A DNA stretch of 64,000 nucleotides from Jaapia argillacea MUCL 33604 (taxonomy: Eukaryota > Basidiomycota > Agaricomycetes > Jaapiales > Jaapiaceae): NCBI GenBank assembly GCA_000697665.1, contig KL197721.1, positions 727,472 through 791,471 on the forward strand. The letters are read 5' to 3'. Positions 1-64,000 of the stretch are shown piece after piece. Below the pieces are notes generated by a model. That model saw nothing but the letters and a program-made list of their open reading frames with translations. It had not been told where the DNA came from and did no database searches. Positions within the stretch are counted from its first letter, which is position 1. Every line of letters starts with the position of its first letter. A program made the position numbers and the translations under genes.

Positions 1-3000
1 GAAGCAATGATACCAGCAGTGCCGAGGAAATGGGCAATGAAGGCCATCAGAGACCCGAATCGTGGGAATACGGAGTCGAGCATGGGGCCGAGGAACAACG
101 AAATGATGAAGAGAGTGATTAAGACCCCTGCGTTCCATACAATCGGTCCCACGGCAATGACAGCAATACGGATCAGAGGGCTGGGGGGTTGTATGCCATT
201 TTTGTCGGGGAATGACTTCACGAACATGTAAGCAATGACGAAGAGGACGGCCATCACGATAGGGAAGATGATTTCCGAGATCAAAACAGCTCTCCAGCCA
301 GCGCGGGGAACGTCACCGGACAATTTGTCCGAAGGGAGACCCAACTTCTTCTTCTTGTACCCGGTAATCATCGTTCGAGATAGACGACAATAGCCGATCC
401 AAGAGTTGTTGTGTGACCGAGAGTTGCCGCGGCACATCCAGCGTAAGAATTCCCTGTCCGAAAGATCAACAAAAGGTTAGGTAGGTATCACTAAGAGCAC
501 GAACCTATAGTCGATGACGAAATCCGTGAAGGAGAACTGATGGGGGTTGAAAATGAATGGTGCCACGCATAATGCAAGGGTTGAAATCCAGAAGTAGATG
601 AGGTAGGGCGTCCACAACGACATGGTCACGTAAAGCAACATGATGAGTGTTCTCATACCGAGGTAAATGCTGGGTCCAGCGAATCGGGAGTAGAGAATGC
701 TGAAGTTGATGCGGGACGTTGCGAAGCCACGACCAGTTGCGATGTACCGAGCACCACCGAAATTCAAATTGCTGAGAATCGAGTGAGTGTAGATCTGGGT
801 GGAGAAGACCTCGAACACTGGCGCCAAGGACATGAACTGTTTGCCCAGACGGATAAGAGCACGACCGGTTCCACGTTCCACGAGTTCTACAGAGCATCGT
901 GAGCAACAATAACCATTGTGTTTAACATGGTCTACTCACCAGTAAGGAACAGGGGAAGGAAAGAAATCATGAACACCAGGAAGATGCTGATGATACAGTG
1001 GGCGATCCAGTCGTAAACGGGGACAAGGTTGTAGCACCCTCCCTGACCTCCGATGAATTGGCCGGATGAGGTGTATTTACAAATTTGCAATTCCGAGTTC
1101 AGCGTTCCCAAGAAGACCACTACATTAAATCGATGATGGTTAGTAGGCACCGTGAAGGAAATGAAGAGAGCTACGGACTGGTGACGATGAACATCTGGAC
1201 GGACAAGATGACGAGCATGTTGTTGATGTGGAAACCAGGATGGCCATAGTAGAAGGTGAGGAAGCGATCGATGGGGAGTTGTGTACCGAGGTAGTAGTAT
1301 TCTCTGCTGAGCATTTGTTCACCCATACCCGTACCGATCTTGGTCTGGAAATTGAGAATGGTTCCAAAACCGAGATCACGACCTTTACCGCACTGATAGT
1401 ACTCCGTGTGCTTGATGCGTCCGCCACGACCGAATGCTGTCATACCAGCGTAGATATCCTCGTTCAAATGCAACCCCTTCTGCGCCTTAGAGACACCTCC
1501 ACGAGTATTCATGTAGAGGCCATTGAGGAAATCAGGATGACCGTAATGCAACTTGCCACCGATCCAGGCTAAGGAACGTGCAGCGAGTGTACCGAAAGTT
1601 TGTTCCTTGCCAGCCGCAATGTCACCTAAGATACCGATGTTTTCGGAGAAGATGTACTCGCGAGCACCAACGATAGCGATGGGAGCCTTCTTGAACTCCT
1701 TTTGACCCCACTGTGCATACGGGCTCTGACTGGACATGTTGTACTCTTCGAACTCGCCGAGGATGTTACGGATCTTCAAACACTCCTCGAGATAATTGTC
1801 CTGATTGGCATCGATGAGCTGGAGATACTCGCCGCGGTAGAAGATGATGGCGTGATTCTGGTTGTCGGACTTGCCGTCGCCCAAGATGGGATTACCGGGG
1901 AGTTCGATGCGGAACTTGGGTCGACGTTTACCGGTTTCGGGGATAAAGTCGGAGTGACCGTCGATGAGAGCAGAGAACAAGCGCGGGTCACCGCCCTCTT
2001 TCCTGGGAGGTTCTTCCTCAAGGTATGCGATTTGTAGGTCGGGATAGGCACGAAGTAAGAACTCGGCGTTCTCCTGCTCCTCCTTGTTGAACTTCGAGTA
2101 GCGCTGCATAGACACGACGAACTTGAACTTGCGACGGGCCATACGCTCCAACTCCCGCTCGAGCTTATCCGTGTTACCTCCGAATTGCTGAACGACCTCA
2201 GGATTCTCCACGCGATACAAGAGCTTGATAGCCTTGGCGTAGTTCATCATACCAGACACGGTGCGATAGAGGGTTTGCGCGCGAAGCGACGCCCAGATAC
2301 GAGTGCGAAGGGTGAATTCCGGGGCAGCATTCTTGAAACCAATGCAGTAGAAGGGTAGATCGTCGGTCTTCGATTGGCCCTTCTCATCAAGGCCAAAGGC
2401 GTTGGGTCCAGCGAACATGCCTGCCTCTTCCGCGAGAATCTTCGTGTCCTTGACGAAATTGTCCCACTCGACTGTGTGGAGTTGTTTCAAGTACTCCAGC
2501 AACGTTACACGCATAGTGGGGTCCTCTTCCCTGATGATCTCTCGGAGGGACAAGAGAATCTGTTTTAGATATCGTTAGCTAAACGCTCCATTTCAAGGGA
2601 AGACGAAAGCGCACCTTCTCGCTATAATGTGGAGTCAAAACGGTGAAGGTTGGCATAGCGTCCACTGGAACGGGCTCAGGCATGGCGGTGGTCAACGACT
2701 GTGCGAAGAACGATATCCTGCGCTCGGCCTCGCTGCCACGAGGGAAGAACTCGCCCTTGATACCCTTGTCACCCTGCGAGATGAAGAAGTGGGGAGCCCT
2801 CAGGCTGCGGCGCCCGTCTGTACCAGAGTCGACTTGGTGGTAGAGGAGCTTCTGAACGTGGTCGATAGAGAGGAGATGCTCTCGGTACATGGAGATGATG
2901 ATCGCATTCCAAATTTGGGATACCAAGACCTAAAAGATCTGTCAGAACGAAGAACAAAAAAGGCGATAAAAGATGAAACGAACCTTGGGCTTGTACTTGA

Positions 3001-5235
3001 CTTCCATGTCAGCGGTAGCCAACAACCTCGCATAAATCCTCTTCGGCAAGCGAGTGAAAATATCCTTCCAAGGTGTCCAGATAGATAATCCAAGCATAAA
3101 TAGCCGACCGATACTGAAGACCGTGTTCCAAATAATATACCAAAGGAACGTATCCAAAAAGAAGAGGGCAAGGTCCATAAGATACATAATTGTCAAGGTG
3201 AACGCGGCTTGGTTCCTGCAGAGCGCGTTACCGAAGTACTTGTCGTTACACCCCTGAATCTGCATACCGACCATGACCCGGATAGGATCACGGAAGGCAC
3301 CAGTCAAGAAGAAGTAGGACTCGGTAAACTTGCAACCAAAGATGAGGAGCCAGAGGCAGATCGATGCTAGGCGCGCTTGGAAATGTAGATCGGGATAGCT
3401 AGCGGTGAAGGTTTGGCTGGCCAGATACTTCCTCGACTTGCCAGCTACACGATCACCGAACATCCGGCCGGAAGGCATGATGGCGAAAAGGAGTGTGGCG
3501 ACAACGGAGATGAAGAATTGCACGATACCGAGGATCAACGCCAACGACCCGCCATTACCGTTACTCTCAGCTGTAGCGATGTAGAAGGTGGGACCGCAGG
3601 TAAGGCCGAGCGTAACGAATAAGAATAGGAGGCGGCGGGTGAGGTGCGAAGTATTGTTCCATGTCGTGGGGATGTATGAGAATTCGGCGATGGTGGCGAG
3701 GATCATAATGGTCGTAGCAACAGCGCCACCAAGTGCAGTGGCGGACCAGGTCATGGCGGCGGAAGCGGCACCCTGATAGATCGTTGGTGAGTTGTACGAC
3801 GTGTAGAACCAGAACATGGTGATGTGGATGACCCAGATTCGATTGAAGTTGACGAGGAGATGGCCAAAGGAGCGTTTTTCGTAGTATGTTTTGAAGAAGA
3901 CCCGATTCCAGTCGATACGGTCGAACTTTGTGAACCGCTGGGAGGGAGCGACATCCACCAGACGAGTCTATCAAGCAAACATGAGCTTCGAGGTCAACAC
4001 TGAACTAGAAGGGGCGAACCTTATCGGTGAGGACAATGCGAGCGATGCCCTCGGGATACCAGAACAATTGATTGACGTCGTCGTAGCCGATGATCTTGTC
4101 ATGATCACGCTCTCGCCGAACGAATTTACCATCAACAACCTCGTAGCCCTGGTCACGGATGAACCTGTACAGGGGCTTCACGACGGCTCTGAGGTACAAC
4201 CCTTCTGGTACAGGCTCAACTCGACTTTGACATTCGGGTGACCGATAGTAGTCGTCTGCGCATTTGAAGATGAAGCAAAGGCATTCGGGAATGAATCGAA
4301 CCTGGGCGGCTTCACCCCAGCACAACAGGAACAACGCGATTTGCCGAAGCCGGTCGTACTGGCTCATGTTGTTCATGGCTTGCCGCCATCTTTCCATAGC
4401 CATATTCAGCGACTTCTCATGAGCGTGTCGACCTCCACGCTTCGTCGACTTGAGCCGTGTGAGGCCAGGGTTCTGCGTGTGACCCACGGCATCGTCTAAG
4501 TCGAGCTGCGCAGCAAAATACCATTTGCGGTAGTTGGCGTTTTGACCACCAATATAGTCGGCGTGCAGCGTCAGTAGGGCTTGATTTGGTGACATACGCG
4601 ATGCCCTGCTATCCAAGAGGTGCATCACAAAGTCGAACTATCGACACAGCCTCAGTCGCCATGTCGTTGTGATGAGGGTAGAACGATGGCAACGTACCAT
4701 ATTCCGCATTGAATCACGCTGGAAGCCGAACTTCTGGGTAAGGTCAAGAAAGATGTCCTCGATCTCCTCTTTGGAGAGAGGAATATCCCTCTCGGCCGTC
4801 CAAGCGGGGTATTGTTCTCTAGCGCCGGGTGGTCCTCCATAATCGGCGAATGGAGGCGTTACGGATTCCATGCGAGGGGGTCCCAACGACTCCGCAGAAG
4901 GAGCATACCGCTGACCATACACATCAGCCTCGGAATCTGTGTCTTGGTTCGCTGACAGTTTCATGACAATATGAGGAGGTGGTCTAGAGCATCAAAACTG
5001 TTGCCGACGCACCGTATCGACCATATGCACCATTTTGTTCGTAATAACGGTCATCTTCGTTCAAGGCGACGTCGCTGCTATCTGAAGCATAGGTGTCTCG
5101 GCGGTCACGATAGACACCCTGGTCCGAATCGTTGTCGTAATATCGTTGGTTGGTGGAGGCAAAGGGCTCGTGAGAATCGGCTGTTGGGGGCGACGATGAA
5201 GGGAACATGGCTTCGTGTTGTGGTGGGCCCGCCAT
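1..5235 (-). CDS. FKS1: 1,3-beta-D-glucan synthase catalytic subunit (GT48), 3' end beyond window
   Basis: Integral plasma-membrane enzyme that polymerises UDP-glucose into cell-wall 1,3-beta-glucan, regulated in known fungi by a Rho1 GTPase. I read nine exons: 5235-5013, 4951-4698, 4637-4020, 3967-2984, 2929-2615, 2559-1179, 1119-940, 886-505 and 453 to past base 1, with GT..AG introns of 51-61 nt that keep frame. The start ([11 protein letters not shown]) opens an acidic, Ser/Tyr-rich cytosolic N-terminus. Exon 3 holds the conserved FKS1 N-terminal domain ([20 protein letters not shown]). Exon 4 is the first membrane cluster. Exon 6 is the catalytic loop with [18 protein letters not shown] and [18 protein letters not shown]. 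Exons 7-9 are the second membrane cluster ([28 protein letters not shown]). No stop or frameshift is visible, so the gene looks functional. The family assignment is certain; the C-terminus is not in the window. Confidence 0.97.
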
Positions 5236-6916
5236 GTTGGGCGATTAAGGACGAGGACGTCGACGAGCAAGGGGCTCGAGACTGTAGGGGACAAGGAGGG
5301 CGTGGTCAAAACGCACGCGGCGTGAGTTGCCTTTACACGGATTCGGCTGTTGCCGCCTGCGGTTTGCTGCACAAACACGACGTCACTTGCACTCCCTCTG
5401 CGAAGTTTTTCTCCAATAATTTTCCCTCCTCAACAGACACCACAACAACATCCACAATATCAGCAGCTCTATCAACCTGTATTTTTCTCAGGTTATCCTT
5501 TGCAGCTGTTCCCTCGCTGCCCCCCCCCCCCTTAGTTCCCCGCCGTTCAGCGCCCGTCACGGACTAATCAGGCAAAATCCTGGGCCGAAAAAAATTCATG
5601 TGTCAGCCTCTAATATCGCCAAAATAGACAACTCCCACTGCTCCTCTTTTATTTCTGAACTGCTTCGCTGACCAGATCGTCTCTTTGACCAGACAATACG
5701 TTTATGTGCTGGCGACCATCGACCGCCCAAGACGAGATGACTTGTACTGCTCAGGGACCTGATGTTGTTCCTGACCTTGTCGACCAATACAAATGGCCAT
5801 GCCGCGGCGTCACGGACCTCTGTGGCTTGCGAACAACTGCCTCATCCAGATTATCCGCCTGTACACTGTTGCACATATTGTCTCTGAAAAAGCTCACTCC
5901 GCTCTGGCCTCCGTGTATTGCTCTCCTTCCGAATGTCGAGCAGAAAGTGCCACTGGATCCGTAAGTATCCGAGTGACTTGGCTGGGACTGGACGTGACAT
6001 CGACAGGAACCTGACAAGTTACAACGTTCCTACATCGCATCCAGTGCCTTGCAATTGTCTCCCATTGGTTGATAAACATCACAGTTCAATTTACCGAACC
6101 TCCTGACGTGTTCTTGGGCGTTGGCTTGGCGGCGCCTTACTGGACTATCAAACCTAAATCCTCGCTTGGCGTGATCACTTATTGTATGCGTGCAGTGCTG
6201 CTGGCTTACTTATTGCTGGCGCCATCAAAGCCTCAGCGTCAACTTTCACTCTGTTGGCTATGTATGGCTACTCAGATCTCAGAACTCCTTCGAGCCTTAC
6301 AGGGTTTTGCATATGAAACTGGAATCGCACCTCAGGAAATTTCGATGAGTCACCCATCAGTCTTGCCATATGCAGTAATTTTGAACATAAGAAGCGTTGT
6401 CTCTCCTCAATGCGGCAATTCTTGCCAATGCCGGTCAAGCCGACCCAAGATTTTTTCTGAGTGCATTCCAGTTTCATATGCAAAGCACTGTAGCGACATC
6501 GCCTTGAATATGTATTCTTGGGGTCAGCGCTGCTCGGCGACTCCTATGATCTCCGTTTATCTCTCCGTCCCTGCAATGCTGTGATATTCGCCACGAGGCT
6601 AGAAGATAACCTGGTCGCTTTCAAGGATCTGCCGACCAATCATTGTAACCGTTCTCTTCCCCCTGGTTTCCATCGCACTCAATGATTCGATGACAGAAGG
6701 CTCTCTGCCCACAGCCACGAAACCCAGGTTTGCTCACAACTACTTGCGTACATTAGCGCGAAGGCGGCAAGTTGGTGGCATAGTGGGGGTATTGGTATCC
6801 GTTTATGTACATTAGTTGGAGAGTATGTAGTATGTCGTGCGATAGATTGCACCTGAATCCTTCAGAAATGACTTGGTATCGTCAGGCATCGTATCGAAGG
6901 TTAAAATGACCATCCC
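5236..6916. other. Intergenic, glucan synthase promoter side; no gene supported
   Basis: This 1.7 kb lies upstream of the glucan synthase start and downstream of the velvet stop. It contains a C homopolymer near 5517-5531 in a pyrimidine-rich stretch (about 5390-5560), as is common in fungal promoters and 5' UTRs. Open frames of 60-170 codons occur on both strands (for example 6069-6584 plus) but show no recognisable domain, and the frames overlap one another, so I do not call a gene. Confidence 0.6.
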
Positions 6917-9194
6917 TCAATTCGGTTCCTGCTTGTGCTTCCCTTTGAAGTTCGAGGAGTTTAAAGTGAAGTTCGGGGATATCGGGATGTTGCTGGAACC
7001 AGAAACTGCGTTGATCTCCTCTTTTTTACGCCGTCTGCGTTCCGTTTCACGTAAGTTTGTCTTTACGCCCCAGAGCGACATGTGCTGCGCAAATGAATCG
7101 CCAAGGCGGAGTGAGGATGTGGTAAGCGCAGGAGGGGTCGAGAAACGGACCTTCGTCAGTGCCGTTGAGGCAGGCAACCCCGGAAACTCTTTGGTCGAGT
7201 AGACTTTGAAGGACCCGCCGTAGCATTCGGCGAGGACAGGCATATCCAATGTATGCGCGGCTCTCGAGAAGATATCGAAAAATCGATAACGTAGTATAAA
7301 AGTCCCTTCAACTTTTACTGCAAGATCCTATATCCGACCAATAAGGTATGAATAAGGGAGACGAGTTAGCGTGGTGTATGATAAGAATAGGAAGGGACGG
7401 GTGAAATTGAATAAGACGGACAGAGAAGACCAACATCAAGGATTTCTTCCCCTTGTACTCCACATCAGACGCTTGTACAAATGTCGCCCCAATAACCGCC
7501 AACGTGCATTTTGAGTTTTCTCGAATAGGATAATCGCCCAGGTACGCCACTACGTCGGATTCGTCGTCAGGTGGCGCATACGAATAATCGAACGAATGCG
7601 TCGAATGTATGGAGGACGATGCGATGGATCGACCGTCAGGTGTGATAGGGCTCACAGGTGTCGAGTTGAAGTACGATGAAGAGTCTGCCATCGGTAAGTT
7701 GGTATATGGTCGCTCCAGATTTGGACTGGGAGGGAAAGTGAAGGGATATTGTTGAGGGCTGGCCATGTAAGGAGCAGGTGTTACAGGGGCTGAAGCACTG
7801 GCGATGATGGCAGGATGAAGTTGATACTTTGTGGGGTCGGATGAGCGTTTGGCTCGTCGCTTCTGCGCTTGGTCGACGTCTAACTGATCATCTGCTGGCG
7901 GCACTTGGAATAGGTCGATATGACAGAAAAGCCCGAAGTTCTGCACTTCACTGAGGAACTTGATGAATGAATTGAATCCCCTGAGTGAGAATCGTCACAT
8001 ACTCGTAATCCAACTCTATCTCCGACTCCTGAGGAGACCCTGCATCCAATATGCGAAAGAGCTTAAGTTGGACAACAGGGGGTGGATCAAGTGGACGACG
8101 GTCCTTCCGCGCGTACCTTAGTGAGAGGTCAGTCCTCTTATCTTCTGTAGCACGCGCGAGTCTCAAGAGTGGCTNNNNNNNNNNNNNNNNNNNNNNNNNN
8201 NNNNNNNNNNNNNNNNNNNGAATAAGGGAGACGAGTTAGCGTGGTGTATGATAAGAATAGGAAGGGACGGGTGAAATTGAATAAGACGGACAGAGAAGAC
8301 CAACATCAAGGATTTCTTCCCCTTGTACTCCACATCAGACGCTTGTACAAATGTCGCCCCAATAACCGCCAACGTGCATTTTGAGTTTTCTCGAATAGGA
8401 TAATCGCCCAGGTACGCCACTACGTCGGATTCGTCGTCAGGTGGCGCATACGAATAATCGAACGAATGCGTCGAATGTATGGAGGACGATGCGATGGATC
8501 GACCGTCAGGTGTGATAGGGCTCACAGGTGTCGAGTTGAAGTACGATGAAGAGTCTGCCATCGGTAAGTTGGTATATGGTCGCTCCAGATTTGGACTGGG
8601 AGGGAAAGTGAAGGGATATTGTTGAGGGCTGGCCATGTAAGGAGCAGGTGTTACAGGGGCTGAAGCACTGGCGATGATGGCAGGATGAAGTTGATACTTT
8701 GTGGGGTCGGATGAGCGTTTGGCTCGTCGCTTCTGCGCTTGGTCGACGTCTAACTGATCATCTGCTGGCGGCACTTGGAATAGGTCGATATGACAGAAAA
8801 GCCCGAAGTTCTGCACTTCACTGAGGAACTTGATGAATGAATTGAATCCCCTGAGTGAGAATCGTCACATACTCGTAATCCAACTCTATCTCCGACTCCT
8901 GAGGAGACCCTGCATCCAATATGCGAAAGAGCTTAAGTTGGACAACAGGGGGTGGATCAAGTGGACGACGGTCCTTCCGCGCGTACCTTAGTGAGAGGTC
9001 AGTCCTCTTATCTTCTGTAGCACGCGCGAGTCTCAAGAGTGGCTCAGCCGGAAATTCACGTACTTTCTCCCCAAATTAGCGCTCTGCAGTTCGTGCAGCT
9101 CAGCTCTGATTGTTAGGCCAGCAAATTGACCCTGAGAAAAGTAAACTGGTCGTCCTATGAGTGAAATATCTGGAGTGTTTGACGGCCTGAACAT
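6917..9194 (-). CDS. Velvet-domain regulator (VosA/VelB-like), assembly interrupted by gap and duplicated segment
   Basis: Velvet factors are fungal nuclear regulators of development and secondary metabolism whose domain folds like NF-kappaB. I read exon 1 as 9194-9064 (start MFRPSNTPDIS, then GQFAGLTIRAELHELQ), exon 2 as 8986-8873 (RKDRRPLDPPPVVQLKLF), exon 3 as 8820-8292 (VQNFGLFCHIDLFQVPP, a long Pro/Ser-rich insert, then GKKSLMLVFS), exon 4 as 7327-7151 (DLAVKVEGTFILRYRFFDIF; AECYGGSFKVYSTKEFPGLP) and exon 5 as 7084-6917 (WGVKTNLRETERRRRKK, basic tail). Exons 2 and 3 exist a second time, identically, at 8116-8003 and 7950-7422. The left copy joins the 3' half and the right copy the 5' half of the gene. 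The real locus probably has one copy, which gives an unbroken velvet domain split by the long insert. Which velvet subfamily it belongs to is not settled; the start is the first in-frame ATG after an upstream stop. Confidence 0.9.
7350..8174. repeat. Left copy of an identical 825-bp direct repeat flanking the N gap
   Basis: Every base I compared matches the segment at 8220-9044, at a constant offset of 870. It covers velvet exons 2 and 3 and parts of their introns and ends exactly where the Ns begin. Confidence 0.97.
8175..8219. other. Assembly gap (45 N)
   Basis: Forty-five consecutive N bases within the velvet gene, bounded on both sides by the two copies of the same 825-bp sequence. Confidence 1.
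8220..9044. repeat. Right copy of the identical 825-bp direct repeat
   Basis: Identical to 7350-8174 and begins at the first base after the gap. Beyond 9044 the sequence is unique and holds velvet exon 1. Zero divergence and an exact abutment to the gap fit overlapping contig ends that were scaffolded instead of merged. Confidence 0.97.
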
Positions 9195-10907
9195 TAAACT
9201 GGCATTCGGGGTAGCAGTTGAGAGCCGAGGAGCGCCCGTGCGAGGGTCTTGGGGATTGGAAATCGAAGTAGAAGAACAAAGGCGGACTCCGACTTATATT
9301 TCTTCCAGATGGAGATGGCCCAGTAGATTTGTGAACACGTCCTCATTCCAAGGCTCGCCAACAAGTTCATCGGCGTTCTGGCCAGAAAGTAAGAACGTCT
9401 GCAGTTAGGCAAGTCCCGTCAAGACCCCAGCCACCAGGTGATCATCCTCAGATCGTCCCCCGGTTTTCACCCTCACTCGCTCAGTGGCGCATCTATTCCC
9501 TCTGGCTTCCAAGGTCCCTAAACTCGGTGCTGAGGCTGTCATTTGCACTCCTCAGCTCAAGATGGGGCCTAACACTGCAACTGGGTTCCTCATGTGGCAA
9601 GGGTACTCGGTATGATCGTATGGCTAGTACTCTGGCCATCACCCAGGTTCGAGAAGCAAAACGATGATCGACAAATCATGCCTCTATGTTACTTGCATTC
9701 GAAATGGGGAATGGATTCAACTTTATTAACCAAAGAGCTTCCGTCGACGATCCCGCTGTCGCGGAAAATTGTTACCTCTTGTCTAGTGTCTAGACGGCAG
9801 TCCTCCCTATCAGAGGTTTTGACAAGCGTCGATGTCCGGTGTTCCTAGGAGAAAGTATGTGGGAGCGGGCGGCCGGCCCCCTTCTTCATTCAGTCGGCAA
9901 GCCAGGGTGGTCCTTATCCATCACCGCATTGCATGTCTTTAAACACGCTTCGCTCATTACAACGCCACCACCATGCGTTCACGGATCTTCGAACATCCCG
10001 TCTTGCTCGCCCAAGCTCCTAATTCACCCGTTCATCTCATCTTGCGACCCACTTTTCGTGTGCGTCATGGATTGGAAGTGGCCGTCAATCTCCCTGTCAG
10101 CCTCGATAAGCACCTGTCAACGGGCCGGATGGCCTGACCTCTGTGCGCTCATACGGATCTGTTGTTTTGAGTGAGCGGCTTAGCACTTATGGTTATTGGT
10201 ACTCATAGACAGGTTTCTCCTTGCATACACCGAGAGATTCGGGCATTGGCACTTGTCGACCTGAGGTTCTGACAAGCAAATACCAATGTTTTAGTCACCA
10301 ATTTCTTTTGAGGGATGGCGAGGAGGACCCTCCCATCAGTGGGGTCATAACTTTACCCTCACCCGTAACCAAAGTAATTGGTGTGCGATGATCGCCTCCC
10401 TAACCCGACTAATTCTTGTCAATCGTCCCGAGCAAATTTTCTATGCATACTTCTGGCATACGTCCTCGTCTTCGCACAATTCTTGGCGATTTATGGAGCC
10501 AGGACCTTTGCGGAACTATCCCCGGATGGCACTATCAGGTGGTTCAGTGCCATCCATCGCCTGGACAGTCCAACCATCGCTCGGTCAAGTTCCGTGTACC
10601 ACAAGCTTCGTACTATGTAGGCATCTTCCATTTTTCGTCGCCTCGTGATGTCTCCACAAATCTGCACTCCGTCGCTTGCTTTGGGCCAGCCACAACCTGA
10701 CTTGAGCCCTGCTTCAGCTTTCCCCGCACACCCCCACCGGTTGTAGAACAATCCAAGTTCAACACAAGGGTAGTTACAAAGGCCCTTCCAGAAGTCCACG
10801 CGAGGGGTTGCCAGCTAGTAGTATCTCATAACATCTTGGTGGCGAATAGGCCACATGTCGCGAGCCCAAGAATTGCTAAGTGGCTCCGAGCAGGCGCTGA
10901 CGCCCCG
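9195..10907. other. Intergenic, no gene supported
   Basis: A 1.7-kb interval between the velvet start and the thaumatin-like stop. The first part is presumably the velvet promoter. Short open frames occur near 9594-9848, 9839-10174 and 10378-10799, the last overlapping in several frames on both strands. None shows a domain, signal peptide or convincing splice pattern. Confidence 0.55.
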
Positions 10908-12399
10908 CTATGCGCTGGTTGCACTGATCGGTGAAATCAGGAGGACCTCAAGAATATAGTGAGAGGTTGAAATACCTGTGGATCCGGAATTTGAGGCAGC
11001 AGCAGTCCCACTGATGATGGATGACGCGGTGGGTGTTGGCCCAGAGGATGAGGAGCCCGTCGTTGGAGGTCTGATAGGGTCATGTCAGCAAGCTGTAGGC
11101 GGATTACATATATTCGACACAGACGGGCAAAACGTTAAGGTGTAGTTGGCTAATAAAGCGGAATTGCAAGTCCATAACGCGGTGTTACTGCTCTCGTCAT
11201 ACGCATATGCATACGAGTTTGGGCAGTTACCCTCTGGTAATAGTGGGCATCAATACCAAGGGAGTAAGACAAGGATGGAAGAACTGACTGAAATACCAGT
11301 AGTATTGCACGCCTGTCGTCGGACAAGTGGCGGCGGTATTGTAAGACCCAGAACAACAGTCGGGAGAGTTCACTGTTAAGCCATATTGGTAAATCAGATA
11401 CCAAGTAATGGGTTGTGTTGGGTGTACGAACGGGGATTTCCAGTCAGATTCGCATCGCATGCACTTTTGCAGCCCAGGGGAAACCCTGTTGAGTCATAAG
11501 GTCCCTTGAGAGGGCTGGGACCTGACGAAGGAGTCAGACGTTAGGGCAAAAGGTTGGCGGCAGGAGACACACAATTAGGGCCCAGGTCAACGGGACAATC
11601 TGCAATGGGACAACCCACAGAGTTGGTGATGCTCATGGGCAGGTTATATCCATCGACGAGGGAAACTGCATCAAAGAAAGAGAGACACAGGGTCAGAGTC
11701 GCATGGGAAGTACATATAGGTCGATAACCACCATCATAGAAGTCTTTGTTTCCATTGCCCTGAAGCGTCCACTCTGCGACTGTTGCAGGTGGAACTCCCT
11801 GTGGAAATCATCAGATTTGTAGAATGGTAAGGTGAAAGATAAGTGACATTACAGTCCCTGTGTGGGGATCGCATAGTAACCCACCATTGCATCCGCCGTC
11901 GAGACATGAGTTCGGACCAGGATTCGTGGTGAAATTGCAGTCCCGGCGTCCCTGTGATTTTAGGTGATTATCAACAAGGACTGCAAGGCGAGGGAACTTA
12001 CCCATATCCGACCAGCCGTCCAATTATTGGGTGCGGTGAACGTCACAGCTGTGAACGGTGGTGCTTCCCACCTTCAATGTATCGTTCATCTCGAGTTAGC
12101 TAAGAAGTGAGGACGCCTTCACAGAGAAAATTAATTGCGTACCCAGTTGGCACATCCGGTACGGCGGTTCCTATAGTGAGATCGGTGAATACCTAATATG
12201 CAAGTTGTGCGATGGTGGTCAGAACGTTCCCCATGGGGGCCTTATCTGAAGGAACATACTGCTGGCCTTCAAGAAAGCGATTGTGAGTTGAGGGTCATAG
12301 ACACGTCTGAGCCACACACCAGATCGTGAAGGGACACGCGTTGTAAACGGTAAAGCTTCGCGCCACCACAGAGGGCACTACCAAAAGTAGAAAGAGCAT
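10908..12399 (-). CDS. Secreted thaumatin-like protein with Ser/Thr-rich C-terminal tail
   Basis: Thaumatin-like proteins are disulfide-rich secreted proteins; some fungal members bind or hydrolyse beta-glucan. The start at 12399 gives a signal peptide (MLFLLLVVPSVVA) followed by the mature start RSFTVYNACPFTIW. Exons separated by introns of roughly 50-60 nt then give FTDLTIGTAVPDVPTGW, FTAVTFTAPNNWTAGR, GRRDCNFTTNPGPNSC with DGGCNGGLLCDPHTGTG, WTLQGNGNKDFYDVSLVDGY, LKGPYDSTGFPLGCKSAC, SPDCCSGSYNTAATCPTTGV and CPNSYAYAYDESSNTALWTC. This is the family order and Cys pattern. After the last core motif (YTLTFCPSV, near 11117) the frame meets a stop unless a 37-nt intron is removed. With it removed, the protein continues into a Thr/Ser/Pro-rich tail (PPTTGSSSSGPTPT) and ends at 10908. 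The family is firm; the exact 3' end is not. It is divergent from the peptidase gene at 12871. Confidence 0.88.
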
Positions 12400-12870
12400 G
12401 GGTTTTCGATCAATCGACTTCAATTTTCGGCGATGCTGGTCGGTCAGTTTCGAGAGAAAGGGGAAGAGGGTTTGAAGGGGAGAAAGCCGTTGGCGGTGCT
12501 GGCTACATTTTTACAGCCCTGTCCAAGATTTGACGACAATGCTGCGGCCAGCTCCGCCGTCTGCCTCGTTGTCGCTGCCGGACACAACGTCACGTCACGG
12601 TCACATTGTTGTGGTTCGACAGTGCCAACTCTTCGGTCGCATACTTCTCTATCATCCAGTCTGACGATATCATCTTGAGAGCTTGAGCACTTGTCCACGG
12701 GCGACCCTATGTTCAATCACCCAAAACGATTTTTCCAGCGTACCTTATCCCGCGAGGGGTCTGTTCCTGAAATGCTGGACGCTATTCTTATCCCTCGGGT
12801 GGGAAAGGTGATGACTATCAACAACTGCTGAAGAAATAGATCCCTTTCGTCGATAACAACCAACTCCAAG
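12400..12870. promoter_or_regulatory. Shared divergent promoter region between thaumatin-like and S9 peptidase genes
   Basis: The 471 bp separate two start codons on opposite strands, so both promoters and 5' UTRs must lie here. I see no decisive TATA or named binding site. Open frames across it (12433-12678 plus, 12444-12716 minus) look like chance. Confidence 0.5.
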
Positions 12871-15172
12871 ATGATCGACTGGAGGCACTTGTGCCGTGGG
12901 CTTGTCCTACTGGCGCTGAATGGATCAACCATTTCGAAACCGAGCACAGGAATCCAATTCCCATTCTTCATTTCTTCTCCGCCCCCACTGACACCTCAGG
13001 CCATTGCGACTGCAGAGAATATCCTCGCACCACACTTATCTGGCGATGGTGCATACGTTGTATACGAGGTCAAACCGAAGTACCGAGTGGGAGATCATCC
13101 TGTCTCTGCACTCTGGATAGCAGAAACGGGGCTGGCTCGGAGTGCCCGCCGTCTCACGTCTGGGGATTACGACGATCATTCCGCTATCTTCCACCCCAAT
13201 GGATCGACTTTATTCTTCTTGTCCGACCGACATGAGTCAGGCGCAGCACAGCAAATTTACCGGCTCGATCCCTTCGGCCACTCGCAAGACGCATTCGCGA
13301 TCACATCGATATCGAACAAAAAGCCAGTGCAGTCGTTTTCCATGTCACCTGATGGGCGGTATATTGCATTCGTTAGCGCCGATGAAACCCCCGCAGTAAA
13401 TGAGGAGACTTTGGCCGGTAAACATGACAGCAAAGTCTGGAACGGACAGGTGGATTTGGGCCGCCTCAGGATCCTCGAGACTGCGAACCTTCAGAAGTAC
13501 GCAACTCTTTGAAGTTATCTCCTCTCAAAATACAGCCGAGCTCATTTTGTTGTGAACAGTGGCATAAGAACTCTGGTCTCGTGCGATCGTCATGTTGACT
13601 CGGTATCCTGGAGTCCAGACAGCAAGAGCATCATATACCGGATGAAATACAATGCGAATCTCGAAAGTAACGCCTTTCCGACATCTGAGGAGATCGTATC
13701 CATCTCATCGACCGTTTCACCGCGTACGATCATCAACCATTCTCGCAACCCTCAATCTCCGAGTATATGGGTCGACGAAGACATCATATACCACCTTCGA
13801 TCAACGACTCTCGACGTGCTAGCCTCCTCTCCTTCCGTATGGTCCCTCAACATATCTACAAAGGTTCCTCCTCACCGAGTGTACCTCGGCGACTCGGAGG
13901 ACGCTGGTGGCTTGGTGAATGTTGGTGTCGCTGGGCAGGTCGCTGTTGAAGTAGTAACCGGCGTCGATACCCGTATCGACATTCTCGATCGCACCGGGAA
14001 GCTGTTCACGCTCTACCAGACCATCGATGACGGAATTCTTGCTCAGGAGTGGGATGTGAAGCTTCTCCCAGACGGCACCTACGTATTCGTCGCGTTCAAA
14101 AGTTCTGCTGTAGCCGGCGAGCCTGTCGAGTTGTGGTCAGGTCGAGTCTCTGGGCAGATGACAGTCCAGTTAAGCCAGAAGCTATCCCACCACAACGCTA
14201 AGTTGCAGGCCTTCCACCTTCCGAAAGCGCAGCCCGTGTTCTGGACTTCGAAGGATGGAGTTGACTTAGCGGGCGTTATTGCCTACCCTGCAAATCAACC
14301 CTTCAAGAATTTGCCGACAGTTGTGATCCCTCACGGTGGGCCATATCATCGGGATGCCTTGGATCTACAATTCAGTACGTTTTCTCTGTGCATTTTCATC
14401 TCCCATTTTACTGAAAAATCGTCTGCCAACAGGTTGCCAGGGCTGGCGTACCTTCCTTGCCTCCCATGGATATTTGGTACTCTCACCGAACTATCGTGGA
14501 AGTGCGTTGCTATAATATTTCATTGGAATCAGTGATGACAACCTCTTTGTTAGGTTCAGGTCGTGGCAACGAATTCGCCAGGACTTCCCATGGCGGTGTA
14601 GGCCGCTTGGATTGGTTGGACACGCAGGGTATGCTGGAGGAAGCTATTGCGAGAGGCATCGCAGACCCCAATCGACTAGCTATTGCAGGCTGGAGTCAAG
14701 GAGGGTTCTTGACCGCCTGGGGTGTCACCAGACCCAATTCCACCTTTAAGGCTGGAATAGTTGGCGCAGGGCCGACTGATTGGGGAAGCATGGCTCTTCA
14801 ATCTGATCTTCCTGATTTCCAGGTAACCAAGATACTTATCTCTTCCTTCATCTTTCCTGATCCTTGTCTTAGGCTGACCTGGGCGGCAACGCGCCTTGGA
14901 GCGGAACTAAACCTCAATATATGACGGGCAGTCCCATCCACTTCGTTAAGAATGTTGAAGCCCCGCTTCTCATTGTCCACGGAGAGGCCGACGTCCGTGT
15001 TCCGGTTACCCAGGCCATTGGGTTTATGAGGGGTATTATCAGGGAGACCGAGGGTTCGGACAGATCTCGTCTTGTCATCTTTCCTCGCGAGGGGCACGGA
15101 TTTGTTGAGCGGGCTCACGCGGAAGATTTATTGGAGATGGTATTAGAACATATCGATCAGGCCTTGAATTGA
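12871..15172 (+). CDS. S9-family serine peptidase (dipeptidyl/acylaminoacyl-peptidase type)
   Basis: Prolyl-oligopeptidase-type enzymes cleave short peptides using a beta-propeller that gates an alpha/beta-hydrolase domain. I read the exons as 12871-13496, 13560-14374, 14433-14501, 14554-14822 and 14873-15172; every junction is GT..AG and keeps frame. The first half has propeller-type WD40-like repeats (HPNGSTLFFLSDRHESG; SMSPDGRYIAFVSADE; SWSPDSKSIIYRM). The hydrolase half has VIPHGGPYHRD (oxyanion region), HGYLVLSPNYRGSSGRG, the nucleophile elbow GWSQGGF (Ser), HGEADVRVP (Asp) and FPREGHGF (His), so the triad is complete. The start gives MIDWRHLCRGLVLLALNGS, a possible weak signal sequence; cellular location is unresolved. 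Family assignment is firm, substrate unknown. Confidence 0.92.
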
Positions 15173-15509
15173 TTGATTGTAGGCCTGGCAAGAATCTCAA
15201 AGGTGCACAATATCTCTCCCCCCCTCTGATATGAGTCTTGTTGGCAAACAATACAACTTCTAAAGTCAAGGTGAGGCTGAATACGGGCGGTGCGGTGGTT
15301 ATTTGGGTTCCTTGTCCATCTGTGGGCTACAGCGCTTTCTCAGAACCTTAGCGCCGGAACCAGGACTTCGTATCACTAGCTGATTCACCCAGCCAGACAA
15401 CTCTGCAGCAGCCCTGAACTCTGACGGACGATATCAAAAACCGCACCCTCGCCCTTCATGGCTTCTCAAAGGGACAATCTTTCCGCACCCTCTCCAAAAC
15501 AATCCCTTT
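15173..15509. other. Short intergenic region, peptidase 3' UTR and next promoter
   Basis: No complete gene is seen. An ATG at 15458 opens a 26-codon frame (MASQRDNLSAPSPKQS) that stops at about 15537; it may be the true first exon of the next gene if a splice or frame error lies in between. Confidence 0.4.
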
Positions 15510-16351
15510 TTGTTCAGAGTCCATCATCCCGATTGTAAAACCCCTCTCGAGATAAGTAGTGGCGGGTTCGTCGCCCCGTCGTTTCGAGACAAACCCTTAC
15601 CCTCTCTGAACAACTTCGACCTCACTCGCGACCCCACACTCCCCGAACAGGCCCACCAATATGTTTTGAACGACCCGGACGCCACATTCGTATCTGCTTC
15701 GTGGAGCCCTGGCTTCGCTATCTGGGATGCCGCTGGAGAAAGGTCCAGATATCCATCATCGACGCCGAGCAAGTGGCTGATCATGCCATGTTGGCGATTG
15801 ACCTCCTTCCGGAGGTCGACCAGGACCCGACGGCTCAGCTTTTCGCCAATGCCTGGCAGGAGGTCCTTATCTGGGGCTATATTCCGCAGGGGGCCGTCCT
15901 AGCGACGTTTTCATATTACGACTTACAACACACTCCGTCGTTTTATAAGGATAGAGATGGGGGTGTATATCCGGGATGGTATAATCATCGGCGATGGTAC
16001 TTTAAGGATGCATGCACATCCTTCGCAAAGGCTGCGGAAGTGAAATTGAGGACCGGGTACCTTCTGCCGGACGTCGTGGCGCAGGGTGAGGAGTGGTGTC
16101 AGCTTGCTGGCGTTCAAGCTGACGATGCCTTGGTTGATCGAGTTATCGCGGAATTGTATCGGTGGGCGCTACGACTGTGGGTTTATCACTACGGGGCCGG
16201 CAGGACGACGGTCCGGACGTGGGTTGAGGAGTATGGCGAACTACTGGTTGGCTACATACGAGATTACCGTGCCAAGCTTGCGCGTGGAGATTCAGATGTC
16301 CTGCGAAGACGACTATCGGGAGGCGGTCTGTGCGTTTCCGATATGATATGA
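15510..16351 (+). CDS. Unrecognised protein, possible frameshift or missed intron
   Basis: I do not recognise the family. An N-terminal part in one frame (from 15510: MFRVHHPDCKTPLEISS; NNFDLTRDPTLPEQA; SASWSPGFAIWDAAGE) runs to about 15750. It is then followed, one base out of frame, by a coherent helical part to the stop at 16351 (IIDAEQVADHAMLAIDLLPE; WGYIPQGAVLATFSYYDL; YPGWYNHRRWYFKDACTSFA; YRWALRLWVYHYGAG). Both parts read like real protein: balanced composition, many aromatics, no low complexity. I see no ordinary GT..AG intron that joins them at about 15750, so either a very short intron, a sequencing indel or a genuine frameshift is present. There is no signal peptide or transmembrane segment. 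Its neighbours (peptidase upstream, BAH protein convergent downstream) give no functional hint. Confidence 0.6.
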
Positions 16352-16535
16352 GTACGATTGTGAACTTTTCGGATGCAGTTCTATTGAGTTTTCGATGTAC
16401 AGTATGTTCAATGCATGTTGTACAGATAGTATTATTTAATGATGTCAGGGTTAAAACATGATCGTAACATTGCAGGCATACTAAAACAGAAACGATACTA
16501 CGCAAGAAAATCACACAAGACAATCCAGGTCGAGC

Positions 16536-17978
16536 TCAAATGGCACCCTGACACTGGGGACACCTAAACAGAGGGATCTTGGACAGCTGCTTTGCTCGAC
16601 GCGAAGAAGGGACTTCCGACAAGTCCACTCGCTCTTCCCAATTGCTCGGCACAGCAAGTGGCCCAGAAACGCTCATCAGCGCCTCGTAGACCATCCTCCT
16701 AGCAGCAACAACAGATCTCACATTCCCCACCAACCCACCTCCTTCAACCCCTTTCATTATTGGTAGCTGTGCGATCTTCACTAGGCCTGTGGGCAGGTAG
16801 TCCAAGGCTTCCTCGAGTGATCTGTCACCTGATGGAGCATACGTGCTACCGGCAACTAGGTCGAGTTTTACGCGTTTGCGACGAGGTCCCAGAGTCCTCA
16901 TTTCGAATGTGTCGTCACTATCCGGATTAGAGCACAAAAGTCTCAGGTCCCTGCCCGAGGTGGATGTCTCCACCCACTTGGCTTTTAGCAGACATTCCCG
17001 ATGGTAAGAGGCACGGCAACTTGGTCGGGGGCAGAAATGCATCGTGTCTATGTCTGGATTATAAGCTCTTGTGCAGAGGCAGGTCCCCTCATGGTTTGGC
17101 TGGATGAATCGAATTTCGTGAAATGTCGTTGAGACGATGAATGGAGACTTTGCTTACGCTGATTCGGCGAGGACGGAGCTTGAAGTTGTATCGACAATAG
17201 AATGTATCTGGGCTAATGGTTGGTTGGTCAAGACGAGTTTCGTCGTATTCTGCGAGTGGCGCGATGCCTGAGAGGAGTACTGTGGTCAGTGGTTCCTTGA
17301 TTTGAAGGGAGAGGTCTTACAGCTGAAGCAGAGAGACGAAACCAGGTCGAATTGGTCGGAGAATAGCCTCTCAAAACGCCCGCATCGCGCGATATCACTA
17401 AGGAAAATGGTTGAGGGTGCTGGGCTATGGAGTGAATAGTGATTAAGAAGCTCACAAGGACTCTATGCGTTCGGCGATCTCTTGAGGGGACCAGTACCAC
17501 TGAACACGCGCCCACACCTCAGGCTAAATCGAAATGAGAATAGATACGAAACAACCAAGGGCGATAAACCAACCTCCTCATTATCCTCGATGGAGCGTAC
17601 TTCTATGATCTTGCACACCCAGAACTCATGTACTGCAAGTTTGTTCACAGGAGGGACTCCCTCGGGCAAGACCAGCGCCCTATTGATCCCATAAGAAGTT
17701 CAGTCAAGGCGGTGGCATTGAGTGAGTCGTAATCCTTACACGTTACCCTGGACAAATTGGTACATTTCATCCTTTTCGTCTAGCACTATAAGTGTCAAGG
17801 CGTCTCAATCAACGCGAGAAATGTCAAAGGATGAAGTAAATTATTTACCCTGAAAGCCGCGATGTTTCGTCATGGTCGCCCATAGCCCCGGGCTTGGTGT
17901 ACCATACGCATTTTTGGTGCGCTTTTGAGATTTTTGAGACTTTGGGAATGTCAGACGGCGAGTAGATTTGCGAGGCAT
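16536..17978 (-). CDS. BAH-domain protein with C-terminal PHD-like zinc finger
   Basis: A chromatin-reader type architecture. The start at 17978 gives a very basic N-terminus (MPRKSTRRLTFPKSQKSQKR). Spliced exons then give the BAH-domain core: VLDEKDEMYQFVQGN, NRALVLPEGVPPVNKLAVHE, FWVCKIIEVRSIEDNEE and VWARVQWYWSPQEIAERIES, then a strand-rich end, SPDTFYCRYNFKLRPRRI. The C-terminal exon (17042-16536 plus the exon just upstream) contains a Cys/His zinc finger, CLCTRAYNPDIDTMHFCP with SCRASYHRECLLKAKW, a linker, and a final CPQCQGAI. The exon borders at about 17.1-17.9 kb are approximate. It is divergent from the REEP-like gene with about 240 bp between the start codons, so the promoter is shared. 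The BAH assignment rests on motif order; the zinc finger is clear from spacing. Target mark or complex is unknown. Confidence 0.8.
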
Positions 17979-18221
17979 TAGTAGGGAGAATGATTGCCCA
18001 GCAGCCCAAGCTGAAGGAGTTGAATCAATTCATCCAAGAGGCGGAGTGGGTGTTTGTGGATCCAGGTCCTTTGTTCATTAGTGGTCTGTGGACAAGTCCG
18101 CGACACAGCCACAGAGGGACATCCCTTAATTGGCTTACCTCTGCAGAACAAACCGCAGTGGCAGGACGTGGACGGCACGTAACCCTCAAGCCAACTTCCA
18201 CTTCATCGATATCCTTCGCAA
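17979..18221. promoter_or_regulatory. Divergent promoter between BAH and REEP-like genes
   Basis: These 243 bp separate start codons on opposite strands. A plus-strand open frame begins at 17990 and overlaps the REEP start in another frame; it has no recognisable content and is probably 5' UTR. Confidence 0.5.
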
Positions 18222-19387
18222 ATGATTTTCTACTTGACTTTCCGGCTCATCAGGTATGTCTTTTGCAAAGAATTAGAGACGATGGTGAACTCAATCAACC
18301 CTAGTTGTTTCACTGCCTTCCTCTACCCTGCATACGCGTCGTATAAGACACTTTCGCAGCGACCGGCGTCAGAGGAAGATTTAGAGCGATGGCTGATGTA
18401 TTGGTCTGTTCTGGGGTGTGTAGTCGGTATGGAATATGCCGCTGAATGGCTAATCTCCTGGTACGTGATTCACGATCTCCCCCACCTGATCTGTTCCAAC
18501 GTGTTCGAACCTGCAGGGTCCCATTCTACTACCCGATCAAAACAACTTTCCTCCTCTATCTTGCCTTACCCCAAACTCAAGGATCTTCCTACCTCTACTC
18601 GAAGCATCTCCAACCATTCTTCCATGAACACGAGTCCGAGATCGATGCCACACTTGCTTCCCTCAAGACTCGTGTTTATGTCTTTGTCCAGGAACAAGTG
18701 AGGAATCTGTGGGGGCATGTGGCGTCCTCTATGGGTCCCCAACCACCTGATTTTGTGGGTGCCGGGAGGGCCCCAGATGTAAATTCGAGTGCGCCGCCTT
18801 CGTTGGGGGATCCATTATCCGGCCCTACACAGCTCGTTACGTCGTTTTGGAGGTCTTATGGGACTGCGATCATCGCATCTGGCGCTGCCATGCTCCGACA
18901 GAGTACCGCCGCTGCAGGATCGTCCAATCAGGCATTGAATTCCCCTCCTCTGGATACGCCATCTGGGTTCGGAGCACCTCTGCCTGGTACGGATTCTCGA
19001 GCCCGCGAAGACCGTAGGCGACGTCTTCAAGCCGAACTTGAGGCTCTCGAGGGCGCGTCTGCTATGTCTACGCCTAACATGGCTCCCTACGATGTCAGCT
19101 CGCCTCCACCCCCACCTCCTTTCCCAATCCCAGTGATCCCTCGTGCATCGGCTTCCTATCACCCAAGTCCCAGTCGGGAGTCCTCATCTTCGGATTTGCG
19201 GGAACGATCCGGGGCTGGGACCTCGGGAAGGTTTGAGGAGGTCGAGATTCCGAGTGATGCGGAAGGGGAGGGATATGTATATGGACCAGGCGGGAGACCT
19301 CCCGCACAGAAGAGAACCAGTTGGTTTTTCGGGTGGGGAGGGGAAGGTGCGCCGCAGGGAGCATACGAGAGGGTCAAGACCGACTGA
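18222..19387 (+). CDS. TB2/DP1/HVA22 (REEP/Yop1) family ER membrane protein
   Basis: REEP/Yop1 proteins insert hydrophobic hairpins into tubular ER membranes and shape them. Exons are 18222-18253, 18305-18460 and 18517-19387, joined in frame by GT..AG introns. The protein starts MIFYLTFRLI, then CFTAFLYPAYASYKTLSQRP, LERWLMYWSVLGCVVGMEYA and WVPFYYPIKTTFLLYLALPQ, the canonical two-hairpin core, followed by the amphipathic segment QGSSYLYSKHLQPFFHEHES. The C-terminal 220 residues are an unstructured Ser/Pro-rich tail (APYDVSSPPPPPPFPIPVIP) with a final FFGWGGEGAPQGAYERVKTD, longer than yeast Yop1 but usual for basidiomycete members as I recall them. Start choice: first ATG before the hydrophobic segment. 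Confidence 0.9.
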
Positions 19388-19829
19388 TCCCTTTGGAATT
19401 TTTGGAGTTTTGATAAGGATGGTCTTGTGATGAGATCACTGCGTGGAATGGACATGTACGCAACACAGTAGGTAATTTGCTTTTTTTATATATTTGGAAT
19501 ATTTTCGGGGCCCTTGGTTGTTCACTTTAATGTGGCTGGAAATCGTCTCTCGACATTGATCTCAGAACTGTGGGTTTCCTCCCACCCATGCTCCTTACGC
19601 ATTGCACAAAGACGTATTCAGTATCGCGGACATCGAGCCGGATTTGAGTCATGTCTTGGTGGGATACCTACCAGTCCCAGGCAACCAATAATACCGACAG
19701 TTATGTGTTTTGGGAAAATAGGGTACAACTTCGAAGGAAGGCGGAAGTTTGAGGTGTCGCAAGGTACGCATGGCTGAAGCACGGGACCGTCTCCAGTCAA
19801 ATCGTACAGAATGAAACCACCGTGTTATG
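19388..19829. other. Intergenic between REEP-like gene and the KDZ element terminus
   Basis: About 440 bp holding the REEP-like 3' UTR; an AT-rich T-run with TATATA lies at about 19480-19500. No gene is supported. The left inverted repeat of the KDZ element starts at its right edge. Confidence 0.5.
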
Positions 19830-19853
19830 CACGGATTGAGTATACCGTGCATA
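19827..19853 (+). repeat. Left terminal inverted repeat of KDZ element
   Basis: Contains ATTGAGTATACCGTGCATA (19835-19853). It also forms a small hairpin on its own, with ATGCACGG at 19827-19834 complementary to CCGTGCAT at 19845-19852. Confidence 0.7.
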
Positions 19854-20325
19854 CCACGGATTTCTCGCTTAGGAATTCTTGGGAAGCACCGGACTTCTCC
19901 GCTTCGCCTGTTCGCCACCGTCCGCGCGCGCCTTATAACCTGCCCCGACCTTTCACTTCGATCCACCCTCATCGCCCACCATGGAATGCTGACCCTACGC
20001 TTGATGCCTTTCTGAGAGCTTTCGTTTTCTGCTCATTCTCCGGCCGTTTATTTTATTTTTGCCTCCGTCGTGCTCCGTCGAGTGGTTTCGTCTTCGTCGC
20101 TCCCTTGCTTGGATTCCATTTTGCCATCGAAATCATTCTTTTTTCCCATTGTGGTGGCACCATCTAGTCTGACTGAAGGTATGTGCATATCACGGGCGTA
20201 TGTTGACACGTACTGACGCTCTATCGTGTTAGCGCCCATCATCACCCTGCCCCTGATCAACCAAGAATGGCTCGTGGTAAGTCTTCAAGTACCTTTAATA
20301 TGTGATTCTTGCCCGATTTAATAAG

Positions 20326-21950
20326 ATGGCAGCTCCGTTGTGCCAGAAGGGGTGTGTTGACGCAAACGGTAATAAGGTCAGAGTAAAGGGCCATTCTTGT
20401 CCTTTCCGAGTCACGAAGAAAACAGTACGTGGTCTTCTCGTGTGACACTGTCATTCCCCTGACGATAGACTGTAGCGAGCCCTCAATATGTCTCAGCCAC
20501 CTGCCCCCGCACCTGGAATATTGCCTGGTGGGGCAGGTGCCATTAGTGTTGGGGCTGTGCTGCAGCCTAGCCTGGATGTGGATATGACTGACGACTTTGA
20601 TGGTCGCGGAATCTTTTCCGACCTTATGAGTCTCGGTGGGGGTACATATTCTCCCCCCAATCCTCCTGTAATCTCCAACAACCCACCTGCACCGTGGACC
20701 GATGATTCGGACTGGTTTCCTGCATCCACCAACAATAGTTCCGGCCCTTTACATCTCCCTTCCGATGATGGGTTGTCCTTCGCTACCGACAACTCAAATT
20801 CTTTCGATCCGTCTATTCAACTTCAATCATTCGTACGTGATCAAAACTCTCTCCTCCCGCAATTACTGATCCCAATCTTAGGTTGGGTCTGGCCCTCAGC
20901 CGAATGTCTTCGGTGGAGTTGGTGTAACCACAAGCTTCAATTTGTCTTCCTCATCCGATCAAGATCTTGAGGAAATCCTTGCTGGTTTGGAAGCTGGAGT
21001 TCTCCTCGAAGCTAACCCCACACATTCAGTTCTACCTGGTTTTCCGAGCCTTTCCGTTGTCGACTCATTTGCTTCTGCACCATCGAGTTCCTCTGATGAC
21101 AGTAGTACTTTACCTCCCTCACCCACTAGTTCTGGTAGTTTACCTGGACCTGCTGCTTTTATGGAGGTCATGTTGCAGTGTCTTCCCGGTGGGGCTGGTA
21201 ACATCACTCCACCTGCTCGTACCGATATCCACTGCGATTCACATGTTGCACAAGAGGGGTGTAACACACCTGGTGCCATCTCCGATGACCTTTTCATTGA
21301 GCAAGGGCTTATCAATCTGAAAGCGAAAGATGAGGATGGTATAGTACATTCATCTCGAGGAGATGAACTCTACCTAACGTGTAACCGGCAGGGGAACTTC
21401 TCTACATCGCTGACGATAACAAGAGAGGGAGGCGACATAGTGAACATACCCGTCGAATTATTGCCCATGTTTGTTTGCCACTTTTTCTCCTGAATATCCT
21501 GCCTGACGTTTGAGTTTCTCTGATAGCTACGCAAGTTAAATGATATGACGAGGCCATACATATTTATTTATATTGCAAGGTCAGTACTCGACTGGCTGGC
21601 TTCTTATCCACATGAACTGACACCATATCTATCACCTCAGACCAGAGTCTATACTTGCTCGCAACGGTCGAGCAGTCATTTACATCTCCCCGGGAATGTT
21701 GGAGGCCCTCCAATTGAAGTCCTGGAACCCTGACGAGATACACCAGATGGCGAAGGAACATGCACAACAACAGGTGTTGAATGCCCGCGAGATCTCGAAA
21801 CTGAATCGCCAGGTGAAAGAGGTACAGGCGGAGAAGGAGCAAACTGAACGAGAGCGCCAGGAGGGTGCGAGGTTGTTGGAAGCAGAGAGGCGGCGTTGTC
21901 GAGCCTTGGAGGAGCAGCTTGCTCAGTATCTAAACAATGGTCTGGCGTAA
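20326..21950 (+). CDS. KDZ-element partner protein: Cys/His-rich N-terminus, coiled-coil C-terminus
   Basis: Not a family I can name. Exons read 20326-20424, 20476-20832, 20882 to about 21480, then a last exon from about 21641 to 21950; the first two junctions are GT..AG and keep frame. The N-terminus MAAPLCQKGCVDANGNKVRV with KGHSCPFRVTKKT has Cys, Cys, His and Cys spaced like a small metal-binding or DNA-binding motif. The middle is acidic and Ser/Pro/Gly-rich (DVDMTDDFDGRGIFSDLMSL; SSSSDQDLEEILAGLEAG). The C-terminus after YISPGMLEALQLKSWNPDEI is a long Glu/Arg/Gln coiled coil (VKEVQAEKEQTERERQ). The stop is only 71 bp from the stop of the convergent transposase and both lie inside the inverted repeats, so it is probably an element-encoded accessory protein. 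The exon border near 21.5-21.6 kb is uncertain. Confidence 0.6.
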
Positions 21951-22021
21951 AGGATAAATAATAGTCACATAGTGGCCCACCGTAACACAAGCTAATTTGC
22001 ATATAGTAGATAGCCTCTCTA

Positions 22022-24871
22022 CTAGGTATTTGCCATACGATTAATGACATTGCGATTCCATACGTCCAAAAAAACCTTTGTGAACTGAATGGCATGGTTG
22101 TAAGCCATGAAGCTAACACTCTTCCGTATACGCTTCATACCCTTGTTTCCGCATTCTGCTGCACTCGTGTTGATAGCCCGCATTCGATCATCGAAGCGCA
22201 TAGCATTGCTAGCGAAACACGCCTGGCCACAGCGAGTGTGATCGTGAGCATGCATCTCGTCGATGAGAAACCGTGTATGTCGAAAGTACTCGGCTTCACG
22301 AACAAGACAGTATGGCGCAAGTTGGCAAGCAAAATCATAGACGATGACCTCAGGAGCCACCACAAACCGAGTGTATATGGCCGAAAACACATCATTCCGC
22401 CCCTCCGCAACAGGAATGCAATGGAATCCCAAGCAGATTGCGTGGGTACACCATAGGACAAGGATGCCACCCGTTAGATTGTTCTTGGAGTAGGTCTTGT
22501 AGAATTTGTTACAATCACCCATATGCTCTGCATCTCGATCGAGTGGTGCTCTGTCATAGCGGAGGAGAGAGTACCATCGACGTTCTCGTATTGCAGGAAG
22601 GCCGTAGTAGGTTCCCGACTCTTCCCACCTCTGAGATGAGATATTGTTGCGGATTTCTCCCGGCGGATGCTGCGCAAGTTGCAAGTATACGGTTTTGGCA
22701 CGGTGTGCTAGCCATCCTGCAACTTCCCTTAGCTGGGTTGGGAGAGGGGTTCTTGTGTCGTTGTGGCTTTGTATCACGGCTCCAAATGCTGGGCAAAGAT
22801 ACTGAAGCCAACTCGGTGTTGTCTTCGACTGAGCAACACATTCAAGTAACTCAATTGCATCGTGAGGAATAAGCTGTAGGACAATGTCCGGAGCAGCAAT
22901 CTGCCGTATCAAGTTTCGATATGTCTTGAAATGCGGTGAGGAATGGCCATTCGTGATAATGAGCTGAATCAGGTTCGCCACCGGCCGATATTTCTCGAAC
23001 AATTGAGAGGTATCCGGAAATTCCGATGGCATCTCAGTCGCTGTTAGCTCAAGGAGCTTCACAACCAGGGTACGCAGATCTCCTTGTATGATTGCAGGTA
23101 GACCGCGAGCCTTATAGGATGATATTGTTTCGACGCGCTCACTGGCATCGGTTACTCGTGTCGGGGGACACACCAGTGTACTCATTTTTGAGTGGTGGAT
23201 ACCGAGACTAATACCATCCGCAATCACAACTTTGGGTGAGGGACCACATGTCGGGCATGACATGCCACTGTCCAGGGTTTGTAGACGGGTAAATGCGAAC
23301 CACACTCGAACAAAGGTCTCGTCGGAGCAGAACGAATTCTTGAGGTTATGGTCCATGTATGTGCGACAAACTGTCAAACAAAATGCGGAGAATGGGGTCT
23401 CCGAGGCCGTGTACGAATTTGTGAAGCCATTCAAGAGCTCGTGCGAGAAGATCATGGTATTGTTCCAATTGAACAGTCCAAGACACCCAAGATCAGCACC
23501 GAGCTGACGACGTGCATGTCGGCACAATGGACATGGAACAAGCTCAATCTCCACATTGAATCTCGTTGTGAGGCCATATACCACAGCCAACTTCACAACC
23601 TTACAAGCAGGGTCAACCATGCTGCTCGTAACACCACAACAACACCGCGATGTTTCGTCAAACGGTATAAACTGTCCTCGGAGAAACGGCTGCGGTGCCG
23701 TGAGCGACGGCTCAAAGGGCAATGAGCACCACCGAGGAGGTGCAATGGGTAGGTGCGAGATACAAGCTCGCCCATTGAAACCATCATCATGCCCAGCAGC
23801 TTGCACGAGAAGAGTGTTCTCCCCGTCTGCTGCTTCATGATCAACTTCAGGTGCTATCAATGGAGGCCCATCTGATACCTGAGACACAAATCCTGCTGTG
23901 ATCGCAAACGCCACGGCGGAAGGCTTGTGTTTACATGCATCGGAGTAGCGGCATGATTGACAATGCCACCGACCATTCCTTTGCAAGGTGACAATTGATC
24001 GCTTGCCAGATTCGTAACGACCAGTGGAAGATATACACGAGAAAACATGAGTGTCATTGAATGGGGTAGTGTGAAGAAGGACGGCGGCAGGCGTAGGTGT
24101 AGGTGCGAGGATAGGTAAAAGGTTAATGGAGGGAGAATAAGTGTGCATAACATGACGGTGAATGCAGTCATTGCGAGACCGCCAGCGAGGGCATGTGCAT
24201 GCAATCCCATACTCGGTCTCACTGCGGGGGAGGCGAATCACGTGGTGGTAGGTGCCAATCTATATAACCTCATATGAATCAATGATATTCGAGGTATGAA
24301 TTGTGGGAGTACTCACCCTAAGCATCTCGTGCTCGTCGTCCCAGTCCTGAAAAACCCATAGATAAAGGTCGACTCGAAAGATTGTACCAAGGGAGCTCAA
24401 CGCACGCCAGTATGCGTCGGGACTTCCCATGGTGTTCTCGGCACTAGCGGTGGGGGCAGTGCTGATCGGAGGCGCGCCGTATTCGTCGAACTCGTATTCG
24501 TCGAAGAGCGCGGCGAGCGCAGCATGGCCATGTGCAAGTTCCGTAGACATTGCCATCGGCAATGGTGAATGCGGGGCGGTCGACACCGAAGTGGTTGGTG
24601 AAGGGGTCAGTAGAGCCCCCGAGAACGTGAGCGGAGACGTCGTTGTTGAGTGGCTATTGATGGTAGACTGAGAGGGATTTGGGAGAGTCGGTCGCGATTC
24701 GGATGACTGGCCCAGTCCCCGTGGTCGTTTCCTTCTGTCGTCATTCTGGGCCACACCAGTGTCAACGACAAGAGTGTTTGCAGCGCGGGCTACAGGCGGC
24801 GGAGCGTTCGATGTTTCGATTCTCAAAAAGCTTCCTTGGCGACCGGAGTGGCCTCGACCGTGTGTCGACAT
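22022..24871 (-). CDS. KDZ-superfamily transposase with SWIM-like zinc fingers
   Basis: A DNA transposase with an RNase H-like core. Exon 1 (about 24871-24318) encodes a Ser/Thr/Pro-rich N-terminus starting MSTHGRGHSGRQGS and ending DEHEMLR; after a GT..AG intron, exon 2 runs uninterrupted from about 24259 to 22022, giving about 740 codons without a stop. Two Cys/His modules lie near its start: CTCPRWRSRNDCIHRH and WHCQSCRYSDACKHK, both of SWIM type. Further Cys pairs follow (CPLCRHARR; SCPTCGPS). The core carries GFHCIPVAEGRNDVFSAIY, the YDFACQ motif (catalytic Asp plus Cys) and FLIDEMHAHDHTRCGQACF (His/Cys), then NTSAAECGNKGMKRIRKSVS, which match the KDZ pattern of D..CQ followed by D..H...H..C. 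An ATG 87 nt further upstream is an alternative start. The unbroken frame suggests recent activity. Confidence 0.88.
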
Positions 24872-24968
24872 TCGGGTGGTGGGGAAATGGGTGCTCCTGG
24901 GAATCCAAAATATGGAAGGTATAAATATGAAGCCGATGTGTGTATATGAAGTCATTGGAGAAACTTAC

Positions 24969-25047
24969 CCAAAAGTGGTAATGCAACCCTCTGCCCCAAC
25001 CATGAGGCTTGAATTCTCGACACGTTCTGAGATAAGTTCGAGCACAG
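24969..25047 (-). other. Exon-like 79-bp segment between ATP1 fragment and transposase
   Basis: The segment is preceded by a good acceptor (CAACCAG) and followed by a strong donor (GTAAGT) on the minus strand. In one frame it reads [20 protein letters not shown] without a stop. It does not match ATP synthase alpha at this point and I do not recognise it. It may be a chimeric upstream exon of the transposase transcript or a relic of another captured gene. Confidence 0.35.
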
Positions 25048-25085
25048 CTGGTTGAATGAGTAAGGTTGGCTGGAGAAATTACAAC

Positions 25086-25825
25086 AGTAGAAGACATCAC
25101 CAGGGTAAGCCTCACGACCGGGGGGACGACGGAGAAGGAGCGACATTTGACAGTAAGCAACGGCCTGCTTCGACAAATCGTCGTAAACGATGAGAGCTGC
25201 ATGTAAAGAGTGGTCAGCATCCTGGGAAAAGTAAGAAGAGTGAATACACACTGTGCTTGCCGTTATCACGGAACTATTCACCCATGGCACAGCCAGAGAA
25301 GGGGGCAAGGTACTGGAGGGGGGCAGCCTCAGAAGCGGTAGCGGCGACAATGATAGAATATTTCATGGCGTCATTCTCCTCGAGGGTCTTGACGAGCTGG
25401 GCGACAGTGGAACACTTCTGACCGACGGCAACGTAGACGCAGACGAGCTTCTTGTCCTCCTCGTTACCATCGTTCCACCTCTTCTGGTTGAGAATAGTGT
25501 CGATAGCGGCGGCAGTCTTTCCGGTTTGACGATCACCAATGATAAGCTCACGCTGGCCACGACCAATGGGAACCATGGCGTCAATGGGCTTGATACCAGT
25601 CATCATAGGCTGGTCCACGGAGCGAAGGGGGAGAATACCAGGTGCCTTCAGGGCGGCACGACGACGCTCAGAGGCATTGATAGGGCCCTTTCCGTCGATG
25701 GGGTTACCCAGGGCATCGACGACACGGCCGAGAAGTTCGGGGCCAACGGGAACGTCGACAATCTGACCGGTACGCTTGACGGTGTCTCCCTCCTTGATGG
25801 CACGATCGTTACCGAAGATAGAGAC
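25086..25825 (-). pseudogene. ATP1: Fragment of mitochondrial F1 ATP synthase subunit alpha gene
   Basis: Two exons, 25825-25252 and 25196-25086, with a retained intron (25251-25197) encode the central nucleotide-binding part of F1-alpha: [37 protein letters not shown], the Walker [40 protein letters not shown] and [20 protein letters not shown]. The intact protein is over 500 residues; only about 225 remain. The fragment begins at a splice acceptor and ends at PGDVFY. It has an in-frame TAG (25276-25274) just before FRDNGKH, where the family has an aromatic residue. An Arg-to-Cys change (CGT to TGT, 25152-25150) lies in the AVAYRQMS motif. The retained intron argues for DNA-level duplication, not a retrocopy. 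A short upstream segment (about 25980-25880) may hold a decayed earlier exon, but I cannot establish it. It lies inside the KDZ inverted repeats, on the transposase strand. Confidence 0.88.
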
Positions 25826-26473
25826 CTAGGGTAGTCAAACTGAGGGTTCAGCATTTGAGGTGAGGAGTGTGTCCGAGTCTTACCTGTGACGGAGCATCCA
25901 GCCAATCTCCATCAACACATCGTGCCCCAGTTCCCAGGCACGCAAACACGATACTCGTGCAACCCTGCCACGAATGCCCGAGACATGGTGAGTGGCGCTT
26001 GTGGCGCGTCAACGAATCATGAAATCCACTGTTTACTATTTGTTAGCAAAGCCACTGAAGCTGTCATGGGTACGGGAACACTCACTATGTTTCCATCCTG
26101 GTGACGCGACCTGATTACCAACCTCAAACCACCGCACCCACGAGAGCATCCACTCACGGTGGCACCCGACCTTACCAGCCTACAGAGGTTGTCAGCGATC
26201 TGACGGATCCACGAGTGTCAGGACATAAGCATTCACCATGCTGAACGACGGCAACAGGCTTGACCGTCCATGTGAACACAGCGTGGAACGGCGAAACGGG
26301 GAGATGGGATTGACATCGTCGAGGGTCGGTGGGGGAGATGATGGATGGCAGTGAGGGAGCCAGCAACAGCGAGGGTAGCGACAGAGGTGAGACGAAAGAC
26401 GAAACGAGGCGATGGGTGGCCAAACCGGGAAGTGGCGGAGAAAAGAAGTATATATGAATTTTTCATTCTGCGC

Positions 26474-26522
26474 TATGCACAGTATACTCAATACGCGTAT
26501 AGCACGGTACATTCAATCCGTG
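26474..26522 (-). repeat. Right terminal inverted repeat of KDZ element, two tandem units
   Basis: Read on the minus strand, two related units follow each other: 26522-26502 matches the left end at 19 of 21 bases, and 26492-26474 (ATTGAGTATACTGTGCATA) matches it at 18 of 19. The left end shows one unit only. Confidence 0.7.
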
Positions 26523-28256
26523 TAATTCCATCAGCGGTTATCCCTGAAGCACCGTTAGTGTTATCGTCTTCAAAGTTCACGCTAAGCAGTGTCCTCAGCC
26601 GTATTCGCCGACTAGTGATTCGGTACGACCCTTTCCTTTCTGTCTTGCACTGCAAGGGTGCACGGAGCTTGCAAAATTTGTGGCGGCTTCTGTGCACGAG
26701 GAGATGATTTATCTTTGGGTGTTCCTCGGGGTAGTCGCCGTAAAACTCTCTACTACGGTTACGCAACTCTCTCTGGAGTCTCAATAGTGACTCAACAGCT
26801 TGTGAGCTATCTCTCTCCGATGTGTATTGAGCAAGGCCAATAGTATCTCAGGAGTGATCAAACTTTTTCCTTTGGTCCTCCAAGAAGCTTGAGGATCTTT
26901 TGAGTTGCCTTGCGCAACCAATAACGCCGGCAATTGACTCGGTGGAAATGAGAACCTGAAAGACTTCGTCTGTTACAGGTACGTCTCGTACTCTATTCAA
27001 TCGACCGTATTCCTCGTTCAGGCTAATGGGTTCCTCAGCCGTCCTCGCCGAGTGATGGGCATACCGTCGCATAACACCCACCCTCGGTACACGCCGTATT
27101 GTAAGTTCCTTCGCAAGGATGGATTTGCAGATAGTGTCACGGGTTGTGAATCCGGTGTTGGTGCATGGTTCCATTCCGTTGAGCGAAGGTTGTTCAATCA
27201 ATTTTCACTTCGACCCCTCCACCTCCATCTCCGAACCCCGTCTCGGATTTCCGCTTGGTTAGTTGGCTAAACTTCGGTGCAATTATCGCGTGCTCTAGCG
27301 AGTGGTGACGATTTACCTCGAGGCTTCTCGAGTTTAGTAGCTCATCGTTTCGTACCTGGTTCCCACCTTCTTACATCTCCTTGACGATATGCTGCGCATA
27401 TATGTGAGTGGAGCCTTTAATTCCCTCGCACTGTTTGTTGACCATTTGATCATTCCGTCTCCTCGCCTGAGCAATGTGCAGCAATTATTCTACAATTGCA
27501 AATGCTTGGAGAAATCCCTGGCCCAGTCAGGTACAACCAATGTATCCTGGAATGGCTTCATTTCTTTGATGCCCTCCTAGTTTTCAGATGCCAATGCGTT
27601 CTGCGTCACCGGCGATTTGTTGGGCAGGAAAGTAATCAAGGGTGTGAGGTAAAAATAACAGACGCTCCATCGAAACTCTCCGTCACGATCCCCAATTGCA
27701 CATCATTCAAACTGCCTTGGTCGAAGCTGCCCTCGGAAATATCCGAAACCTCATGCTGTTATTTAACACCACGTTTCGAAATCGCGTCGGCCGGATAGAT
27801 ACCTATTTCTTTATGTAAGTACCTGTTTCTCGACATACGTATTCGTAACGAGCGCTCGGTAGGTGTTTTCGGGCTTCTCGTTGCGTTGTGGGGAGAAGCG
27901 TTCTTGTTGTAGAAAGGTGATTGAAATACGAGGAAAGGATCTGCGGCAATTCAGGTATGGCGGAACCAAAATGGTGGAATGAAGGCAGTTAATGTCGGCT
28001 CAGCCTAGCCTAATAAGTCCCTGCGGGGAGGATAACAATAAATAAACCTCCGGCAGCATTGTACCACGCGCGTAAGTCTCGGTGCGGATACACAGCTACA
28101 TGCATCAAAGAACTCTTATCTTCCTGGCGCTCATCTGTGCAAACTAGGAAGTCAGCCCTTCGGTGTCCTAGCTTCAAACTTCTTTCCGCCTCAGGACACC
28201 TTGCCTGCAACCGCCATCGTGTCCGCGTCGCTGCACGGTCATTTTCAAGCTCTGGA
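26523..28256. other. Intergenic, no gene supported
   Basis: A 1.7-kb stretch between the KDZ right end and the transcription-factor start. One minus-strand frame of 117 codons (26848-27201) is open but shows no domain; other frames are shorter. The right part presumably holds the promoter of the Zn2Cys6 gene. Confidence 0.5.
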
Positions 28257-31200
28257 ATGAGACAATCCAGTAGGGCCGTGAATAACCCTCGGTTGGATGT
28301 CAAGGACACGACGTTGAGGGCACAAGAGCAAGAGCTAAAGCGAGCGAGAGGAGCAATTTCGTGTGCGGAGTGCCGAAGGTGAGTAATCTATCGATTTATT
28401 TACCCTTCCGTTAATTCGTCTGACGGCTGTGGGATGGGGCAGGTTGAAGCTGAAATGCGACAAAACAATTCCCTGCGCGTCTTGCAAGAGGAGAGGATGC
28501 GCTTCAATTTGTCCAAACGGTCATTATGATGAGCGCTACACGAGTCGACATGCATCGATAACTGATGATCTAATTTGCAGGGAGCTTGACCACCGGGCAG
28601 GGAACTCGGTCGGTGGCGTTCCACCCGATTTCGGATGTATTCTTAACTTTTCTTGTCACAGGTTTGTGTTGGCGGACACTGAACGGCTCCACCGCAAGAT
28701 CGCAGAAATGAGTGACCGTATCCGGCAGCTGGAGGACGCCCTGGCTGTCCTACAACTAGGGGTTTCTCGTGATCAACATCCACTTTTGAGACGGGATCTT
28801 ATGAAGATCAAATCTGGTTTGGACCTCCATGTTGCCGGTCCTGATGGCGACGGACAAGACCAGGACGCCGATGACGATGCGTCGGAGCAGCTGGATTCAT
28901 TTGGTACCCTCGCCGTTCGTGAGGGCGGAGCCTCAACGTTTTATGGCCGTTCAGCGGGGAGTGAAGTAAGTCCAGTCAGCTTTCCAAGTTTGCCACTTGA
29001 TGTCCATAAAATTTCACGTAATAGAGCCTGCTGCTTGTACGTCCTCATCGTCACAGTCAAAGTCCCTCATTTTCATTGTAGGCTTAGGAAGAGCGAGATC
29101 AACCTCGAGATCCTCCCCGGAATCCCAATCTCTTACCTCCAGAAATTAGCGAGCTATCCGAACGATTTCCCAACCCTCCGGCACCCTTCAAGACTGACAT
29201 GCAAACCCTCATCGAGTCGTATCTCCCTTCCTGGCAGCGAGCCTGGCAACTTTCTGACCTCTATCTCGAACAAGAGTGCTGGCATTATGGCGCCGTAACC
29301 CGCAAACAACTCATGGACGAAATCTTGCCCGAATTTTATCCCGAATCTGTTGATCTCGCAAGCCCCTCTGACCCATCCACATCTCCTGCCTTTGTTCAAT
29401 CCACCGGCATAGGAGGCCCACACGATCTTGCACTGATGTTCGTTGTTTTTTGTTTCGGGGCTCTCACCGATCCCAGCCTCCCCCCGGCACCCGATAACGA
29501 AGAGGCCGATTTCTACTACCAACTATCAAGAGCTGCAATGAATCTGGAGCCTGTTTTGGAGAAGCCTCCGTCAGTGGCAACAGTACAGACCCTAAGTCTA
29601 ATGGGTATATACCGGGGTATGTGCGCTGGGGAGAACAGCATCGAATCGACATGGGCTATGTTCGGCTTAGCGACTAAACTGGCTCAGACCGTAAGTTTGA
29701 TTGATGCTTCTCGTTCCGATTCGGAGCGCTTACCTTTGAGTTCACCTCGATATAGATTGGTTTACGTGGGTGGTGTTCCACTCTATCGGTGATGATGATT
29801 TGCTGAAGATCATGTGAAAGACCACGACTGCGCGAGGTGGAAACTTTCCCCTTCGGAGACTCAGAAACGGCGGGCCTTGTTTTGGGAGATATTCATCACA
29901 GATTGCTGGCAGGTATGTGTTTGCATTCTGAACCCTCGAAAATTATTTTGCTCATGTGGGCGCAGAGTCTTGCTACCGGACGGCTTCCGACATTCTCGCT
30001 CCCATTCGTGGATTGCGAATTACCCGCTGATACGGATCAGACTATGCTCGAAGACGGCACTGTTGAGCCCAGCTGTGAGCTTCTGGTATCCTACTCGGAC
30101 GAGGATGTGTTCTTACTCCATCCTTAGTTCCTTACTGGAAAGCAAAGTTTGGCAAGGAGGTTGTCTCTGCGATTGTCCAAGGTACACTCACGTCTCAAGC
30201 GCCGAAGTACTCTATCATCATTGAACTCGACCGGAAAATTCGGGAGATGGATCTGCCACCTTATGCCCAGGGCGCCCCTCCACAAGGCCGTCGGCTGGGC
30301 GATACTATGAAGCACTTCATGCCTATCGTCTACAGAAATCTCAGTGCGTTGCTCGCGTTGACATCGAGAACCTTGGCCTCACCACTTGTCACCTTGTGAT
30401 ATTGCCATACAGCCCTTGTATATGTCCATCGATGTTTCTTCGCGCAAGCCATTACAGATCACCCTGCCGATCCTTTGCGAAGTCCATATGCCCCTTCTTT
30501 CTTGGCTGGGTATCGCAGCGCTTGTGAGCTTTTGGGTGTTTTGAGAAGCGCCTTTGAGATGTTTCCCGCTGAAACTGTCAGGGTACGAACCCCATCTCTG
30601 ACTTCGGGTACTAACACTGATCTTCTATACCTCGTTTAGTTCTGGGTCCTGTGGACACATGGGTTCTCATGCTCAGTAAGTCTCATCTTACTCTGGCGTC
30701 CCATACTTCTGCTCATGGGCTCGTATTCATAGATGTTGCTCGCGTCCGTCGCAACCCATGCGCCCAGATCGAAAGTCGCGAAGGCAGCTTTGATGGAACT
30801 CCGACTGGCTTGTGATCTCTATGAGAAAGCGGCGCTACATGGCGGTCGCGCCGTTAAATTCCTCGTAAGTGTGGAACCATCTCGACTCTCTGATCGAAAA
30901 TGTGTTCTGATTGAGAATGTATTTTCGTCCATTTAGCCCATTATCCGTCGCCTCCACCAGAAAGCCCACCAGGCGCTCCTAGACCTGCATCATGGGGTAG
31001 AACCCACTCGTCAGAAAGACCTTTTCTCCCCCACTCCTTCGGATGAGAAGAAAGACGAACTATCAATTTTCAGTGGACGTACTCACACAGTGGAGACGAA
31101 GACCAGCAATGTCTCGCATGCATCTCATTCTTCGTCGAGAGGTCGTCGTCCCCAAAGTCATCGTCAAGGCGACTCCCCTCGAGATTCATCCACTGCCCGA

Positions 31201-31800
31201 ACTCCTTCCGCCACACTATCTCCCACCGCCTCTAACAGCAACCCTTCCACTCCTCCATACGTTGCGGACTCACCACCGGAGTCTCATGCCCAGCCGTTCG
31301 CCGGAGTTCATCCATCTCTTGTCGATCAGTTACAAGGGTTTGACGGCGAGCTGAATGCTCAGATCCACGACGCCTATAAAGACACATCAATGCGTGCTTG
31401 GCTCGAGCAGACACAAGCGCTATCTCAACCTCCTCAGCATCACCAGCCCCATGTACAGGCCAGTGGATTACCGGCACCTTCTCCCATGATGCGCCAGGGT
31501 ACCTACGACCACCATCAACCACCTTCTTCATCGTACCAACATCCCCAGCCTTCTCAACAACATTATGGACTCGCCGCTCCTGCAGTCGATCGCCCAGAGC
31601 TCTGGACTGTCCCTCGTGGCGAGCTTGAAGCACAATATCCCACCCATCCATCTCAGCCCCACCATCCACCTCCTCATCAGCAACCAATCTACCACCAACC
31701 ACCTCTCCCTCTCAGTAGTAGTAGGGACGATCATGGACACCACAGTTTGCAAGACACCTGGGCATCATTCATGACGCAATGGCAAATGCCAGGGAGGTGA
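28257..31800 (+). CDS. Zn2Cys6 transcription factor with fungal-specific regulatory domain
   Basis: A fungal nuclear DNA-binding regulator. The zinc cluster is split by introns: exon 1 ends ARGAISCAECR, exon 2 starts after an intron at about 28380-28440 and gives RLKLKCDKTIPCASCKRRGC then CPN. A 28-nt exon (28581-28608) supplies SLTTGQGTR, and exon 4 from 28662 gives FVLADTERLHRKIAEM, a dimerisation coiled coil. The middle-homology domain (PF04082 type) spans about 29.1-30.4 kb: ESYLPSWQRAWQLSDLYLEQ, LSLMGIYRGMCAGENSIEST, LATGRLPTFSLPFVDCELPA and IIELDRKIREMDLPPYAQG. A later helical part has SVATHAPRSKVAKAALMELR. The last 230 residues are His/Pro/Gln/Ser-rich, ending WASFMTQWQMPGR. The start at 28257 is the ATG nearest the zinc cluster; an in-frame ATG lies upstream at 28059. 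Exon borders in the middle are approximate. Target genes are unknown. Confidence 0.9.
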
Positions 31801-32153
31801 TACTCATGCTAGTGCTTCCTGACGTTCGACCCTTACCCACTGTTTTGCACTTTGAATGCGCCGGCCTTGTCTGGTGCCTATTATATTCTTTATCTTGCTC
31901 TCGCTTTTTTCTGCATCATTGCTGTCGTCTGCATGTTCGACCCTCGATCTCTCACTTTGCACAGCTGTATTATTATTTACTGTAACCTCGTTGTGTCTAA
32001 TGTGCGGTGTTGGTGATCCAGAGTATGTATTATCGCCAAGGACTTAGAGCCTCTCTTGCGCAATCGTAAATGATAAGTCTGGTCCTACGATAATATCAGT
32101 GGTTGCATGTGTTCTAAGTACTGTCAAGCGAAGGGGCTCGAAACCTCGATGAT
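31801..32153. other. 3' intergenic region between convergent genes
   Basis: About 350 bp shared by the 3' ends of the transcription factor (plus) and the Clp1-like gene (minus). It is T-rich near 31870-31990. No gene or clear hairpin terminator is visible, as expected for RNA polymerase II genes. Confidence 0.5.
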
Positions 32154-33292
32154 TTAGGAGTCGGGGATTACTTCGACGACACTATCTCGGTTGCGTCCGT
32201 CGTATTTATGGGTCAAAATCAGCACGGCTAGGATGGCACTCTCCCAAGCCGTGTCTACAACCATCCACATTTCATCATCAACAACACCCAAAGTCCACAT
32301 ATTCCGCCATATTCCGTTAATGGTCAGAATCGCCTTCGCTAGTGTATGAATGGTACACACTTTCGCGAGTTCTTTGGCAATCGCGTGATGATGGCTTGGA
32401 TGGGGAGGGCCCAGGAGCTTTGCGGGTAATGGGTGGGTATGAGGATAGATATCCCGGAGGAATAATTCTCGGTCGTGGGAATAAAGGAAGTCCTGTAGTG
32501 TCCGATAAGTTTCAGGGGATGGGATGTTAAATGGGATGAGGGGGATGGTGATGAGGTGGCGATATCTGTCTTTGGAGAAGGTGGCAACAGAATGAGGGAT
32601 GGGAAGTTGGGAAGGGGGAAGAATAATGTTGGTACAATTCGCAGCGATGACGACATGATGTGTGGGAATCAGTAAGACTCGATTCTGGAGACTGGGAGGG
32701 AGGTGGTATGAATTGGTGCGAATGGCCAGGATGTGGCTGGGTAGGATTGGAAGGATGTCTTCGACTATACGGACATCGAGTCGTTGGGGAAGAGGGTTTG
32801 TGGCTGATAGTTCGCCAGGGTGGACCAATACATCGTCCTTCCTTAAGTTCATCCTGAACGACTGTCAGCGGGATATTGTGGCAGAAGAGATGTCACTCAC
32901 CCCCTCCCATCAGCCCTGAGGGCCTTAATGATGAATTCAGTCGTCAAGTGAGCAACCTTTGGTGCAGCGGCGATCACCGCTTGACGATTGACTTCTCGCG
33001 TGATGGGTCTGGAGAGTGTACGAGGGATCCGAATGTCTGCTGCAGGGACATCATCGAGCCCATAGATGTCAACAAGATGTTGGGATTCCCCGCTTTGTGT
33101 GGAGTGAAGAGTGAATCTGGTGAGACAGGCGCTCCGCGTTTTGCGCCCCCGATCCCGGGCTAGAGCGGAATGGAGAATACCATGTCGTCTTCGAAGGACA
33201 CAACGGCGCGCCCGTCGCACATTTGGGCAACGAGTGGCGTTTGTAGCGAACACACTTTTGCGTCGCAACTTGCAAGAACGTTTATTCTGCAT
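32154..33292 (-). CDS. Clp1-like (clampless1) sexual-development protein
   Basis: Clp1 proteins control clamp-cell formation and dikaryon development in mushrooms and smuts. Two exons are clear. The upstream one (to about 32898) gives SQHLVDIYGLDDVPAADIRI, PRTLSRPITREVNRQAVIAA and PKVAHLTTEFIIKALRADGR. A GT..AG intron follows (about 32897-32855), then an exon to the stop at 32154 giving LSATNPLPQRLDVRIVEDI, LPSHILAIRTNSYHLPPSLQ, RVLLIPTHHVVIAANCTNII, SPETYRTLQDFLYSHDRELF and NGIWRNMWTLGVVDDEMWMV. This order fits my memory of Clp1-like proteins. The 5' end is unresolved: the frame is open to 33292 but its Arg-rich beginning looks non-coding, and a true first exon may lie at about 33.2-33.5 kb. 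No membrane segment or signal peptide. It could instead be an unrelated protein with a similar core; no search was possible. Confidence 0.6.
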
Positions 33293-35164
33293 CGTAAACG
33301 GTGATGGAAGCTAGTCGTAGGGAAATCTGGTACCTGGGGTGTTTGGGGTGTGGCGAACGGTTGTAACTTACTCTTACCCTTAAATTCATATCGGAGAAAG
33401 GATTGGTGGACGCTTTGGAGATCGGCAACGCACATGCAGGTGTTTTGCCCTAAAGGGACAAAGGCCAGGAGGATGAAGACTGGTGAAGAGCAATCCAACA
33501 TCACTTGGGACCCATAAGCGCAAACAATGTTTCACCCATGAAGGCAAGTGTGGGTGCCACAGGGATCACGTGTCCGGCACTTGCCAGTATCGTCGCAATA
33601 TCCCACCGGAAAGCGCCTGCGATAGTAGACTGCGCTTGGGACTTCGAGGCTGCCGGAAAGGTGCCTTCAAAGTCAAAGGCGGTAGGGCCACGGACGTGCG
33701 ACTGACGGCAGGAAAGTGCGTTGAGCGGTCGACTTGAAAAAGGCGTGGATCACCTGTAGATGTGTAAAGATAGGCGGAACGTCGGTTGCGAGTCCCAGAT
33801 GGTCATTGTGAGCAGTTGTTAAGACAGAGACCAAGCCACCAAGCCAGGCAGATTTCGGAAGGGTTCCGCCGGAGGAAGTCCGATAAGCACCAGTTCCATG
33901 GAAGTGATAACTGACTAGCCGCGCACAAACACGGTTGGGAGGTTCAGTGAAGCACGGCTCCAACGGACAGAGTTGAGAATCGGCGAACGTAGGGGGAGAA
34001 TTCTGAGTTTATCCGTCGTGGTTCTTGTTGGATATCTGGTAGTCCTACGCTCTCAGTAACTCCACTCAATCAATTTGGCCTTTGGATACCATAAACTAGC
34101 TGCAAGTAGCTGCCAGTGTCCACTCGCGGCGAGTCTAGTGTACGGCAAACTCTCCCGCCAACGTCTCGGATGGGATAGTTCCGGGGAAACGCGACATGGG
34201 ACGAATACAATGGCGCTGGTTAGAGCGATTGGATCAGGACTTCAATGGCGGTGGAGGTGGAAAGCAACTGCATCAGCACAGATCAGCACCACGGTACTGG
34301 TGGCAATTTAAACCGGCAAATCAAAGGTCGGCAAGTTCCACAAGCTCTCACGGTCCAAGCTCCACGAGACCACCTCCTTCGTCCTTTCCATTATCGACGG
34401 TTAACGCCGGGACCATGAGTTTCCTCTTGATACTGTGAACTTCCTGGTGTGCCGATAGGACTTATCTGGGCTGCTCAGAAAGATGTGACACCTCACAGCC
34501 ACCTCGCGTTTCCAAAAGCGAATAGTGGGTGCATGGTGATAAGGGCAATCCACTCCATGTGCACACACCTCTATCCATGTTTGACTCAGGTCTCAGAACT
34601 CCATTATTCCATGATATTCGTGCCTGGCTCTTCACTTGGTCTCCACTCCCATCTTCCCTGTGCAATCAGCGAAGGTCAAGTCGCATCATGCGTAATTAAA
34701 TCTCTGTCCTATATACCATTGTTACAATTGCCCCGACTCTACTGGGAGTTCGCCGTACATTGCACGTTCACGGCATTGCCGAACTTCACCGCTCTTCTTC
34801 TCACAAGGTGACAACCTCCGTGGGAGTGACTGTGCTGGACTTGCCATGAGTCGGACGGGAATTCGCGATTTTCAGGTTGTTTGCTGAAACCAGCGACGAT
34901 ACTGAGCGGCTGGAGGCCGTCGGTGACGCCCATGGTACGTCCGATGGTGACCCTATGACCGTTCTCTAACTCGACTTCGTTCTCCCTCTTGGTAGGGCGA
35001 CAACTATCCTGTTGCTTATCTCTTCCAGCATGATGACATGGTTCCTGTTCCGCGTCCTATAATAGATTTGCCCATGATGAGATCGACAATGTGGGTACGA
35101 GTGTGGTATGGGTCCGATATAATGACACGGACGCCTCTGCTGCGTCCCCGGCGCCCATTCATTC
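33293..35164. other. Intergenic, no gene supported
   Basis: A 1.9-kb region, probably including the Clp1-like 5' end (33.3-33.5 kb) and the promoter of the DUF6533 gene. Frames of 60-120 codons (for example 34449-34811 plus, 33673-33963 minus) have no recognisable features. Confidence 0.45.
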
Positions 35165-37100
35165 ATGGACAGCTCAGCTTGGGCAGAGTTTGAAGCGGTG
35201 CTTTCAGACCTTCAGACTTTAAACTATGTGAACGGTGAGCTTACTTGACGTCCGGGTTGCCTCAGATGGTTGACTGGCGTGGCTTATAGTTGCAGCTCTC
35301 GCTTGGTTGGTGTACGATATAGTCCTGACATTTAAGGAAGAGGTAAGTGCTCAGGACCTTCAACCAACAGTCATCTCTCACCTGTCTCACTCATTCCCAG
35401 TGTTCATTCATTTGGAAGTGGGTCTCGTGTTCCTTATGGTAGCCTCATATGCTGAAGTCGCACAGTACTCGACTCTCGATCACCAAAATATTCTACCTCC
35501 TGATCCGTTATGTGGTCGTGTTTCTGCTAGCGTATGTGTTCAATCTCTGCGTCTAGACTTCGATTGCTCATTTCCACCCAGATTCAGCCTTGCGGGTATG
35601 TTTTCGTCGGGTTCACCTCGTCCCGCTGCATTCTAATGTGTTCCAGTGAACATGCAAGTAGGCCTTAGCACCAATGTGAGTTCACCCATGCTCGAAACTG
35701 AGTTTGTTACTAATGGTCAACTGCTTCTCAGTTGTAGGGAAACATCTTGAATCACCGCCCCTCCGCTCCTGATTATCCATCCCCAGCTGTTCGACATATG
35801 TAAAATTTCTTCCATTGTATGTTCGTCTGCATTTCCTTTCTGCGGTATCCGCCCAAAACCTTGTTGCAGTGGTTCCATTTTGATAGCTTCGTGGTTGGGA
35901 AATGCGCTCTTGATGATTCGCGTATGGGCCTTGTATGGTCGATCTCGCAAAGGTATAGTCCTCCCGTTTCGGCTGCGGTGCGCCACCCGATAGGAACGTT
36001 TGCCTCATGAAAGTCCAGTATTTATGCTCAGCCTTTGCCTGTACATTTGTGAGTAAACGCTATCCTTCCACGAATATTGCAAGAGCTGAGCGATTTTAGG
36101 TGATGTTTGCGTGAGTGGTCGCGAAGCCTCAACACTTGGCATGGTGACTGATATCTTGTTGATATAGGTGGGAATAGTTGCTGCCATTTGCGGCGTTGCC
36201 AGTCACCAGACGGTGCCCCAGCTCTCCTCTGGCCTCCCAATTCCCGGATGTCTGTTGTTTCAAACTGCAGCAAACCAGAAGTGGGGTACCATCGCGGGTT
36301 GGTGCGTTCTGTCGTCACCCTTTATTTCTGGGGTCATATTCTCATCCTAGCCTTTCAGTACTCTCCATGTCACCTTTAATGGTATGCTAACCCTGGCTAT
36401 TCTTCGTTGTAGACGCTGAGCGATAATGGCAGGGGTGTTGTTCGCACTCACCTTATACAAGTTCATCACGGACATTGGTTCGACTGAGATGAAGTTACAC
36501 GAGGCTCGACGCTTCGCTCCTCTCATGAGCCTCTTCATTCGCGACGGAGCATTTTACTTTTTATTGTGAGTGTTTAGCCTTAATACATGCTCGGGAATGA
36601 TCTTGATAGATCGGGGAATAATTTAGGACCCTTGGTGCGTCAGCATTCACCCCGCCGTCATTGTTATATTGGCTAAAACACGTAGTGCAGTGGGCACAGT
36701 GTACAATCTTGTTCTGTTAGTCGTTCTATGGGTTCGGCCAGTTGGTCTCGCTGGAACACCGTGAGCTTCACGCAGATCTGGGTGGTTCTCGCCGGCCCAA
36801 CTTATGTGATTTCTTCAGATTGATGACAGCTACGTTTGCCGTCGCTGTACGCATATTTATTGCCATTACTGTTTATTCACTAACTTTGCCGGCTAGTCAA
36901 CGCGCTTGGTTCATGATCTTCGGAGAACGATTATGAAGGAGGAATTTAGCGTCAGAACATCCGACGTCGAGATGACACGCCCACCGTCTCAGCGGCTGAG
37001 CCATCCACCCCATTCCCGGCCAACATCCAGCGCCGTACGGCGAGCCTCGTTGGAACCTGTTATCGAAATTACACGAGTTGATGAAGCAATTGAAGTCTAA
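35165..37100 (+). CDS. DUF6533-type multi-pass membrane protein
   Basis: A family of basidiomycete seven-helix-like membrane proteins of unknown function. The start at 35165 gives MDSSAWAEFEAVLSDLQTLN, then after an intron (GTGAGC..TATAG) VAALAWLVYDIVLTFKEE, and after further short introns TRLSITKIFYLLIRYVVVFL, which is the DUF6533 signature of a YD..LTF-EE helix followed by a K-hy-Y-L-RY helix. Later exons give hydrophobic stretches (VTLYFWGHILILAFQYS), a conserved segment GVLFALTLYKFITDIGSTEM with RRFAPLMSLFIRDGAFYFL, and a cytosolic tail STRLVHDLRRTIMKEEF to VIEITRVDEAIEV (stop at 37100). The gene is intron-dense and I did not resolve every exon between 35.6 and 36.9 kb. No frame break is proven. 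Confidence 0.7.
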
Positions 37101-37857
37101 GTGCATAACACCTAGGCTGGCTGTTACTTGTTATTGTCCATTATTCCTGTATCATATGCATTGTTAGGCACCGCGAGCAACAGATCTCCAACCCAGAAAT
37201 CGTTTTTCGGCAATGATCAATGGCCAGTACCTTCTGTTCAACCCACAGGGGGATAAGTTTCGAAAGGTCCACGGGATTGTATGTCAGAATATAGGAGAAG
37301 TCCGACCAGATCTGACGGACAGGAGCAGAAGCTTTGGCAGGGGGTACTAAGGTTATGGGAGGTGGAGATGGCCAGCTTCATCAACCATCTCGTCGATCTC
37401 TTGGGCGCTTGCAGGCGTTTGGAATGTGGATTGTCGACCAACAGCCGGTGGCATCAGTTGGACTTGAAACAAACTTGAAAGACGCGGTCACAGCTCCCAG
37501 AAGGACGGGGAGAACTCGATTTCTTTTGCGAAGTGTTTGGCTGATGGTTGAACTAGAGAACTTCAGGACAAGTTCGTCAAACTGGGGGTGCGATGCCAGT
37601 GAGTGTGCCTGGGGCTGATTAGTTTATGTATTATTAAAATCCATTTATTATCCGTTGTGGGGGACCCATATGTTGGATATAACATCCTATGTACTACGTC
37701 TCCTCTTCTCTTCCAAATGTCGATCCAACAAATGCCCTTGTGAGCATTGCTCGGGCTTGATGAGAGCCTGCAGGAGGCCGTGAGATAAGTTGTTCTTGAA
37801 AGTCTATAATCCTCCGTCTATCCTCCACCCTTTCTACACCCCCTGGTTTGTCCCTTC
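37101..37857. other. Intergenic, start of transposon-rich region
   Basis: About 760 bp with no supported gene. The right half is probably the 3' flank of the adjacent LINE fragment. Confidence 0.45.
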
Positions 37858-38868
37858 TTACGAGTGAACCCCCTCGAACGCCTTCTCGAATCGTTTTGTA
37901 CTCGCGATGTATCGGAAGAGTGGAGTGAATGCCTTCGGATTAGTCAATAAAAATCCCAGGTTGCGTCCTTTCGCTCGCAAGGTCCGATCTAGGATATGCC
38001 GGTGTGTAGCATAGGCTGGGCAGAATAGCAGGTAGTGCTCGACGGATTCGTCCTGGGTGCGACACTTCGGACACTTCGGGGACTCGGCGCAGTTGATACG
38101 ATGCAGGTGCTTGTTGAGTGCGATATGGCCCGTTCGTAGCTGGAATAATAGCGTCTGCTGGCTTCGAGATAGACTTTTTGTATTCTTTGCATACTTCTCG
38201 GGTGAAAACGTGGGGTCCAATGGCTTGAGACGCTTCCATCGTGGTGACTTCTTGAAGAACCTGAGTGCCTTGTTCTTGAGTACCCCACGGAAGTGTTGGA
38301 CTCGTGTTGACTTGCTGCGAGGGAGGGTTGATTTCAGAATCGGTGGAAGGAGATCTATGTGACTAGTACTGGTATTGCCCCGAGCCGCTTCCTTTGCTTC
38401 CACATCGGCCCTCTCATTCCCCGATATTCCCTCATGACCGGGAACCCATCGAATCACCAGCTGCAACTCCCTATGTCGCCGCAACACCCGATCTAGCGCT
38501 CCGTGGAAAGCATCCAGAATATAGTGTCCCGGTGCTGTTTTGATGTTTAATGTTCCCTGTATCGTAGCTTGGTTATCTATCTTGACTTCCGCTGTCCGAA
38601 CACCCCTCTCCCGGCTCAATAACTCCATCCCCAGCACCAGCCCTACGGTCTCCGCCTCATATACTGTATGATCCTTTCCACTCCCAAGGTGGTGCCTCAA
38701 CACCTTATCCGCTCTGCCCTCCCTTCGAAGGACTGCTGCCGCTCCCACCTTCCCATCCACCCCCAATCCATCAGTGTATATGTGCACATCGGCTTCCGCC
38801 TCATTCTCCTCGTTCAAAGCTTCCTCCTGGCTATCAGCAAAAAACAGGGTTGCAACATGGTGCCACAT
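37858..38868 (-). pseudogene. LINE (non-LTR retrotransposon) ORF2 C-terminal fragment: RNase H and zinc knuckle
   Basis: An open frame of 336 codons encoding only the end of a LINE ORF2. RNase H motifs are visible: IYTDGLGVDGKVGAAAVL (first Asp), VYEAETVGLVLGMELL (Glu), EVKIDNQATIQ (Asp) and WVPGHEGISGNERADVEAKE (His and Asp). After a linker comes PKCPKCRTQDESVEHYLLFC, the C-x2-C..H..C finger typical of Tad/I-clade LINEs. No endonuclease or reverse transcriptase lies upstream on this strand (above 38868), so it is a 5'-truncated copy, as is usual for LINEs. There is no internal stop, so it is younger than the LINE at 48-59 kb, which lacks this domain. Confidence 0.85.
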
Positions 38869-40909
38869 AGCCTAGGTAGCAGTTATACCCCTGTGGTAAC
38901 CCCCCCCTTGACATGGCATGCTGTAGCTTCGGTCATGATCTCCGTAGCTCTCCATAGCTCTCTGTAGGTCGTCAAGAAGCAATGTATTCCTGGACCCATG
39001 TAGCAGGATAGGACAACATAGGTAACGTAGCACAACATAAATCCTATCTACAGTTGAGAACACAGATTCGGGCTCATCCACACATGCACTCAGATCCAGC
39101 ATAGCCGAGACAACAAAATAATTCAATCAATGAGTAGTACGAACACAGGGAAAATAACAATGGGTACACTGATCAGGTCGCCCAGCCGGATTGGATGAGG
39201 AACAAGGAACGGCACGAACAAGAGGCGTGAAAGGCACGACAACACGTCAGCCAGACGAAGCTGACCTCTAGCAACAATACACACCAGGGACCACAGGAGG
39301 ACGATAGGTAGCCACGTTACAAGAGATGGATACGCAAAGGGCCTGATCTGCTGAAGCCTAGATGGCTGGGCGAGGGTTCGAGGCTTTCCTAGCAGCACTT
39401 CAACTATTGTGATAGGATGAAGAGCACTTGAATGCAATACCTCTCCGAGGGTCTATAATGGTGGATCATGGAGCGGAAGGGAAGGATGGGGGTTGGAACA
39501 ATGCTCATTCACGATGAGGTTTGCTTGCTCGTCTCAAGTCCAGGGGATCAACTCTCGAGGCCAGCACAGCAGGTGAGATATTCAGGAAAAGGACCAAGCG
39601 AGAACCCTGAGCCCAAGAAATACCATAGAACGAATTTGGCGTGTGCAAAATGATGACAGAAACTTTCGTGATCACCAGCCAGAACCTTGGGAGGGACAGT
39701 AAGATGAAGGGGTCCAATTTGTGATAAGGTGCAGCAAAAGACATGTTCTGGAGACACCGGAACACAGGACAGCAGTCGAGATGTTACAATTTGTGAGATG
39801 TCTTGATTGCTTGACTTGACTTGGGGAGCGAGGCACCACCTCAACCAGTGGGCAAGGAATATTGGCGTCGTCGGATGAATTCTTGCACACGAATGTCTGC
39901 AAGGAAGGAACGAGGACCAAGTGTAACAGAGCGATCATAGGGGTGAGGAATACAACAGTCGAACCTCAGTTGAACCATCACACAGAATTTAGAGCTCTGC
40001 CCGAAATGTGAGTTGTTGACTGGACACGTGATCGGGTCCAACGGGACGCCGCCTCTCAGTCTTGGCCTGAGCTCTGTCAACTCCTGCACGCCATTGGCTC
40101 TGACAACAACATACTCTCAGACAACTCCCTCGCTATCTACAGTATCTGATGGGATTCTTGATTGCTTTCCCCCTTATCACTTATATCTCAAGCCTCTGGT
40201 GTTCGAACAGTACTTGTCTCTGTTTCTAGGGTACATGTTGCTACTCAAATCTGCTGTGTCCCACATTGCCACGTCTCCTAATGGTAGACTGAGGGGAAGC
40301 AGGCCACCTCATGCCGATCAGAGGAATGCCATAAACAAGGAGACCAGGAAGTCTCCAAACGAGTCCATCGAGGGAGGATTGACCACTTGGCATCGCAATT
40401 GCGACCGGATGGGTGCGATAAGCTAAGTATTGTGAGCACATCGACACACGCTACCTGGCAGAAGGACTGCTATGGTACGTCTACGGATATCCTTCATTGC
40501 CATCTCTCCTGTAGGCATTGCCAAAGGGTTTGTGGGGCTGCACTATCTAGTCTTCCGACTCTCAGTTTCTGGTGCCTCCATGTCATTCGTTGAAGCCTGC
40601 TATATACAATTGTGATTCTCAATCCCCCATTAAATGAACTTTGACTGCTTGCTGAGATTCTGCACAACACTTTCGAAAGGGTATGAGTGTTCTCGTTTCA
40701 AGTAACACTAGTCAATGGTTCTGTCTTAGGTAGAGGGTCTGCAATGTATTCTATGTAACAACAGCTTGGGGCAATGACACACTACATCTCTAATTGATAA
40801 GTTACATTGACCTACCAAGATGAATGGGAAGCTACATGAACTCCGTAGCACCCCCGTACCTGGCCTTGGAACTACGATAGGCTACAGAGGCTACCATCTG
40901 CTACAGAGC
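38869..40909. other. Non-coding repeat-like region left of the gypsy insertion
   Basis: About 2 kb with no coding gene. Both ends are enriched in variants of GTAGC and CTGTAG (about 38865-38970, and 40840-40905 in inverse sense), as in subterminal repeats of DNA transposons, but I could not define inverted termini. The last bases before 40910 should be the target into which the gypsy element inserted. Confidence 0.35.
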
Positions 40910-40914
40910 CAACC
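40910..40914. repeat. Target-site duplication of gypsy element, left copy
   Basis: CAACC, repeated at 48766-48770 directly outside the other LTR; a 5-bp duplication is normal for Ty3/gypsy integration. Confidence 0.8.
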
Positions 40915-41066
40915 TGTCAAGTGCAGGGAAATATCTGGACATGCAACAAGGTGGAGTTTCAAGTAGTCTTCACATGACTGGAGAACTGGTTAAAGTACTC
41001 TCTTGTCAAGTTGGACTGTTGTACTAGGTACAAATGAGAGTGGTTATATAACTGAGAGTCAGGGTA
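40915..41066 (-). repeat. 3' LTR of the gypsy element, truncated to 152 bp
   Basis: Matches 48430-48581 without gaps at all but about 8 of 152 positions, mostly transitions. The remaining 184 bp of LTR found on the right are absent; at 41067 the sequence switches to the tail of the element's coding region. An internal deletion removed the polypurine tract and the start of this LTR. Confidence 0.85.
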
Positions 41067-42152
41067 TGGCACAGCCGAAGTCGCATGGATAGGTGGGTGT
41101 AGGGAATTTAGGAACGTTTGGTGGAGGTGGAGGCTGTCTTAGACGAACCCATGCCTGAGGGGGTGTCTTTGGAATATTTATACAACCTGTGCAAGTCCAC
41201 GCTATCCCATCCTCAGCCATTGCATCATCCTTCCTCTTTCCGTTTCCAGTATCCACCTTCCCTTTTTTGGCATCCTTCGACTTCTGTGCCTTCTTCTTTG
41301 ATTGAGTGTCAGGCACAGCCACCTGATCACCCTTGTCATTGTCATCACTATCACTTCGATCCCTCTTGCCTGCGTCCGTCTCCCAATGCCTTTCCTTCAT
41401 TTCCTTCTCCCCAAACCTCTTGTTCTTCCACTTATGCTCCTTCTCCACTCAATCCAACAAAACTGCTTACAACCTGTCCCTTGCCTGCTTAGCTTCACCC
41501 TTGGCTGCAGTGTTAGTGGTAGAGTGAGGACAGCTGAGAGCATCGAGATCTAAGATGTCGGTTATGATGGGAGTGGTGCTGTGGATAGAGATAGCCCTGG
41601 TCTGAGTATCGATAGAGGAGAATTTGAACGGTAGATCGAAGGTGTTGTAGATACGGACCCAATCCCCATACCCAGCTGGCATTTTGAGTTTAGTTAGTGT
41701 GAGTTTGCCTTCACGAATAACCTTATCGAATTTGACATAGGCCTTGACCAAATCGGGAGGGTAGATGAACTGAAGGTTCGCTTGGGCTCGCAGGGTAATT
41801 CGCTGGGCAGAGGAGTGGTAGTATTCGTCAGAGGAGGGGGGCATAATAGAGAGGGAGGATGTGGAGGATAAAGAAAGAAGGGTGAGTAACCAGTTGATGG
41901 CGATCTAGCCATATTGATGGCAAACTCAATTGTGGGAAGCTTTGAAACCCAATCCTTCTGATTGGGTCCGACATTCTGTCTGCACATTTGTCCAACCACT
42001 TTAATGGATCGCTCTGTGGATCTGTCTGTCTCTGGGTGATGAGCACTGGACATCCTCAAATCAACCTTAGTTAATTGATTGAGTCGTTCCCAGAAGGTGC
42101 TGGTGAACAGAACATCCCAGTCGCTAATAATTGCGACCGGGAGACCATGATG
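41059..42152 (-). pseudogene. Gypsy integrase C-terminus and Lys/Asp-rich tail
   Basis: After the TGA at 42153 the same protein resumes: HHGLPVAIISDWDVLF, then SSAHHPETDRSTERSI (the family usually has HPETDGQTER), then KLPTIEFAINMARSPSTGYS. Overlapping frames follow to 41467 (VKAYVKFDKVIREGKLTLTK). A last frame, 41448-41059, is highly charged (ERHWETDAGKRDRSDSDDND), then Pro-rich, and runs into the truncated LTR. Several frame changes make this a pseudogene. Confidence 0.75.
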
Positions 42153-45100
42153 TCAGAATACTTCTGCATAGAATAATTTGGTGAACTCCCTGGCCTTGTA
42201 GTTATCCTGGCTGGGGATAAGGTGGACCATTGCCATAAATAAATCTATTACAACCGTAATAGTGTCATAAGTACCATCCCTATTGGAGGACTCAGGGAAC
42301 GGTCTGACAAAATCGATACCAATAACTTCCCAGGGTTTAGATGGAACCTTGGGTGAGTTAAGGAGGCCATATGGCCTTTGATGGTTAGGCTTACTTGTTG
42401 CACAGACTGGGCACGAATTGCAGTAAGCCCTCACATACGAAACCATTCCCTTCCACCACACATGATCCCTTAAAAAATCAAGGGTCTTCACAGTCCCTAA
42501 ATGGGCCAGTAAGGTGTGAGCCTGGGTGACAACAATTTCCTGGGCCTTTCTGCTGTTCACAATAATATCCGGAATGCACAGTAGCATGTGATCCGGTAAT
42601 ACAAATGCAAACCAGACCCTCCTCGACACTAAAATTCTTGTAGTGCAAGGGGTTGGCCAGAATGATCTTGTAAAAATCATCCTCATTGAATTGACCTTTA
42701 ATCTCCTTAACTAAGTCAACACTGTCAATTGAAGTCAAGTGGCTGACCAGATAAGATCCTTTGGCGAATTCCTTATCAGCCTTTGTGCTGGCGTTTATGA
42801 TCATGGAAATTTCATCTTGTGTCTCGGCTAGATGATTGTCCAGATCAATTTGGTCATCCTTCTTGGACATCTCTGGAGTTTCAATGCTCACTTTCTTAGG
42901 CTTTGGATTTTGTTGTACCCTCACGCCCTCCTGTGCTCCTTTTGGGGTAACCTGAAGGTGCACACACTTAATGCACTTGGAGAACTCCTGGGCCGTTTCT
43001 GGACAACCCAACTCCACTGGCAATGGGGGAGCAACTGCAAGAGCCTCCACCCCAACCAGAAGCGGCATGGAAATTCCTACAGAATCGAGGCGAATGTTCT
43101 CGCCCTCATTGTGGTACGTATATTCACTCCGATCCCAAACAGTCCCTGGGGCATCACTTGCATAGATGCAAGAGAGAGTGTCCACGAGAACATTCTCAGT
43201 TCTGGGGACATACTGAACCTTGAAATCAAATTCAGATATCTTCTCCAGCCAATGGACCTGTCGTCCAGAAAGCTTAGGTTGGGTCATCAGGTGAGTGAGA
43301 CCTTTGTGATCCGTCAGCCAGGTAAAGGATGTGCCCTGCAGGATGTCGCGATACCTCAGCATTGCTTCAACCCTGGCTAACATCTCAATCTCATGGACAG
43401 GGTAATTAAATTGTGTAGTATTCAATTTTGTGGAATAAAAAGCTGCTACCCGAGCAGTTTTAAAGCCCCTTCCCTGGCTAATCACCCTGGAAAGCCCCCC
43501 ATGAGAGCCATCAGTGACCAACCAAATAGGATCAGCCTCTTTGGAATAATCCAGAGGTTTTCTCCTATGTTCCCGGTGCCCATGCACCAATAATTTAACT
43601 TCCTCAAAAGCTCGTTGCTCAGTAGGTCCCCAACGAAAGGAAGTAGCGTCCCCTGTGAGTGCTAACAATTTACCCATCAGTATTTGAACCGTAGGGAGGT
43701 CCTTGGCCAAGTAGCCTACACAACTGAGGAAACCCTGCAATAAATCGCAGTTAGTGGGTGTTTTCCAAGCCAGCACTGAATCGACTTTATTTGGGTCCAT
43801 ATGGATCCCATTGTCATTGACAATCCACCTGAGGATCTTCAATTTGTCGCACAATAAATGAATTTTACTTGCCCCTAGGTAAAGCTTCTTGCACGCCAGT
43901 ACATCCACAATTGTGTGTATGGCTTGGGTATGCTCTTCCAGGGTGTCAGTATAGACTATAATATCATCTAGATACACATCCATAAATACCCCGATGTATG
44001 GGGCGAATATATGGTTCATCAGCGCTTGAAATGTAGCAGGAGCATTGCAATCTCCTTGCTGCACAACAAGCGAAACCATATTACCATCAGGTGTCGTCAT
44101 AGCCATCTGATCAATGTGTTCAGGGATTATCCAAACTTGTTTGTACACATCTTTTTGATTGAGCAGTGATCGGTACTTCTTCTGCACGACGTGTCTTAAT
44201 ATACCTTCTATATTGGGAAGCAGGGTAGTTAGCTTCTTGGTATTGGCATTCCTCTCGCACAAGTCAACTGCTATGCACAATTGAGGAGGTATACCCTTCA
44301 CACCAGTCCCCGGCTTCGTCAATAAAAGCATAGGACTGGCGTTCCTCGCATGGGTGGTCTCCCACCTTCTGCTACACAAGTAGGAATCCCTTTTAGCAAT
44401 CCAATTCGCTCTCTGGGCATCTGGACACTTGGCAGGACACCAATGGTAAGTAGCTTTCTCATCCTTTAATGGAATTGAATGATTAATATCATGGAAGGGA
44501 GGTAACAGAGCCTCCCTCCTGTCCAAACATACTGGTAAGGCATATTCCATTAATTCCTTCCTCACGCCCTCCAGCGACTGATTATATACATCAGCCACCT
44601 GAGACTTGAGGGTTAGGATCGACTTCCCTTTAAGGGGAAGGGGTGTGCTACTCCCTACCACGATGCTAGGAGGGTTAAGTCCCAGTACTAGCTGGAACTG
44701 ATAGAGAAAAGGGGTCCCCAGGATCAAGTCATAATTCTGTAAGTTCATTACATCAAAATATCTTTGGCAATCAATTGATTGGTAGTGAATGCAAGCATTA
44801 GCCCCCCAATTAACCTTCGTGCAAGAACCCTGGATGGCTAACTGCACCAGTAAGGGCTTCTCCAATTCCATCTTGCGGATTTTTAACTGATCCACAAGGG
44901 ATGTTGCCATAAAGTCAGCAAGTGACCCCGAATCCAGCAAGGCACGAGCTGGACGACCCTCAATTTCGACTACCACAATCAAGGGGCTCGGAATCGCTCT
45001 ACAAAAATCCTTTGTAGAGGACACATTCCTCTCCACTGCCTTATAGGCAGTCGGTTTGATATTTACAGTGCAGGAGGTAAAGGGGGGATCGGTCCTCAAC

Positions 45101-45743
45101 AGATGTAAGTAATCCCTCCCATTATTATCCCTCCTAAGCTCACATTGCATGGTAGCATTAACCCTTTCTGATGAACCATTCAACTCAGGTTGAGGTCCGC
45201 TTCGGAAAATCCACTTGATATTTAGTGGTTTGTCCAGAGGGTCAGGCCTCCGTTGATTAATCGAATAGTGAGTGTTCAGCCATCCTCTCAGATCGAATTT
45301 AGGAGCCCTAGTAATATTCCGAGGCATAGGTGTCACGGTCTCCTGGAACCAATCCTGCAAAATAAACTGGTTCTTCACGAAGTGACACCGAAATCAGTCG
45401 AACTTCTGGTGTCCAAAACCTGAGGGAATATTCCCATAATAAGGTACATTGTTTTGCAACAACTTCTCCACCTGGTCCTGGACAGGCATACCCATCTGAC
45501 TATCCCTCCAGAGGGGCCGGGTCGATGCCCATTTATTCGATAATTCCCTGATCGACGCTCCTCATACCAAGAAGCAAGTCGAAACTCAGGGTCTAATAAC
45601 TGAGACTCCATCACTATGGTCTCAAATCCACAAGAGGTATCCATGATAAGGTAATGATCCACGGGTACCACTCTACAGACGAAGAATCGGTCAGGGTCTT
45701 CCATCTCACTCCCATACCGAATTCCCTGCCCCAGATCACCCAA
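42153..45743 (-). pseudogene. Gypsy pol: protease, reverse transcriptase, RNase H, integrase N-terminus
   Basis: The main frame 45378-42478 (966 codons) encodes an aspartic protease (ARALLDSGSLADFM, then NYDLILGTPFL), a reverse transcriptase with FMDVYLDDIIVYTDTLEEHT (YLDD active site) and an RNase H domain (WLVTDGSHGGLSRV; FTWLTDHKGLTHL). The frame 42686-42153 continues with the integrase zinc-binding part (AHLGTVKTLDFLRDH; SCPVCATSKPNHQRPYG) and the first catalytic Asp region (EVIGIDFVRPFPESS). A further piece, 45743-45375, precedes the protease in another frame. The frame changes and the TGA ending at 42153 break the polyprotein. Confidence 0.92.
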
Positions 45744-45818
45744 GTATGGGGACTCCCTCGAGAGGATATGGGCGCCTTGGACTGCTAATGGTTCACCTAT
45801 GGAAACAGGTAAGTTCCT

Positions 45819-46927
45819 TCAGTCCCCTTTCATTTGTTGAACCGATGGGGGGAAGGAATTCCTCAGTTGAGAATGAGCAGCCCATTCTTCCTCCATCACA
45901 TGTACAGCACCCAATGAAATATCATTTATAGTTACTGTCGAGTCTTTGAGCGTTCTGAGCTTATCCACCACATTTAAGTGATAATTGGATACTCCAGGAG
46001 GTTTATGAGGTTTATCAGAACATATATTAATGTCTTGAGTACAATTCCAAGCCAAATGGCCCTCATGTTTGCACTTAAAACACTTTCTGGAGGCCATGAG
46101 CTCCTTCTCTCTTTGTCCGAAAGCAAAGGTTTACTAGCCGACACGCGAGACCCAGATTGATGGAAGCTCTTGCCACCAGAAGCATTTGGTCGAGGCGAGT
46201 TACTGCTTCCTTGGTTCATATGACGTGAACTGCCAGAATAGGAAGGGTTATTTCCATTTGAGGAATTGCCTCCAGAATGCTTGGGTTTGAATGATCCTGA
46301 GCTGTTTCCACCTCCTCCTGAGCTCTTAGGCTTTGGGTTTGGAGCAATATTATGGTTACAATTCTTATCCACCAAATTAGCTTTCTCAATAATTTTGGCT
46401 ACCTCAAGAACTTCGTCCCAAGATGAAGATTTGGGGTCTAAGTATGTTTTCCACAGCTCAGACTGAATGTCCTTGCATAGGCCGTTCCATAATTTGTCAA
46501 CTTGCTTGACATCTGAAACATTGCCAAGAATTTCGAAGTATACCACTAATTCATAGGCATACTCTCGGACAGTCAGCGAGCCCTGATAGCTTCGCTTGAA
46601 TTCCCCCCTCTGGATATTGTGGAAATCCTTGGGGAAACAATAATCGAAAATTCCCCAGAAGAATCTTTTCAGAGACCATTCCATGTGAGATCTAGACACC
46701 GTAGTATTGTAGAATACAAGTGCTTGTCCTGATAGGAAATGAGAAATATATCTTACATGCTTGGTGCATTCAACCTTCCCATTGGTGACATAGTCCCGAG
46801 CATCCTGGACAAATTTCACATATATATTTGTGTCTGGGGTGCTGTTGTAAACAGCTGGTTCTCGAGGCTTAATTAATGGCCAAGAACTCTTCTTTTTACG
46901 CCTTCTCTGTCGATCCAGCTCAGACAC
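45819..46927 (-). pseudogene. Gypsy gag, frameshifted before the zinc knuckle
   Basis: The frame 46927-45974 contains a retrotransposon gag capsid domain (KHVRYISHFLSGQALVFYNT; WGIFDYCFPKDFHNIQRGEF; SLTVREYAYELVVYFEILG) and a Ser/Asn/Gly-rich linker. The nucleocapsid CCHC knuckle, CFKCKHEGHLAWNC, is in a different frame (46097-45819), so a frameshift lies near 46.1 kb. The intact protein packages element RNA. Confidence 0.85.
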
Positions 46928-47158
46928 ACCCTCGGACTCATCGTCGGAGGGGTCTGAACTGGGGTCTGAAGGATCAGATGGTTTGGAAGGTTCAGAAGGG
47001 GAAGAGTCCCCAGGTCTTCCTCAGCCCTGATGAGGGATTAGTGAGGCAATAAATGATCATTTCTCGTTAGGAGGGCGGCCCTTTCTTACTTTGGACTGAC
47101 CTCTTTCCCCAGAATTGGGTGGTTGTCGAGGAGACTGGCTATCTTCAGTAGATAACAA

Positions 47159-48352
47159 TCATTTCAGAAATTTATCAGGCCCCAATTTCTTAGAGGGCTT
47201 GACAATTCGTGGCACGTCCTGAGGAGGCGCACTTTCCTTCTCAGGTGGCTGAGAACCCGAAACAATGGATACAGCAGTAGCTGTATTGTTATTAGCCGAG
47301 GCTTCCTCAATTGATGGCTTCTGATCAATATTGGATTTTGCTTGCTCCTGGTGATGTCTCAGCAGCTCAGTGATCCTTTGACACCTAGTGTTCACCTCTT
47401 CAAGCTCCTTCTGTAGCTTAGTAGATACAGGGTCAAACCATATGCCTGCAGCCTTATGCAGGGCGGATGGAGGATCTCCCTTCTTTGGAGTTTGAGGGAT
47501 GTCCTCATCCAAAGTAAAATAATCCTCAATGTAGGTGGCTTGTCCACCGAGCTTTCTTACAAGCTCCCAATTGGCCAACGCTTCGCATTGTGCCTCTATG
47601 TCCATTTCAGTCTTGGGAAGACCAGCACCAGCCCAGTTACAGAGGTCTGGGTTCTTTCCTTTGTTGGATGGTCCCTCGCCTTTGTCGGCATTAGAGGGTT
47701 CCTCAATATGCACGCCTTTCTGGTGTTTCTCATGTTCTATTTCCTTCTGACTCAACTGAGCCTTAGTATCAGATGCAGTAGGTAATTTGTTATTGATGGG
47801 AGGAGTGGCAGGCTTCTTGCCTTTGCCATGATATTCAGGAATTACAAATTCATTCCCATTCACCAGTGACTGACTGCTGGTTCCCTTCAAGGAGTCCAGT
47901 GATCTGGCCTTCTTGGCCTTTCGATTCACCAGGGTCCATCCCTGATCGTTGTTGTCAGGGATTGGAGACTCAGTGTTGGGCTCGGTGCCCACTGATCCCT
48001 CCATGGTAGTATAGTGCAATTTATTATTATTATTACTACTAGTTACAGTTTCTACTGTAATAGCAGATACTCCCAACCCGCTAAGCGGAGTGTGGGGCTT
48101 GCCGCCAGATACAACCACAGCAAATGAACACTTTGGGGTACTAGCAGGTTTGGATTGAATGCTTTCACTGTCTGATCTGACTTGGGGTTGAGGTACCCTG
48201 AGACTGTCATTCGCCACAACTGAATTAGAGGGCTTACCTTGGGCCCAGGTTCCTCGGCTGTGGGCAGCGAGGGAAATCAGGGCGGTTGTGCGGACGGTGG
48301 AACGGGTAGCATGTGGGGAGGTGTGAGTGCTCTTGGGCATGTTGGTCACCAA
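47159..48352 (-). CDS. Gypsy element 5' ORF, unknown function (possible gag N-terminal extension)
   Basis: A 397-codon open frame between the 5' LTR and gag. It begins MVTNMPKSTHTSPHATRSTV, is Ser/Thr/Lys-rich and probably disordered in the first half (DQGWTLVNRKAKKARSLDSL), and has a helical Glu/Lys-rich region near its end (TKLQKELEEVNTRCQRITEL). It ends about 230 bp before the recognisable gag frame, with stops in between. It could be the N-terminal part of one long gag polyprotein, separated by mutation, or a separate accessory protein. I do not recognise a domain. Confidence 0.55.
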   Translation of the reverse strand: MVTNMPKSTHTSPHATRSTVRTTALISLAAHSRGTWAQGKPSNSVVANDSLRVPQPQVRSDSESIQSKPASTPKCSFAVVVSGGKPHTPLSGLGVSAITVETVTSSNNNNKLHYTTMEGSVGTEPNTESPIPDNNDQGWTLVNRKAKKARSLDSLKGTSSQSLVNGNEFVIPEYHGKGKKPATPPINNKLPTASDTKAQLSQKEIEHEKHQKGVHIEEPSNADKGEGPSNKGKNPDLCNWAGAGLPKTEMDIEAQCEALANWELVRKLGGQATYIEDYFTLDEDIPQTPKKGDPPSALHKAAGIWFDPVSTKLQKELEEVNTRCQRITELLRHHQEQAKSNIDQKPSIEEASANNNTATAVSIVSGSQPPEKESAPPQDVPRIVKPSKKLGPDKFLK

Positions 48353-48429
48353 GGTTGATCAGACCAAGTGGCGATTCCAGAGACACATTAGAGCCAGATA
48401 AGCAGAGAGTTTAGATAAAGTTCAAAATA

Positions 48430-48765
48430 TGTCAAGTGCAGGGAAATATCCAGACATGCAACAAGGCAGAGTTTGAAGTAGTCTTCACATGACTGGAGAA
48501 CTGGTTAAAGTACTCTCTTGTCAGGTTGGACTGTTGTACTAGGTACAAATGAAAGTGGGTATATAACTGAGAGTCAGGGTAGAGGGTTGTAAGATAGGAG
48601 TCCAAGTGGTACGAGGACGGAATAAATGAATGCATTAGAGATAGAGGAAAACAGTGTTTCAGCCACAATTGTACTAATAAGGCAAGTGCCCAGAACAGTG
48701 GATGGAGTGATGGGCAGAACAACAGACTCCACAAGTGTTGGGGGTTGAGAGGCCCATTCACGACA
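48430..48765 (-). repeat. 5' LTR of the gypsy element (336 bp)
   Basis: Reading minus it starts TGTCGTGAATG and ends CACTTGACA, with the TG..CA ends expected of LTRs. It contains a TATATA motif near 48560. It aligns with the 3' LTR over 152 bp (48430-48581). Confidence 0.85.
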
Positions 48766-48770
48766 CAACC
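48766..48770. repeat. Target-site duplication of gypsy element, right copy
   Basis: CAACC, identical to 40910-40914. Confidence 0.8.
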
Positions 48771-48789
48771 CCAGTGCTATGTGACGAAA

Positions 48790-51769
48790 ACCTTTTTCCT
48801 GAGCTCTGAGCAATCCTTGTTGTGAATGTCAGCTCCCACTTGACCCCTTGTTTAGCTCTTTCGATCTTCTCAATCCTGCTTGGGTCAACCTTGTATGCAC
48901 TGAATAGCTTGTGAAGGGGACTTGGATGTTTCTTGACGCATTGTCTTGAAGCTCACTTTACCTTCTTGAAAAGCGCATGCCAGTCTGGAAGTGTAACAAG
49001 TCTCATTATTGCCCAGTGACAGATCTTGTTGATGAGTAGATGGAAGGGTAGGAGGTTTGCATGAGCATCAACTGTATCATTCCCTGTTGTCTTTATAGCT
49101 CCTGTAATCTGTAGAGCAGCCTGTCTCTGGACTCAACCCAGCTTGCAGATAAATTTGCCTGTGCCCTGTTTCTTCTTCTGAGGAGGGATGCAAAAGACAT
49201 CAACAGCGTACAACATCTTCAGCACCACCACTGCTAGATATAGTCGCTGTATATGCTTCTTTGCCATTCTCCCATTCAACCTCATTAATTGCCTTATCTG
49301 CATCACTGAATCCATCCCCTTCTCCATGGTGTGATTGCATTGCTCATCAAAACGAAGCTCTTGGTCAAGAATAAGTCCAAGGAACTTGTGAGATACACTC
49401 GGTTTGATCGCTTGTCCTCTGATGATGATTGTTGGCCATGGCACCAATCGAGTCTTATGCTTACCTGTGGGATCCTCCTCCTGTTCCCTCCCAAATCCAA
49501 CATACGCCGTCTTCTCTAGAGCAAACACACATGCATGATCTGCTGACCACTCCAGCCCACCCCTTGGCTTCTCCATCAACTCTCTCATCTTCTCTCCTGC
49601 CTCTGCGAATGTGTTGCCCTCTGCCAATAAGGCTATATCATCTGCAAACCCTACTGTGTCAACCCCTTCTATCTGATCTGCCATTTCCAGTAACTCAGCA
49701 TTGTAAAAGGGAAAAGCGATGCCAGAGAAGGGGTCCCCCTGGTTGATCCTTCCACCAAGTGTGTGTTCTGTTGAGTGATGGCCATTGAAGGTGAGCACCG
49801 TCTTTCTCCCCTCATATTGCTGTTTGACCCAGTCAGTATATTCACATGGAATACCTTGCTCTCTCATAATGTGAATCAATCAGCCAATCACGACACTGGG
49901 GAATGCTGCCTTCACGTCTAAGAACAGCGCAACCACCACCTTTCCTCTTCTCCATGCATTGCAGATGAATGAAACAATGTAGTGAAGGGAGTCAGTTGTC
50001 GAGTGTCCCAGTCGACATCCAAAATGGGTGGGCAGGAGTAGGCTGAAAGCTTCAGTGGTGTCCTTGATGTCCTCACCAATACATGATGACCCCACCATCC
50101 CAATCTTCTTGAGTGATGTCACTGGTTGGTGGTTGTTAGGTATGGAATAGTTGCCTTGTCCTGGTTTTCTAAGCACTAGCATGTCCGAGTCCATCCATAT
50201 CCACGTTTCAAGCTTGAACAATTGATGATATAGGACACCCATGCAATGTGCTAACAGGTCGCAGTATTTGATGAGGACTGAGTTTCAGTTCCCTTTCGTG
50301 TCAGGTGCCTTGTAAGGTTTGAGCGGCTTAATTGCCCTCACTACCTGGTGGTCCATAATGGGCTTATATGCAAACTTGGGTGTGGGGTACTCAAATAGGT
50401 CCTGTGCCATCTCGAGATGCTCTGGAGGTAGGGGGAAAAATGTTTTGGTGAACCACTCACTCTTTGTTGCATTGTCTGCTGCTTCAATCAGTCCCATATG
50501 TTCATCATGTTTGTGCAAGGTAGGTATGTGTGTATGCCCTCCATCTGATGAGGTCCCCACCACAATATGATGGGCCGTCCATAAGGACTTCTCATCAAGT
50601 GTGAGCAGCCAATTATCCCAGTGTGTTGCCTTTGCTTTTGCGATAGCTGACACATATTGGTTATGGTGTTTGCGATACATCTTGTGCACCAGATCCTCCC
50701 TATGCTGTCTCCGTGCATACAATCTCCTTCCAAGTTTCCTCATCTCTCAACACATCTCTGTGAGGTGTTTGGACCACCACTGCTTGGAAAATGGGCAAAT
50801 CTTGGCCACAGGTATGTGAGCTTCAATTGTTTCCACAATTGCCACCTCCAGGTGCTGGGCCTGGCTCCTAAGTTCCTCTTCACTCTCGATCTCCTCTAGC
50901 CAGTGTACAGCCACAAGCTTTGTAGCCAACACCTTGTGGAATTCCACCCAGCCTGTATCTCGAAAGTTCTGTCACAGCAGAATTTCGTCTGTCATCAGTG
51001 ATACATCGGCTTTGCTGATTATTGGGATATGATTGGTGTTGGGTGGGTGTGCATCCAGTATCGTGTAGCATTGAGCAAATGCATCGAGGAATTCTGCATT
51101 CATGAAGACATTGTCAGGATGTGTAAGGTTACCAGTCCCATTTGACACTAGGGTTGGGACATCCTTCGGCAATGCCATCTTCATGTTGTAGGTGGCCAGT
51201 AGGTTGAGAAGTACCTGCGCATTGTCGAGGTTCTTTGCAGTGAATAAATGGGAGTTGCGTCCTTCATCCCACAACAGGTGGTGCCGGTTAAAATCATCTG
51301 CCCAGATAACATGAACTGGGTGATTCTGTCTATTCAGGAGGTTAGCTCTGGTGCGAAGAGACCTCACAAATTCCTTGAGCGTTTTCAAGGTTCTGGTGTG
51401 GTTCTGGTCATTGTATATGTTGATGATAATTATGGTACATCGCTGGTCAACCATCTGAATTGCTGTAAGGTCTGGTGAGGGTATATTGAGTTGGGACCAA
51501 TTATCCAAAGGGATCAATCTGTTGACCAGCATCAAGGATTGAGTTTCACCAGGTTTGTCGAAGTGTGTTGATGGGTAAACCGGGTACCATTGTGATAGCA
51601 AACGTGAATTGCCTCTCAGATCCACATACGGTTCTTGAATGAGAGCAAGATCATATTGGTCAGTGTGGAGAGCATTGATGAACTTGTCCTGTGCAATGGG
51701 TGAAGTGTTCATATTCTGCTGCCATATTCTAAGGCTTCTTGTTGGTGCTTGCTCATTGTCGCCCCACAT
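48790..51769 (-). pseudogene. LINE ORF2: endonuclease and reverse transcriptase, multiple stops
   Basis: The frame 51769-50972 is an APE-type endonuclease (RIWQQNMNTSPIAQDKFINA; DLALIQEPYVDLRG; VHVIWADDFNRHHLLWDEGR). The frames 50947-50747, 50743-50285, 50242-49880 and 49879-49133 give the linker and reverse transcriptase (FGCRLGHSTTDSLHYIVSF; VVALFLDVKAAFPSV; GRINQGDPFSGIAFPFYNAE; VDTVGFADDIALLAEG, with the FADD active site). After the stop at 49133 the conserved post-RT segment continues (VQRQAALQITGAIKTTGND; DAHANLLPFHLLINKICHW; KKHPSPLHKLFSAYKVDPSR) to about 48.8 kb. The order is Tad/I-like. Five of the separating stops are TGA at places where relatives usually have Arg. The element is inactive. 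Confidence 0.9.
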
Positions 51770-53398
51770 TGGTCGAGTATCGTGAGTTCACATATCTGTC
51801 GATGGTTGTTTGGGTTCCGTATGCCCCCACTCCCACTTGTGCTCTCTGGGAAGGTTGAGATCCTCCACCACAACTTTGGCCCACCTCCCTCCATTCCCCC
51901 TCCTCCGTACCATCCCATTGCCTGTCACCCCATGCTCGGCCTTCTCCCCCATTTATCTGTGATTTAATTCCCCATTTGTCACCAGCCCTTATTGTTCGAT
52001 CCTCATCCCCCCTTGTGTTGTGTGCTTCCTTATGTGTTCCTTCTCCCTCTGTCACCTCCCACGTCTCCAGGTCGTCCATCATGTAGAATCGGTATTGGTC
52101 CTTGGGATATCGCTTTTGGAACTCCTTTTCCTTCGTCAGGAAAGTGGGACATGTTCAGTCCCAAGAGGAGTGTGTCGTACTCCTGCAGTTAATGCAGAAT
52201 TGCTTCCTAGGGTCATTGGTGTGAGGGCAGTCAGCTGTTCGATGAATTTCCCCACAGGTACCACAAGTATCCTTGTTGCTGGTACATGCCGTCGCATAGT
52301 GACCCTTAAACTGCTGACACTTCAAGCAGCAGACTGGCTCTCAGAATAGTTTCCTGCCCCAGACTCGCTTACCTGCCAGAACCACCCTATCCCTGATAAT
52401 CATGTTTGCCACCACTGCCAACCTGGCTCATATCACTGCGTGTGCCATCCTCTGGCCTGTGCTCCATTGATATATGGGCTTCACCCATGACATGACACTG
52501 ATTGACCCCTTGGCCATACCATTGATTTTCTCGATCTGCTCACTCTCACCAAGAGCTGCTGGTTGGAATGTCACTGGGACGAACTCCACCAGGACTGGGA
52601 ACACATGATCCTTCACCAATACTACATCTCTAGACTGGTGCACCTTGCAGCCATTCTGCTGCCTCTTCCGAATTCATCTCCAAAATCACTCCCCCATTCC
52701 TCAACTTCCTCATCCCCACTACCCTCACCTCTCGTTTGTGTTCAACCCCATTCTCCTTCATCAGTCATAGTGTAGTGTTAGACTTCTCGACCAGTGTTAC
52801 CTCATCCATATCTCTCAACAAAGTGCTAGCCCCATTCTCTGTATCAATGAGAATTTTTTTGTTGTGGATATGTCCTCGAGCAAGAGTGGTGTGATGTGAT
52901 AGTGGTAAATGTGCCTTCAAAGCAGTGGCATAATCCATCTTTGTCAGGGTTTGTGTTTGGGGTGCTGGTACTCCTTCTACCATCTCCTGCAACATTGCAA
53001 CTGCACCCATAATCTCCTCTTTAGCCTCATCCCCTGTTCTTGTCAATTGCACAGCAGCTCCATCAAGCTCCTCTATGGCTCATTCCATCCTCTTCACCCC
53101 CTCCTCTAGCACAACCTTCATCATTGGCTGCATCCTCTCCCACACATATTCTGCTGTCTCCTTTGCCCTCATCTGAGCTTTCAATCCATCCAAAATCCAT
53201 GCTACCGCCCTCATCCCTTCTTGCAATACCTTCACTGCCTGTTCCTGTGAGAGCAGGAACAAAATGTTGGACAGAGCTGTTGCTTTGAGTGTTTCCCGAT
53301 TCTGTGTGTATCCATGTTGTTCTAAGAAAGCTTGAGCATCTCCTGCTGTCTTGATTTCTGTGAGGCCTGAGGCTAGTAGTTGGTCCTGAGATAAAGCA
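51753..53398 (-). pseudogene. LINE ORF1 (gag-like), main part
   Basis: Starting from the hAT insertion point, the frame reads QDQLLASGLTEIKTAGDAQA, then SQEQAVKVLQEGMRAVAWIL (helical), then TLTKMDYATALKAHLPLS. Near 52330-52140 come three Cys/His knuckles: CLKCQQFKGHYATAC, CGTCGEIHRTADC and CINCRSTTHSSWD. Multiple knuckles are typical of Tad/I-clade ORF1. Stops and frame changes interrupt it, for example at about 53080 and 52428. The last stretch is hydrophilic, rich in Gly and charged residues, and overlaps the beginning of ORF2. Confidence 0.8.
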
Positions 53399-53406
53399 GT
53401 GTTAGG
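53399..53406. repeat. hAT target-site duplication, left copy
   Basis: GTGTTAGG; the right copy at 59241-59248 is GTCTTAGG. Eight bases is the rule for hAT elements. Confidence 0.8.
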
Positions 53407-53426
53407 TAAGGCTCAGCACAGATGCA
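53407..53426 (+). repeat. Left terminal inverted repeat of hAT element
   Basis: At least 17 bases are perfectly complementary to the right end at 59224-59240. Confidence 0.85.
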
Positions 53427-53709
53427 TCCACAGATGCATCCACATCCAAACCTACAGATATGCAAAGTTTCTCAGAGTCCACCCACATCCAGCAGGTAAG
53501 TTGACAACAAATACCTGTATCCACAGGTATGGTTAAACAGGTATTCCGGTTACTCATGGGTTCAGGTACCTGTATCCGTCGGATACACCTATCCTACGGG
53601 TATTCGCATGTACATACAGGTATTGACTGCCTAATTGAGATTTTTTTAATACTGGTACACTAGACAGGTTAGTTGAGCTCCCCAGTAGTCAGAATAACAT
53701 CATGTGCTT

Positions 53710-54390
53710 CTACTGGCTCAAGAGCAGGCAAATCTGAGGCATCCTCGAAGACCAAATGTCCTGGTTTAGAAGGTCATAAGCATTCAGTGAATGCAGATCA
53801 TCACGAGACAATCTTGGACTCACTGGTAAGGCAGTGCGAACTTGTTCAACAGCCCCTAAGATATCCCCACCTCCAATATTGACGAGACGACCAGTGAGAG
53901 CAGCAACCTGTATAGCGTTGTGGAAAAGCATTGGTGAATCGATGAGCTGTGGGTCAGCGAGTAGACGCTGTAGGTCATGAAGATTGCTGATGAGCCATTG
54001 GGCACTCCTTATTGTAGCCAAAATGTTGTGATCAGCATTGAGGCGTACATTGGGCCACCTAGTCAATGGCAATTGCAGTCGTACAAGCTATCGAATGTTG
54101 CATCAGAACAAAATCAACATTATAATGTTGGGCGACTTACCAACGTGACCATGATGATTTTACAGACTTGAGTAGACACTTGCTCCGTGGCTGTCTATGA
54201 GTGTGAATACTAGAATGACCTGAAATTGGGTTAGAAAATTAACAGACAGGGCATCTTTTGTAATGAGGAACTCAATCGCTGAGGCCAAATCAAGTTGATG
54301 GTCCCTGAAGATGGGACAGTGGACAGAGACCTTCATCGTTATCTTGTTGTCAATGTTGGCTAGCCAACCATATGGATTGGTATTCGTCGA
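53710..54390 (-). pseudogene. Unidentified reading frame inside the hAT element
   Basis: A 120-codon frame (54072-53710) reads like a real protein: LTRWPNVRLNADHNILATIR, SAQWLISNLHDLQRLLADPQ, MLFHNAIQVAALTGRLVNIG. Upstream on the same strand, decayed stretches also look coding (FRDHQLDLASAIEFLITKDA near 54.28 kb), separated by what may be introns and stops. It is antisense to the transposase and near the left end, so it may be a passenger gene or a second element gene. No domain recognised. Confidence 0.45.
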
Positions 54391-56102
54391 GACATGCCGA
54401 GACTGAAATACTTAATCTGAGTATATACTATAGACTCCTGATCAGATAGAAATAATTTACAATGGTCAAAACAATAATAGCTTCACAGTGGATGTTGCAA
54501 ACATTGTTGAGCTCATCTGAGTTGAACACCCTTCAGGTATCGTAGGGCGGTGGTTGGGAATGGAGGTTGAGTTTGGGGAGACTATATAGTCAAAATTGTG
54601 TGCACAGACTGCCTATGCATTGCACACAGACCATGCAATTTGTCTGATGCAGGCTGTGTTAAGAATCACACTGTGCTACACCTATTTTCATTTTTCTTGT
54701 TATCTCAACACTCCTTGCGGATATCTGATCCTTCCCTATATGGATCATCAAGCATCACAATCATATCCCTCCTGAACACAAGGGACGGGTACATATCCCT
54801 TCAACATCCTTCTGATATAGCCTTGTTCCTGCACATCCAACTTCTAGTGCATCATCCTTCATCATTTATCACTCTGACTCCTTGTCACCTCGTCACTCCA
54901 CCTTCCAGTACAACCCAGGCCATGGACTACAGACCCTTATGTCTCTGACTCACAGATCAGACCATCGACTGTGGACTACAGACTACGGACCCCTAACTAC
55001 AGACTCCTATCTTTCTGACTCATTTCAACTCACACTTACTACTGTCTTACTACTGTCTTACTCATCGCTACTACAGACTACAGACTGCGATTCCTCATAG
55101 TATATATACTTCCCTGTATTCACTAGTATTCCCCATCTTGTTCACTTTGTCAATATAGATCGTTATCTTTATTTGCATTGTCCCAACTTGATCTGTGTCT
55201 GATCATCTGTCTGGAAACCTCTGATAGTTTCTCATCCTCTCGTCGTTCTACTTCTGGGGCTGTAGCCTAGGTATCATCAGAGAAGTATCCAAGTCTTACA
55301 TCATATACTTCATTGAAGTAACGATCTTAACAGGCTGCCAAACACAGAACCCTTCCATGTTTCGAAGTCTGTGACTGCATGCAAACCATGGTCCCTCTCG
55401 AGTATAGGATGAGACATCTTGCAAATCCCTCAGTGCGATTCATCAATGCAAAATTCTAATATCATTTGTGGTAGGTTTTATCCTGTGGAACATTTTTTCA
55501 CTACTGACTTGCCTCGACACTGTTGGACAGTGACTTTCATGGCTTGGAGCTATCCAAATGGCACCCCTGATCAGCATATCCAACATGCGCCGCCCTCAGT
55601 GCCCCCCTATCAGCCAATCCATCTGTGAGTTTTATTTTGCAATTTTTCTGCCATTTCCGGACAGCTCAACTTCACCTCAAATGCAGCAGGACCTTTAGGA
55701 TGCCCGAGATACGCTCGCAGGCAGCAATAAATTTCATTTTTGTGTTGGTGTAGTGGGTGAGACTGCCCACCATCCGGTAAGCCAGACAATTGCTGTTGCA
55801 ACTGCTTGATCTGACAATTTTATACCTCTCTAGACCTCTATCCCAGGTTTCTGTAGGGCAGGATCATGTCAGCTGACTTGAGCACCATCTCAATTTAGAT
55901 GGTTTGTCTCATCACCAATGCATTGCGGCACCCCAAGTCGAACAGCCCCCATCCAGATGTTCTGAGGTGGTCAAATACTCCTGACTTGTAGTTCATATTG
56001 TCTTTGTCCTGCTATATCCAGTCCATTTGCTGAATGTGTTTGATTTTATTGCAGCATCATAAATCTCCACCCTCTGACCTCCCTCACCCCTGCTTCACCC
56101 CC
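54391..56102. other. Non-coding interior of the hAT element
   Basis: About 1.7 kb without a supported gene. The stretch at about 54910-55090 is rich in short near-repeats of ACTACAGACT, including two adjacent copies of TTACTACTGTC (about 55036-55057). Confidence 0.5.
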
Positions 56103-59044
56103 ATGGCATCTTGCAAGCAATCCAAATGGGCGTGCACACGCTCCTCGTCTCCTGAGCAAACTGAGGCTGTTACCCCAATGCCATCATCATCTACACCCAC
56201 AAATGAAAACCTAACCACTGTGCAACAGAAGCATGCACAGCTCGCAGTGAAATACAAGGGTATGAAGGAGGAGGATGTTCTTGGTTCGTATCACACTCTA
56301 ATCTTGCTCGATTGAGTGGGACTAACTTTCGTTTCAGTGGCACAGATGAAGGTGTGGTGATCCAGTGTTTACACCCACTACCTCAAGCCACGATCGAACA
56401 CAAGGGTGACAAGATTATGTATAAGTTTGTCTGTAAAAAGTAAGTGTCTTGTTACTTCCTCATGTCTGTATGAACACTCACAATTCAACAGGAACCTGAG
56501 CGTTTCTGTTAGCTGCAAATGCTTCGAGGACTCAACATCAAATTTACAAAGCCACCTCAAGCGCTGCGAGCCTCAAGTAACAATGCAAACTGGGGCACTC
56601 TGAGCCTTTGCTCAGGGCTCATTGTATAGCTATCCTAGGTTCCAGTACCTCCTTGCTATGTGGTGTGCGAGGTGTAGCTGGCCCTTTGTCATTGTCGAGG
56701 ATGAGGAGCTTGTGGAGATTTTCACAATGCTCCACGGTAATATTGATATCCCAAGTCCGAGTACCGTCTCTCACGATGTCAAGGAAATGTTTTCTTTGTC
56801 GAAGGCTCATATTGCAGCATTCCTTCAGGTGATTATCATATCTAGCCTCAATCTACTGTTGCTAAAGGTAACTACACTTTTAAGCCCATTTCGGAATGTT
56901 ACATTTGGCAGTTGATGGTTGGACAACGCCAAATGTTCTCTCGTTCCTCAGTGTTGTGGTACTCCTGCTTTACAAGGGAGAGATGCAGCAATTCACTCTT
57001 GACTTCATCAAGTGAGTCATGTTGTTGTAGTGTATATACAAGTCTTGCTGATGCTAACTGTCTACAGGATGACAAAGGCACATATGGGGGTTTACCTTGG
57101 CGAGAGGTTGGTGGAATGCTTGAGGGAATACGGGATTCAAGACAAAGTAAGCTATTAAATCCTCGATAATGAGCAACAAGAACCTTGACACAGAACCTAG
57201 GTTCTCAGTGTTGTTTGTGATAATGCCTTGAATAATGGGCCTATGATTGACACCCTTGGTGTCTCGCTTCTGAAATTCTGTGGAGCTTTATATCAGGTCA
57301 TGTGCTTTGCCCATATCCTGAATCTTGTTGTTAAGGTATGCTCGTGTCCACCCTCATGATACAATACTGAATCTGCTTCATTTCCAAGGCAATTTTGTCT
57401 CAATTTGCTCGATCTCGAAAGTCAAGCAACAAGGCTGACAAAGCTGCTGCTGATGAGGCAATTCTCTCCAAGCTCAACGATGGGGATGACAATGATGACA
57501 ACACTTTGGCATTGGACCCGTTGGATGAGGATGCAGCAGCCAAAGATGATAGAATTCTAGCTGAGTTGGATGAGGAGGTCGAGCTGGATGAGTTTGCAAT
57601 AGGTCCCCTCACACGAGCTCAGGTTAACTTGGGCCACTCCTCTGTCCTCAAGGTATGCATAGATACATTTTGCTTGTATGATAGAGATGATCTCCCTTCA
57701 TACAGATCAGCAACCTCAGCAAGAAGGTTTTCCACTCCCTGACAATCTGAGAGTGACTCCATGAGCTCTGTCGGCACCACAAACTCCCTGAGAGGGTGCT
57801 ACTTCGGCTGGTGGCGACACAGTGGAATACTGTTGCCAAAATGCTGGGTCATGCCATTCCAATGAAGGACATCTTGGATGGGCTCCGCAATTTTATGGAG
57901 TTCAACAAGCAAGATGGGGTTCACTTGCATTGATTCATCCTCAACGAGAAGGAATGGCTGTTGCTTGAACAGCTCAATCCCCTACTTGATGTATGTCCAA
58001 GTTCTTTCATCTCAATATCTTCTCTTTGTTGTTGGCTTAAAGCTACCACAGCTCTTCCTTGTCACAACAAAGGATATCTCGGAAATGGGAACACCTTGAG
58101 TCCATCAAGTCATCCCCTACATGGACAGCCTCACAAATGCCATGGACAGCTGGGCTTGCAACAAGGCTTATCTGCCTGCCGTCCGCATGGCAGCAACATG
58201 AGGATTAAAGATCATGAACAAGTACTATAGCCAAACTGATGACTCAATCATTTATCGAGCTGCGATGAGTAATTTTATATTTCATCTTCATCCTCCCCAC
58301 TTGCAAGACTTACAAGATCGAACAGTCCTCCACCCTGCCTATAAGCTCTCATACTTCTGTGAAATGAAGTGGCAAGAGTCTTGGATCAAGGAGGCCATCG
58401 ATGTTGTACAGGAAGAATGGGAAGCGAAGTATAAGCCTACCATCACACTACCTCTCCCAGCCCCTGTAAACCAAGTATGTTTTGTCAAGCCTCACTATCT
58501 GTCTCCTGCTCACTGCTTTTGAAGAGTTCAGCAATGCAAAAATACTTCTGCAATGTTCACTGCAGCGGTGACACCTTGTCCAAGGATGCACTCACTGAAT
58601 ACTTATCCACCCCCAACCTATCTCATGTTGACAACCCGATCATCTATTGGACCAGTCAAACACTGGAGAAGAATCCTCTCGCCACAATGGCACTTGATTT
58701 TCTAACTGCACCAGGTAATATATTCTCTCCCATCTTGAGCCAGTCAATTTGCCTAACACAATGCTAACTCAACTTTCATTAGCTGCATCTACTGATGTTG
58801 AACGATCATTCTCTAGGGTGGTTGTCTTGTCTCGAAGCTATGTCACTCCCTTGCTGATGAGACCATCCAAGCAGTGTGTGTGCTTGGGTCATGGTCTGAC
58901 AATGGTCTGCTCCCCTGTGATGAGCTAATTGAGAACATCAGGAGGAAGAATCCCTCCAAGGGCAAGTGGCATACCTTACCATCAGAGTCGAATGTAACCT
59001 CAAGTACTTGTAGTGGTAGTGAGGTTGAGATGATTGATCCTTAG
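56103..59044 (+). pseudogene. hAT-family transposase, degenerate
   Basis: The start at 56103 gives MASCKQSKWACTRSSSPEQT. A BED-like finger follows across an intron (MYKFVCKK; FEDSTSNLQSHLKRC). Catalytic-core pieces come next: WPFVIVEDEELVEIFTMLHG, LDGWTTPNVLSFLSV near 56.92 kb, VVCDNALNNGPMIDTL near 57.2 kb and CFAHILNLVVKAI near 57.4 kb. The C-terminal dimerisation domain lies at 58.6-58.9 kb (NPIIYWTSQTLEKNPLATMA; AASTDVERSFSR), then CHSLADETIQAVCVLGSW and a tail to the TAG at 59042-59044. A TGA interrupts the frame at about 56600, and one base appears to be missing between ERSFSR and the following GCLVSKL, so the copy is probably dead. Small introns complicate the middle. Confidence 0.88.
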
Positions 59045-59220
59045 TCGCTGTTGACAATGTATATTTAGATTTCGGATACAGGTACCCATGGTCAGATACT
59101 GTTGGTAGATGAATCCCCACCTACATCCGCCAGGTGTAGATAGTGTAGGTACAGATATACAAAGCCATTTGAACCTGTGGGTATCCCACAGATGCTACCT
59201 GTAGGTGCTGTAGGTACACT

Positions 59221-59240
59221 TGTATCTGTGCTGAGCCTTA
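59221..59240 (-). repeat. Right terminal inverted repeat of hAT element
   Basis: Inverse complement of the left end over at least 17 bases; followed by the target duplication GTCTTAGG. Confidence 0.85.
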
Positions 59241-59248
59241 GTCTTAGG
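59241..59248. repeat. hAT target-site duplication, right copy
   Basis: GTCTTAGG, 7 of 8 identical to 53399-53406. Confidence 0.8.
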
Positions 59249-59341
59249 TCCTCCATATCTAGATTGAGGAGTCCTTGTTGATCCTCCTTGGCTGCCTGGT
59301 GGTGCCATGTCATTTCTACTGCCCCCCATTCCTGGTGGCAT
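59249..59341 (-). pseudogene. LINE ORF1 N-terminal piece, separated by the hAT element
   Basis: From ATG at 59341 the frame reads MPPGMGGSRNDMAPPG, then QGGSTRTPQSRYGGP, up to the hAT target duplication. If the hAT element and one copy of the 8-bp duplication are ignored, the frame continues directly into the ORF1 part at 53398, which shows that the two pieces were one gene. Confidence 0.75.
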
Positions 59342-59955
59342 CTCGAGTTAGAGCAGCTAGTTTCAATAGGTTTATCAGGATTCTCAGAGTGTATTATGCA
59401 GTATAGTATCCTATGCGACCACCAGATAGAGAATTTTATGAGTTGCCATAGGTGGTAGTGGTGGTCGCCAAAGAAGCCTCCTTAGTTTATGTATGGTAGG
59501 GAAAGTGGGAGGTTCGTGAAAGTGAGGTGTAGATGGGCCTTGTTGAAGTGAGCGGGACTAGTGGTGGGGATGTTAGGTGTGAGTGTTCTGGTGAGTAATA
59601 TCAGTACAGTGAGTGTGCAACACTTGACTGACCGGTATGCCCTCAGGCTACTCTTCAGACTATTTAAACATGATGGGCCAGAGCAGGTCTCATGGGGTTT
59701 GATAAGAGTCAAGTGGCTCAGTTGATTATTGTTCAGTCATTTTGCAAGTTTGTGGGACCTTCAACCTGTGCTGAAAAGAGCAAAGTTTCAATTTTAGCTC
59801 ATGCCTCCTACTTGCTCTTGGGAGGTGTCTTGTATCATTTGTCCATTTCATCTGAACTCATCACCAATGAAACATTGTAATAACAATAGTATGTGTTAGG
59901 AGCACTTTATTGACTAGTACTCATGCTATGACTTGAGGCTGTACATCTGGAAAAA
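59342..59955. other. Repeat-region DNA between LINE start and the second hAT-like element
   Basis: About 600 bp, probably LINE 5' UTR followed by older sequence; short frames only (59482-59712 minus, 59692-59880 plus), none recognisable. Confidence 0.4.
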
Positions 59956-59963
59956 ATCCTGAG
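59956..59963. repeat. Target-site duplication of hAT-like element, left copy
   Basis: ATCCTGAG, identical to 61726-61733. Confidence 0.85.
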
Positions 59964-61725
59964 TAGTGATGTTGAGGGCCCAGCTCCAAGCCCTAAGCCC
60001 AGCCCAGCCCAGCCCTGAGAAGCCAAGCCAAGCCTGACCCTATGGAGGGGCTTGCAGGGGGCTTGGGCTCAGGCTCACCTCCAGAAAAGCCCAAGCCTGA
60101 GGCTTCAGCCTGGGCTTCATAGTCGGCAAAGGTGGTTGAGTGAAACAGACTGAGACAATTTCGGTGTGGCCTTTGATGATGGGTATTCAATTGTAGCTTG
60201 CAGACACACAAAGTGGAGTGTTGGGATGCAAGTCAAAAGACTTCCCATCCTCAGTTGACCCACTGAGAATTTTAAGAGTCTCATACCCCATTCTCTCTTC
60301 TCGCTGCTGATATATGGGACAATGTTATCAAAGATGCCCAAGCTGGGGACACCAGGGTACCCTGCTCCAGAAATAGGTTGGAGGGTGGTGACCAAGATAA
60401 GTAGATTCTAATGTCCACAGGCTTGCTTGAGGGCTGCAAGTGGTACAACAAACCCTGTAGTAGAGCAGTTGGTGTTGGTGACAATGAACCCTTTTTGTAG
60501 GTTGTGAAGGGATTGTCAGTGGGGAATGATGGAAAGGTGGGAAGGATTGATGAGTGGGGTGATAAGGAGTACTACAAGATTGCAATTATGGTTCTTTGCA
60601 TTGGAGAATACAGTGAATTTGGCCACTCTGAATACAAGTTCCAAAATCAGATCAGAATGGGGTTAGACAGACAGACCAGGGGGAAGAGGAAGAAAGCGCA
60701 AACAAATATCCCCAGTGACATCTGTATCAAGGCTGGAAAAGACCACAACACAATCAGCAAACTCTTCTGGTTTACACTATTTTACGACAATGTCCTGGAT
60801 AGACGATGGGATGGGAGCTATTTGTTTCCATCTCACAGCTCTGTGGTATGGTTGACCAGCTGGGCAGGGTCGTGGTCTGAGACCAGTGATAGTATGAAAG
60901 AAGCAGTATGATAAAGCACTGTCCTCAGATATTTTCTTGCTGAATTGAGATTATACATTCCAAAAACATGTAGAATCGCAGCTCTAATGGAGACTAGTGC
61001 ATAGAACTTGAGGGTGGTCGAGGATGCAATGTGACATGTGTGTAACAAGGCGCAATCAGGGACACTTTTGCTGCATTCTTTGCATTGTGTTGAAAGTCAG
61101 TGCCAATCTTGGACCTGCCAACACATGCCCTGTCTGCCACCAATCATCCCAAGAGGTCCTCCACAGATCTATGCATCTTATTTTCCTTGCTATGAAATCA
61201 TTGAGCCCACAGTACTTGCAGAAGATCCCCATCACCCTCAAGACATTCTAGCCACTGTCAGGAGGCTCATGTATGTCAGTGAGAGGTGAGTATCGTTATT
61301 TTGATGGGTTATGGTTTCGTGAAAATAGTTCCAGCCATCACAAGTCAGCTACAACATGGAATTCACTTGAAGGTGGAATTTCAACCTCAGTCACTGCAAG
61401 GACCACAATTTCCAAGACTCTGAACTTTAGACCCCCACAAGCCAAATCATGTTTGCCATCTGTGACATCTGACACCCCCCACCCTTGACATACATCTTCC
61501 AGTCTCTATTACTCTTCCCCCATATACCCTGTCAGATGTTCCGGGTGCTCCTCGTGAATCTTATTTCTGCATTTCCGTAATCAGGCCTGGGCTTGAGCCT
61601 GAGCCCAGCCAGGCCAAGCCCTCTGTGTGGCCTGAGGCTCAGGTTCAGCACTCAGAGAGCCCAAGCCTGCCAAAGCCAAGCCCAAGCCCCAGGCATTGAG
61701 CTGAGCTGGGCCCTCAACATCCCTA
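59964..61725. mobile_element. Non-autonomous hAT-like element (1.76 kb) with GC-rich subterminal arrays
   Basis: The left end TAGTGATGTTGAGGGCCCAG (59964) mirrors the right end, which read inward is TAGGGATGTTGAGGGCCCAG. Directly outside both ends is the same 8-mer, ATCCTGAG (59956-59963 and 61726-61733). About 160 bp at the left and 140 bp at the right consist of runs of GCCCAG, AAGCCC and GGCTTG. No transposase is visible inside. Confidence 0.85.
60117..61300. other. Interior of the hAT-like element, unidentified reading frames
   Basis: Minus-strand frames at 60117-60395 and 60281-60585 and plus-strand frames at 60504-60911 and 61024-61289 are open but overlap and carry no transposase motif. 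One plus frame near 61.02-61.15 kb has Cys pairs (CDMCVTRR; CCILC; CPVC) reminiscent of a zinc finger, without certainty. They may be fragments of captured genes. Confidence 0.3.
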
Positions 61726-61733
61726 ATCCTGAG
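61726..61733. repeat. Target-site duplication of hAT-like element, right copy
   Basis: ATCCTGAG, identical to 59956-59963. Confidence 0.85.
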
Positions 61734-61828
61734 TTAACCTAGGTTGACATTGGTGAGGTTGGTTGGCTAGGTGTTTTGGTTAACCCTGGATATGTGGGTT
61801 AGGTTGGGCAGGGCCACAATACCTTGTG

Positions 61829-63629
61829 TCACTGTAGAGCATGGGTAAGAATGGTTGAACTATCTGGAGGAGTAAAAGTTGTCAAAATGGAAGGAACACC
61901 AAGGAAGAAGCCTGTGCAAATGAAACAAGGAATATTTGGGTATTGAGAAATAAGACCACAGGTGACAAGGAGAAGCTCCCACTTGTCAGCCTTGAGAGGG
62001 GTACATGGGTTAAGCTTTTGATGTGAGATGGCACTGCTGGCAGCCATGGTGGCTGGACCTGCAGGCTGAGCAGTGATATCCAGGGTGGGATGGGACCTTG
62101 CACCCAACAAACCTGTTCCAATTGAGACAGATCTTGAGTCCCATTGCTCTGACAACAATGCAACCACCATTGGCTCAGGCACAGCAAGTAGGTGTTGTGC
62201 TGTTGTAGAAGGTTGGGGAGTTGCAGTACCAAACAGGGTGTTTGTGGCACCCCAGACAGATGATGCAGGCCTGGAGCAAAGATGGACCTGCATCCTGGCG
62301 AAAATGGGGCTGGTACCAATCTCAAGATGGAGGGGATGCTGACTGACGACGATGGTTTGAATGGTCAGGCGAACGAGGTCGACTCGGAAGAGCACTAGAG
62401 GTGGAAGGGACAGACTGGTCCAAAAGGCAAGCATGAAGCTACAATATCCAATCAACATTACAGGGATGACAATTCATTTCAATAGTTGTTGGGACAAGAA
62501 ACAGTTACAGTTCAATTCCGTTGAGACACCAATTCAGTTCAGTTCCATTCCGTTCAGTTCAGTACATTTCAGCTCTGTGCAACCAGAAGTCCCATCAGTT
62601 CGACAATTCAGTTCAATGCCAAGTCCAATGCAGTTCAGTATCAAGAGGGGGGGGGGTCGAGAAGGGGAAAGGTCGGAAATGAGAGAATGGATGAAGGAAA
62701 GAAGAGAAGGAGAAAAAACAGAGAGTCAGCAACCAAGCATAAATAAGGCTGGATAATGTTATGAACCAAGTCAGAATCTCAGACCTGCAAGTTCCAGAGG
62801 ACTTTATGGTCAATACAACAGAGCATGTCCTCATTGATAATGGAGATATTGAAGATGGAGCCACTCTTCCTGGCAACACGTTCGTACCAGAGCTGGCAGG
62901 CTTCAGTATGGTAGCATACAAGGACATGTTCACCATGCAGCTCCACAAGACGGCACCAGTGGTTCTCAAGTGCAAGGTAAAACTGTAACCAGGCATCAAT
63001 ATGTTCTGCTGGCCACTTGCAGTGTTGTATGGTATTGAGATAGCATGTTTTCACAACAGAGATTTGCAGGAAGGTGAGCTGGTTGTCAGGGATGGTGCAC
63101 GTGGGTTTGCATACAGCAGAAAGAGGAGTCAGTGCCAATCCAACATCAGACTTGGTGAGCCCAAACACCTCATCCGGATCTGCCTGAGAGGAACAATGAG
63201 CATCCTCCCAAACCCTCCTTGGTAAAGCACCACAAGGGGACCATCTCCATGCTCTTCATTTTGCTGATGGTGTAATCAGAGGGGAGGAGAGAAGAATAGG
63301 AAGGGACCACAGAGTTGGCATCCAAGGTGGGGAACTTCTTGGCAACATCTTCGAGTTCCACTTTCTCCTTTGACCATTTTAGCTTCCTCCACAGCCAAAT
63401 GTCCAGCATCGGCAGCAGCGTGATCAGCAGTGTTGTCAAGAGCAACCTGTGCATCCCAAGCATGCACCGCAGGCTTGTGAGTGGCAGTCCAAATTGCAGT
63501 GAGGGAAACAACAGCAGCTTCCTTGGACAGGCCATCGACCTGCATCATCAAGGCAATCACGGGGGCCCAAACGTCTCCAGCATAGTTGGGGAGGAAGTTG
63601 TTGTGTGGATTGCACATGACCGGTGACAA
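61829..63629 (-). pseudogene. Retroelement polyprotein remnant (DIRS-like gag region suspected)
   Basis: Read from high to low coordinate, pieces in changing frames resemble the N-terminal half of a repetitive basidiomycete retroelement protein I know from memory. At 63629-63170: VWAPVIALMMQVDGLSKEAA, then KKFPTLDANSVVPSYSSLLP, then MEMVPLWCFTKEGLGGC. At 63168-62779: TKSDVGLALTPLSA, CKWPAEHIDAWLQFYLALEN and SIFNISIINEDML. Near 62.0-62.1 kb: a CCCH-like finger, GCKVPSHPGYHCSACRSSHH with GCQQC. At about 61990-61840: TPLKADKWELLLVTCGLISQ and IPCFICTGFFLGVPSILTTF. The polymerase part that should follow is missing. At least three frame changes make it a pseudogene. The link to DIRS-like elements is recall, not a search. 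Confidence 0.45.
62505..62660. repeat. Low-complexity TTCAGT-rich tract
   Basis: Imperfect repetition of CAGTTCAGTTC and TTCCGTTCAGT over about 150 bp, followed at about 62647 by a G homopolymer and then a purine-rich (GAAGG/GAGAA) stretch. It separates the two halves of the retroelement remnant, so it may be an insertion. Confidence 0.6.
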
Positions 63630-64000
63630 TTCAGAAGAATGTTCTTAGGGTGAACAAATCTCCTTAGAGTTTCGCGGAATGTGTTTCAAACAGCAAAATA
63701 TCTACTGTTCGAGGGATAGGACAATTCTCTGATCTTCCGTCGAAGAGTTCTCAAATATTTTAGACAAATACAAGGGACAACAACAAACAATGGGAGGATG
63801 ACAAAGACTATAAAGCAGTAAAATCCCACTTTCCAGATTTCTGTCAAAGAAATCTGATACTTCACAGAACCTGATGCTGACAGATGGACCTCAATGGCTG
63901 CAACAATATGCAGGCTTACAAGCTCAGGTATTCTGGCACACAAAAACAGACTTTCAAGTGAAGAGAATCTCTTAGAGAGGGATAATTTGGGGTGGGAATT
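63630..64000. other. Right edge of window, no gene supported
   Basis: One minus-strand frame (63943-63686) contains a hydrophobic stretch (GFYCFIVFVILPLFVVVPCI) but no recognisable family; the sequence continues beyond the window. Confidence 0.35.

What the first reader, a model, noticed from the sequence alone, without database searches (positions are those of the whole stretch)
25086..25825. ATP synthase alpha gene fragment lying inside the KDZ inverted repeats
An intron-containing, internally truncated F1-alpha segment with a stop codon sits 5' of the transposase on the same strand and within the bounded element. It may be host DNA captured by a KDZ transposon, possibly supplying upstream exons or promoter sequence. 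Gene-fragment capture is well known for Helitrons and Pack-MULEs; I am not aware of it being described for KDZ elements.
Basis: partly seen in the sequence, partly recalled or inferred. Interest (0 to 1): 0.75.

Follow-up and report, generated by a model that had tools for sequence, protein, structure and literature searches.

The report
Fungal transposon carrying stolen gene pieces
A cut-and-paste jumping gene in a fungus holds a piece of the cell's ATP synthase gene, and a sister copy holds a piece of a kinase gene in nearly the same spot, so this kind of transposon appears able to pick up gene fragments, possibly from another fungal lineage.

Summary
Window 25086-25825 is a 740-bp piece of the F1-alpha (ATP1) gene, with one intron and a TGG-to-TAG stop. 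It lies inside a KDZ element that runs 19783-26544 with perfect 8-bp target duplications. An intact ATP1, the only one in the readable assembly, sits on contig C4. New here: a sister copy on C14 carries a different fragment in the same part of the element, the leader between right end and transposase start. It comes from a kinase gene on C1 and is also intron-containing and sense-strand. These are the only two of six known family copies whose leader can be read. Silent and intron sites differ far more than replacement sites (ATP1: 23 silent, 7 replacement, intron 9 of 54), which suggests donors already diverged when captured. Fragment capture by fungal hAT and Tc1/mariner elements, and whole-gene (TET/JBP) capture by KDZ elements, are in print; seven searches showed no gene-fragment capture by KDZ. 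Co-mobility and function are not shown. Tolerated passenger DNA is likeliest.

The parts
19783..26544 (-). KDZ (CxC4-type) DNA transposon, 6762 bp, full length
   Evidence: ends shared with copies on C28, C20, C18, C14 (both ends) and C25 (left end only readable); ends and duplications read
19775..19782 (.). target site duplication TGAAGCAC, left
26545..26552 (.). target site duplication TGAAGCAC, right
19783..19860 (+). left terminal region, imperfect inverted repeat (GGGACC..., subterminal ATTGAGTATACCGTGCATA); inner limit approximate
   Evidence: local alignment of the two ends
26467..26544 (-). right terminal region, imperfect inverted repeat (GGGATAACC..., subterminal ATTGAGTATACTGTGCATA); inner limit approximate
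20476..21950 (+). second, unknown gene or gene remnant of the element (open frames 20476-20970, 20882-21493, 21621-21950)
   Evidence: no Pfam match at E 0.01 for the three frames
22022..24871 (-). transposase gene, about 930 aa: exon 24317-24871, intron 24260-24316, exon 22022-24259; no stop inside
   Evidence: CxC4 and weak KDZ match; frame of 745 aa open; splice join and start agree with relatives P0003-P0006 by eye
24897..24968 (-). leader intron just upstream of the transposase start (GTAAGT...CCCAG)
   Evidence: read; same splice sites in C14; no RNA evidence
25080..25085 (-). six bases between captured fragment and element sequence, origin unassigned
   Evidence: comparison of window, C4 and C14
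25086..25825 (-). captured ATP1 (F1-alpha) fragment: exon parts 25252-25825 and 25086-25196, intron 25197-25251, stop 25274-25276
25826..25883 (-). leader intron of the element (GTAAG...CTAG), splice sites conserved in C14; the captured fragment begins at the base after its acceptor
   Evidence: no RNA evidence

Best explanation
A KDZ transposon with an open transposase frame carries a DNA-level copy of internal ATP1 exons and intron in the leader of its transposase gene. I infer that the piece was copied in during repair of a break inside the element, with template switching: one junction shows short shared sequence (GTCTC) and the other six unassigned bases. A sister copy did the same with a kinase gene, so the leader tolerates or attracts such filler. 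The fragment is probably a passenger that may be spliced into an untranslated leader. It encodes no usable ATP1 piece because of its stop and lost ends. Shown: element ends, duplications, fragment, donor genes, intron retention, second capture. Inferred: the repair route, neutrality and co-mobility.
For: 8-bp duplications flank the ends in W, C28, C18 and C14 and C20; for C14 the left end sits in an inverted block. ATP1 on C4 reads intact, its spliced protein aligns over its full length with other fungal ATP1 (for example P0064, 92% identity), and no second intact copy was found. W and C14 share element sequence on both sides of the fragment (W 24767-25079, then 25820-25932 and 26008-26545) but differ in between. 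C14 holds C1:1941245-1941661 there, 336 of 379 and 37 of 39 bases identical. The C1 gene has a protein kinase domain, 5.8e-26. Both fragments keep an intron and lie on the transposase strand.
Against: Only two of the six family copies found can be read in the leader. The interiors of C28, C20, C18 and C25 read N, as does a long stretch of C14 outside the leader, so co-mobilisation of the ATP1 piece is not shown. In C14 the donor pieces are circularly permuted, and about 80 bp beside them match nothing else in the genome, so the repair route is not a simple copy. No RNA or activity data exist.
Confidence: 0.85

Rival explanations
1. In-place filler: a break inside the already inserted element was patched with ATP1 DNA, and the fragment has never been mobilised. 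(A variant of the best explanation, so the odds overlap.)
For: No second readable copy of the ATP1 piece exists. C14 carries a different piece.
Against: Replacement changes in the fragment (7 of about 519 sites) exceed the W-C28 end differences (467 of 467 identical on the left, 99.1% over 213 on the right), so the fragment looks older than the last jump; the numbers are small. The unreadable C28 interior is about as long as W's including the fragment (my arithmetic: 6130 against 6089). Such lengths may be gap estimates.
Confidence: 0.25
2. Capture from the present genome's own ATP1 lineage, followed by neutral decay. (Concerns the donor; compatible with the best explanation.)
For: The only intact ATP1 found here is 94.5% identical. 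A 50% post-capture share is only marginally disfavoured for ATP1 replacement changes (0.057).
Against: 30 exon differences split into 23 silent and 7 replacement, and the intron differs at 9 of 54. Simulated same-lineage neutral decay gives 7 or fewer replacement changes in 0.07% of 3000 runs. This assumes equal neutral rates on both branches and no selection on the fragment.
Confidence: 0.2
3. A broken host ATP1 gene was hit by the element.
For: None beyond the truncation.
Against: Intact ATP1 on C4. Element sequence shared with C14 lies on both sides of the fragment. Target duplications bracket element plus fragment.
Confidence: 0.01
4. Transcript (cDNA) capture, as reported for histone H3 in fungal hAT elements.
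For: Sense orientation of both pieces.
Against: An intron is retained in both fragments.
Confidence: 0.02

Closest known systems
Transduplication by hAT and Tc1/mariner elements in Pyrenophora tritici-repentis and by hAT in Pseudocercospora fijiensis (PMC3538342, PMC6710886; passages seen)
   Same: Fungal TIR DNA transposon with host-derived coding sequence between its ends; the P. fijiensis hAT case has 8-bp duplications too
   Different: Other superfamilies; the hAT cases are described as captured histone H3 transcripts amplified to many copies; here introns are kept, two different genes are involved, and amplification is not shown
TET/JBP-carrying KDZ elements (PMC12730594; passages seen)
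   Same: KDZ elements that captured a non-transposase gene; Zisupton and Dileera make 8-bp duplications
   Different: Those carry a TET/JBP enzyme gene found in many transposon lineages; here partial, unrelated host genes
Pack-MULEs of plants (recalled; named in passages)
   Same: Gene fragments between the terminal repeats of a DNA transposon (recalled)
   Different: Different superfamily; usually non-autonomous (recalled), while this copy has an open transposase frame
Pleurotus ostreatus Helitrons with captured genes (PMC4289320; passages seen)
   Same: Basidiomycete transposon carrying genes that the authors think came from other hosts
   Different: No target duplications; [quoted passage not shown]

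Membership tests
KDZ transposon superfamily | KDZ transposase domain (PF18758) | tested here: inconclusive
   21.6 bits against cutoff 26.6, E 2e-4, residues 590-729; genome search 25.4 bits, not over cutoff
KDZ transposon superfamily | KDZ-associated cysteine cluster | tested here: met
   CxC4 PF18717, 138.6 bits; 11 of the 60 relatives listed carry both domains in their precomputed Pfam column
KDZ transposon superfamily | 8-bp target site duplication (Zisupton, Dileera) | tested here: met
   W, C28, C18, C14 and C20: five of five copies with both ends readable; C25 shows one end only. C40, a more distant relative, had no second copy of its flank within the 10 kb fetched
KDZ transposon superfamily | terminal inverted repeats | tested here: met
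   imperfect; GGGA ends and subterminal ATTGAGTATAC motif
Kyakuja subgroup | 7-bp duplication, CA..TG ends, no TIR (two Laccaria families, PMC12730594) | tested here: not met
   8 bp, GGGA..TCCC
Transduplicating (Pack-type) DNA transposon | host gene sequence between the transposon ends, with an intact donor-type gene elsewhere | tested here: met
Transduplicating (Pack-type) DNA transposon | captured sequence multiplied by transposition | tested here: inconclusive
   one readable copy of each fragment; other interiors unreadable
Helitron | no target duplication, Rep/helicase | tested here: not met
   8-bp duplications and CxC4 transposase

The most novel reading that the evidence does not exclude
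The captured fragments record where the transposon has been. Both were copied from ATP1 and kinase genes that had already diverged, by roughly a tenth at silent sites, from the copies now in this genome. The element then captured them in a different fungal lineage and entered this one by horizontal transfer or introgression. Captured exons in transposons could be used to name the previous host.
Probability: 0.35. Interest if true: 0.75.

Novelty: new variant of a known kind. Interest (0 to 1): 0.55.

Why it matters
KDZ sequences are common in this genome (71 domain match rows, some of them two pieces of one gene). If KDZ elements copy host gene fragments at the DNA level, they are a further route for shuffling exons, alongside hAT, Tc1/mariner and Helitrons. 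If the silent-site evidence holds, the fragments are tags that point to a former host and make horizontal transfer of a transposon testable without a phylogeny of the transposon itself.

Tried and rejected
I first read as copies with identical ends and different interiors; one search showed that those interiors read N, so I dropped that claim. NCBI model JAAARDRAFT_199121 (P0055), a kinase joined to a CxC4 transposase, looked like a third capture. On C40 the right-end motif lies at 206580-206590, while most kinase exons lie beyond it (206854-207565; one stop-containing row, 206327-206626, straddles it), so I treat it as a gene-model fusion. The C40 left end was not found. The C40 leader resembles W and C14 only in a terminal 33 bp, so it says nothing about capture. 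About 80 bp of C14 leader next to the kinase piece, searched with a few bases either side (88 in all), had no second match in the genome. One KDZ locus on C12, of the 71 rows, gave no clear terminal repeats within 8 kb and I went no further; other KDZ families were not surveyed. Reading the ATP1 piece in frame with the transposase fails: the frames differ (read by eye). Purifying selection on the fragment inside the element could also explain the low replacement count; I think it unlikely because of the stop, the lost ends and the frame, but it is not excluded.

Full report
Where it is. The window is G000:C13:727472-791471 of a 43.7-Mb, 95-contig genome. A protein named Jaapia argillacea MUCL 33604 in the protein database lies on a contig of 887,406 bases, the exact length of contig C14 here, so the host is very likely that basidiomycete (Jaapiales).

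The element. DNA searches with the transposase region and both flanks found copies sharing both ends on C14, C28, C20 and C18, and the left end on C25. C40 (67% identical) and a piece on C1 are more distant hits. In the window the element runs 19783-26544 with TGAAGCAC on both sides. The other 8-bp duplications are AAGCAAAT (C28), GTCGGCCA (C18), TATATGGA (C14) and GGGCTTGA (C20). The transposase frame is open: exon 24317-24871, intron 24260-24316 and exon 22022-24259, about 930 aa. Its start and splice agree by eye with annotated relatives. CxC4 scores well above cutoff and KDZ below cutoff.

The ATP1 fragment. Window 25086-25825 matches C4:896092-896831. The C4 gene reads intact, and its spliced protein aligns over its full length with other fungal ATP1. 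A protein search of the genome gave 11 match rows: seven on C4, two at this fragment, and two distant ones on C5. The fragment has one stop and one intron.

The same region in C14. W and C14 align over W 24767-25079, 25820-25932 and 26008-26545. Between the first two lie 740 bp in W and 512 bp in C14. The C14 piece matches C1:1941245-1941623 and 1941623-1941661 in swapped order, a circular permutation. The C1 gene has a protein kinase domain; calling it RIM15-like rests on my reading of its layout, not on a call. The piece includes a C1 intron and lies on the transposase strand. The C14 copy is CpG-depleted (observed/expected 0.36, against 0.91 in W), and its kinase piece shows the same trend: 16 CpG transitions from C1 to C14 and one the other way. 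The capture therefore predates at least part of that decay.

Junctions. In the sense direction the element has a putative intron 25883-25826 ending CTAG. In C14 the next bases are GTCTCTGTGG; in W they are GTCTC followed by ATP1. The parental ATP1 reads GTTGGTGTCTCC there. GTCTC is thus shared by element and donor, a 5-bp microhomology. At the other junction six bases fit neither. C14 keeps about 80 bp on one side and 16 bp on the other of its kinase pieces that W lacks. So the two captures lie in the same short region but need not be at the same base.

When the donors diverged. ATP1: 23 silent changes over 165.3 silent sites and 7 replacement over 518.7, ratio 0.097; intron 9 of 54. I compared the seven replaced sites with the 120 homologues listed, of 7999 matches. 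At six the parental residue is found in 110 to 120 of 120; at the seventh (N to D) in 67 of 120, with no D. One homologue has the fragment's residue at one site (T for A). The replacements therefore most likely arose on the fragment's side. Over the whole fragment C-to-T and T-to-C changes balance (11 and 10). Simulated same-lineage decay gives 7 or fewer replacements in 0.07% of 3000 runs; 0.2 or less of the fragment branch after capture fits, and 0.5 is marginal (0.057). C14 kinase piece without CpG transitions: 9 silent, 5 replacement, intron 13 of 62. Alone, its replacement count does not reject the same-lineage model (0.087), while its intron count does (0.007). I read this as donors already diverged at capture. 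A very diverse host species would look the same, and equal neutral rates are assumed.

Literature. Seven searches on KDZ, Zisupton and Kyakuja with capture, gene fragment, gene capture, transduplication and host gene, and a broader one among them, showed no report of gene-fragment capture by KDZ elements in the listings and in passages of six papers. The listings were partial for (25 of 8,109; 15 of 74; 10 of 19). Capture of a TET/JBP gene by KDZ elements is in print (PMC12730594, passages). Bohne 2012 was not read and Iyer 2014 is not held. PMC12062965 says that a fish Zisupton isoform includes an F-box domain and leaves open which side captured which (passages).

Function. The fragment is internal coding sequence, so it brings no promoter. 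It could form leader exons, but no RNA is available. A tolerated passenger is most likely.

Noticed in passing
C40:202462-207565 (L021), protein P0055: NCBI model JAAARDRAFT_199121 joins protein kinase exons to a CxC4 transposase; the right-end motif (C40:206580-206590) lies between most of them, so the fusion looks like a gene-model error.
   Followed up: partly
C14:623251-625385 (L017, L030): The left third of the C14 copy (homologue of 19783-21868) is inverted together with about 57 bp of flank that includes the target duplication; real inversion or assembly error.
   Followed up: partly
C14 copy (L016, L017): CpG depletion (observed/expected 0.36) against 0.91 in the window copy, as expected from methylation decay of an older copy.
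   Followed up: yes
window 20476-21950 (+): Open frames of a second element gene with no Pfam match, convergent with the transposase; its DNA is shared with C14.
   Followed up: partly
C28, C20, C18 copies (L031-L033): Unreadable interiors differ in length from the window's by +41, -442 and -732 bases (my arithmetic); the last is close to the window minus the 740-bp ATP1 piece. Lengths may be gap estimates.
   Followed up: partly
window 28300-31800 (+): By eye, a gene with a Zn2Cys6-like start just right of the element; not tested.
   Followed up: no
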